Source: Gammaproteobacteria bacterium
Lineage (GTDB): Bacteria; Pseudomonadota; Gammaproteobacteria; Steroidobacterales; Steroidobacteraceae
Assembly (NCBI GenBank): GCA_019247195.1
Contig: JAFAPI010000093.1
Span: 1-41,661 of the forward strand
DNA: 41,661 nt
Direction of reading: 5' to 3'
The notes beneath the pieces are model-generated. The model saw only the letters and a list, made by a program, of their open reading frames with translations. It was not told where the DNA came from and searched no databases. Shown here one piece after another: positions 1-41,661 of the stretch. Numbering within the stretch: position 1 is the stretch's first letter; the number at the start of each line of letters is the position of its first letter. A program made the translations under genes and the position numbers.

Positions 1-387
1 GAGCGGGGTGGGCTCGCCCTGGGTATCCGGGCTCAGGTTCAGCGCCCCGACCGGGGCGCCCGCCTGGGTGATGTGCGCCGCGGGATCCGCCTCGAAGCGC
101 ACGCTGCTGCCGCTGACGATGAACGTGCCCGCGTGCGCGGCCAGGGCGGGATTGTCGAGCGCCAGTGCGTTGTCGGGATCGCGACCGAAGGTGTTCGTGC
201 CCTCGCGCAGCCAGAAAAGCCCGGTCAGGGTGAGCCAGCCGCTCTCGCTGGTGAGCGAGGCGGCACGCTGGGCGCGCCAGGCCTCGACGCGTGCCTGCTC
301 GGCACGCTCCTCTGGCACGGCCGTGGCGGCGAGACAGCCCAGGCAGGCGAGGGCGAGAAGCGGCGGGCGGATGTCAGGTCGCAGCAT
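1..387 (-). CDS. DUF1684 domain protein, C-terminal part missing (window edge)
   Basis: The reading frame is open from an ATG at 387 down to base 1, giving the first 129 residues. A hydrophobic N-terminus (about residues 8-24, leucine/alanine rich) looks like a Sec signal peptide. After it comes a WRAQRAASL segment and then SGWLTLTGLFWL and G-x-N-x-FG-x-D-x-x-N, the characteristic opening of DUF1684 proteins. The family is secreted or periplasmic and has no firmly assigned biochemical role, so no function is proposed. The gene lies 36 bp downstream of the XRE regulator on the same strand and is probably co-transcribed with it. Identification rests on the N-terminal third only. Confidence 0.8.
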   Translation of the reverse strand, partial: MLRPDIRPPLLALACLGCLAATAVPEERAEQARVEAWRAQRAASLTSESGWLTLTGLFWLREGTNTFGRDPDNALALDNPALAAHAGTFIVSGSSVRFEADPAAHITQAGAPVGALNLSPDTQGEPTPL

Positions 388-423
388 GCTGGGGTCTCTC
401 CGCGGGGTGCGCAGTGTACGTCA

Positions 424-1968
424 TCAGACTTCCTGACCCAGGATCTCCTCGCGCACGTCGGCGATCTCGCGCGCGCGTGAGGGGCGCGCTGCCTCACAGC
501 GCTCGGGGCGCGGGCAGCGGCTGCTGCGCGGGCAGATGATGCGCGCCGGCTGCAGCAGCGCGTCCTCGATCCAGGCGATGTTCAGCACCTGCGCGACCGC
601 CGCCAGCGCCTGAGCGGCCGCGCGGGGAATGCGCGCCTCGCCGCGCCGGTGCAGGCACTCGCGCAGGATCACCTCGACCAGGCCCGGCGCGTCGGCGCCG
701 TGGGTGGCGAGCGCGGGCGCGAGGTCGACTCCGACCGACAGGACGTGGGCATTGCCGGCCATGTCGTGCACGCGCAGCGAGTGGCAGCAGTAAAGCAGTG
801 ACCGCTCGGCCTCGCGCAGCACCGAGATCTGCGAGCCGCGCGCGCCGTGCTCGGCGTCGATCATGCGGAACACGGCCCAGTGGGGGCAGGGATCGCTCAC
901 CTGCGCGAGGTTGCCCCAGGGCAGCGGGATGCCATTGCCGCGGTACACCGCGCGCAGGTACCCGGGCGGGTAGGCATCGAAGAAGTGCCAGTGGGGGTAA
1001 GGGGAGACCTTGGTCATGCGGCGCATGATCACCGCCGGGGTGAGCTCGAGCTTCGTGCCGGCCTCGACCCGGTAACGCTCGCGCGCCAGGAAGCGCCGGA
1101 ACGGCACGCGCGGCGCGAGCAGCGCACCGGCGAAGAAACTGCACTCGAAGTCGCGCCAGGCGTGGAGCACGTCCTGCGCATTCATGCCGGCATCGGTCGC
1201 GGCCCCTTCCGGACTGCCGCCCATCTCACCGCCGGTCGCGTGGGCGGATTTCAGGCCATCCCCGCCGTGCAGCACCTTGTGGGCGATGTGGGCGGCGAGG
1301 TCGAACTTCAGCCGCGCCGGGTCGGCCTGCAGGGCCCGGTTGGCGTAGATCGTCCCCGGCGCCTCGAAGAAGGAGCGCACCATGCTGCGCACCTCGCGCT
1401 CCTTGTCGCGGGCCAGCACCGGCTTGCGGTCGAACCAGCGGATCTCCAGGCCGTGCCGGCGGCACAGGCGCATTAAGTCATCTACCGCCAGCGGAAAGCG
1501 CCGCTCGCTCACCTGGTCCGCCGCGCGCTCGAGGTCCGGGAAGTCATTGCGCGACAGCTCCTGGTGCGAGCGGATGAGGAGGTGCGCGAACTGGCGCCCG
1601 CTCGTGCCGGTCTGGGCGAGCAGCTCCGGCAGCGCCGCCTGCAGCAGCGTGCGCGAGAAGAGGAAGGCGGGCTCAAACGGCACGCGCGCGCTCACCCCGG
1701 CGGGGGCGGGCGCGGGGTCGAGCGCCGCGCTCTCATCGAGAAACCACGCCGGGGCGCGCTGGAACACCCCCGCCAGCAGCGCGAGCAGCTGCGCGCTCGG
1801 GGTGCGCTTCCCGCTCTCGATCATGCTCAGGTAGGACACGGAGGGCGCAAGCTGCGCGTCGCGCTGAATGCAGCGCGCCGACAACTCCTCCAGAGTGAGT
1901 CCGTTGCGCTTGCGCAGGGCGCGCAGCTTGGAGCCGAGGAAGTGACCCTTGCGCAGCAGCTCGGGCAT
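424..1968 (-). CDS. XRE-family short-chain fatty acyl (RamB/ScfR-type) transcriptional regulator
   Basis: This 514-residue protein starts with a Cro/CI helix-turn-helix (about residues 10-70: LRALRKRNGLTLEELSARC, then SYLSMIESGKRTPS). The middle is an IrrE/DUF955-like region (about 170-330, with HIAHKVLHG). The C-terminal DUF2083-type region (about 340-470) holds DPCPHWAVFRMID. This architecture defines the regulators called short-chain fatty acyl transcriptional regulators, relatives of RamB of actinobacteria, which control acetate and glyoxylate genes. Three cysteines near the C-terminus (C479, C485, C491, spacing C-x5-C-x5-C) could bind a metal or cluster; that is inference. The gene is divergent from aceB-aceA across about 96 bp with nested inverted repeats, so direct control of the glyoxylate bypass and autoregulation are likely. 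Confidence 0.88.
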   Translation of the reverse strand: MPELLRKGHFLGSKLRALRKRNGLTLEELSARCIQRDAQLAPSVSYLSMIESGKRTPSAQLLALLAGVFQRAPAWFLDESAALDPAPAPAGVSARVPFEPAFLFSRTLLQAALPELLAQTGTSGRQFAHLLIRSHQELSRNDFPDLERAADQVSERRFPLAVDDLMRLCRRHGLEIRWFDRKPVLARDKEREVRSMVRSFFEAPGTIYANRALQADPARLKFDLAAHIAHKVLHGGDGLKSAHATGGEMGGSPEGAATDAGMNAQDVLHAWRDFECSFFAGALLAPRVPFRRFLARERYRVEAGTKLELTPAVIMRRMTKVSPYPHWHFFDAYPPGYLRAVYRGNGIPLPWGNLAQVSDPCPHWAVFRMIDAEHGARGSQISVLREAERSLLYCCHSLRVHDMAGNAHVLSVGVDLAPALATHGADAPGLVEVILRECLHRRGEARIPRAAAQALAAVAQVLNIAWIEDALLQPARIICPRSSRCPRPERCEAARPSRAREIADVREEILGQEV

Positions 1969-1994
1969 AACGCGGTCCGGGTGAAAGGGCGGGG

Positions 1995-2034
1995 TGTGAA
2001 ATTAACAGTGTGAAGTTTTCACAGTCAAATTTCA
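1995..2034. promoter_or_regulatory. Nested inverted repeats, probable operator for the aceBA regulator
   Basis: In the divergent region an inner palindrome TGTGAA-GTT-TTCACA (2009-2023) sits inside outer arms TGAAATT (1997-2003) and AATTTCA (2028-2034). TGTGAA also recurs as a direct repeat at 1995 and 2009, 14 bp apart. The AT-rich patch contrasts strongly with the surrounding sequence. Binding by the divergent XRE regulator is inferred from position. Confidence 0.6.
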
Positions 2035-2064
2035 TCATCACACAGGTAAGATGGGGGTAAGCCC

Positions 2065-3693
<1,629 letters not shown>

Positions 3694-3717
3694 TATGCCG
3701 CATCGCACGAGGTCCGC

Positions 3718-5016
3718 ATGAGCATGAAGTCCCTCCCCGGCGTCGAAGAACTGCGTCGCAGCTGGCGGGAGAGTCCGCGCTGGACCGGCATCGAGCGCGG
3801 CTACGATGCGGCGGATGTGGTGCGGCTGCGCGGTACGGTGCCGGTCGAGCATTCCATCGCGCGCCTGACGGCCGAGAAACTGTGGCGCTGCCTCAACGAG
3901 AAACCCTTCGTGCACGCGCTCGGCGCGCTCACCGGCAACCAGGCGATGCAGCAGGTGAAGGCCGGGCTCGATGCGATCTATCTGTCCGGCTGGCAGGTAG
4001 CCGGGGACGCCAACCTGGCCGGGGAGATGTACCCCGACCAGTCGCTCTACCCGGCGGACTCGGTGCCGGCGGTGGTGCGGCGCATCAACAACACCCTGCG
4101 CCGCGCCGATGAGATCTGCCACGCCGAAGGGGATGACTCGGTCGACTGGCTCAAGCCCATCGTCGCCGACGCCGAGGCCGGTTTCGGCGGGGTGCTCAAC
4201 GCCTTCGAGCTGATGAAGCAGATGATCGACGCCGGGGCCGCCGGTGTGCACTTCGAGGACCAGCTGTCCTCGGCCAAGAAGTGCGGTCACATGGGCGGCA
4301 AGGTGCTGGTGCCGACGCAGGAGGCGATCCACAAGCTCATCGCCGCGCGCCTCGCCGCCGACGTGTGCAACGTGCCGACCGTGCTCATCGCGCGCACCGA
4401 CGCGGAGGGCGCCACGCTCCTCACCAGCGACGTCGACGAGCGCGACCGGCCGTTCATCGACTCCGCACGGGGACGCACCAGCGAGGGCTTCTTCGGCGTG
4501 CGCGCGGGGCTTGCGCAGGCGATCGCGCGCGGCCGCGCCTACGCCCCCTATGCCGACCTGGTGTGGTGCGAGACGGCGAAGCCCGACCTGGAGGAGGCGC
4601 GCGCCTTCGCGGAGGGGATCCACGAGGTCCATCCCGGCAAGCTCCTCGCTTACAACTGCTCGCCCTCGTTCAACTGGAAGCGCCGGCTCGATGACGGCGA
4701 GATTGCCCGCTTCCAGCGCGAGCTCGGGGCCATGGGCTATCGCTTCCAGTTCATCACCCTCGCCGGGTTCCACGCGCTCAACTACTCGATGTTCGAACTG
4801 GCCCGCAGCTACAAGAGCCAGCACATGAGCGCCTACGTGCAGCTGCAGCAGGCCGAGTTTGCCGCCGAGCCGCACGGCTATACCGCGACCAAGCACCAGC
4901 GCGAGGTGGGGGCGGGCTACTTCGATGCCGTGACGCAGGCGGTCACCGCCGGGCGCTCCTCGCTCAGTGCTCTCAAGGGCAGCACCGAGGAACAGCAGTT
5001 CGATAAGGTCTCCTGA
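3718..5016 (+). CDS. aceA: Isocitrate lyase
   Basis: Cleaves isocitrate to glyoxylate and succinate, the first step of the glyoxylate bypass. The protein has 432 residues, matching the short bacterial class. The isocitrate lyase signature KKCGHMGGK is at 187-195 with catalytic cysteine C189. Mg-binding aspartates lie in [11 protein letters not shown] (about 148-158), and NCSPSFNWK is at about residues 315-323. A GAGG ribosome-binding site lies upstream of the ATG; an alternative ATG two codons downstream cannot be excluded. It is operonic with aceB. Confidence 0.97.
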
Positions 5017-5082
5017 AGCCGAGCCGCCGCCCGGACCCGGCCGCGGTACGCTTGGAACCCATCCGCAACTGACGGAGAGGCC

Positions 5083-6349
5083 ATGGCCCGCGGCGCATGG
5101 TGGCGCTCGCTCTACCTGCAGGTGCTGATCGCGATCGTGCTCGGCGTCGCGATCGGTGCACTCTGGCCGCACCTCGGCGACCGCCTCAAACCTCTCGGCG
5201 ATGGCTTCATCAAGCTGGTACGCCTGCTGATCGCGCCGGTCATCTTCTGCACGGTGGTGACCGGCATAGCCGGCATGGCACGCCTGCGCGAGGTGGGGCG
5301 CACCGGCGGGCTGGCGCTGCTGTACTTCGAGCTGGTGTCGAGCCTCGCGCTCCTCATCGGCCTGGTGGTCGTGAACGTGGTGCGCCCCGGGGCGGGCGTA
5401 CACGCCGACCCCGCGATGCTCGACACGCACGCCATCGCCGCCTACGCGCAGCCGGGCGGCATGCCCGGCGTGGCCGAGTTTCTGCTCAACGTCATCCCGG
5501 CCACCTTCGTCGGCGCGTTCACCAGCGGCGAGGTGCTGCAGGTCCTGCTGCTCGCCATTCTGTTCGGCTTCGCCCTGCACGCCCTCGGCGGCCGCAGCCA
5601 TCCGCTCTATGCCCTGGTGGAGCAGTTCGGGCAGGTCCTGTTCCGCATCGTCGGCTACGTGATGCGCCTCGCGCCGCTCGGCGCGCTCGGCGCCATGGCC
5701 TACACGGTCGGTCACTTCGGTGCCCAGTCACTGGTGGGGCTGGCGCGCCTGATGGGCTGCTTCTATCTCACCTGCGTGCTGTTCGTGCTCGGAGTGCTGG
5801 GCGGCATTGGGCGGCTGCATGGCTTCCGCATCCTCGCCTTCATCCGCTACATCCGCGAGGAGCTGTTCATCGTGCTCGGTACCTCCTCCTCGGAGAGCGT
5901 GCTGCCGCGCATGCTGCGCCGGCTCGAGGCGCTCGGGGTGCGCCAGTCCGTGGTGGGGTTGGTGATACCGGCCGGTTACTCGTTCAACCTGGACGGTACC
6001 TCCATCTATCTGACGATGGCGGCGCTGTACATCGCGCAGGCCACCAACACCCCGCTCGATCTGTCCCAGCAGCTGCTGCTGCTCGGGGTGCTGCTGCTCA
6101 CCTCCAAGGGGGCGGCCGCGGTGACCGGCGGCGGGTTCATCACCCTCGCCGCCTCGCTCTCGGCCGTCGGCCACGTGCCGGTGGCGGGTCTGGTGCTGAT
6201 CCTCGGCGTGGATCGTTTCATGTCCGAAGCACGCGCCCTGACCAACCTGATCGGCAATGGCGTCGCGACCCTGGTGGTCGCACGCTGGTGCGGTGCGCTC
6301 GATGCGGACGCGCTCGCGGCGGGGCTGGGCGCCGCGCCACGCGCGGCGC

Positions 6350-6363
<14 letters not shown>
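5083..6363 (+). CDS. dctA: C4-dicarboxylate/proton (or sodium) symporter, DctA-like
   Basis: Inner-membrane DAACS-family symporter of 426 residues with many hydrophobic segments beginning at residue 8. Family landmarks visible are [22 protein letters not shown] (about 44-65, first half of the core), the serine-rich re-entrant loop [15 protein letters not shown] (about 264-278), [14 protein letters not shown] (about 295-308) and the conserved tail [24 protein letters not shown] ribosome-binding site precedes the ATG. It lies 66 bp after aceA, so uptake of succinate, fumarate or malate is probably expressed together with the bypass. Its end overlaps the convergent mmsA by 14 bp. Confidence 0.93.
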
Positions 6364-7909
<1,546 letters not shown>

Positions 7910-7983
7910 GCAAGTGCGCTCGGGCGAAACGGCGAACTGCCGATCATAGACCAGTTCAGCCACCGCCCCCATACTCGCGCGCG

Positions 7984-8598
7984 ATGGCCACGCACGCCTA
8001 CTTCGCCACGCACATCTATCGCGGCGCACTGCCGGCGAGCGCCGCCGCGCTCAACCGTCAGCTGGCGCGCGAGTGTCACCAGCTGCGCCTGGACGATGCG
8101 GCCGGCCGGCGCTGGTCCGCCCACAACTACCCGGGCGGCTACACCTCCTATGGCTCGGCGCATCGCCTGCACCAGCTCTCGCCGACCTTCGCGGCGCTGG
8201 CGCGGCACGTTGATGCGCACGTGCGCCGCTTTGCGCGCGTGCTGCGTTTCGATCTGACCGGCCGCCCGCTCGCACTCACCGACTGCTGGGTCAACATCAT
8301 GGGTCCGGGCACGACGCACGGGCTGCACCTGCACCCCCTCGCCACGCTGAGCGGCACTTACTACGTGCGCGTGCCGCGCGGCGCGCCCGGACCGAAGTTC
8401 GAGGATCCACGTCTGGGGCTGTTCATGGCGGCGCCGCCGCGCGCCCGCCGCGCGCCGCGCGCGCAGCGCGCCTGGGTGAGTCTGCCGGTACGCGCGGGAC
8501 AGCTGCTGCTGTTTGAGAGCTGGCTGCGGCACGAGGTGCCGCCGCACGGCCGCGCCGCCGAGCGTATCAGCGTCAGCTTCAATTACGGCTGGTTCTGA
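7984..8598 (+). CDS. Putative 2-oxoglutarate/Fe(II) oxygenase (TIGR02466-like)
   Basis: This 204-residue protein resembles the small 2OG-Fe(II) oxygenase family TIGR02466. It contains [28 protein letters not shown] (about residues 99-126) with histidines that could provide the iron-binding H-x-H/D pair. Further on are FEDPR, a C-terminal histidine in WLRHEVPPH (about 181-189) and an arginine in [11 protein letters not shown] that could bind 2-oxoglutarate. The classical H-x-D motif is H-x-H here, so activity is inferred. A low-complexity Arg/Ala stretch (about 145-160) interrupts the fold. It is divergent from mmsA across 74 bp. No substrate can be proposed. Confidence 0.72.
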
Positions 8599-8695
8599 CC
8601 CCGCAGATCCCGGTCAACGATCGCGGCGGCGCGGACGTTTCATAACATGTTGGCGAAAGTCGGCGCTGCGTGCCGGAGTGCACTGACAGCGGCGA

Positions 8696-8712
8696 GTTCA
8701 GGATTAGTTCAG
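8696..8712 (+). promoter_or_regulatory. GTTCAG tandem direct repeat with 11-bp period
   Basis: GTTCAG at 8696-8701 and again at 8707-8712, separated by GATTA, lies 41 bp before the YXWGXW gene start. Hexamers repeated one helical turn apart are typical of OmpR/PhoP-type response-regulator boxes. That function is inferred from geometry only. Confidence 0.4.
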
Positions 8713-8752
8713 TGTCACGGGACCAACGTGGTTCCATTCAAAGGAGTAACCC

Positions 8753-10057
8753 ATGCGCCTCTGGATCCGTAGTCTCCTGGCGGCCACGTGCCTGGCGCTG
8801 CTGCCCCTCGCTGCCCCCGCCGAGGTCAGCATTGGCATCTCGGTCGGCTTCGCGCCGCCGGCGCTGCCGGTGTATGAGCAACCTGCCATCCCGGGTCCCG
8901 GCTACATCTGGGTGCCGGGCTACTGGGCCTATGACGAGGACGCCGGCTATTACTGGGTGCCGGGCACCTGGGCGCTCGCCCCCGAGGTGGGTTTCCTGTG
9001 GACGCCCGGCTACTGGGGCTGGTCCGACGGCTTCTACCTGTGGCACGCCGGCTATTGGGGTCCGCACGTCGGCTTCTACGGCGGCATCAACTACGGCTAC
9101 GGCTACGGGGGCGAAGGCTACGAGGGGGGCTACTGGCGCGGCCGGGACTTCTACTACAACCGCTCGGTCAACAACATCACCAACGTCAACATCACCAACG
9201 TCTACAACCAGACGGTGGTGAATAACGTGACCGTCAACCGCGTGAGCTACAACGGCGGTGAAGGCGGCGTGATGGCGCGCCCCAGTCAGAAGGACATGGT
9301 TGCGGAGCATGAGCGACACCTGCAGCCGACCAGTGCCCAGCGCGAGCACATCGCGCAGGCGCGGTCCGATGAGTCACTGCGCGCCAAGGTGAACAATGGT
9401 AACCCCCCGATCGCGGCCACTTCGCGCCCCGCCGTGTTCCACGGCCAGGGCGTCGTGCCGGCACGCGGTGCGGTGGCGGGCGCAGGCCCAGCCCGGAGCG
9501 AGGGGACGCGCGGCGCCTCCGCACGCCCGGATCGGGCGGCAAACACGGGGCTCGCGGCGCGCGACAGCCGCGGCGGTGGGTCTGCGGCGGTACGAAGTGA
9601 TCGGCCGCCCGGGGCTGCGGGCAACGGACCCGGTGCGCGCGCCGAGTCGCAGCTCGCCCTCCCGGGCCGTCCGTCGCGGGCGCCCACGCCGGGCACGATG
9701 AGCGGCCGCCCGGGCGGGGACTACGCCGCCGGCTCACCACGCACCGATCGGCCGGTCGAGTCGCGAGCCCCGATGCGCAGCTCTGCGCCGCCCTACAGCG
9801 AAGCTCGCGCGCCGGCGCCCGAGAGTCGCCCGGCACCGCAGGGCTACGGCGCCCCCAGCCAGTATCGTCCGCCGGTGCGCGAGTCGCGCCCGCAGACCTA
9901 CGCCCCGCCGCCGCAGGCACCGCGCGCCGAGTCGCGCATGCCGCCCCCGCAGCCCGCCCTCCGTCCTGAGAGCCGGCCGGAGCCGCAGCAGCGCGAGCCG
10001 GCACGCGAGGCACCGCGGGGGCGCGCCCCGATCGAGCGCGGCGGCCGCGGCCGCTGA
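8753..10057 (+). CDS. YXWGXW-repeat envelope protein with disordered Pro/Arg-rich tail
   Basis: This 434-residue secreted protein starts after a strong AAGGAG ribosome-binding site (8741-8746). Residues 1-23 form a clean signal peptide ending in PLAAPA. From about 45 to 115 there are four to five aromatic repeats with the pattern G-Y/F-x-W-x-P-G-x-W, the YXWGXW repeat, followed by a Gly/Tyr segment. An Asn/Val-rich stretch comes next (about 140-165). The remainder (about 190-434) is predicted disordered, rich in Pro, Ala, Arg and Ser, with repeated ESR or ESRP units. The family is an envelope protein of unknown role. A perfect hairpin lies right after the stop. Confidence 0.83.
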   Translation: MRLWIRSLLAATCLALLPLAAPAEVSIGISVGFAPPALPVYEQPAIPGPGYIWVPGYWAYDEDAGYYWVPGTWALAPEVGFLWTPGYWGWSDGFYLWHAGYWGPHVGFYGGINYGYGYGGEGYEGGYWRGRDFYYNRSVNNITNVNITNVYNQTVVNNVTVNRVSYNGGEGGVMARPSQKDMVAEHERHLQPTSAQREHIAQARSDESLRAKVNNGNPPIAATSRPAVFHGQGVVPARGAVAGAGPARSEGTRGASARPDRAANTGLAARDSRGGGSAAVRSDRPPGAAGNGPGARAESQLALPGRPSRAPTPGTMSGRPGGDYAAGSPRTDRPVESRAPMRSSAPPYSEARAPAPESRPAPQGYGAPSQYRPPVRESRPQTYAPPPQAPRAESRMPPPQPALRPESRPEPQQREPAREAPRGRAPIERGGRGR

Positions 10058-10070
10058 GCTTGGGATCGGC

Positions 10071-10096
10071 TCCGGGGCGGGCAAGGCCGCCCCGGA
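10071..10096. terminator. Hairpin terminator between convergent genes
   Basis: Perfect 10-bp stem (TCCGGGGCGG with CCGCCCCGGA) and a 6-base loop, 13 bp after the YXWGXW stop and just before the stop of the convergent esterase gene. The following run (TTCTTAGG) is only weakly T-rich. It is placed to act in both directions. Confidence 0.65.
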
Positions 10097-10099
10097 TTC

Positions 10100-10774
10100 T
10101 TAGGTTCTCTCAGCCGCCAGCACCCGCCGTAGCCACCCGGCGAGATCCGCGACCTCCTGCGGCGAGACCGAGTGCGGCATGGGATAGGCATGCCACTCGA
10201 CCTCATGTCCCGCGGCCGCAAGTGCACGGTGTGCCTCATCGCCGAGGAAGGGGAGTACCACCGGATCCTGCGTGCCGTGGGCGAGGAAGATGGGGGTGTG
10301 CGCGTTCGCCGCCCCCCGCTCCGGCAGCAGACGATCCCCGAGCAGCAGGTAGCAGGACAGGCCGATGATCCCGGCCAGGGGCCGCGCGTGCCGCAGCCCC
10401 GCGAACAGCGCCATCGCGCCACCCTGCGAGAAGCCGGCGAGCACGATGCGCTCGCTGCGGATACCGCGGGCGTTCTCGCGGCCGATGAGTTGCTCCACCA
10501 GTGCCTGCGAGGCGCGGATGCCAGGCTCGTCCTCGCGCGTGCGCCGGTCGATGGCGATGATGTCGTACCAGGCGCGCATGGCGTAGCCGCCATTGAGCGT
10601 CACGGGCCGTACCGGCGCATGCGGAAACACGAAGCGCAGCGGCGGCATACCCGGGCGCGCGAGCTCCGGCACGATGGGCTCGAAGTCGTGCCCATCCGCA
10701 CCCAGGCCGTGCAGCCAGATGATCGCCGCGTCCGGCTGCGGTCCGGTTTCGATCTCCAGTGCCGGCTGTGACAC
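10100..10774 (-). CDS. Carboxylesterase / phospholipase (alpha/beta hydrolase, PF02230 type)
   Basis: This 224-residue serine hydrolase has the carboxylesterase-2/acyl-protein-thioesterase fold. It opens with IIWLHGLGADGHDF (18-31, oxyanion region), then FPHAP (50-54). The nucleophile elbow is GFSQGGA (S116). The acid is in HGTQDPVV (D170) and the histidine in MPHSV (H201). Length and motif spacing match the family throughout. Family members hydrolyse short-chain esters or lysophospholipids; the substrate here is not deducible. It is probably a single-gene unit, divergent from the transglycosylase-like gene. Confidence 0.93.
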   Translation of the reverse strand: MSQPALEIETGPQPDAAIIWLHGLGADGHDFEPIVPELARPGMPPLRFVFPHAPVRPVTLNGGYAMRAWYDIIAIDRRTREDEPGIRASQALVEQLIGRENARGIRSERIVLAGFSQGGAMALFAGLRHARPLAGIIGLSCYLLLGDRLLPERGAANAHTPIFLAHGTQDPVVLPFLGDEAHRALAAAGHEVEWHAYPMPHSVSPQEVADLAGWLRRVLAAERT

Positions 10775-10846
10775 CTGCGTCTCCGCGCGCTATGTTCGAG
10801 CGCGCATGGTAGAGCAGTGGCGGGTGGCCGTGCAGCGCGGCACTCG

Positions 10847-11668
10847 ATGGCAGTAGCGCGGCGGCGTCGCCGGCGCACACGGCGGACGGGTGCGGCGGCT
10901 CGAGGGCGTCGCCGCGCTGGCGCGGGCATCGTCCTGCGGCGCGTCCTGCTGGCGCTCGCGGCTGCGATCGCGCTGCTCACGCTCAACCTCGCCTACCAGA
11001 TCGCACGCAAGCCCGCCGAACTGCTGTTTCCCGTCAGCGGCATGCTGCGCAAGCAGCCGGCACAGACCTGGGCCACGTATGGCGAAGCTTTCCGGCGCAA
11101 CTCCACGGCGCTGATTCCCGCCGAGCTCCTCGCCGCGCTCGCGCAGGGCGAGGGGGCGGGCGACCCGCTGGCGCACACCTACTGGCGCTTCGCCTGGTCC
11201 GCGCACCCACTCGAGCTGTACCGCCCCGCCTCGAGCGCGGTAGGGATGTATCAGCTCACCGATGCCGCGTACGCGCAGGCGCGCCACTACTGCATCCGCG
11301 CGCATCAGGTCGTGCCCGCCGCGGACTGGCGCGACTGGCATGGCTGCTGGCACGGCGGGCTGTACCTGCGCGTGCTGCCGGAAGACGCCATCGAGCTCAC
11401 CGCCGCCTATCTCGATCTGAACGTCGCGGCGATCCTGCGCGAGCGGCCGCGGCCGCCGCCGCGCGAGACCGAGCGTCTGGCCACGCTCGTGCACCTGTGC
11501 GGGCCGGCGGTGGCCGCCGCCTATGCGCGGCGCGGCTATCAGCTCGGTGTCGGTGAGCGCTGCGGCGCCCACGACCCGCGCGCCTACCTGAAGCGCATTG
11601 GCCTGCTGCGCGCGCAATTCGCGCGCCTGGCACAGCAGGAGGCGATGGGCGAGGGCCGAGGCGGCTAG
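10847..11668 (+). CDS. Membrane-anchored transglycosylase (SLT-like) protein
   Basis: An extremely Arg-rich N-terminus is followed by one membrane segment (LLALAAAIALLTLNLAYQI). The periplasmic domain includes ALAQGEGAGDP, whose glutamate aligns with the catalytic acid of SLT transglycosylases. Next come the conserved YWRFAWSAHPLELYRPASSAVGMYQ region and RHYCIRAH. Such proteins cleave or scaffold peptidoglycan. The ATG at 10847 gives 273 residues; a GTG at 10817 in the same frame would add ten residues, and no good ribosome-binding site decides. The TAG stop shares the four bases CTAG with the convergent slyD stop. Confidence 0.78.
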   Translation: MAVARRRRRRTRRTGAAARGRRRAGAGIVLRRVLLALAAAIALLTLNLAYQIARKPAELLFPVSGMLRKQPAQTWATYGEAFRRNSTALIPAELLAALAQGEGAGDPLAHTYWRFAWSAHPLELYRPASSAVGMYQLTDAAYAQARHYCIRAHQVVPAADWRDWHGCWHGGLYLRVLPEDAIELTAAYLDLNVAAILRERPRPPPRETERLATLVHLCGPAVAAAYARRGYQLGVGERCGAHDPRAYLKRIGLLRAQFARLAQQEAMGEGRGG

Positions 11669-12150
11669 TGGTGTGCGTGGCCCCCCGGGCCGTGCACGTG
11701 CCCGTGCGCCAGCTCCTCGGCGGTCGCGGCACGCACCTCGGCGACGCGCACCTCGAAGTTGAGCGTCTGACCGGCGAGGGGATGATTGCCATCGAGCGTC
11801 ACCAGATCGCCGGCGAGCTGCGTCACCGTCACGGTACGCGCACCCTCGGCGGTCTGCGCCTGCAGCCGCATGCCGAGGCGCAGGTTCTGGATCCCCTTGA
11901 GCGCGCGGCGCGGCACGCGCTGTACCAGTCGCTCATCGTAGCTCCCGTACCCCTCGTCCGGCTCGACCCGCACCTGCAGCGAGTCGCCCGGCTGCTTGCC
12001 CGCCAGGGCCCGCTCGAGCCCGGGAATCAGATTGCCATGGCCGTGCAGGTAGGTGAGGGGTTCTTCGTCCGCCGAGCGGTCGAGCACCTCACCCGCATCG
12101 TTGCGCAGGGTGTAGTGGATGCTCACGACATGGTCGGGCGCGATGCTCAT
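11665..12150 (-). CDS. slyD: FKBP-type peptidyl-prolyl isomerase SlyD
   Basis: Cytoplasmic proline isomerase, chaperone and nickel-handling protein, 161 residues from the ATG at 12150. An AGG lies about nine bases upstream; an ATG at 12156 is also possible. Segments match SlyD: VVSIHYTLRNDAGEVLDRS (8-26), the FKBP loop LTYLHGHGNLIPGLERAL (32-49), EPDEGYGSYDERLVQRVP (63-80) with the insert-in-flap domain after it, and DGNHPLAGQTLNFEV (120-134). A short histidine-rich tail (H149, H151, H153, H158, H160, H161) is the metal-binding end, shorter than in E. coli. It is divergent from the M3 peptidase gene. Confidence 0.95.
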   Translation of the reverse strand: MSIAPDHVVSIHYTLRNDAGEVLDRSADEEPLTYLHGHGNLIPGLERALAGKQPGDSLQVRVEPDEGYGSYDERLVQRVPRRALKGIQNLRLGMRLQAQTAEGARTVTVTQLAGDLVTLDGNHPLAGQTLNFEVRVAEVRAATAEELAHGHVHGPGGHAHH

Positions 12151-12180
12151 GCGCATATACCTGCTGGAGCGGGATGGGAA

Positions 12181-12211
12181 CGTGTTTGGGGCGGGGCCGC
12201 GCCCAAACGCG
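12181..12211. promoter_or_regulatory. Inverted repeat in the slyD / M3 peptidase divergent region
   Basis: GTTTGGG (12184-12190) and CCCAAAC (12202-12208) are inverted. The stem extends three more positions outward, one of them a G-T wobble. It lies midway between the two starts and could be a shared operator or a leader hairpin of the downstream gene. Confidence 0.4.
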
Positions 12212-12238
12212 GCGGCGCAGGATAACATTGCATCCCTT

Positions 12239-14440
12239 ATGCGCCTAACCCGCTCCGCGCCCGCGGCGCCAGCCACGCGGTCACGCTTGCGCCCGGTTCT
12301 CGGCTGCCTGCTGTGGCTGTCAGCCGGCGCAGCCGCGGGGGCCGAGCGCCACCCTGCCGTGCACCAGGACGCCATGGCCGACAACCCCTTTGCCCAGCCC
12401 AGCCGGCTGCCCTTTGGTCTGCCGCCCTTCGATCAGATCCGCGACGAGCATTACCTGCCCGCCTACCGGGCCGGCATGCGCGCGCAGCTGCGCGAAGTCG
12501 CGGCGATCGCGCACGACCCCGCAGCGCCGACCTTCGCCAACACCATCGTCGCGCTCGAGCGCTCCGGTGCGCTTCTCGACCGGGTCGATACGGTGTTCGG
12601 GCGCCTCAATGCCTGCAACACCGACCCGCGCATGCAGCAGATCGACACCGAGATGGCGCCGCTGCTGGCCGCGCATGATGATGCGATCCATCTCAATCCG
12701 GCGCTCTGGCACCGGGTCGAGGCGCTTTATGCGCAGCGCGATACCCTCGGGCTCGACCCGGAGTCGCGCCAGCTCCTCGAGCGCTATCACACCGCCTTCG
12801 TGCGCGCCGGCGCCCGCCTGAAGCCCGCCGAGCAGGTGCGGCTGCGGGCGATGAACGCGCGCATCGCGGCCCTGACCACGCGCTTCAAACAGAACGTGCT
12901 GCGCGCCACCACCGATCACGCCGTCGTGGTCGAGGACCGGAGCGAGCTGGCGGGCCTCAGTGAAGTGCAGGTGGGCGCGGCCGCCGCGGCCGCGGCCGCG
13001 CGCGGGCTCGCCGGCAAGTGGCTGATCACTCTGCAGAACACCACCAGTCAGCCGCCGCTCGCACAGCTCGAGGATCGCAGCCTGCGCGAGCGCATCTACC
13101 GCGCCTCCGTGTCGCGGGCGCTCGAGGGCGCGAGTGACAACACCCCCGTCATCGCCGAGCTGGTGCGCGTGCGGGCGGAGCGCGCGGCGCTGCTCGGCTA
13201 TCCGAGCCACGCCGCCTACCAGCTCGAGGACGAGTCGGCCGGGACGCCCCAGGCGGTTGAGGACATGATCCGCCAGGTCGCCCCTGCCGCGCTGGCGCGC
13301 GCCCACGAGGAGGCGGCGGAGCTGCAGCGGCTGATCGATGCGGAGGCCGCGCGCAGCGGCAGCGCGCGCTTTGAGCTCGCCCCCTGGGACTGGCCCTACT
13401 ATGCCGAGCAGCTGCGCCGCGAGAAGTACGACTTCGATCAGGCCTCAGTTGCCCCCTACTTCGAGCTCGACCACGTGCTGCGCGACGGGGTGTTCTATGC
13501 CGCGCAGCAGCTCTACGGCCTCAGCTTCCGCGAGCGCTCCGACCTGCCGCGCTACCACCCCGACGTGCGTGTATGGGAGGTGTCCGACGCCGACGGAACG
13601 CCGCTGGCGCTATTCCTCGGCGACTACTTCGCGCGCGACAACAAGCAGGGCGGGGCGTGGATGGCGAGCTACGTCAGCCAGTCGCGCCTCCTGCAGCGCA
13701 AGGCGGTCGTCGCCAACCATCTGAACATCCCCAAGCCCGCCGCCGGGCAGCCGGTGCTGCTCACTTTCGATGAGGTGACCACGCTCTTCCACGAGTTCGG
13801 CCACGCGCTGCACGGCATGCTCTCGAACGTCGAGTACCCGCTGCTGTCGGGCACGCAGGTGCCGCGCGATTTCGTGGAGTTTCCATCGCAGTACAACGAG
13901 ATGTGGGCGCGCGAGCCGGCGGTGGTCGCGCACTATGCGCGCGATTACCGCAGCGGCGCGCCGCTGCCTCCCGAGCTGCTGGCCAAGGTTCTCGCCGCCA
14001 GCCGCTTCAACCAGGGCTACGCGACCACCGAATACCTGGCGGCCGCGCTCATCGATCAGGCCTGGCACCAGATCACGCCGGCGCAGGCCCCGCAGCCGCA
14101 CGACGTCGTCGCGTTCGAGCAGGCGGCCCTCGAGCGCAGCGGACTCGCTTACGCGCCGGTACCGCCACGCTATCACTCCGCCTACTTCACCCACGTGTTC
14201 TCGAGTGGCTACTCGGCGGGCTACTACGCCTACCTGTGGAGCGAGGTGCTGGCACGGGACACGGGGCAGTGGTTCCACGAGCACGGCGGGCTGACGCGCG
14301 AGAACGGTGCGGTGCTGCGCAAGCGGGTGCTCTCGCGTGGACGCAGCGAGGAGCCGGCGGTGCTGTTCCGCGAGTTCTACGGGCGTGGTCCGGAGATCGG
14401 CCCGCTGCTCGAGTACCGGGGGCTGGCCGCGGGCGGCTAG
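12239..14440 (+). CDS. dcp: M3 family zinc metallopeptidase (peptidyl-dipeptidase Dcp-like), exported
   Basis: This 733-residue oligopeptidase starts at the ATG at 12239, chosen because it begins a typical signal peptide (Arg-rich start, then PVLGCLLWLSAGAAAGA). The mature protein opens with NPFAQPSRLPFGLPPFDQI, usual for Dcp and oligopeptidase A. The zinc motif is FHEFGHALH (H518, E519, H522), followed by the third-ligand region FVEFPSQYNEMW. The C-terminal YFTHVFSSGYSAGYYAYLWSE is also an M3 hallmark. It degrades oligopeptides, probably in the periplasm. It is divergent from slyD and only about 20 bp before the AraC gene. Confidence 0.93.
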   Translation: MRLTRSAPAAPATRSRLRPVLGCLLWLSAGAAAGAERHPAVHQDAMADNPFAQPSRLPFGLPPFDQIRDEHYLPAYRAGMRAQLREVAAIAHDPAAPTFANTIVALERSGALLDRVDTVFGRLNACNTDPRMQQIDTEMAPLLAAHDDAIHLNPALWHRVEALYAQRDTLGLDPESRQLLERYHTAFVRAGARLKPAEQVRLRAMNARIAALTTRFKQNVLRATTDHAVVVEDRSELAGLSEVQVGAAAAAAAARGLAGKWLITLQNTTSQPPLAQLEDRSLRERIYRASVSRALEGASDNTPVIAELVRVRAERAALLGYPSHAAYQLEDESAGTPQAVEDMIRQVAPAALARAHEEAAELQRLIDAEAARSGSARFELAPWDWPYYAEQLRREKYDFDQASVAPYFELDHVLRDGVFYAAQQLYGLSFRERSDLPRYHPDVRVWEVSDADGTPLALFLGDYFARDNKQGGAWMASYVSQSRLLQRKAVVANHLNIPKPAAGQPVLLTFDEVTTLFHEFGHALHGMLSNVEYPLLSGTQVPRDFVEFPSQYNEMWAREPAVVAHYARDYRSGAPLPPELLAKVLAASRFNQGYATTEYLAAALIDQAWHQITPAQAPQPHDVVAFEQAALERSGLAYAPVPPRYHSAYFTHVFSSGYSAGYYAYLWSEVLARDTGQWFHEHGGLTRENGAVLRKRVLSRGRSEEPAVLFREFYGRGPEIGPLLEYRGLAAGG

Positions 14441-14459
14441 CCGGCGCGTGACGCAGGCG

Positions 14460-15365
14460 ATGCTGCAGCTGCGCGCCGGGACGTTCTTCGGTGGCGCACG
14501 CCTGGAGCGCCGCGCAGGACCGGTCAGCGTCTCGCAGCGCCTGGCCGAGGGCGCGCCCGACTCGGTGGGCTGGCATCGTCACGAGGATGCGCACTTCATC
14601 CTGGTGCGCGCCGGCGCCTATGTCTCGCTCGCCACCGGCGTGCCCCCCGCCGGTCCGCTCCTCATCTATAACCCACCCGGCACCATCCACCGGGATCACT
14701 TCCGCGATGGTCGCGGCAGTTTTTGCGCCATCTCGCTCGCGCCGGCGACCGCGGCCGAGGCGCTCGCGGCGCTGCGCGCACCGGACGCACCCTGCGTGCT
14801 CGCCGCACCGGCCCAACAGGCGCTCGCGCTGCGGATCGCGGCGCAGTGTGCGGCGGACACCAGCCCGCTCACCCTCGAGGCACTGGCGCTCGAATTGCTG
14901 GCGAGCGTCGCGGGGCCTGCGCCGGGGCAGCGCGCCGCACCGGGCTGGCTGCCGCGGGCCCTGGAGTTGCTGCACGACCGCCCCGAGGGCGAGCTCACCG
15001 TCGCGACCGTGGCGCGCGCGGTGGGGGTCCACCCGGTGCACCTGACGCGCACCTTCCGCCAGCACCTGCGCTGTACTCCGGGCGCCTTCGTGCGCTACCG
15101 GCGGCTCGACCGGGCCGCGGCGCTGCTCGCCGGCGCGGCGCGGCCGCTCGCCGAGGTCGCCCTGGAGTGCGGCTTCGCGGACCAGAGCCATCTCGGCCAT
15201 ACCTTTCGGCGCTTCTTCGGGGTCGCGCCCGGGGAATACCGCCGCCTGGCGGGGAACGGGCGCTCGCGACCCAGGTTTGCTTTTGACAAGACGGCCGCCG
15301 CCGCCCGCGCCAGTGTGGCGCACGGGACGCGCCCCCGGCGCGCGCGGGCGGAGGGCGATTCATGA
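14460..15365 (+). CDS. AraC-family transcriptional regulator with N-terminal cupin
   Basis: Regulator of 301 residues from the ATG at 14460; a GTG four codons upstream is an alternative. The N-terminal half is an effector-binding cupin-like domain ([18 protein letters not shown], about 37-54; then [12 protein letters not shown]). The C-terminal half carries two helix-turn-helices ([25 protein letters not shown] and the segment ending [24 protein letters not shown]). The last roughly 35 residues are basic and disordered. The stop overlaps the next start (ATGA at 15362), so it is translationally coupled to the serine hydrolase, which it may regulate. Confidence 0.9.
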
Positions 15366-16444
15366 GGTTCAGCGGTGCCCTGTGGCTGCTCGCGGCGCTG
15401 ACGGCGACCGCGCAGGAGATGCCGGATGCCCCGGCCACCAGCGTGCAGCTCGAGGGCGCGCGGCTCGAGACGATGCGGCAGGCCATCCGTGCCGGCGAGT
15501 TCAAGGAGGTCACCAGCGTCCTGATCGCGCGCCGCGGGCGGCTCGCGTTCGAGGAGTATTTCGATGGGGGCGGGGCTGCGGCGCTGCGCAACACGCGCTC
15601 GGCGACCAAGACGGTCACCGGCATGCTGGTCGGTCTCGCGATCGAGCGCGGCGCGCTGCCGGGGGTGCAGGCGCACGTGCTCGACTACCTCAAGGACCGG
15701 CTGCCGCTCGCCAACCCCGACCCGCGCAAGGCGCAGATCAGCATCGAGGACTTTCTCACCATGAGCTCGCTCCTCGAGTGCGACGATGAGAACCCGTACT
15801 CGCGCGGCAACGAGGAGCGGATGTACCTGGTCGAGGACTGGGCTCGCTTCACCCTCGAGCTGCCGATCCGCGGCTTCCCGGACTGGGTGAGCAAGCCCGC
15901 CGACTCGCCGTACGGCCGCAGCTGGAGCTATTGCACGGCGGGCGCGACGACTCTGGGCATGGTGCTCGAGCGAGCGACGGGGCAGAGCGTCCCGGACTTC
16001 GCGCGCGCCACGCTCTTTGCCCCGCTCGGCATCGAGACCGTGCACTGGCAGTTCCAGCCGACCGGCACGGCGATGACCGGCGGCGGCCTCGGCCTGCGCA
16101 GCCGCGACCTGGCCAAGCTCGGCCAGCTCTATCTGGACGGCGGGGTGTGGCAGGGACGGCGCGTCCTCAGCGAGGAGTGGGTGCGGCGCTCGCTCCAGCC
16201 GCACGCCAACGCGCGCGAGGGCGTGGACTACGGTTATCTCTGGTGGTTGCAGACCTTCCACGCCGACGGGCGCGACTTTCCGTGCTTCGCCATGTACGGC
16301 ACCGGCGGCAACAAGGTCTACGTCTTTCCACAGGCGCAGCTGGTGGTGGTCGTGACCACCACCAACTTCCGCGTCCCCGGGGCGGGCGCGCTCACCGACC
16401 GCCTGCTTACCGAGCACATCCTGCCGGCGCTGCGCCGCGGCTAG
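15362..16444 (+). CDS. Serine hydrolase of the beta-lactamase (class C / penicillin-binding) family
   Basis: This exported 360-residue protein has a short signal peptide ending around TATA. The active-site S-x-x-K is SATK (S80-K83). The second motif is Y190-C-T (instead of Y-x-N) in [16 protein letters not shown]. The third-motif region reads [12 protein letters not shown]. Such proteins include esterases, D-amino peptidases and rarely true beta-lactamases; the altered Y-x-N motif argues for a non-lactamase hydrolase. It is coupled to the AraC gene upstream by a 4-bp overlap. Its TAG stop shares CTAG with the convergent PanE-like gene. Confidence 0.87.
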
Positions 16445-17430
16445 CGCACGCCGCGGCCGGTCCGGTCGACCGCGGCCAGCAGCGCGCGGAAGGTTTCCAG
16501 CAGGGGCAGGCTCAGCTGCCGGGCGCGGGCGCGCTCGCACGCATAGCCGAAGGTCTCGTGCACCTCCAGCGCGCGGCCCGCCTCCACGTCCTGCAGCGCG
16601 GACAGTCGGTGCTGCGGCGCCTGGGCGCGGTAACGCTCACCGACGGCGTGCACGATGGCCTGCGCCTCCTCTGTGCCCGCGGCGCACAGTCGCGCGACGG
16701 GCAGGATGGCCTGGTCGGTGATCTCGATGCCGAGGGCCGCGGCGAGGGTGCCCATCTCGCGCACCAGCCCGATCAGCAGCCGTGCCGCGTCCGGGTCGCT
16801 CAGGTATTGCCAGGTCGGGGTGCGGGTGCTCACCGCGAGCGCGGCGAGGCCGATCCAGCCGCAGAACTTTGACCACTCCAGGCTCAGGATCTGCTCGCGC
16901 GCGGCGCAGCGCACCCCGGCCGCATCGAGCGTCGCCGCGAGCCGCCGTGCGCGCTCACTCACGCGGCCGTCGAGTTCGCCGATCAAAATGTTGACGTTGC
17001 GGGTGAAGAGCACCGCGCCGTCGGGGCGCAGCTCCCCGCTCGTGTCGGCGAGCGCACCGAGCACCGCGGCGGTGCCGAAGGCCCGCCCGAGCAGCTCATC
17101 CTTCAGCACCCCGTTCTGCACCGAGAACGCATTGTCCACCGCGAGGTGCGCCAGCGGTGCGAGGGCGGCGTCCGTCCCGGGGGTCTTGGTGGCGAGCACC
17201 AGCGTGCCGACGTGCCGCAGGGCCGCGGGGTCGCCAAGGACCCGCACCGCCACGGTGAACTCGCTGAGGCCGCAGAGGGTGATGCCCTCGCGCGCGAGGG
17301 TCGCGGCCCGGCTGCCGCGGGCGAGCACGGCGACCTCGTGCCCGGCCCGCACGAGGTGCGCGGCGATGATCGATCCCATCGCGCCCGCGCCGAGCACCAG
17401 GAACTCGCTCTCGCGCATCCCAGCGGTCAC
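16441..17430 (-). CDS. Ketopantoate reductase (PanE/ApbA)-family protein, divergent
   Basis: NADPH-dependent reductase fold of 329 residues. The Rossmann motif is LGAGAMG (13-19), followed by LATKTPGTD (79-87) and SVQNGV (103-108). The catalytic lysine is probably K188 in LEWSKFCGW. The two asparagines that normally follow it (K+4 and K+8) are tryptophan and alanine here, so the substrate may not be ketopantoate. The GTG start at 17430 is preferred because it overlaps the glutathione peroxidase stop (GTGA), giving translational coupling; an ATG four codons later is the alternative. Confidence 0.82.
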
Positions 17431-17906
17431 AGCGCGTCGGCTATGTCCTGCAGCAGGCCGCTGTCCTCGGGTTTCGTGCCCGGCGGGTAGCGCCTGAGCA
17501 CCCGGCCGTCGCGGCTCACCAGGAATTTCTCGAAATTCCAGCTGATGTCACCGCCGATCCCGGTGGCGGGGGAGGTGAGGAAGCGATAGACCGGATGACG
17601 CTGCGGGCCGTTCACCTCGAGCTTTTCGCTGAGCGGGAAACTCACCCCGTAGGTGCTGCGGCAGAACGCCACGATCTCCTCGGCCGAGCCCGGCTCCTGG
17701 GCCGCGAACTGGTTGCAGGGGAAGCCCACCACGGTGAAGTTCTCCGCCGCCAGATCGCGCTGCAGCTGCTCGAGGCCCTCGTACTGGGGCGTCAGTCCGC
17801 AGCGGCTGGCCACGTTGACCGCGAGGGTGAGCCGGCCGCGCAGGGGGCCGAGCAGGTCAGCCGTCCCGTCGATGCGCGCCACCGGTATGTCGAAGAAACC
17901 GCTCAT
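17427..17906 (-). CDS. Glutathione peroxidase-family thiol peroxidase
   Basis: This 159-residue peroxidase reduces hydroperoxides using thiols. The peroxidatic residue is cysteine C36 in NVASRCGLTPQY (selenocysteine in animal homologues). The other tetrad residues are in GFPCNQF (C64, Q66) and SWNFEKFLV (W123, N124). Length is typical of bacterial, probably thioredoxin-dependent, members. It is the first gene of a two-gene unit with the PanE-like reductase and is divergent from a ferritin-like gene, so the neighbourhood suggests an oxidative-stress theme. Confidence 0.95.
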   Translation of the reverse strand: MSGFFDIPVARIDGTADLLGPLRGRLTLAVNVASRCGLTPQYEGLEQLQRDLAAENFTVVGFPCNQFAAQEPGSAEEIVAFCRSTYGVSFPLSEKLEVNGPQRHPVYRFLTSPATGIGGDISWNFEKFLVSRDGRVLRRYPPGTKPEDSGLLQDIADAL

Positions 17907-17996
17907 GCAGGTGCACCTCCCGGCGCGGAAGCGGAGCGCATGTACGATACACCACGGGCGGGCTTACCATGGCGCACCGCTCCCCGGGGGATGGCC

Positions 17997-18452
17997 ATGG
18001 CCAGCGAACTGAGCAAAGCCGAGACCGCGCAGGTCGTCGAGATCCTCAACCGCATCCTCGAGCTGGAGCTCGCCGGACTGGTGCGCTACCTGCACTACTC
18101 CTTCATGATCTTCGGCCACAACCGTATTCCGATCGTCGCCTGGTTGCGCAGCCAGGCAGATGAGTCGCAGGCGCACGCCGTCAAGGCGGGCGAGCACATC
18201 ACCACCTGCGGCGGCCATCCCTCGCTCAGGATCGGCCCGCTGCTCGAGACGCACAAACACAACGTCGATGAGATCCTGCGCGAAGCGCTGGCGCACGAGG
18301 AGGAAGGGCTCGCCGAGTACGCGAAGCTGCTGCAGCTGGTCGCCGGCCGCAGCGTGATGCTGGAGGAATACGCCCGCACCCAGCTGGCCACCGAGACCGC
18401 GCACCTCGGCGACATCGCCAAGATGCTGCGCAAGCCGGGCTCGATCACCTGA
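17997..18452 (+). CDS. Ferritin-like / bacterioferritin-type di-iron protein
   Basis: Small four-helix protein of 151 residues from the ATG at 17997. A GGGGGA tract ends six bases upstream; the ATG at 17991 lacks room for it. Probable di-iron ligands are E24 in LELELAGLVRYLHYS, E56 and H60 in DESQAHA, a glutamate in the run AHEEEGLAEY (about 99-108), and E133/H136 in ATETAHLGD. This arrangement matches the bacterioferritin/ferritin-like superfamily. It could store iron or detoxify peroxide with iron. It is followed by a ParA-type ATPase 23 bp downstream in the same direction. Confidence 0.85.
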   Translation: MASELSKAETAQVVEILNRILELELAGLVRYLHYSFMIFGHNRIPIVAWLRSQADESQAHAVKAGEHITTCGGHPSLRIGPLLETHKHNVDEILREALAHEEEGLAEYAKLLQLVAGRSVMLEEYARTQLATETAHLGDIAKMLRKPGSIT

Positions 18453-18475
18453 GGGCCGCGCCGCGGGCGGTGCAC

Positions 18476-19270
18476 ATGCGCATCTACGCGGTGACCAACA
18501 TCAAGGGTGGCGTGGGCAAGACCACCACCGCGGTCAATCTGGCTTACCTGTGCGCCGCCGGCGGCCAATCGACCCTGCTGTGGGATCTCGATCCGCAGGG
18601 CGGTGCAACCTACGCGCTGCGCGGCGAGGCGCAGCCCGGCGGCTCGGCGCGCAAGCTCCTGTCCGGCGCGCGCGAGCTGCCGGAGCTGGTGCTGTCGAGC
18701 GGCTACGCGCACCTCGATCTGCTGCCGGCGGATTTTTCCTACCGGAATTTCGCGATCCACCTCGCCGCGCGCCGCCACCCGACCGAGCGGCTGCTGCGCA
18801 TGAGCCGCACGCTGCGCGAGCTGTATGGCGCGCTGTTCCTCGATTGCCCGGGCGGCATGTCGCTGCTGACCGAGAACGTGCTGCGCGCCAGCGACGTGGT
18901 CATCGTACCGCTGCTGCCCGCGCCGCTGTCGCTGCGCATGCTGGAGGAGCTGCGCGGCTTCCTCGAGCATGAGGGATGGACCGATCTGACGCTGCTGCCG
19001 TTTTTCTCGATGGTCGACCGGCGGCGCCGGCTGCACCGCGAGCTGCTGGCGAGCGCGCGCACGCAGTTCCCGGAGCTGCTCGCCACCGAGATCCCCGACT
19101 GGAGCGAGATCGAGCGCATGAGCGTGCGGCGCGCGCCGCTGCCGGCCCTGGCCCCGCGCAGTGAAGCCGCGCGGCTCTATCGGCAACTGTGGGATGAGAT
19201 CGGATCGCGCACGCGTGGAGCGCAGTCGCTGTGCGACGCCCCGGAGCCGGCGCAGCGCCACTCCGCCTGA
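18476..19270 (+). CDS. ParA/MinD-family ATPase (orphan)
   Basis: P-loop ATPase of 264 residues from the ATG at 18476; a GTG two codons earlier is possible. The deviant Walker A motif KGGVGKTT is at 10-17 with the signature lysine K10. Switch I is DLDPQGGAT (about 38-46) and Walker B is LFLDCPGG (about 121-128). No ParB, parS-like repeats or chromosome-partition neighbours are visible, so it is not the housekeeping ParA. Family members position plasmids, chromosomes or protein assemblies. Its probable co-transcription with a ferritin-like gene is unusual. Role unknown. Confidence 0.9.
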   Translation: MRIYAVTNIKGGVGKTTTAVNLAYLCAAGGQSTLLWDLDPQGGATYALRGEAQPGGSARKLLSGARELPELVLSSGYAHLDLLPADFSYRNFAIHLAARRHPTERLLRMSRTLRELYGALFLDCPGGMSLLTENVLRASDVVIVPLLPAPLSLRMLEELRGFLEHEGWTDLTLLPFFSMVDRRRRLHRELLASARTQFPELLATEIPDWSEIERMSVRRAPLPALAPRSEAARLYRQLWDEIGSRTRGAQSLCDAPEPAQRHSA

Positions 19271-19289
19271 GGCAGGCCCTCGCACGCCG

Positions 19290-20258
19290 TCAGAGCGTGG
19301 CTGCCACCGTCGTCACGGGAGCGGGCAGGGGAGGGGTGGCCGGCAGTGCCTCCACCGGATAGCCGGCGGCGACCCAGGCATCGAGCCCGCCGCGCAGCGG
19401 ACGCACGCGGCTCAGACCGCGTTGCCTGAGCAGCTTCGCGGCCTGCGCGGCCGAAGCCTCGTTGGGGCAGCTGCAGTAGAGCACGATGTCGCGGTCGCGC
19501 GGCAGGGCGGCGGCCTGCTGCGCGATCGCCTGCAACGGCACGTGCAGCGCACCGGGGATGCGATGGCCCTGCGGTCCCTGCGCGCTGGCGAGGCGCACGT
19601 CGAGCACCACCGGCGGGTCGGGACTGCGCAGCAGACCGTCCAGCTCGCCCACACTGATGCGCGCCATCTGCAGCGCGCGCCGCATACGCCGCCGCTCCGA
19701 CCACCGATAGCCGACGTAGCCGAGCAGCAGCGTGAGCAGCAGCACGGCGAGCAACGGGCCGCCGAGGCCGATGAGCCTCGGCAGGAGTGCCTCCACCTGC
19801 CCGTGCAGCAGCGCCCCCGCGAGCAGTGCACTGCCGCTCCACAGCGCCGCGCTCAGCAGGCTGTAGGCGATGAAGCGCGGGAGCGCCATGCCGGTCGCAC
19901 CGGCCAGTGGCGGGGCGATGAGCGCCAGTCCCGGGATGAACTTGGCGACGATCAGGATCTTCGCTCCCCAGCGCTCGAAGCTCCCCTGGGTCTGACGCAC
20001 GCAGACATCGGGCGTGAGCGAGATCCGGCACAGCAGGCTCATGACCCGTCCCCCGAATACCCGGCCGGCGCCATACCAGGCGAGATCGCCGAGGAGGCAG
20101 GCGAGGAGCGCGAGCCCGAGCAGCAGCAGGCCCGGCAGCCGGCCCGCGGCCGCGAGCGCGCCCGCCAGAAAGAGCGTCGGCAGGGCGGGCACGGGCGCGC
20201 CGAGCTGCTCGAGCAGCACGTTGAGGAAGACGAACCACAGGCCGATCGGGCTGGCCAC
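19290..20258 (-). CDS. DedA-family membrane protein fused to a rhodanese domain
   Basis: This 322-residue fusion has an N-terminal half (1-190) that is a DedA/VTT membrane domain with about five hydrophobic segments and the signature FIPGLALIAPPLAGATGM (107-124). The C-terminal part (about 203-305) is a rhodanese domain. It contains VVLDVRLA, the cysteine loop YCSCPNEAS (C262, C264) and the ending LRGGLDAW. DedA proteins act as membrane lipid flippases or transporters; rhodaneses handle sulfur or thiol transfer. The start is a GTG with no strong ribosome-binding site; no better codon was seen. It converges with the ParA gene. Confidence 0.9.
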   Translation of the reverse strand: MASPIGLWFVFLNVLLEQLGAPVPALPTLFLAGALAAAGRLPGLLLLGLALLACLLGDLAWYGAGRVFGGRVMSLLCRISLTPDVCVRQTQGSFERWGAKILIVAKFIPGLALIAPPLAGATGMALPRFIAYSLLSAALWSGSALLAGALLHGQVEALLPRLIGLGGPLLAVLLLTLLLGYVGYRWSERRRMRRALQMARISVGELDGLLRSPDPPVVLDVRLASAQGPQGHRIPGALHVPLQAIAQQAAALPRDRDIVLYCSCPNEASAAQAAKLLRQRGLSRVRPLRGGLDAWVAAGYPVEALPATPPLPAPVTTVAATL

Positions 20259-20305
20259 GCGGGATCATGCGCGCCGGTTCGCGCGGGCGGCAACCTCCGG
20301 AAGGG

Positions 20306-20833
20306 TCAGCGCGGGTACTTGCTGAAGATGGCCGCGACCGCGGCGTCGATGCGTTTGCCCGCCTCAGCACCACTCAGGCCGTACAGGCTCTGCTCGGCGG
20401 CGGCGTGCCACAGCGGCTTGCGGCTCTTCGCATCGTAGAGGTCCACGGCGATGATGCCCTCGCGATAGACGTACGGACCGGCCCATCCCCAGCCGTAGCC
20501 CCAGCCGTAGCCGTACGGCCAGGCCCCGTCGATCACATAGTTCGAGCCGATGCCGTAGCCGATCAGACAGTCCGCGCTCGATCCCACCGGCTGCACTGCG
20601 CCGCCGGGCACGTGCGCCGTGATGGCGCTGCGCAGGCGGTCCTCGTTGAGGGGGTTGGCGATCGTGCCGCGCAGCGGGCTGCTGCCGCGGAACGCGCCGG
20701 CCCAGGCATAGGAGCCGCAGTGCACCGAGCCGATGAGCTCATGGTTCACGTCCGAGCGCACATAGATGCCGCACGCCGCGAGGGGCAGCGCCAGGAGCAT
20801 GGCGGTGGCGAAGCGCAGCAGGTTCTTGAGCAT
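20306..20833 (-). CDS. DUF4136 family lipoprotein
   Basis: This 175-residue protein has a lipoprotein signal (residues 1-21, lipobox LAAC with C21). The domain matches DUF4136: YVRSDVNHELIGS and Y-A-W-A near the start, then NPLNEDRLRSAITAHV (about 61-76), CLIGYGIGSN, a Gly/Trp/Tyr loop and the C-terminal EGIIAVDLYDAKSRKPLWHAAAEQSL. Typical proteins of this family are outer-membrane-anchored periplasmic lipoproteins of unknown role. GAGG lies five bases before the ATG, inside a small inverted repeat. Confidence 0.9.
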   Translation of the reverse strand: MLKNLLRFATAMLLALPLAACGIYVRSDVNHELIGSVHCGSYAWAGAFRGSSPLRGTIANPLNEDRLRSAITAHVPGGAVQPVGSSADCLIGYGIGSNYVIDGAWPYGYGWGYGWGWAGPYVYREGIIAVDLYDAKSRKPLWHAAAEQSLYGLSGAEAGKRIDAAVAAIFSKYPR

Positions 20834-20834
20834 G

Positions 20835-20849
20835 GTGACCTCGCGTCAC
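20835..20849. promoter_or_regulatory. Short inverted repeat at the DUF4136 ribosome-binding site
   Basis: GTGAC, 5-bp spacer, GTCAC, immediately upstream of the start codon and covering the GAGG ribosome-binding site on the minus strand. Possible operator or small hairpin; could be chance. Confidence 0.25.
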
Positions 20850-20907
20850 AGGCGCGGGCTCGCGCCGCTGGGCGCACATCCTAACGCGTCATCGGCTGCG
20901 TCGTTGA

Positions 20908-21741
20908 CTAGAACGGCTCGCCGATGACGAGGCGCCACCCCGACAGCACGCCCGCGGCGCGGTAGCCCACCCCCAGCCGCGGGACGGGAATGCCGTACAC
21001 CGTCCACATGGGGTTTACCCCGAGCATCAGTCCGCCCTCGAACTGCACGGTGCGCGCGCTGATGCCCGAGTTGGGGCCGGACGGGGCGTCCGCGTAGACA
21101 TCGACCAGGGCGTAGAGCCCGAGCTGGGGCTGGCGTTCCCGCCAGGCCGCGCCGAAGGGCTGGCGCACCTCGACGCCGTCGCGCAGGCGCGTGAAGTGAT
21201 CATTCGGCAGAGCGCTGTGGAAGTGCACCCCGGCGTGCGCGAGCTCCGCGCGCCACAGCGCCGCATCATTGCCCACCGCGAAGCGCACATCGCTGCGCAC
21301 CCCGACCCCGTAGATCAGCGCATCCGCAGCGCTGGCGGACGCGAAGGTGGCGCCACCCTTGAGGTACGGGTAGACGTGCCAGTGGTCCCGCAGCCAGTAA
21401 TCCAGCTGTGCGCCCGGCTCGAGGCTCAACGCGCCGATGCGCGTGGGCACCTGCAGGTGCACCAGGTCCTGCGGCTTGAAGTTGAAGAAGCCCACGGTCA
21501 GAGGGAAGACGATGTGCAGGCCGGGCCGCGTGCGCGGCGCTGCCGCCTCCCGCCGGCGATAGGCCGGCTGCAGCTGATACACCTGGATGGTGCGCCCCCC
21601 GAGCTCGTACACGCCCGAGCCCAGCTCGCTCGCGAAGGCGTAGTTGGCAAAACGGGTGTCGGGGCTTCCGGCCGCGAGCGCGGCGCCGGGGAGGAGCGCG
21701 GCGCAGAGCGCCCAGGCGAAGTTGAGTCGCACCATCGGCAT
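20908..21741 (-). CDS. Predicted outer-membrane beta-barrel protein of unknown function
   Basis: About 277 residues from the ATG at 21741; a second ATG at 21735 also fits. A signal peptide (LNFAWALCAALLPGAALAAG) is followed by alternating hydrophobic/polar strands such as GLHIVFPLTVGFFNF, ALIYGVGVRSDVRFAVG and PQLGLYALVDVYAD, and it ends in a terminal phenylalanine. These are features of a beta-barrel or autotransporter-like outer-membrane protein. I do not recognise a named family. A perfect 10-bp hairpin ends at the start codon, which may control translation. It lies between the DUF4136 lipoprotein and the protease on the same strand. Confidence 0.6.
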   Translation of the reverse strand: MPMVRLNFAWALCAALLPGAALAAGSPDTRFANYAFASELGSGVYELGGRTIQVYQLQPAYRRREAAAPRTRPGLHIVFPLTVGFFNFKPQDLVHLQVPTRIGALSLEPGAQLDYWLRDHWHVYPYLKGGATFASASAADALIYGVGVRSDVRFAVGNDAALWRAELAHAGVHFHSALPNDHFTRLRDGVEVRQPFGAAWRERQPQLGLYALVDVYADAPSGPNSGISARTVQFEGGLMLGVNPMWTVYGIPVPRLGVGYRAAGVLSGWRLVIGEPF

Positions 21742-21763
21742 GCCGTGAGGAAACCTCACGGCA
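21741..21763 (-). promoter_or_regulatory. Perfect 10-bp hairpin adjoining a start codon
   Basis: Arms TGCCGTGAGG (21741-21750) and CCTCACGGCA (21754-21763) are separated by AAA. In the minus-strand transcript the stem holds the only GAGG-like ribosome-binding sequence and runs into the AUG of the outer-membrane protein gene. It could be an operator or a translation-blocking hairpin; a leftover terminator stem is less likely, as there is no T-run. Confidence 0.5.
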
Positions 21764-21792
21764 CGTTAGCACGCACGCGTCGCGTGAGCCGC

Positions 21793-21815
21793 GCCCGCCC
21801 ACGCCGCGGGCGGGC
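21793..21815 (-). terminator. GC-rich hairpin after the protease gene
   Basis: Perfect 8-bp stem GCCCGCCC / GGGCGGGC with a 7-base loop, about 12 bases downstream of the protease stop. No U-run follows, so it may be only a weak terminator or an mRNA-end stabiliser. Confidence 0.35.
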
Positions 21816-21826
21816 TGCCCGGATCC

Positions 21827-24307
21827 CTAGCGGCGCCGCGTGCGGTGCAGGGCGAGTGAGCCGAGCGCGAGCAGCGCGGCCCAGTCGAGGGCGCCGCCCC
21901 CGCCTCCGCCGGAGCTGGGGGGCGCGTTCACGGTCAGCACCGTCGTCGCCTGCGTGGAGCCGTTGGCGTTGGTGCAGGTGAGCGTGTAACTGACGCTGCC
22001 GGCCGCGGCCGGCTGTACCGCCATCGAGCCGCTCAGGTTCTGGTTGCCGCTCCAGGCGCCCGAGGCGGTGCACGTGGTCGCGTTGCTGGTGCTCCAGGTG
22101 AGCGTGCTCGACTGGCCGACGGTGATGGTGGTGGGGCTGACCGAGAGGGTGACGGTCGGTACCGGCGGCAGCGCCGCGAGCGCCGCGTCCGCCTTGATGA
22201 AGCCATAGCCGCCGGTGTAGTTGGTGGCCGAGGCCGAGTTGGTGACGGGCGTCGCGGTGTTGCGCAGGGACTGGTACAGCGTCAGCGGCGCGAGCCCCGG
22301 CGAGCGCTGCAGGAAGAGCGCGGCGGCCCCGGCCACGTGCGGCGTGGCCGCCGACGTGCCGAAGAAGTTCGGGAAGCGGGCGACGTTGGCACAGTTGCCG
22401 CTGCCCCCGGCGCCGATGAGCTGGCCGAGGAACGTGTCGTTGCCTCCGTCCGGTCCGACGATGTCCGGTTTCTGCCGCACGATGGGGGAGGCGAGCCGCG
22501 CCCCGTTCTTGTCAAAGAGGACCGGATCACCCCCGGTCGCCGAGTACGGGTCGAGCTGCGCCGGGCTCACGCCGCAGGCCGGCGTGCGATCGTAGAACGC
22601 CGCGCCCACGGCCATCGCGCCGGCCGCGCCGGGGTGGCCGCGCAGCGTGCCCCCCTGGGTGGCGAACGCGGTGATCGTGGCGCCGGCGCCGTTGTCATCC
22701 ACCGCCAGCTTCAGGCGTCCCGGTGCGGTCGTGCCGCCCGTGAGTCCCACCTGCACGGTGATGTTCTGCGCCGCCGTGCAGTTCGAGCCGGTGAGGGGCG
22801 CGGTGCACGCCCCCCCATTGTTGGCGTTGGCCGGGTTGCCGACGACGATGATCTGGTTGGGATCCTTCCCCACCGCGTTCGGACCGGTGCAGACCTGCAC
22901 GTTGTTGCCGAGGTTGGTCACGCTGTTGGTGCTGGCCGGGCTGGCGATGAGCCCTGAGCTCGAGCCCGTCACGCACAGGTCCAGGGTGCTGGTCGCCCCG
23001 CCGCTGCCGGGCGCACCGGTGACATAGGGCTGGTCCCACTGCAGCACGAAGGCGATGAACTCGCCGGGCTGCAGCGCCGGGATGTTGACCGGCAGGCTCG
23101 TGGCGGTGCTCGCGTTGCTCGTGTCGAAGTTCAGCAGCAGCTCCCCGGCGGGGGAGCTCGAGGGCGTCGCAAAGCTCGGTGCGGTATTGTCGTAGGCGTT
23201 GTTGCCGCTGTTGCCGGCCGCGGAGAAGTAGGCGACCCCGGCCCCGTTGACGGTGTCGGCGGCCTGCGCCAGCAGGCCGTCCTGGTAGACGGGCTCGTCG
23301 AAATAGGTGACGTCATCGGCGATCACCTTGGCGCCGGCGGTGGCGAGGGCCTGGATGCCGTTGGCGAAGTCGGCCTCGGACTCGACCGCGGTGTGGAAGC
23401 CGAGTTTCGCGCCCGGCGCCACGTCGTGCACGATCTGCATCATGGCGCGCCCCTCATCGGCATACGGCAGCAGCAGCGGCGCGCCGAAGTCCTGACAGGT
23501 CCCCTGCGCCGAACCCGCACCCGCCTCCTCGAGCACGTTGATGCTGCCCTGCGCGGGCAGGTCGCCGGTGGCAATGTCACCCGCGGCGTCGGTCGTGATG
23601 CCATTGCTCGCGTAGCCCTGCTGCCCGTTCGGCGGCACGGTGCCCGTTTGCCGGTACACGGCGTAGCAGTCGTAGCTGTCGGAGAGGATGCCCACCGTCA
23701 CCCCGGTGCCGTCCAGGGCGTCGGCGTTGCGTACGGTGGCGGTGCCCTGCACGAAGTCGCCCTGCGAGGTCACCGCGCCGGTATAGGTGCGTGACAGCGC
23801 CGCGCGCATCGCGTGCAGTTCGCCGAGGCCGGTCGCGGCGCGGATCGAGGTGAGTGGCAGGAAGCCGCCGACGTCGTTGCGGTAGACCGCGGCGTGGCGC
23901 AGTCCGAGCGCCTCGAGCGCGCGCCTGAGCTGCTGCGCATCCCCGAGCGTCACCGCATCGACGGCCACGAACGCCGTCCCGGTGCGCGGATCGATACGGA
24001 AGCGCGCCGCGGGGTTCAGCGCCTGCACCTCGTGCGGGGCGAGACCCGGCTGCAGGCGTACGGCGGCGCGCTCGAGCTCGGCGAGCGTCGCGTCGAGCTT
24101 TGCACCGATGCCGCTGCGCAACTGCTCCGCGTCGCGGCCACCAAAGACCATGAGCGGCGTGCGTCCCCCGGCAGGTGCCGCCGCCTCGCCGACGATGGCG
24201 CGTCCGAGCCGCCCCGGCGCCATCAGCGGGGTGGACGCCACGGTGCTCAGCACCACGGCGAGCGCAAGCCCGCTCGCCGCGTAGCGGCTGAAGTTCATCC
24301 CTCGCAT
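21827..24307 (-). CDS. Secreted S8/S53-like serine peptidase with Ig-like domain and GlyGly-CTERM-type tail
   Basis: This 826-residue protein starts at the ATG at 24307 (GGGGG about seven bases upstream). A signal segment (10-30) and propeptide (to about 195) precede the peptidase core. Core landmarks are GVTVGILSDSYD (D210), DEGRAMMQIVHDVAPGAKL (E285), VIADDVTYFDEP (D331/D332), SAAGNSGNN (N366) and GTSAATPHVAG (S652). Where subtilisins have H-G-T-H, this protein has D-E-G, so the acid-base residue is probably Glu, as in sedolisin-like S53 enzymes. An Ig-like domain (about 716-795) is followed by SGGGGGG, a hydrophobic helix and HRTRRR: the tripartite GlyGly-CTERM signal processed by rhombosortase for surface release. 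Confidence 0.88.
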   Translation of the reverse strand: MRGMNFSRYAASGLALAVVLSTVASTPLMAPGRLGRAIVGEAAAPAGGRTPLMVFGGRDAEQLRSGIGAKLDATLAELERAAVRLQPGLAPHEVQALNPAARFRIDPRTGTAFVAVDAVTLGDAQQLRRALEALGLRHAAVYRNDVGGFLPLTSIRAATGLGELHAMRAALSRTYTGAVTSQGDFVQGTATVRNADALDGTGVTVGILSDSYDCYAVYRQTGTVPPNGQQGYASNGITTDAAGDIATGDLPAQGSINVLEEAGAGSAQGTCQDFGAPLLLPYADEGRAMMQIVHDVAPGAKLGFHTAVESEADFANGIQALATAGAKVIADDVTYFDEPVYQDGLLAQAADTVNGAGVAYFSAAGNSGNNAYDNTAPSFATPSSSPAGELLLNFDTSNASTATSLPVNIPALQPGEFIAFVLQWDQPYVTGAPGSGGATSTLDLCVTGSSSGLIASPASTNSVTNLGNNVQVCTGPNAVGKDPNQIIVVGNPANANNGGACTAPLTGSNCTAAQNITVQVGLTGGTTAPGRLKLAVDDNGAGATITAFATQGGTLRGHPGAAGAMAVGAAFYDRTPACGVSPAQLDPYSATGGDPVLFDKNGARLASPIVRQKPDIVGPDGGNDTFLGQLIGAGGSGNCANVARFPNFFGTSAATPHVAGAAALFLQRSPGLAPLTLYQSLRNTATPVTNSASATNYTGGYGFIKADAALAALPPVPTVTLSVSPTTITVGQSSTLTWSTSNATTCTASGAWSGNQNLSGSMAVQPAAAGSVSYTLTCTNANGSTQATTVLTVNAPPSSGGGGGGALDWAALLALGSLALHRTRRR

Positions 24308-24481
24308 GGAAACCCCCGTTAAGCGCATCACCCCGCGGTGCGCGCCGTCTGATCCCTTGACGCCGTCGTGTGCGGCCACACCTGCGCGCGGCCTGCGCGA
24401 TCCCCGAGGCTAGTGTAGCGCGGGCCGCCCATCCGCCGCTCGGACGGTAAGTTATTGTCAAGCCGGGAATTACCCGCGCGC

Positions 24482-24733
24482 TCAGGTCCGCGCGGCGGTC
24501 GCTGCCCGCTGCCGCAGCGCGTAGAGGCCGATGCCGATCCAGATCACGTTCATGGCGGCCGACGGAAAGGCGCCGTTGAAGCCGCTGTTCACGACGAACC
24601 CGGCGGCCCCGAGGATGTTCATCAGGTGATAGGTCATCGTCTCGGCCTTAAGTCGCCCGGCCGAGAGCAGCGCGTAAGCGCCGAGGATCAGCGCAGCGCC
24701 CGCCCAGCCGATCACCTCCACCGCGATTTTCAT
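24482..24733 (-). CDS. Small CBU_0592-type membrane protein
   Basis: This 83-residue protein starts at the ATG at 24733, fixed by a strong AAGGAG five bases upstream. It has three hydrophobic segments (about 4-24, 36-52, 58-75), and the motif YHLMNILGAAGFVVNS (35-50) is characteristic of the CBU_0592 family of small integral membrane proteins. No function is established. It lies 48 bp downstream of the anti-sigma stop on the same strand, so it may belong to the sigma operon. Confidence 0.8.
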   Translation of the reverse strand: MKIAVEVIGWAGAALILGAYALLSAGRLKAETMTYHLMNILGAAGFVVNSGFNGAFPSAAMNVIWIGIGLYALRQRAATAART

Positions 24734-24789
24734 GGGACTCCTTCGCGGCGCACACCCGCGCCGGCGCCGGACTATACCGCCGGTGGCCC

Positions 24790-25554
24790 TTAGCGCGGAG
24801 CGGCCTCGAGGTTCGCGCGCTGCTCGAGCAGCTGGGCGAGTCGCTGCAGTTCCGGCCATTCCGCATCCCCGACGAGGCAGGAGCGCACGTCGCCGACCTG
24901 CCAGCTCAGCAGGTGATAGCCGCGCACGGTCCGGGCCGGCGGGACGGGCCCGGCCGCAGGCCAGCTGAAGACCTCAAGCAGGTGCGCACCATGTCGATAG
25001 ACCAGGACCGCCACACGCGCACCGCCGACCCGCTGCACGCGTCCCCCGACCAACCCAAAGCCGTCGGCGGCAAAATCGGCCACCACCGGCGCCACGTCGG
25101 AGCGGCCGGCGAACCACGGCTTGAGGGTGTGATGGTCGCTCGAGGGCATCTCGATCAGCGCCCCGCGGCTCAAGGCGGTGAGGTGGGCCGTCGCGAGCTC
25201 CCCGAGCACATCGGTGCGCAGCAGCGGCGTCGCTACGAAGACGAGCGCCGCGGCGCATGCCCCCAGCAGCGCCCCGCCGAGCGAGCCGAGCCAGAACTCC
25301 CGCCGCCGCCCGCGCCGCGCGGCCCGTGCGGCCTCTTCGGCGCCGAGGGCGCTCCTCACCCGCGTGGCGAGTGCGCGCGAGGCGCTGAGCGACTCGCTCA
25401 CGCCGCGCAGCCGCGCCCGCTGCGCGCTCAGGCTGGAGAGGTGCGCGCGGCAGCTGGCGCACTCCTCGAGATGCGCAGCGACTGTGGCCGCCTCGCGCGC
25501 CGGCAGCTCGGCGTCGAAGTAGGCGCTCAGCTGCGGCGCGTCAGCGCATGCCAT
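24790..25554 (-). CDS. Anti-sigma factor with zinc-finger (ZAS-like) domain and one membrane segment
   Basis: Membrane-bound inhibitor of the preceding ECF sigma factor, 254 residues. The N-terminal domain has the H-x3-C-x2-C zinc motif HLEECASC (H28, C32, C35), the hallmark of zinc-binding anti-sigma domains. A positively charged linker leads to a single transmembrane helix (about 87-112), then a periplasmic sensor domain of about 140 residues including ARVAVLVYRHGAHLLEVFSW. Its start overlaps the sigma gene end by 14 bp, giving translational coupling and balanced amounts. The signal sensed by the outer domain is unknown; histidines in it could bind metal (inference). Confidence 0.93.
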   Translation of the reverse strand: MACADAPQLSAYFDAELPAREAATVAAHLEECASCRAHLSSLSAQRARLRGVSESLSASRALATRVRSALGAEEAARAARRGRRREFWLGSLGGALLGACAAALVFVATPLLRTDVLGELATAHLTALSRGALIEMPSSDHHTLKPWFAGRSDVAPVVADFAADGFGLVGGRVQRVGGARVAVLVYRHGAHLLEVFSWPAAGPVPPARTVRGYHLLSWQVGDVRSCLVGDAEWPELQRLAQLLEQRANLEAAPR

Positions 25555-26077
25555 GATCGAGCTCCTGGGTCTCGGCCTGCCAGTGCTCCCGCAGCGATTC
25601 GCGGGCGCGCGACAGGCGCGACATGACGGTACCGACCGGCACCCCGGTGAGGGTGGCGATCTCGCGATAGCTCAGCTCGGCCACTTCGCGCAGCGCGAGA
25701 GTCTCGCGATGCTCCGCTGAGAGCCCGCTGAGCAGGCGCTGCAGCTCCAGCTCACTCTGCGACTGAATCGCCGCGAGCTGCGGATCGGGGGCGCCGGCGC
25801 CCTGCGCGTCGGCCAGCGCCTGCCGGTCGGCCTCGCGTCGCTGCCGCTGTCGAGCGGCGTCCACGTGACAATTGCGCACGATGGTGAGCAGCCAGGGCTT
25901 CACCGCCGGGGCCCGCAGCGCCGCGAAGCCGCGGAAGGCGCGCAGCATCGCCTCCTGCACGATGTCCTCGGCGTCGGCGCGGGCATTGCCCAGCCAGCGG
26001 GCGAAGCGATACGCATCGTCCAGGTGCGGCAGCACCTGGGCGGCGAAGCGCTCACGTTGTCCGCTCGCTGCGACCAT
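25541..26077 (-). CDS. ECF-subfamily RNA polymerase sigma factor
   Basis: Group 4 sigma-70 factor of 178 residues from the ATG at 26077; upstream in-frame sequence contains the promoter and is not part of the protein. Region 2 reads DAYRFARWLGNARADAEDIVQEAMLRAF with the core-binding DAEDIVQE. Region 4 reads LSAEHRETLALREVAELSYREIATLTGVPVGTVMSRLSRARE, a classic sigma-70 helix-turn-helix. It directs transcription from its own promoter and, by symmetry of the promoter pair, from the divergent metallophosphoesterase-cupredoxin operon. Activity should be controlled by the overlapping anti-sigma gene. Confidence 0.95.
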   Translation of the reverse strand: MVAASGQRERFAAQVLPHLDDAYRFARWLGNARADAEDIVQEAMLRAFRGFAALRAPAVKPWLLTIVRNCHVDAARQRQRREADRQALADAQGAGAPDPQLAAIQSQSELELQRLLSGLSAEHRETLALREVAELSYREIATLTGVPVGTVMSRLSRARESLREHWQAETQELDHGMR

Positions 26078-26106
26078 CGCCCATCCTTTTGCGCGCTTGC
26101 GGGAAC

Positions 26107-26133
26107 AGACCGGAGTCGGGCCGATTTTATTCC
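26107..26133 (-). promoter_or_regulatory. ECF-type promoter for the sigma / anti-sigma operon
   Basis: Reading the minus strand: -35 GGAATA (26133-26128), 17-bp spacer, -10 GTCT (26110-26107). The predicted start of transcription near 26101 is about 25 bases before the sigma ATG. The GGAAT/GTCT pair matches the general ECF promoter form. It is the mirror image of the promoter at 26147-26173. Confidence 0.72.
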
Positions 26134-26146
26134 GTGCCGCCCGGCC

Positions 26147-26173
26147 GGAATAAAAAGCATGCCGCGGGCGTCT
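26147..26173 (+). promoter_or_regulatory. ECF-type promoter for the metallophosphoesterase-cupredoxin operon
   Basis: -35 GGAATA (26147-26152), 17-bp spacer, -10 GTCT (26170-26173). The -35 element lies in the right arm of a perfect 10-bp inverted repeat whose left arm (26125-26134) carries the -35 of the divergent sigma promoter. The predicted transcript begins about 30 bases before the ATG at 26210. Confidence 0.72.
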
Positions 26174-26209
26174 CCTGCGCCATATCGACACCTGGCACGG
26201 AGAAACCCC

Positions 26210-27130
26210 ATGTCCGACGTTCCCCTGACCCGTCGCGATGCCCTGCGCTGCCTGGCGTATGGCAGCGCCGGCACCCTCTTTACCTTAAGCGGCGGCGTTC
26301 TGGCGCCCGTCGAGCTCGCCGCGGCGCACGCGGTGGCGCCCGCGCGGCCCCTCTTTCTGCAGATCAGCGATACCCACATCGGCTTCAACAAGGAGGCGAA
26401 CCCGGACGTGGCGGGCACGCTGCGCCGCACGATCGCCCTCGCCAACGCGCTGCCCCAGGCCCCGGCCCTGACCCTGCACACCGGGGACATCACCCATCTG
26501 TCGCGCGCCGGCGAGTTCGACCTCGCGCAGCAGTTGCTGCAGGAGCTGCGCGGGGGTGAGCTGCACGTGGTGCCGGGCGAGCACGACGTGATCGAAGCCG
26601 GCGCGACCGAGTACTTCGATCGCTTCGGCGCACCCTCCGCACGGCGCGGTTACTACGCCTTCGATCACGGCGGCGTGCACTTCATCGCGCTGGTCAACGT
26701 GCTGCAGTTCAAGCCGGGCGGGCTCGGCACGCTCGGCGAGGAGCAGCTCGCCTGGGCGCTCGAGGACCTGCGCGGTCGAGCCGCGAGCACCCCGATCGTC
26801 GTCTTCGCGCACATGCCGCTGTGGACGGTCTACGAGCCGTGGGGGTGGGGAACCGGCGATGCGGCCCCGCTGCTCGAGGCACTGCGGCGTTTCGGCTCGG
26901 TGACCGTGCTCAATGGCCACATCCATCAGATCGTGCAGCGCGTGGAGGGGCACATCACCTTCCATACGGCGCGTTCGACGGCCTATCCCCAGCCCGCCCC
27001 CGGCACGGCCGATGCGCCAGGACCGCTCAAGGTGCCCGCGGAGGAGCTGCCCCAACGGCTGGGGCTGACGAGCGCAAGCCTGCAGCGCCGGCCTGCCGCG
27101 GTCCGGCTCGCCGACCGGACGCTGGCATGA
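26210..27130 (+). CDS. Tat-exported calcineurin-like metallophosphoesterase
   Basis: This 306-residue periplasmic phosphoesterase has GGAG nine bases before its ATG. A twin-arginine signal is present (LTRRDALRCLAYGSAGTLFTLSGG, RR at 8-9). Metallophosphoesterase blocks appear in order: D-x-H in ISDTHIG (D54, H56), GD in HTGDITH (D93), GEHD (123-126, where the family usually has GNHD), VFAHMPLW and NGHIH. The Asn-to-Glu change at a metal ligand is notable but the other ligands are intact. It is co-transcribed and translationally coupled (ATGA) with the cupredoxin, and probably driven by the ECF sigma factor opposite. Substrate unknown. Confidence 0.9.
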   Translation: MSDVPLTRRDALRCLAYGSAGTLFTLSGGVLAPVELAAAHAVAPARPLFLQISDTHIGFNKEANPDVAGTLRRTIALANALPQAPALTLHTGDITHLSRAGEFDLAQQLLQELRGGELHVVPGEHDVIEAGATEYFDRFGAPSARRGYYAFDHGGVHFIALVNVLQFKPGGLGTLGEEQLAWALEDLRGRAASTPIVVFAHMPLWTVYEPWGWGTGDAAPLLEALRRFGSVTVLNGHIHQIVQRVEGHITFHTARSTAYPQPAPGTADAPGPLKVPAEELPQRLGLTSASLQRRPAAVRLADRTLA

Positions 27131-27453
27131 GCGCCTGGGGCGGTTTGACGGCAGTCCTGGCGGCTGCCCTGCTCAGCGCCTCTCCGGCGGCGCTGCCGGC
27201 CGACGGTGGCGCGCAGGTGGAGATCAAGCACTTCATGTTCACGCCGGAGCGCATCACGATTCACCCCGGCACGACGCTGCGCTGGGTCAACCGCGACGAG
27301 GAGCCGCACACGATCGTGAGCATGGACGGGATATTCCGCTCCCAGGCGGTGGATGGGGGCGAGACGTTTACGTTCCGCTTCGACACGCCCGGCACCTACC
27401 GCTACGTGTGCACGGTGCACCCGCAGATGACGGGCACGGTGGTCGTGGAATGA
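27127..27453 (+). CDS. Periplasmic cupredoxin (blue-copper-like protein)
   Basis: This 108-residue protein has a signal peptide (about 1-25) and one plastocyanin-like domain. The type 1 copper ligands are all visible: H61 in EEPHTIVS, and C95, H98 and M101 in YVCTVHPQM. It should bind copper and carry electrons or buffer copper in the periplasm. The start overlaps the metallophosphoesterase stop (ATGA). The stop and that of the convergent GH1-RmlD gene together form the palindrome TGATCA. Confidence 0.93.
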   Translation: MSAWGGLTAVLAAALLSASPAALPADGGAQVEIKHFMFTPERITIHPGTTLRWVNRDEEPHTIVSMDGIFRSQAVDGGETFTFRFDTPGTYRYVCTVHPQMTGTVVVE

Positions 27454-29715
27454 TCAGGCCGAGGGGCGCAGCGCGTCCGGGCGGCGTCCCGGGCGGCTCG
27501 GCGCCTGCGCGGCCCGCCGCATCGCGCAGTGCAACCGCCACTGCGGCAGCTGCGACTCGCGCGCCGCGTGCGCGAAGCGGTCGAGCGCGTCATCCAGCTC
27601 GGGTAGCAGCTGGCCGCGTTCGCTGCCGAGCGCCGAATAGCGCGGCCGCGGCGCCGCGAGTCCCGCGCGCGCCAGCGGCAGTGCGCGCAGCATCTCGGTC
27701 TCGACCCCGCAGCGCTGCGCCGCCTGCAGCGCGAATTTCGCCCAGGTGAGGGCGCCGCGGTTGGCGAGGTGCCAGATGCCGCGCTCGCCATCGACGAGCA
27801 GGTCGAGCGCTGCGTGCACCAGGTCCGGGAGGTAGGTGGGCGAGACCGTCACATCGTCGAGGGCGGCGAAGTCCTCGCCGGCATCGAGGCGCTGCAGGGC
27901 GCGAACCAGGAAGTCACTCCCGCCCCAGTAGCCGAAGAAGGCCGCGGTGCGGATGCACAGCGCCTCCGCGTGGCAGGAGCTCAGCAGGGCCTCGGCCGCC
28001 GCCTTGCTGCGCCCGTACACGTTCAGGGGCGCCACGTCCGCGCTCTCGAGGTAGGGCGCCTGCTCGGTGCCTCCGAAGACCAGGTCCGACGAGAAGGTGA
28101 GGAGCCGCACCCGGCGCCGCGCGCTCGCGACCGCGAGCGTGCGGGTACCGGCGGTGTTGACGCGGTAGCAGGCCGCGCGCTCGTGCTCGGCCTCGTCGAC
28201 CTTGACGTAGCCGGCTGCGTTGACGACCGCCCAGGGACGCAGCTCCCCCAGCACCGTCTCGACCGCAGCCGCGCTGCAGATGTCCAGCTCAGAATGCCCC
28301 AGCAGCCGGTGCTCGAGCCCGCGCTCGGTGCAGGCGCGCGCCAGCGCCTGGCCGAGCGAGCCGGCGCCACAGATGAGCAGGGGCTGCGGCGCGCGTGTAC
28401 GGCGCGGCGGTCCCGTCGAGCACGCTTCCTCCGGCAACCGCATGCCGTGCAGGTGCTTGCGGGGCGCGTGCCACCAGCCGGGGGTCGCGAGCACCGGATG
28501 CTCGGCGGGCTCACCGAGGCACAGCCGCCGCATGAGCGCGGCGAGTGCGGTGGGGCGTGGCGCCGCAGCCCGGCAGTCGAAGGCCCCACTTTCATAGTGG
28601 CCCTCGCTGCGGGTGAGGAGGCTGTCCCAGTCGAAGCTACCGAGGAGCGCCCACGGTGCGACGGCCACGATGTGGCAACCGTCGCTGCGTGCCTTAAGTG
28701 CGGCCTGCCACGCATCCTTGAGCCAGCGCAGCTGCTCCTCGCGCGTGCAGCCGATGTGAACCTCGGTGAGGGCGATCGGTATGCGGTAGCGCTGCCATGC
28801 CGCGCGCAGCACCTCCCAGCCGCGGTACGCGCCGGGCAACACGCGCACCGCCTCCACGTCCGCGTAGCGCTCGCGGCCGTTGCCGCCCCAGGTGTGGGGC
28901 GGGTACGCGTGGCACGCCTCATCCAGGAAGCGATCGCTCGTCACGTAGTGGTTTACGCCCAGGATGTCGGGCGGGCACGGAGCCTTGACGAAGGCATCGA
29001 GCTCAGCGGCGGTGGCGCCGTTCTCCTCGAGAAAGGCGCGCAGCGGGTGCGTGCGCTCGACCCGGCCACTCAGCAGGTCCCAGCTGAGCCAGCGGCGCTC
29101 GTTGTCGAAGTCTGCCTGGTAGCGCAGCTTCTCGCTGCTATAGGTCGTGCCCAGGTCGTCGGTCTGCACCAGCCGCGCGGCCGGGTTGATGCGACGAATC
29201 GCCTGCATCGCCAGCCGTGTCGCGGCGCACTGGTTGAGCAGGGCGCGCACGAAGGTGCGTGCGTCGCTACCGTGGGGATACCAGTGCCCGTACAGGCCGC
29301 TGAAACGCGCGGTCGTCAGCGGCTCGTTGACCGGAGTGTAGTTCTCCACCCATGGGAAGCGCTGCGCGACCCGGCCGGCGAACTCGGCGAGTCCGCTCAC
29401 GAAGCTCGGCTGGCACAGGTCGGTGTAAGCCGGGCCGCTGCCGTGGTGCACGAGGCCGACGATCGGCCGGATATGCAGCTCGCGCAGCCGGGCCAGACGC
29501 TGGTCTGCCCAACTCCAGTCGATCTGCGTCAGCGAGTGCGGCGCGCAGCGCTCCCACAGCACCGGGTACCGCAGCGTGCGGATGCCGAGGCTGGCGATGA
29601 GATCGAGATCACCGAGCCGCCGCTCATGGCCGCTGCGCGTCAGCTGGCTGTACCAGCTGTGGCGCACGCGGTTGATGGTGCACTCGAGGCCGCCCCAGAG
29701 TTCGAGGTTGCGCAT
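27454..29715 (-). CDS. Fusion: family 1 glycosidase-like domain + RmlD-like dTDP-sugar reductase
   Basis: A 753-residue two-domain protein from the ATG at 29715. Residues 1 to about 400 resemble GH1: YPVLWERCAP, NYTPVNEPLTTARF (acid/base E131), DILGVNHYVTSDRF, and IALTEVHIG (nucleophile candidate E318). Residues about 445-725 are an extended short-chain dehydrogenase like RmlD: CGAGSLGQALA (449-459), VVNAAGYVKVDEAE, FSSDLVFGG, and the catalytic pair Y567-x3-K571 in YGRSK. It starts 20 bp after the GT-flavoprotein fusion, so the two form an operon. The linkage of a sugar-cleaving domain to an NDP-sugar reductase suggests glycan assembly or remodelling; substrate unknown. The C-terminal 30 residues are basic and disordered. 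Confidence 0.87.
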   Translation of the reverse strand: MRNLELWGGLECTINRVRHSWYSQLTRSGHERRLGDLDLIASLGIRTLRYPVLWERCAPHSLTQIDWSWADQRLARLRELHIRPIVGLVHHGSGPAYTDLCQPSFVSGLAEFAGRVAQRFPWVENYTPVNEPLTTARFSGLYGHWYPHGSDARTFVRALLNQCAATRLAMQAIRRINPAARLVQTDDLGTTYSSEKLRYQADFDNERRWLSWDLLSGRVERTHPLRAFLEENGATAAELDAFVKAPCPPDILGVNHYVTSDRFLDEACHAYPPHTWGGNGRERYADVEAVRVLPGAYRGWEVLRAAWQRYRIPIALTEVHIGCTREEQLRWLKDAWQAALKARSDGCHIVAVAPWALLGSFDWDSLLTRSEGHYESGAFDCRAAAPRPTALAALMRRLCLGEPAEHPVLATPGWWHAPRKHLHGMRLPEEACSTGPPRRTRAPQPLLICGAGSLGQALARACTERGLEHRLLGHSELDICSAAAVETVLGELRPWAVVNAAGYVKVDEAEHERAACYRVNTAGTRTLAVASARRRVRLLTFSSDLVFGGTEQAPYLESADVAPLNVYGRSKAAAEALLSSCHAEALCIRTAAFFGYWGGSDFLVRALQRLDAGEDFAALDDVTVSPTYLPDLVHAALDLLVDGERGIWHLANRGALTWAKFALQAAQRCGVETEMLRALPLARAGLAAPRPRYSALGSERGQLLPELDDALDRFAHAARESQLPQWRLHCAMRRAAQAPSRPGRRPDALRPSA

Positions 29716-29734
29716 GAGCTGACCGCGGGTACGC

Positions 29735-32377
29735 TCAGGAGTTGAGCACCAGGGCGCGGCCGCGGCTGGGGTCCGGCTTGGCGCGCTCACCCGGCAAGGC
29801 TTCCTCGAGCCCGCAGGCGCTCTCGGCGGCCTTGCGCCCGGCGAGGAAGGCGTGGTCGGAGTTGTAGTACTCCCACTCGCTGTAGCGGCCGGCGAGGATG
29901 ATGTCCTGCGCGGCGAGCCAGCTGCGGATCGTCGCCACGTTCGCCGCGCGACCGTGGTCGTAGACCACATACGCGTACGGCATGTCGACCTGGTTGCGCG
30001 CCAGGACGACATCGTCGGGGCGCAGCATGCCGACCTTGATGCAGTCGGCGATGCAGCGCTCGATGAGTGCCTCGCCCTCGCAGGGCAGGGGCTTGTCCGG
30101 GGAGTAGGTGATTTCGCAGGTGAGTGCGAAGCCGCCCGGCGCATTGCAGTACGGGCTGGCGTTGCCCTGCACGAAGATGCGATGGAACACCGGGTCCTCC
30201 GGATAGTAGATCCAGTGCTTGTCGGTGAGCTGCGGCCGCGCGATGCCGAGATTGACGCAACGCACCGAGACGTGGCGCAGCCGGGCGGCTGCCTCCTGGA
30301 CCCGCGCCGGGGCCGCCTGCCCGAGGGCCCGCACCAGCTGAGGCAGCGGCATGGTGCTGATCAGCTTCTCGTAGCTCCACGCGCGACCGTCCTCGAGCAG
30401 CAGCCGGTGCTCGCTCGGGAAGATGCGCGCCACCCGCGCGTTGAGCAGCAGCTCCCCCCGCAGGTGCGGCAGGAAGCCGTTCATGAGCGCCTGGAAGCCC
30501 CCACGCAGCGGATACCCGAAGCGGGCGTTCGGTCCCATGGGCTTCGCGACCGGTCGCAACGCGCCCTCGATCATCTCCTGCAGGTCCGGCAGCGGCACCC
30601 GTCCGCCGAGCCAGGAGGTCTCCATCTCACTGAGCGGGACGGCCCACAGCTTGCGGTTGTAGGGGATGGCGAAGTGCTTGGCGACGCCGCGTCCCCACAC
30701 CTTATAGATGAACTCCTCGAAGTTGGCCGGCGGGGAATCCCCGCGCGCGGCCCGGCCGGTCGCCAGCGGTGTGCTGGCCTCGGCGATGCCATCCGCGCAG
30801 CAGTCGGTGATCGACTCAGCCTTGCAGGCGCTCGGAGACGACCCGAGGGTGTCGCGTCCGCTGCCACCCCGCAGTGGCCCGACCCGCGCCTCGACCGCCC
30901 CGACGATGCACTCGCTGATCACCTCGGGCGGCAGCCCGTAGAGGGCGCCCTGGAAGGGATAGCGCGTGTACACCGACTTGCTGTAGATCCAGGCCTCGCG
31001 GTCCTGCCAGTGCACGTTCTCACCCAGGAGCAGCCGGTACATCTCGTGCACGTAGGCATCGTTGGAGAACATGATGTGACCGGCATAGTCGAAGGTGAAG
31101 CCGTGGTCCACCACCGAGCGGCACCAGCCGCCAACGGTCGAGTTCTTCTCAAAGAGCACACTGTCCTCGCCGATGTGATAGGCGGCGCTCAGCCCGGTCG
31201 GACCGGCGCCGATGACGGCGACCCCACAGCGCTGTGCGGGCGGGCTCGGTGCGAAGAACTGCTCGCGCGCGGCGGCGCGGGAGTGCAGCGCGCCCTGAAT
31301 GAGCTCGTGCATGCGCGCCGCGGTGCGATCCCAGGAGGTGGCTTTGACGGTGTCGCGCATGCGCTGCGCCCGGGCGCTCGCCTCCGCCGCGGACTCCGCC
31401 AGCGCCGCCGCGCAGGCGGCCCCGAAGTCGGCGGCGCTGGCGATGCGCACGACATGCCCGTAGGGCTCGGCGACATCGGTGACGGCGGTGCTGACCACGG
31501 GCTTTTCGGCCGCCATGTACTCGAGTGTCTTGGTCGGACTGATGTAGCGCGTCGCCTCGTTGAGCGCGAACGGGAGCAGGCACACGTCCCAGCCGGCGAG
31601 GAAGCGCGGCAGTTCGGCATAGCTGCGTTGTCCGAAGTAATGCACGTTCGCTGCGCGCGGCAGCAGAGCCGGGTCGATCTTCACCACCGGTCCCACCAGC
31701 ACGAACTGCCACTCGGGGTGCTGCGCGACCAGCTGCTGCATCAGGGTTACGTCGAAGCGCTCGTCGATCACCCCGAAGAAGCCTAGGCGTGGCCGCGGGA
31801 GCGGCGCCTGCTCGGGGTGCTCGATCCCCGCATCGAGCGCCGCGGCGAAGTGCGCGCGATCGACGCTGCTGGGAAAGCAGTGTACGGCGGGATGGCGGTT
31901 GCGCTTGGCATGGTAGAGGCTCGGGCCGCCGGTGAAGACAAGGGTGGCGGACTTGAGCAGCGCGTTCTCACGCTGCAGCAGCTGCCGTGGCGGGTTCTTG
32001 AACGCCGAGAGCTCGTCCATGCAGTCATAGATGACCGCGGCCGGTTCGAGGTCCTGCAGCAGTGGCAGGGCCATCGGCGTGTAGAGCCAGACGACCGGGT
32101 GCTGCAGCTGACGCTCCCGCGCCAGTCCGGCGAGCAGCTGGCGCAGGCTCGCGAGCTGCTCGTCGTGAAAGCCGGGTGCGGTATGCGGCGTGTGCGGCCG
32201 GCAGACCCAGATGTTCGGGGCCGGCTGCGTGATGCTCAGGTAAGCCTCGCCTGGGCTTTGCACCGGCTCCTCAAAGAAGAAGACGCGGTAGTGGGCGGCG
32301 AGCCGCGTCATCACATGCTGAGGCCGCTGATAGACGAAGTCCCAACGCAGGTGAGAGAAAACGAGCAGTGTTTCCAT
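29735..32377 (-). CDS. Fusion: glycosyltransferase + UDP-galactopyranose-mutase-like flavoprotein
   Basis: This 880-residue protein starts at the ATG at 32377, since METLLVFSHLRWDFV is the usual start of such GTs. Residues 1-370 form a GT-B glycosyltransferase: VYQRPQH, VIYDCMDELSAF, LGFFGVIDERFD and the sugar-nucleotide site NEATRYISPTKTLEYMAAEKPVV. Residues about 385-860 form an FAD domain: AVIGAGPTGLSAAYH (dinucleotide site), FDYAGHIMFS, YPFQGALYGLPPEV, FAIPYNRKLWAVP and the C-terminal ILAGRYSEWEYYNSDHA. The closest recognised type is the UDP-galactopyranose mutase / amine-oxidase group. A roughly 50-residue Ser/Ala/Cys-rich insert (499-549) interrupts it. A plausible role is making and transferring an unusual hexose such as galactofuranose (inference). 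Confidence 0.86.
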   Translation of the reverse strand: METLLVFSHLRWDFVYQRPQHVMTRLAAHYRVFFFEEPVQSPGEAYLSITQPAPNIWVCRPHTPHTAPGFHDEQLASLRQLLAGLARERQLQHPVVWLYTPMALPLLQDLEPAAVIYDCMDELSAFKNPPRQLLQRENALLKSATLVFTGGPSLYHAKRNRHPAVHCFPSSVDRAHFAAALDAGIEHPEQAPLPRPRLGFFGVIDERFDVTLMQQLVAQHPEWQFVLVGPVVKIDPALLPRAANVHYFGQRSYAELPRFLAGWDVCLLPFALNEATRYISPTKTLEYMAAEKPVVSTAVTDVAEPYGHVVRIASAADFGAACAAALAESAAEASARAQRMRDTVKATSWDRTAARMHELIQGALHSRAAAREQFFAPSPPAQRCGVAVIGAGPTGLSAAYHIGEDSVLFEKNSTVGGWCRSVVDHGFTFDYAGHIMFSNDAYVHEMYRLLLGENVHWQDREAWIYSKSVYTRYPFQGALYGLPPEVISECIVGAVEARVGPLRGGSGRDTLGSSPSACKAESITDCCADGIAEASTPLATGRAARGDSPPANFEEFIYKVWGRGVAKHFAIPYNRKLWAVPLSEMETSWLGGRVPLPDLQEMIEGALRPVAKPMGPNARFGYPLRGGFQALMNGFLPHLRGELLLNARVARIFPSEHRLLLEDGRAWSYEKLISTMPLPQLVRALGQAAPARVQEAAARLRHVSVRCVNLGIARPQLTDKHWIYYPEDPVFHRIFVQGNASPYCNAPGGFALTCEITYSPDKPLPCEGEALIERCIADCIKVGMLRPDDVVLARNQVDMPYAYVVYDHGRAANVATIRSWLAAQDIILAGRYSEWEYYNSDHAFLAGRKAAESACGLEEALPGERAKPDPSRGRALVLNS

Positions 32378-32489
32378 TGCTGGGCACCGTTGCAAACTGT
32401 CGGCTTAAGGGTGCACACATGCTCGCCACCGTGCCTGGGCCCTGCTGTAGTCTACGAGTGGAGTTTTCTTCCGGACTGAACCACATCCC

Positions 32490-34286
32490 ATGCAGGACCT
32501 TGCCTACCCAAGACCGCAGCTGCGCCGCTCGAAGTGGACCACGCTCGATGGTCGCTGGCGCTTCGCCTTCGACACGCAGACGCGCGATCGCACCAACTAT
32601 CGCATCGAGAACTGGCCGCTTGAGATCGAAGTGCCGTACGCACCGGAGAGCTCATGGAGCGGTATCGGCGATCGCGGCTTTCACCACGCGTGCTGGTACG
32701 AGCGCGACTTTGCGCTCACCGAAGCGCAGCTCGCCCCCGACCGTCGCGTGCTGCTGCACTTCGGCGCGGTTGACTATTACGCGCGCGTGTGGGTGAACGA
32801 CCTGCGGGTCGCCGAGCACGAGGGCGGCCACACGCCTTTCTCGGCGGACATCACGCGCGCGCTGCGCCGCACCGGATTGCAGCGCGTGCGCGTCTGGGCG
32901 GAGGACGACCCGCACGATCTCGAGAAGCCGCGCGGCAAGCAGGACTGGCGGCTCGAGCCGCACGGCATCTGGTACCCGCGCACCACCGGAATCTGGCAGA
33001 CCGTGTGGCTCGAGGACGTACCCGAGACCTACATCGGCGCGCTGCGCTGGATGCCGAACGTCGAGCGCTGGGAGATCGCCCTCTCGGCCTTCATCGAGGG
33101 GACGCCCGCGGAGGAACTGCAGCTGTCCGTGCGCCTCACCGCCCGCGGCAAGGTGCTGGCGCAGGACAGCTACGCGGTCATCGGTAACGAGGTGCACCGC
33201 CGGGTGGGGCTGTCCGATCCGGGGATCGAGGACTTCCGCAATGAGCTGCTGTGGTCACCCGAGCGCCCGACGCTCATCGATGCGGAGGTGAAGCTGCTGC
33301 ACCGTGGGCACGTCATCGACGAGGTAGCCTCCTACACCGCGCTGCGCTCGATCGGGGTGCAGCGCGAGAAGATCCTGCTCAACGGCCGGCCCTACAACAT
33401 GCGCCTGGTCCTCGACCAAGGTTACTGGCCCGATACCCTCATGACCCCGCCCTCGGAGGAGGCCATCCGCCGCGACGTCGAGCTCACCAAGGCCATGGGG
33501 TTCAACGGCGTGCGCAAGCACCAGAAGATCGAGGATCCGCGTTATCTCTACTGGGCGGATCGGCTGGGGTTGCTGGTGTTCGGGGAGATGCCGAGCGCCT
33601 ACCGCTTCACCACCCGCTCGATCCGCCGCCTGCTGCGCGAGTGGACCGAGGCCATCGAGCGGGACATGTCCCATCCGTGCCTGGTCATGTGGGTACCCTT
33701 CAACGAGTCCTGGGGCGTGCCGGAGCTGAGCGCGGTGTCCGCGCACCGCGACGCGGTCGCGGCGCTCTACCACCTCACCAAGACTCTCGATCCCTCGCGA
33801 CTCGTCATCGGCAACGATGGCTGGGAGAGCTCCGCCACCGACGTGATCGGTATCCATGACTATGACACCGACCCAAATCACCTGCGCGTGCGCTACGGGC
33901 CGGAGGTGAAGCCCCAGGAGGTCGTCGATCGCCGCTGGTCCGGCGGGCGCATCCTCACCCTCGATGGCTACCCCCACCGGGGTCAGCCGATCTGTCTCTC
34001 CGAGTTCGGAGGCATCGCCTACGTGCCCGAGGAGGACGCACGCGCCCATCAGGACGAGTGGGGCTACGCCGTGACGCGCACGCGCGAGGAATACGAGCGC
34101 ATCGTCTGCGGACTCATCGAGGTGGCCCGCACGACCGAGCTCTTCAGCGCCTACTGCTACACCCAGTTCGCCGACACCTTCCAAGAGGTCAACGGTCTTT
34201 TGTACCCGGACCGCACCCCGAAGTTGCCGCTCGAGCGGATCGCGCAGGCCGTGGCCGGGCCCCCGCAGTCCCTGCCGTATGCATGA
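32490..34286 (+). CDS. Glycoside hydrolase family 2 enzyme (beta-galactosidase/glucuronidase type)
   Basis: Cytoplasm-located enzyme of 598 residues; no signal peptide is seen. The N-terminal sugar-binding (jelly-roll) domain includes WYERDF, LHFGAVDYYARVWVN and GGHTPFSADIT (about 66-120), then GIWYPRTTGIWQTVWLE. After the Ig-like domain the catalytic barrel has GFNGVRKHQKIEDPRYLYWAD, the acid/base in WVPFNESWG (E406) and the nucleophile in LSEFGG (E505). The specificity is probably a beta-galactoside, because galT and galK follow with overlapping frames (8 bp to galT). It is divergent from the GT-flavoprotein operon. No clear ribosome-binding site precedes the ATG. Confidence 0.92.
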   Translation: MQDLAYPRPQLRRSKWTTLDGRWRFAFDTQTRDRTNYRIENWPLEIEVPYAPESSWSGIGDRGFHHACWYERDFALTEAQLAPDRRVLLHFGAVDYYARVWVNDLRVAEHEGGHTPFSADITRALRRTGLQRVRVWAEDDPHDLEKPRGKQDWRLEPHGIWYPRTTGIWQTVWLEDVPETYIGALRWMPNVERWEIALSAFIEGTPAEELQLSVRLTARGKVLAQDSYAVIGNEVHRRVGLSDPGIEDFRNELLWSPERPTLIDAEVKLLHRGHVIDEVASYTALRSIGVQREKILLNGRPYNMRLVLDQGYWPDTLMTPPSEEAIRRDVELTKAMGFNGVRKHQKIEDPRYLYWADRLGLLVFGEMPSAYRFTTRSIRRLLREWTEAIERDMSHPCLVMWVPFNESWGVPELSAVSAHRDAVAALYHLTKTLDPSRLVIGNDGWESSATDVIGIHDYDTDPNHLRVRYGPEVKPQEVVDRRWSGGRILTLDGYPHRGQPICLSEFGGIAYVPEEDARAHQDEWGYAVTRTREEYERIVCGLIEVARTTELFSAYCYTQFADTFQEVNGLLYPDRTPKLPLERIAQAVAGPPQSLPYA

Positions 34287-35361
34287 GCTGATCCTCCGCA
34301 AGCCCGACGGGCGCGCCCTCACGCTCTACAGCCGCCGGCCGATACCTGCCCAGATCCACGCCACCGCGGTGCCCGGCGAGGGTGGGGGCGCGGCCCCTCA
34401 CCTGCGCTGGCACCCGCTGCGCGGGGAGTGGGTGGTCTACGCGCCGCAGCGACAGGAGCGAACCTTCCTGCCCCCGCCGCAGTTCAATCCGCTGCGTCCG
34501 GCGACCGATGCGCGCTACCCGACCGAGGTCCCGGAGGGTGACTATGACGTCGCCGTGTTCGACAACCTCTTTCCGGCGCTCAGCGCGCAGGCACCGCCGC
34601 CGCCCGAGCTCCTGGTCCCGACCGCGAGCGCGCACGGCCATTGCGAGGTGGTGGTGTTCACGCGCGACCCCGCGAGCTCACTCGGGGCCCTGGCGCTCGA
34701 TCACCTGGCGTTGCTCCTCGAGGTGTGGGGGCGGCGCACCCAGGTGCTCGGCGCGGACCCGCGCGTCAAGTACGTGCTGCCGTTCGAGAACCGCGGCGCC
34801 GAGGTCGGTGTGACCCTGCACCACCCGCACGGACAGATCTACGCCTATCCGTTCGTGCCGCCGGTGCCGGCGCGCATGCAGGCGCTGCAGCTCGAGCACT
34901 ACGCGCGCGCGGGCGAGGGACTGCTCGAGGGGCTCATCGCGGGAGAGCTGCGGGAGAGTCGCCGCATGCTCTACCAGGGTACGGAGGCGGTCGCGTTCGT
35001 GCCGGTGTGTGCGCGCTATCCCTACGAGGTGTGGGTGGCGCCACGGCGGCCCTGTCCGGGCTTCGCTGACCTGAGTGCGGCCGAGCGGCTCGACCTGGCG
35101 CGCGCCCTCAAGACGACCCTCCTCAAGTACGACGGGCTGTGGCAGCGGCCCTTTCCCTACGTGCTCATCTGGTACCAGGCGCCGCTCGATGACACCGCAC
35201 GCGGCGCCTATCACCTGCACGCCGCGCTCTCTCCGAGCTATCGCATGCCGGGGCGGCTCAAGTACCTCGCCGGCACGGAGCTCGGCGCCGGCACCTTCGT
35301 CAACGACGCGCTGCCGGAGGAGAAGGCACGCGAGCTGCAGGCCGTGGCGGTGAGCGTGTGA
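34279..35361 (+). CDS. galT: Galactose-1-phosphate uridylyltransferase
   Basis: Leloir-pathway enzyme exchanging UMP between UDP-glucose and galactose 1-phosphate. It has 360 residues. The active-site motif HPHGQ (182-186, nucleophile H184) is in the expected position. [22 protein letters not shown] (about residues 41-62) and the C-terminal [12 protein letters not shown] also match the family. It overlaps the GH2 gene by 8 bp and galK by one to four bases, so the three are translated from one message. Confidence 0.97.
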
Positions 35362-36416
35362 TGGCGGAGATCGCCGCGGATTTCACCGCACGCTTCGGTC
35401 TCGCTCCGGAGGTGGACGCGAGCGCTCCGGGCCGCGTAAACCTGCTGGGCGAGCACACCGACTACAACGAGGGGCTGGTGCTTCCGGTCGCCACGCCGCA
35501 GCGCACGCACGTGGCGCTGCGGGTGGCAGCCGAGGGTGCTGACCGGTTTGAGTCCACGCAGCTCGCCCATGCCGCGCCGGAGCGGCTCGGGCGCTTCCGC
35601 GCCTACCTCGACGGCTGTCTGGCGGCGCTGCGGGATGCGGGTTTCGAGCTGCCGGCGCACTGGATGCTGGTCGATTCCGCGGTGCCGATGGGCGCAGGTC
35701 TGTCGAGCAGCGCCGCGCTCGAGGTAGCGACGCTGCGCGCGCTGCGAGCGCGCCACGGCCTGCCGCTCGATGACAAGGCGCTGGCACTCCTTGGCCAGCA
35801 GGCGGAGAACCGCTACGTGGGGGTGCGCAGCGGCATCCTGGACCAGATGGCCGCGAGCCTGGGAGCGAGTGATGCGATGTTGCGCCTCGATACCCGGTCC
35901 CTCGCGACCGAGCTGCTGCCGCTGCCGCCGCATGCGGCCGTATTGGTCCTCGACTCTGGGGTGCGGCGCAGTCTCAAGGACAGCGCCTACAACCAGCGGC
36001 GCGAGGAGTGCGAGACCGCGGCGCGGCTGCTCGGGGTCCGGGCGCTGCGCGATTGCACGGACCTGGATACGCTCGCGAGTCTGCCGCCGCCGCTCGCGCA
36101 GCGCGCGCGCCACGTCATCACCGAGAACGCACGCGTGGCGCAGGTCAGCGCCAGCACCGATGCGGCCAGCCTCGGGCGGCTCATGAGCGCCTCGCACGAG
36201 AGCCTGCGCCGCGACTTCGCGGTCTCGATCCCCGCGCTGGATGCGCTGGTCGCGGCCCTCCAGGCACAGCCGGGTGTATTCGGCGCCAAACTCACCGGCG
36301 CCGGGTTCGGCGGCGCGGTGGTGGCGCTGGTGGCACGCGCCGCCGCAGACCGGGCCGGCGAGCAGGCGCTGGCAGCCTACGAAGCGCAGGGATTTCGCGG
36401 GCGGCGGTTGCTGTAA
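35361..36416 (+). CDS. galK: Galactokinase
   Basis: GHMP-family kinase that phosphorylates galactose at C1; 351 residues. The galactokinase signature GRVNLLGEHTDYNEG is at 24-38, the ATP-binding VPMGAGLSSSAALE at about 108-121, and the catalytic aspartate is in SGILDQMAASLG. GHMP motif 3 reads KLTGAGFGGAVVALV. The ATG at 35361 overlaps the galT stop (TGATG); an in-frame GTG one codon earlier (35358) is possible. No galE or mutarotase is present in the window. Confidence 0.97.
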   Translation: MAEIAADFTARFGLAPEVDASAPGRVNLLGEHTDYNEGLVLPVATPQRTHVALRVAAEGADRFESTQLAHAAPERLGRFRAYLDGCLAALRDAGFELPAHWMLVDSAVPMGAGLSSSAALEVATLRALRARHGLPLDDKALALLGQQAENRYVGVRSGILDQMAASLGASDAMLRLDTRSLATELLPLPPHAAVLVLDSGVRRSLKDSAYNQRREECETAARLLGVRALRDCTDLDTLASLPPPLAQRARHVITENARVAQVSASTDAASLGRLMSASHESLRRDFAVSIPALDALVAALQAQPGVFGAKLTGAGFGGAVVALVARAAADRAGEQALAAYEAQGFRGRRLL

Positions 36417-36450
36417 CAGAAGCGGGTCACGTCCGCCGCGGCCCGGCGTA

Positions 36451-36456
36451 TATAAT
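36451..36456 (+). promoter_or_regulatory. -10 element upstream of the ROK regulator
   Basis: A perfect TATAAT between galK and the ROK gene in otherwise GC-rich DNA. No convincing -35 lies 16-18 bp upstream, so an activator or an extended contact may be used. Predicted initiation is near 36463, leaving a leader of about 60 bases. Confidence 0.5.
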
Positions 36457-36525
36457 CCGCAATCGTGCGCGCGCGACCTTCAGCTGCGACGGCAGGTGCG
36501 AGGCAGCAGCCGGGCGGGGCGCGGC

Positions 36526-37785
36526 GTGGCTAGCCGCGGCGCCACGCAGCAGTCGAGCGCCCCGTACAACCGCCGCATCGTTCTGGATGTCATCCGCCGC
36601 GCCGGTCGCATCTCGCGGCGCGAGATCGTCGAGCGCGTGCACCTGAGCCCGCAGACCGTCGCTAACATCACCAACGACCTGCAGGCCATCGGCCTCATCG
36701 TCGCGCGGCGTTCGGGCGGCACTCGCTCGCGCGGGCAGCCGCCCATCGCCTTCGAACTCAACCCCGACGCCGGCCACTCGATCGGCATCAGTCTCGAGCC
36801 GGGGCGCCTCGCGGCCGCGCTCGTGAACCTGGTGGGCGATGTGCTCGAGCGGCGCGAGGTGCCGATCGATACCCACGATCCGCGCCGCACCCTCGAGGCC
36901 ATGGTGGCGCACATCGAGGCACTGCGCGTGCTGCCGGCGCGCTCCGGCCGCCTGTTCGGCGTCGGCATCGCCCTGCCGGGCCCGCTGGTCAGGACGGATA
37001 TCAGCTTCGTCGGTCCGACCGCGCTCGAGGGCTGGAGCGATCTGTCGGTATTCGATGCGCTGCGCGAGGCCACGCGGCTGCAGGTGTTCTACAGCGTGGA
37101 CAGTGTCGCCGGTGCCCTGGGCGAGATGCTGTTCGGCGTCGCCCGCACGCTCGACAACTTCTTTTACATGCACTTTGGGCTGGGTCTCGGTGGAGCGCTG
37201 GTGGTGAACCGTTCCGCCTACCGCGGCGCCGACGGCAATGCCACCGAGATCGGGCACATACCGCTCGTGCCGGGCGGTCGCCCGTGCTATTGCGGCAACG
37301 CGGGCTGCCTGGAGCGCTACCTGTCGCTGCATTCGCTCGCCGAGGCGCTCGGCCTGGATGACGTGCGCGGACGGGAGGCAGAGGTCGTCTCCGCGCTGGC
37401 GAGTGGTTCCAGCCCGGCCCTCGAGAGCTGGTGCGAGGAGGCGGCGGCGCGCCTGCGAGACGCCATCGGCGTCATCGAGAACATGCTCGATCCCCTCACC
37501 GTGGTCATCGGCGGCTCGGCCCCGAAGGCGCTGGTGACTCACCTCGTCGCGCGCTCCCAGCCGCTGCACCCATCCGTGCGTGGTGGGGTGGAGCGGCCCT
37601 TCGAACGCATCCTGCTGTCCGAGCGCCAGGAGGAGAGCTCGATCCTCGGTGCCGCGGTGTTGCCGATCTTCGAGCTGCTCGCTCCGAGGCTCGAAGTCCT
37701 TCAGCAGGAGGAGTCGCGGCGGGGCACATCCGCTGTAGAAGACCTTATGGGTCAAAGGGATAGCGCCAGAGCCGGCCGGTTGTGA
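36526..37785 (+). CDS. ROK-family sugar-responsive transcriptional regulator
   Basis: Regulator of 419 residues with a GTG start at 36526, preceded by a GGGGCG stretch; a GTG ten codons upstream is an alternative. The N-terminal winged helix reads RRIVLDVIRRAGRISRREIVERVHLSPQTVANITNDLQ (about 16-54). The ROK sugar-binding domain follows, with GVGIALPG, FGLGLGGALVVN and the zinc/ROK signature GHIPLVPGGRPCYCGNAGCLERYLS (C-x-C-G-x2-G-C). NagC/XylR-type repressors of this class bind sugars or sugar phosphates. Sitting between galK and the PfkB-MFS-TonB genes, it most likely controls both sides. Confidence 0.93.
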   Translation: MASRGATQQSSAPYNRRIVLDVIRRAGRISRREIVERVHLSPQTVANITNDLQAIGLIVARRSGGTRSRGQPPIAFELNPDAGHSIGISLEPGRLAAALVNLVGDVLERREVPIDTHDPRRTLEAMVAHIEALRVLPARSGRLFGVGIALPGPLVRTDISFVGPTALEGWSDLSVFDALREATRLQVFYSVDSVAGALGEMLFGVARTLDNFFYMHFGLGLGGALVVNRSAYRGADGNATEIGHIPLVPGGRPCYCGNAGCLERYLSLHSLAEALGLDDVRGREAEVVSALASGSSPALESWCEEAAARLRDAIGVIENMLDPLTVVIGGSAPKALVTHLVARSQPLHPSVRGGVERPFERILLSERQEESSILGAAVLPIFELLAPRLEVLQQEESRRGTSAVEDLMGQRDSARAGRL

Positions 37786-37791
37786 TTAAGC

Positions 37792-37806
37792 ACATCCATT
37801 AGATGT
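37792..37806. promoter_or_regulatory. Inverted repeat upstream of the PfkB promoter
   Basis: ACATC, 5-bp spacer CATTA, GATGT, ending five bases before the -35 element. The position suggests an operator for the adjacent ROK regulator or another factor. Confidence 0.45.
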
Positions 37807-37811
37807 ATTTA

Positions 37812-37840
37812 TTGACACTCTCCCGGTCGCTCCCTATATT
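37812..37840 (+). promoter_or_regulatory. Near-consensus sigma-70 promoter, predicted leaderless transcript
   Basis: TTGACA (37812-37817), exact 17-bp spacer, TATATT (37835-37840). The expected start of transcription, six to seven bases further on, falls at the PfkB start codon (37847). No ribosome-binding site lies between. Confidence 0.75.
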
Positions 37841-37846
37841 CGGACG

Positions 37847-38800
37847 ATGGGGGAGGGCGCACACCGCCTGCTGGTCATCGGCGATATCGGCGTCGACCTC
37901 GTGCTCGGTCCGCTCGCGCAGTGGCCTCAGGTCGGCACCGAAGTGCTGATGGAGCGCAGCGAGCTGCGCGCCGGCGGCGCAGCGGGCAACACCGCCCTCG
38001 CGGTCGCCTACCTCGGCGGGCAGTGCCGGCTGCTCTCCGTGACGGGCTGCGATGCCGCGGGGCGCTGGCTGCGTGAGCAGTTCGCGGGCATCGATGCGCA
38101 GCTCGAGGAGTGCCCCGCCCATACCACCCTCTCGGTCGGGCTGCTGCACGCCTGCGGCGATCGTACCTTCCTTACCACCCGCGGCCACCTGGAGCACCTT
38201 GCGCTGCCCCTGCTGCGTCGCCACCTGAAGCCGGCTGGTTCCCAGCCCGCGGTGGCGCTTCTGAGCGGTGTGTTCCTGACCCCTGCGCTGCGGCGCGACT
38301 ACCCTGCGCTCATCGAGGAGTTGCGTGCGCTCGGGTATGCCATCGCCATCGACACCAACTGGCCACCCCAGGACTGGGATGCGGCGTTGCGGGCCGAGGT
38401 GCGTGACTGGATCGGCCGCTGCGACCACGTGCTGCTTAATGAGCTCGAGGTGCGCCGCCTCGCCGACACCGAGGACCTCACCGCCGCGGTCGGCCGCGTC
38501 GCCGCCGTGCTGCGCCCGGGGGCGACCCTCGCGGTGAAGCTCGGCGCCGCCGGGGCGCTCGGGGTGCAGGACGGCCGGCGCTGCCAGGTGGCCGCACCGC
38601 GCGCCACCGTGTTCGACTCGATCGGGGCCGGCGATGGCTTCAACGCCGGCTACCTGCTGGCGCGGCTCGCGGGTGCGGAGCTCGCCGCGGCGCTCGCGGC
38701 CGGCTGCCGCGCGGCGACCGCCATCATCACGCGCTTCCCGCGTCGCGAGCTGCAGGCGGGCGAGCTCAGCGCGCGGCCGGCGCTCATGGCGGCCACATGA
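37847..38800 (+). CDS. PfkB-family carbohydrate kinase
   Basis: Ribokinase-type sugar kinase of 317 residues. The N-terminal part has VIGDIGVDLVLG (9-20) and the sugar-binding glycine motif RAGGAAGNTALAVAYLGG (about 41-58). The C-terminal PfkB signature is DSIGAGDGFNAGYLLA, containing the anion hole and catalytic aspartate. The phosphorylated sugar is unknown; context (ROK regulator, FucP-like permease, TonB receptor) suggests a monosaccharide released from the imported glycan. The start at 37847 lies directly after a strong promoter. It overlaps the permease gene by 4 bp (ATGA). Confidence 0.92.
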   Translation: MGEGAHRLLVIGDIGVDLVLGPLAQWPQVGTEVLMERSELRAGGAAGNTALAVAYLGGQCRLLSVTGCDAAGRWLREQFAGIDAQLEECPAHTTLSVGLLHACGDRTFLTTRGHLEHLALPLLRRHLKPAGSQPAVALLSGVFLTPALRRDYPALIEELRALGYAIAIDTNWPPQDWDAALRAEVRDWIGRCDHVLLNELEVRRLADTEDLTAAVGRVAAVLRPGATLAVKLGAAGALGVQDGRRCQVAAPRATVFDSIGAGDGFNAGYLLARLAGAELAAALAAGCRAATAIITRFPRRELQAGELSARPALMAAT

Positions 38801-40029
38801 AGCGCGCGGCCCTCCTCATGGGTTACGTGATGGTCGTCTGGTTCGTGATCTCCTTCGTCACCAACCTGCTCGGGCCGCTGATGCCGCTCCTCATCAGCGA
38901 GTACCACCTCAGTCTACGCATGGGCGGGCTGCTGCCCTTCTCTTTCTTCCTCGCCTACGGGCTGGTGTCACTGCCGGCCGGCGCGCTGGTCGAGCGACGC
39001 GGCGCGCGCCTCACGCTCTTCGCGGCCTTCGCCCTGAACCTCCTCGGCAGCCTCGCCATCGGCCTCGCGCCGAGCTACGCGGTGGTGGTCGGCGGGCTAT
39101 TCGTCATCGGCCTCGGCATGGCAATGCTGCAGGTGGTCATCAACCCGCTGATGCGCGCCATCGGCGGCGGCGGGCACTTCGCCTTCTTCTCGGTCATGGC
39201 GCAGCTCGTGTTCGGTCTCGCCTCCTTCGTGAGCCCCGAGGTGTTCGCCGGCCTCATGCATGCGCCGCAGTCGCTCGCGCGGCCGCACCCATGGGTGCTC
39301 TTCTACCAGGCGTTCGTCGCGGTGTTCATCGGCCTGCTGCTGCTCACCCGCGCGCTGCCGCTGCCGCAGGTGGATCTCACCGCCGAGGAGCGTACCGGGA
39401 CGCTCGCCACCTACCGGGCGCTGCTGCGCCAGCGCACCGTGTGGCTGTTCTTCTTCGGCGTCATCGCCTACGTCGGCACCGAGCAGAGCCTCGCCAACTG
39501 GATGTCCCAGTTCCTGAGCACCTATCACCACTTCGATCCAACCCAGGAGGGCGCGCACGCGGTGGCCGGCTTCTGGGGGCTGATGGCCGTCGGCTGCCTC
39601 ATCGGCCTGGTGCTCCTGCGCCTCTTCGATGCGCAGCGCGTGCTCGGCGCCTTCGCCGTGCTCGCGCTCGGGTGCGTGGCGCTCGCGCTCTTCGGCAGCG
39701 CCCCGGTGGCGCTGCGCGCCTTCCCGGCGAGCGGCTTCTTCCTCTCGGTGATGTGGTCGGTGATCTTCTCGCTCGCCCTCAACTCGCTGCGCGAGCACCA
39801 CGGCGCCTTCTCCGGGATCCTGTGCACCGGCATCCTCGGCGGGGCGATCGTGCCGTTCGTGGTCGGCCTGCTCGGCGACCAGGTCGGGCTGCGCTTCGCG
39901 CTGCTCGCGGTGTTCGTCACCTTGGGCTACATCCTCAGCATCAGCGTGTGGGCCCGCCCGCTGGTGCGCAACCAGACCGTCGCACTCGGGGAGCTGTTCA
40001 CGCTGCGCGCGCGCCGCGCGCAACATTGA
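38797..40029 (+). CDS. MFS sugar permease, FucP/GlcP-like
   Basis: Inner-membrane transporter of 410 residues with about 12 hydrophobic segments. The N-terminal half has WFVISFVTNLLGPLMPLLISEYHLS and the FucP-type sequence LPFSFFLAYGLVSLPAGALVERRGARLTL (about 47-75). Next is GLGMAMLQVVINPLMRAIGG, whose Q and N are the substrate-contact region in fucose/glucose/galactose:H+ symporters. It probably imports the sugar that the PfkB kinase phosphorylates, with which it is translationally coupled. Confidence 0.9.
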   Translation: MKRAALLMGYVMVVWFVISFVTNLLGPLMPLLISEYHLSLRMGGLLPFSFFLAYGLVSLPAGALVERRGARLTLFAAFALNLLGSLAIGLAPSYAVVVGGLFVIGLGMAMLQVVINPLMRAIGGGGHFAFFSVMAQLVFGLASFVSPEVFAGLMHAPQSLARPHPWVLFYQAFVAVFIGLLLLTRALPLPQVDLTAEERTGTLATYRALLRQRTVWLFFFGVIAYVGTEQSLANWMSQFLSTYHHFDPTQEGAHAVAGFWGLMAVGCLIGLVLLRLFDAQRVLGAFAVLALGCVALALFGSAPVALRAFPASGFFLSVMWSVIFSLALNSLREHHGAFSGILCTGILGGAIVPFVVGLLGDQVGLRFALLAVFVTLGYILSISVWARPLVRNQTVALGELFTLRARRAQH

Positions 40030-40051
40030 GCTCCCCGCAGGAGAACGTCCC

Positions 40052-41661
40052 ATGTCAGCACGCCGCTCCACCCGCCCGGTCCCGAACCTCCCGCGCCGGC
40101 ACCCCGTGTCGGTCGCCGTGTCACTCGCGCTCCTCGGCGCCGCCGCCCTGGCGCGGGCGCCGGCCGCGGTCAGCGCGGCGGCACCCGACGCCGCGCAGCA
40201 GGACGTGCCCCCGGGCGCCACCGCCGAGGATCAGAACACGAGGCCCCGCAGCGGCCGCACCTCCCAGGAGGCCGCGCTCGAGACCGTCACCGTCATCGGC
40301 GTCCGCCAGTCGCAGATCAAGGCGATCGAGGCGAAGCGCCAGGCACCGAGCATCCAGGACAGCATCTCCGCGGAGAGCATCGGCCAGCTGCCCGACGTGA
40401 CCATCACCGATGCCCTGCAGCGCATCACCGGCGTGCAGATCGACCGTGACGCGGGCGTTGGCTCCCAGTTGAACGTGCGCGGCCTGCCGCAGGTCGGCTC
40501 GATGCTGAACGGTGAGGTGTTCATCTCGCCCGACCAGATCGACTCGCAGCAACCGGACTTCTCCACCTTGCCGGCCACGCTCTTCAACCAGGTGGACGTC
40601 ATCAAGTCACCCACCTCGGCCCAGACCACCGGCGGTATCAGCGGGGCGGTCGATCTGCACACGTTCCGGCCGTGGGACCTGCCGCGGGGGTTCACCTACA
40701 GCTATTCCGCCGACGGCGAGCGGGGCAGCACCTCGCGCAAGACCGGACCCGAGGCGAACGGCCTCATCTCCTACAACGGCGATGGTCGCTGGGGCCTGCT
40801 GGTGTCCGCCGACTACTCCGACACCACGCGCTATGGCACGGTGGGCGCGGCCAACGCCAGCGGCAACGCCACGGAAGCCCTCGACCAGTATGGGGTCATC
40901 TTCCATGGCGAGAACGCCGCCAGCGCCGGCGCGTACAACGGCTTCATCGGCGCCTGGAACGGCGCGCCGATCCCCTCGCAGATCCACCAGAACCCAGACG
41001 GCAGCGTCGATGTGAACGGGGACGGGAAGTCCAACGGCGTCTTCATGGGCAGCCAGAACATCGGCCTCTACGATTCCACCATTCAGCGCAAGCGCCAGGC
41101 GGGCAACGCCTCCTTCCAGGCCGACTTCGACCACGGACTCACCCTCACCAGCGACTTCTTCTACACGCGCCAGAAGCAGTGGGAGCGCAGCGTCGGCCTG
41201 CAGTTCAATTCCACCAACTGGCAGGGCGCCACCTACGTTCCCCTGCAGTCGCGCGATACCGGCAGCACGACCCTGGGCCAGTACAACACCCCGCCGCCGG
41301 ATCCCAACTGGACCGGCTCGCACATCTATACCACCCAGGTCTACGAGAAATGGCCCGGTGACGTCGAGTCCTTCTCGCAGGTCATCCGCAGGATCTCCAC
41401 CGCACGCAACTTCAACCTGCAGATGGATTTCGACGACGGCGGCCCCTTCAAGGCCAGCGTGCGCGGCGTGCGTGAGACGGCCAGCCAGGAGTTTATCGAG
41501 ACCGACACCAACATCTCCGAATCCGACGGCTGCCTATGGGCCGATCCCAACACTGCCTTGCCGTGCGGGACGTTCGTCTACCCGGCGCAGCTGGGCGGGG
41601 ATCGCGTCTTCAACCCCATCGGCATTCCGCAGAACACGCAGCCCATCATCGCGAATTTCAC
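40052..41661 (+). CDS. TonB-dependent receptor (TonB-Xanth-Caul type), C-terminus beyond window
   Basis: The frame is open from the ATG at 40052 (AGGAG eight bases upstream) to the window end, giving about 536 residues of an expected 900 or so. After a signal peptide (about residues 18-45) and an Ala/Pro/Gln linker there is a TonB box-like ETVTVIG. The plug domain follows: SAESIGQLPDVTITDALQRITGVQIDRD, then LNVRGLPQV and VDVIKSPTSAQTTGGISGAVDL. Beta-barrel strands come next. Receptors with this plug import oligosaccharides in xanthomonads and caulobacters. It follows the permease by 22 bp, so outer-membrane uptake, inner-membrane uptake and phosphorylation are in one operon. Confidence 0.95.
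   Translation, partial: MSARRSTRPVPNLPRRHPVSVAVSLALLGAAALARAPAAVSAAAPDAAQQDVPPGATAEDQNTRPRSGRTSQEAALETVTVIGVRQSQIKAIEAKRQAPSIQDSISAESIGQLPDVTITDALQRITGVQIDRDAGVGSQLNVRGLPQVGSMLNGEVFISPDQIDSQQPDFSTLPATLFNQVDVIKSPTSAQTTGGISGAVDLHTFRPWDLPRGFTYSYSADGERGSTSRKTGPEANGLISYNGDGRWGLLVSADYSDTTRYGTVGAANASGNATEALDQYGVIFHGENAASAGAYNGFIGAWNGAPIPSQIHQNPDGSVDVNGDGKSNGVFMGSQNIGLYDSTIQRKRQAGNASFQADFDHGLTLTSDFFYTRQKQWERSVGLQFNSTNWQGATYVPLQSRDTGSTTLGQYNTPPPDPNWTGSHIYTTQVYEKWPGDVESFSQVIRRISTARNFNLQMDFDDGGPFKASVRGVRETASQEFIETDTNISESDGCLWADPNTALPCGTFVYPAQLGGDRVFNPIGIPQNTQPIIANF

Follow-up and report, generated by a model that had tools for sequence, protein, structure and literature searches.

Predicted ECF sigma factor circuit with back-to-back GGAATA-N17-GTCT promoters facing a sigma/anti-sigma operon and a metallophosphoesterase/cupredoxin operon in a Steroidobacteraceae bacterium

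The described systems closest to the locus reported herein are directed by ECF26 sigma factors, for which a cross-species promoter consensus has been given, consisting of GGAATA as the -35 element and GT as the -10 element (PMC6180224). According to the same source, several ECF26 genes are autoregulated, RpoE3 seemingly being an exception, and the ECF26 sigmas of Sinorhizobium meliloti cross-activate each other's promoters (PMC6180224); RpoE1, RpoE4, and RpoE6 activate an ECF26 promoter and RpoE3 does not (PMC10880074). GGAAT/CGTC elements with a spacing variation of one base have been located upstream of sorT, sorA, and rpoE4, and the sigE promoter of Starkeya novella is described as devoid of this consensus (PMC6527743). 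Considering the seemingly non-autoregulated RpoE3 and the latter promoter, autoregulation is thus not universal in ECF26. RpoE1 and RpoE4 have further been described with mapped starts in a figure legend (PMC3511301), and a different motif is given for EcfF (PMC3420878).

With regard to gene arrangement, RpoE6 of S. meliloti is encoded divergently from the serine protease gene SMa0142, a main target, and the authors state that the divergent ECF26-target arrangement is widely conserved among other ECF26 sigmas (PMC6180224). The EcfG/NepR/PhyR loci of alphaproteobacteria likewise comprise two divergent units on promoters of the locally encoded response, but they belong to another sigma group with other signalling, and the canonical EcfG promoter differs (PMC8103513).

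Here we describe a 41,661-nucleotide stretch (contig JAFAPI010000093.1 of assembly GCA_019247195.1; hereafter the window), which carries the following features.

24793..25554, minus strand: gene for an anti-sigma factor, overlapping the end of the sigma gene; zf-HC2 domain with HxxxCxxC at residues 28-35
25544..26077, minus strand: gene for an ECF sigma factor of 178 aa, with the ATG at 26077 and AAGGA upstream; Sigma70_r2 and Sigma70_r4_2
26107..26133, minus strand: predicted ECF promoter of the sigma/anti-sigma operon; -35 GGAATA at 26133-26128, N17, -10 GTCT at 26110-26107
26125..26155: perfect inverted repeat of 10 bp with an 11-bp spacer, formed by both -35 regions and their A-tracts
26147..26173, plus strand: predicted ECF promoter of the metallophosphoesterase/cupredoxin operon; -35 GGAATA at 26147-26152, N17, -10 GTCT at 26170-26173
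26210..27130, plus strand: gene for a calcineurin-like metallophosphoesterase with an N-terminal RR signal (LTRRDALRCLAYG...)
27127..27453, plus strand: gene for a cupredoxin (plastocyanin/amicyanin-like), the start codon of which overlaps the metallophosphoesterase stop

The sigma factor carries Sigma70_r2 at residues 18-81 and Sigma70_r4_2 at residues 110-162 of 178, scored 84.9 bits against TIGR02937 (sigma70-ECF; cut-off 42.9), and, having sigma regions 2 and 4 only, falls within the ECF class (group 4). A longer mechanical ORF from 26191 would run across the promoter, but a candidate start codon lies near the position of 26077 in most of ten relatives. In the predicted leaders, AAGGA and GGAG stand ahead of the ATG codons of the sigma and metallophosphoesterase genes, respectively. 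The zf-HC2 match of the anti-sigma factor (E 4e-08; 33.7 bits, cut-off 22.2) is followed by one hydrophobic segment at about residues 89-113 and a C-terminal part that gave no Pfam match; having a putative zinc-binding domain and being encoded beside the sigma gene, the protein would count as a class I anti-sigma factor. These two were the only regulators seen to be encoded alongside. The metallophosphoesterase, in view of its sequence, is likely exported by Tat. Downstream of the anti-sigma gene, the minus strand encodes a large protein that we take to be a secreted subtilisin-type protease (21827-24379) and a CBU_0592-family membrane protein (24485-24859). Relatives of both occur in the same order in the same-genus genome G001 (L032), and the remaining nine relative regions inspected gave no match to either.

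As for the intergenic region, GGAATAAAATCGGCCCGACTCCGGTCT at 26107-26133(-) and GGAATAAAAAGCATGCCGCGGGCGTCT at 26147-26173(+) were both exact matches to GGAATA-N17-GTCT, and no other GGAATA-N15..19-GTCT was found in the window, dinucleotide shuffles of which gave a mean of 0.02 such sites and two or more sites in 0 of 100. These results bore out the earlier note, made from the sequence of the window, in which the motif had been reported once on each strand and nowhere else, and the gene layout on each strand agreed with its proposal that one copy faces the sigma/anti-sigma genes and the other the metallophosphoesterase/cupredoxin genes. The 67 bp given there as the intergenic segment, however, corresponds to the distance from the outer edge of one GTCT element to that of the other; the intergenic region itself measures 132 bp (26078-26209). 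The perfect 10-bp inverted repeat was also found as described, its arms TTTTATTCCG (26125-26134) and CGGAATAAAA (26146-26155) being perfect reverse complements, but it stops at 10 bp, with no match between the bases directly outside the arms, and the symmetry is limited to the -35 regions with their A-tracts. The gap between the two GGAATA hexamers is 13 bp (26134-26146). A search of 25900-26350 revealed no sigma-70-like promoter, and a terminator reading was rejected, as no terminator-like site was present in the same interval and the flanking genes diverge.

A scan of the whole assembly (3.18 Mb in 257 contigs, 92% complete), which had been suggested beforehand, yielded one exact GGAATA-N17-GTCT beyond the promoter pair, at C27:10880-10906. 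Since this site lies within a coding frame, presumably that of an NADPH-dependent FMN reductase, it was set aside, which leaves two exact non-coding sites, both beside the sigma gene. When up to two mismatches to GGAATAAA-N15-GTCT were allowed, the assembly gave 19 matches (two perfect, one with one mismatch, which is the coding site just named, and 16 with two mismatches) versus 14 for a reversed control pattern. With no clear excess beyond the two perfect sites, a larger regulon in this genome was rejected, although further targets may be missing owing to the incompleteness and fragmentation of the assembly.

To extend the comparison, loci were collected with an alignment of eight metallophosphoesterases as the query. 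At least 594 stretches matched, 482 were confirmed, and the best 80, which lean to close relatives and include many Paraburkholderia, were kept as named loci; after 14 loci were added and duplicate upstream regions and genes truncated at contig ends were removed, the scored set comprised the upstream regions of 83 metallophosphoesterase and 38 sigma genes, all distinct. GGAATA-N17-GTCT was present at two mismatches or fewer in 83 of 83 metallophosphoesterase regions (zero, one, and two mismatches in 36, 42, and 5) and in 36 of 38 sigma regions (23, 10, and 3, with three mismatches in the other 2). The two sigma genes having no such site directly upstream (L046 and L051, best three mismatches) follow the metallophosphoesterase gene on the same strand at a distance of about 0.5-0.7 kb, and the output promoter may serve them as well; the metallophosphoesterase of these two loci retains GGAATA-N17-GTAA. 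Eight other spacers yielded no exact site and mostly two to four mismatches. One-mismatch matches before the metallophosphoesterase amounted to 1, 1, 14, and 1 of 83 at N15, N19, N20, and N21, and those before sigma to 3 of 38 at N20 and 1 of 38 at N21; given the numbers at N20, single weak matches mean little. Among shuffles of single bases, fewer than 1% contained a one-mismatch site and none a perfect one. The upstream regions of the anti-sigma genes (38) held no exact site, with one mismatch in 1 and two in 6, and those of the cupredoxin genes (74) held none below two mismatches, with two in 7.

Column counts were made on the 119 sites with two mismatches or fewer, the two three-mismatch sigma rows being dropped. 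GGAATA was kept in 36 of 36 sigma and 82 of 83 metallophosphoesterase sites (118/119), the G of GT in 35 of 36 and 83 of 83 (118/119), and the T in 36 of 36 and 83 of 83 (119/119). The base after GT was C in 31 of 36 sigma and 60 of 83 metallophosphoesterase sites, the two positions after GGAATA were mostly A, and the remaining spacer was far less conserved, though with some bias. Judged from the alignment, this is the shape of a bipartite promoter, which was conserved in records titled gamma- and alphaproteobacteria, Paraburkholderia, Cupriavidus, and others. Promoter elements are short, and a chance resemblance in a short intergenic region might thus be invoked; the shuffles, the rarity of the motif in the genome, and its conservation across relatives, however, render such a coincidence practically negligible. 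Besides these sites, a 27-mer close to GGAATATCCGGCGACGAAGCGGCGTCT recurs in L069, L070, L077, L086, L087, L103, L111, L114, and L118, in which, unlike in the promoters studied, the spacer is conserved too. Some copies precede short secreted proteins of one type, with KTRAEV or LTRAEV followed by QELQELE/HELEELE, which we assume to be DUF4148 proteins.

Within the genus, close relatives of the sigma factor were detected in 10 others of 60 genomes (own included), all of the same genus, at 47-56% identity (E below 1e-32), and all ten carried the motif before the sigma gene with at most one mismatch. The metallophosphoesterase gene is divergent from sigma in G001 and G031, in tandem behind the anti-sigma gene in G033, G030, G020, G018, and G027, on another contig than sigma in G002 (G002:C12) and G032 (G032:C350), and present in two genomes having no close sigma, G010 (G010:C8) and G005. 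In all 11 of these genomes it is preceded by a motif of its own with at most one mismatch; G015, G024, and G026 stand outside this count, as their metallophosphoesterase match starts part-way through the protein. The two sites of G031, AGAATA-N17-GTCT and GGAATA-N17-ATCT, deviate by one mismatch each and are separated by 25 bp. In terms of sequence, a copy of the motif accompanies each gene irrespective of a divergent, tandem, or unlinked arrangement. What the sequence and its comparison show directly is the presence of both motifs, the exactness of their spacing, and the retention of a copy by each gene in any gene order.

Among the matches listed, same-genus sites of the form GGAATAAA-N15-GTCT numbered 22; 14 of them adjoined a close sigma or metallophosphoesterase gene, and the other 8 lay elsewhere. 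In the large same-genus genome G010, copies of the motif were located ahead of genes for a di-haem cytochrome c peroxidase-like protein (CCP_MauG), a cytochrome c, and another ECF sigma factor (L203, G010:C16; L204, G010:C31; L205, G010:C41). These sites would fit an envelope or redox theme. The other extra sites, in G010, G012, G031, G005, and G024, precede unrelated, short, or cut frames. A separate 27-mer, GGAATAGGGGGGTCTTGATCCGCGTCT, is identical in 12 same-genus genomes among the matches listed (e.g., G003:C33:49939-49965), none of which is among the ten with a close sigma; as it is conserved in full, it is probably part of a conserved gene.

The question of which sigma factor reads the two sites bears on these counts. 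A different or additional sigma factor of this genome might read one or both promoters, since the sigma query gave five further matches in the own genome and cross-activation of promoters is described for the ECF26 sigmas of S. meliloti. Nevertheless, both exact non-coding sites of the assembly adjoin this sigma gene, and the share of the listed same-genus sites located at a close sigma or metallophosphoesterase gene (14/22) points in the same direction, the remaining listed sites including one that precedes another ECF gene. We therefore regard the involvement of another sigma as improbable, and infer that the neighbouring sigma factor reads both promoters.

In order to assess the mirror arrangement itself, 217 genomes of the family (own included) were searched for TATTCC-N1..31-GGAATA-N17-GTC, a pattern that bounds the observable gaps at 31 bp. 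Matches were obtained in 22 genomes, 10 of which matched on both strands at one place and thus hold a mirror pair. In 8 of these 10 the pair is flanked by sigma and metallophosphoesterase genes, with gaps of 13 bp in the own genome, 29 in G001, 29 in G509, 27 in G511 (read from the identical region L066), 24 in G512, 25 in G517, 25 in G519, and 2 in G568. The same gene pair occurs with a 2-bp gap in G304, which belongs to another family of the class, and with an 84-bp gap and two mismatches per site in L083. Conservation of both elements in relatives with the same gene order had been set in advance as a test, and ten other divergent sigma/metallophosphoesterase pairs indeed bear a site on each side, nine of them at gaps of 2-29 bp and one at 84, with seven of the ten at 24-29 bp. 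The 2-bp palindromes read TTTATTCC-CG-GGAATAAA in G304 and TATTCC-CG-GGAATA in G568. In G443 (region as in L116), a metallophosphoesterase gene faces a 122-aa ORF across a mirror pair. G005:C253 (L210 3226-3281; also L058) has a metallophosphoesterase gene facing a PAP2-superfamily gene with two motif copies 2 bp apart, and no close relative of the window's sigma was found in that genome.

The class-wide pattern TTTATTCC-N1..31-GGAATAAA matched in 32 of 369 genomes, but of the 30 loci retrieved, both GT elements were present at N17 only in L150, L158, L166, and L168, the own locus, so most of these matches probably arose by chance. When 91 metallophosphoesterases were placed in a quick tree, the own row paired with G001 (SH-aLRT 95) despite the different gaps (13 vs 29), and divergent versus other linked arrangements required at least five changes; these placements are unsure owing to long branches (own row, L032, L040, L091, L130, L158, L191, and L088) and the odd composition of the own row. 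A dependence of the gaps on helical phase was not retained, as 2, 13, and 24 would agree with it but 25, 27, and 29 would not, and the 31-bp limit of the family search truncates the upper end of the distribution.

A perfect 10-bp inverted repeat between divergent genes occupies the classical place of an operator, and the repeat could in principle be bound by a dimeric regulator, the GTCT elements being incidental. However, tandem and unlinked genes each keep a single copy with a GT element 17 bases on, the half-sites are 13 bp apart here, 29 in G001, and 2-29 over nine pairs, which one dimer would hardly tolerate, and no regulator other than the sigma and anti-sigma was seen in the vicinity. 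The operator reading was rejected on the basis of the variable gap and the single copies in tandem genomes, and we consider it very improbable. The inference in the earlier note that the symmetry suggests one sigma driving both operons is supported with a qualification: the two promoters are conserved, whereas the mirror symmetry, with its gap of 13 bp here, 2-29 in nine other divergent pairs, and 84 in the tenth, is a consequence of gene order.

The proximity of the promoters raised another issue, namely whether two polymerases exclude each other, which would make the region a one-at-a-time choice between feedback and output. With 13 bp between the hexamers, the predicted starts would be about 80 bp apart, which, judging from footprint sizes, should be close to the room taken by two polymerases; at the 2-bp gaps of three separate loci (G568, G304, and G005), two domain-4 contacts could hardly fit. 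As tandem relatives have no shared region and most divergent gaps are 24-29 bp, with one of 84, competition cannot be what the arrangement is conserved for, and an exclusive choice at this locus is unlikely on balance. Competition at 13 bp is nonetheless plausible, and would be likelier in the relatives with a 2-bp gap. The more general idea that abutting mirror ECF promoters form a mutually exclusive pair tuned by the gap (strict at 2, partial at 13, and independent at 24-29) is doubtful. If it were true, one holoenzyme at a time would choose either sigma/anti-sigma or output, so that feedback would be capped in proportion to output, and the gap-2 palindromes in G304 and G568 and the G005 pair with its unrelated partner gene would offer natural test cases.

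Taken together, these data make it highly likely that the locus functions as a positively autoregulated ECF switch, which is paired with a zf-HC2 anti-sigma factor and drives its own operon and one output operon. In the proposed mechanism, the membrane-anchored zinc-finger anti-sigma factor (24793-25554) would release the sigma factor (25544-26077), and polymerase with the freed sigma would start at the two back-to-back GGAATA-N17-GTCT promoters. The minus-strand promoter (predicted start near 26100) would raise sigma and anti-sigma together as feedback, and the plus-strand promoter (predicted start near 26180) would produce the output, the putatively exported metallophosphoesterase and the cupredoxin.

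This picture resembles ECF26 in promoter form: both window promoters and the sites of the relatives match GGAATA/GT. S. meliloti RpoE1/RpoE4 and S. novella SigE use the same form (GGAATA/GT or GGAAT/CGTC). As in the window, the sigma gene of these systems is followed by that of an anti-sigma factor, theirs having an N-terminal anti-sigma domain, one membrane segment, and a periplasmic part; some members are autoregulated, and a target operon contains azu2. The order of parts in the window's anti-sigma factor deduced from Pfam and hydropathy, an N-terminal zf-HC2, one hydrophobic segment, and a C-terminal part, would fit that of ECF26 anti-sigmas. The sigma factor itself scored 158.5 bits against its best NCBIfam equivalog, NF009185 (PRK12533), below the cut-off of 248, and a plasmid search with it returned 14 records at 37-43% identity, with no known reference among them. 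The same accounts give the sorT-sorU-azu2, rpoE4, and rpoE1 operons as targets of RpoE1/RpoE4, and we take azu2 to be a cupredoxin gene. In contrast, the output of the window is a metallophosphoesterase with a cupredoxin, no sulfite-oxidising enzyme was found among the four neighbouring genes scanned, the two promoters stand back to back within 67 bp, and the spacing, reported to vary by one base in the S. meliloti and S. novella systems, is strictly N17 in the scored relatives. RpoE6/SMa0142, in which an ECF26 gene is divergent from a gene it activates, has a similar layout, but its target is other than metallophosphoesterase/cupredoxin. The circuit is a well-supported case of a known kind and not a new kind of system. 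An envelope or redox stress would be the most probable kind of signal, judging from the described ECF26 systems and from certain redox-type targets of one relative.

In the open-access literature, with subscription journals mostly outside the search, no paper pairing ECF or sigma terms with metallophosphoesterase or cupredoxin names was found, and among open-access abstracts on divergent, overlapping, or back-to-back ECF promoters or autoregulation, none was recognisably about such a pair. The locus provides a sequence-level regulon for an ECF sigma factor whose output is a predicted exported metallophosphoesterase and a cupredoxin. As the promoter is conserved across many genomes, one experiment would help annotate many of them, and with the natural gap variants (2, 13, and 24-29 bp), the interference of two identical divergent promoters with each other could be measured directly. 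The value of the finding accordingly lies in a clean, widely conserved regulon accompanied by a natural series of promoter gaps.
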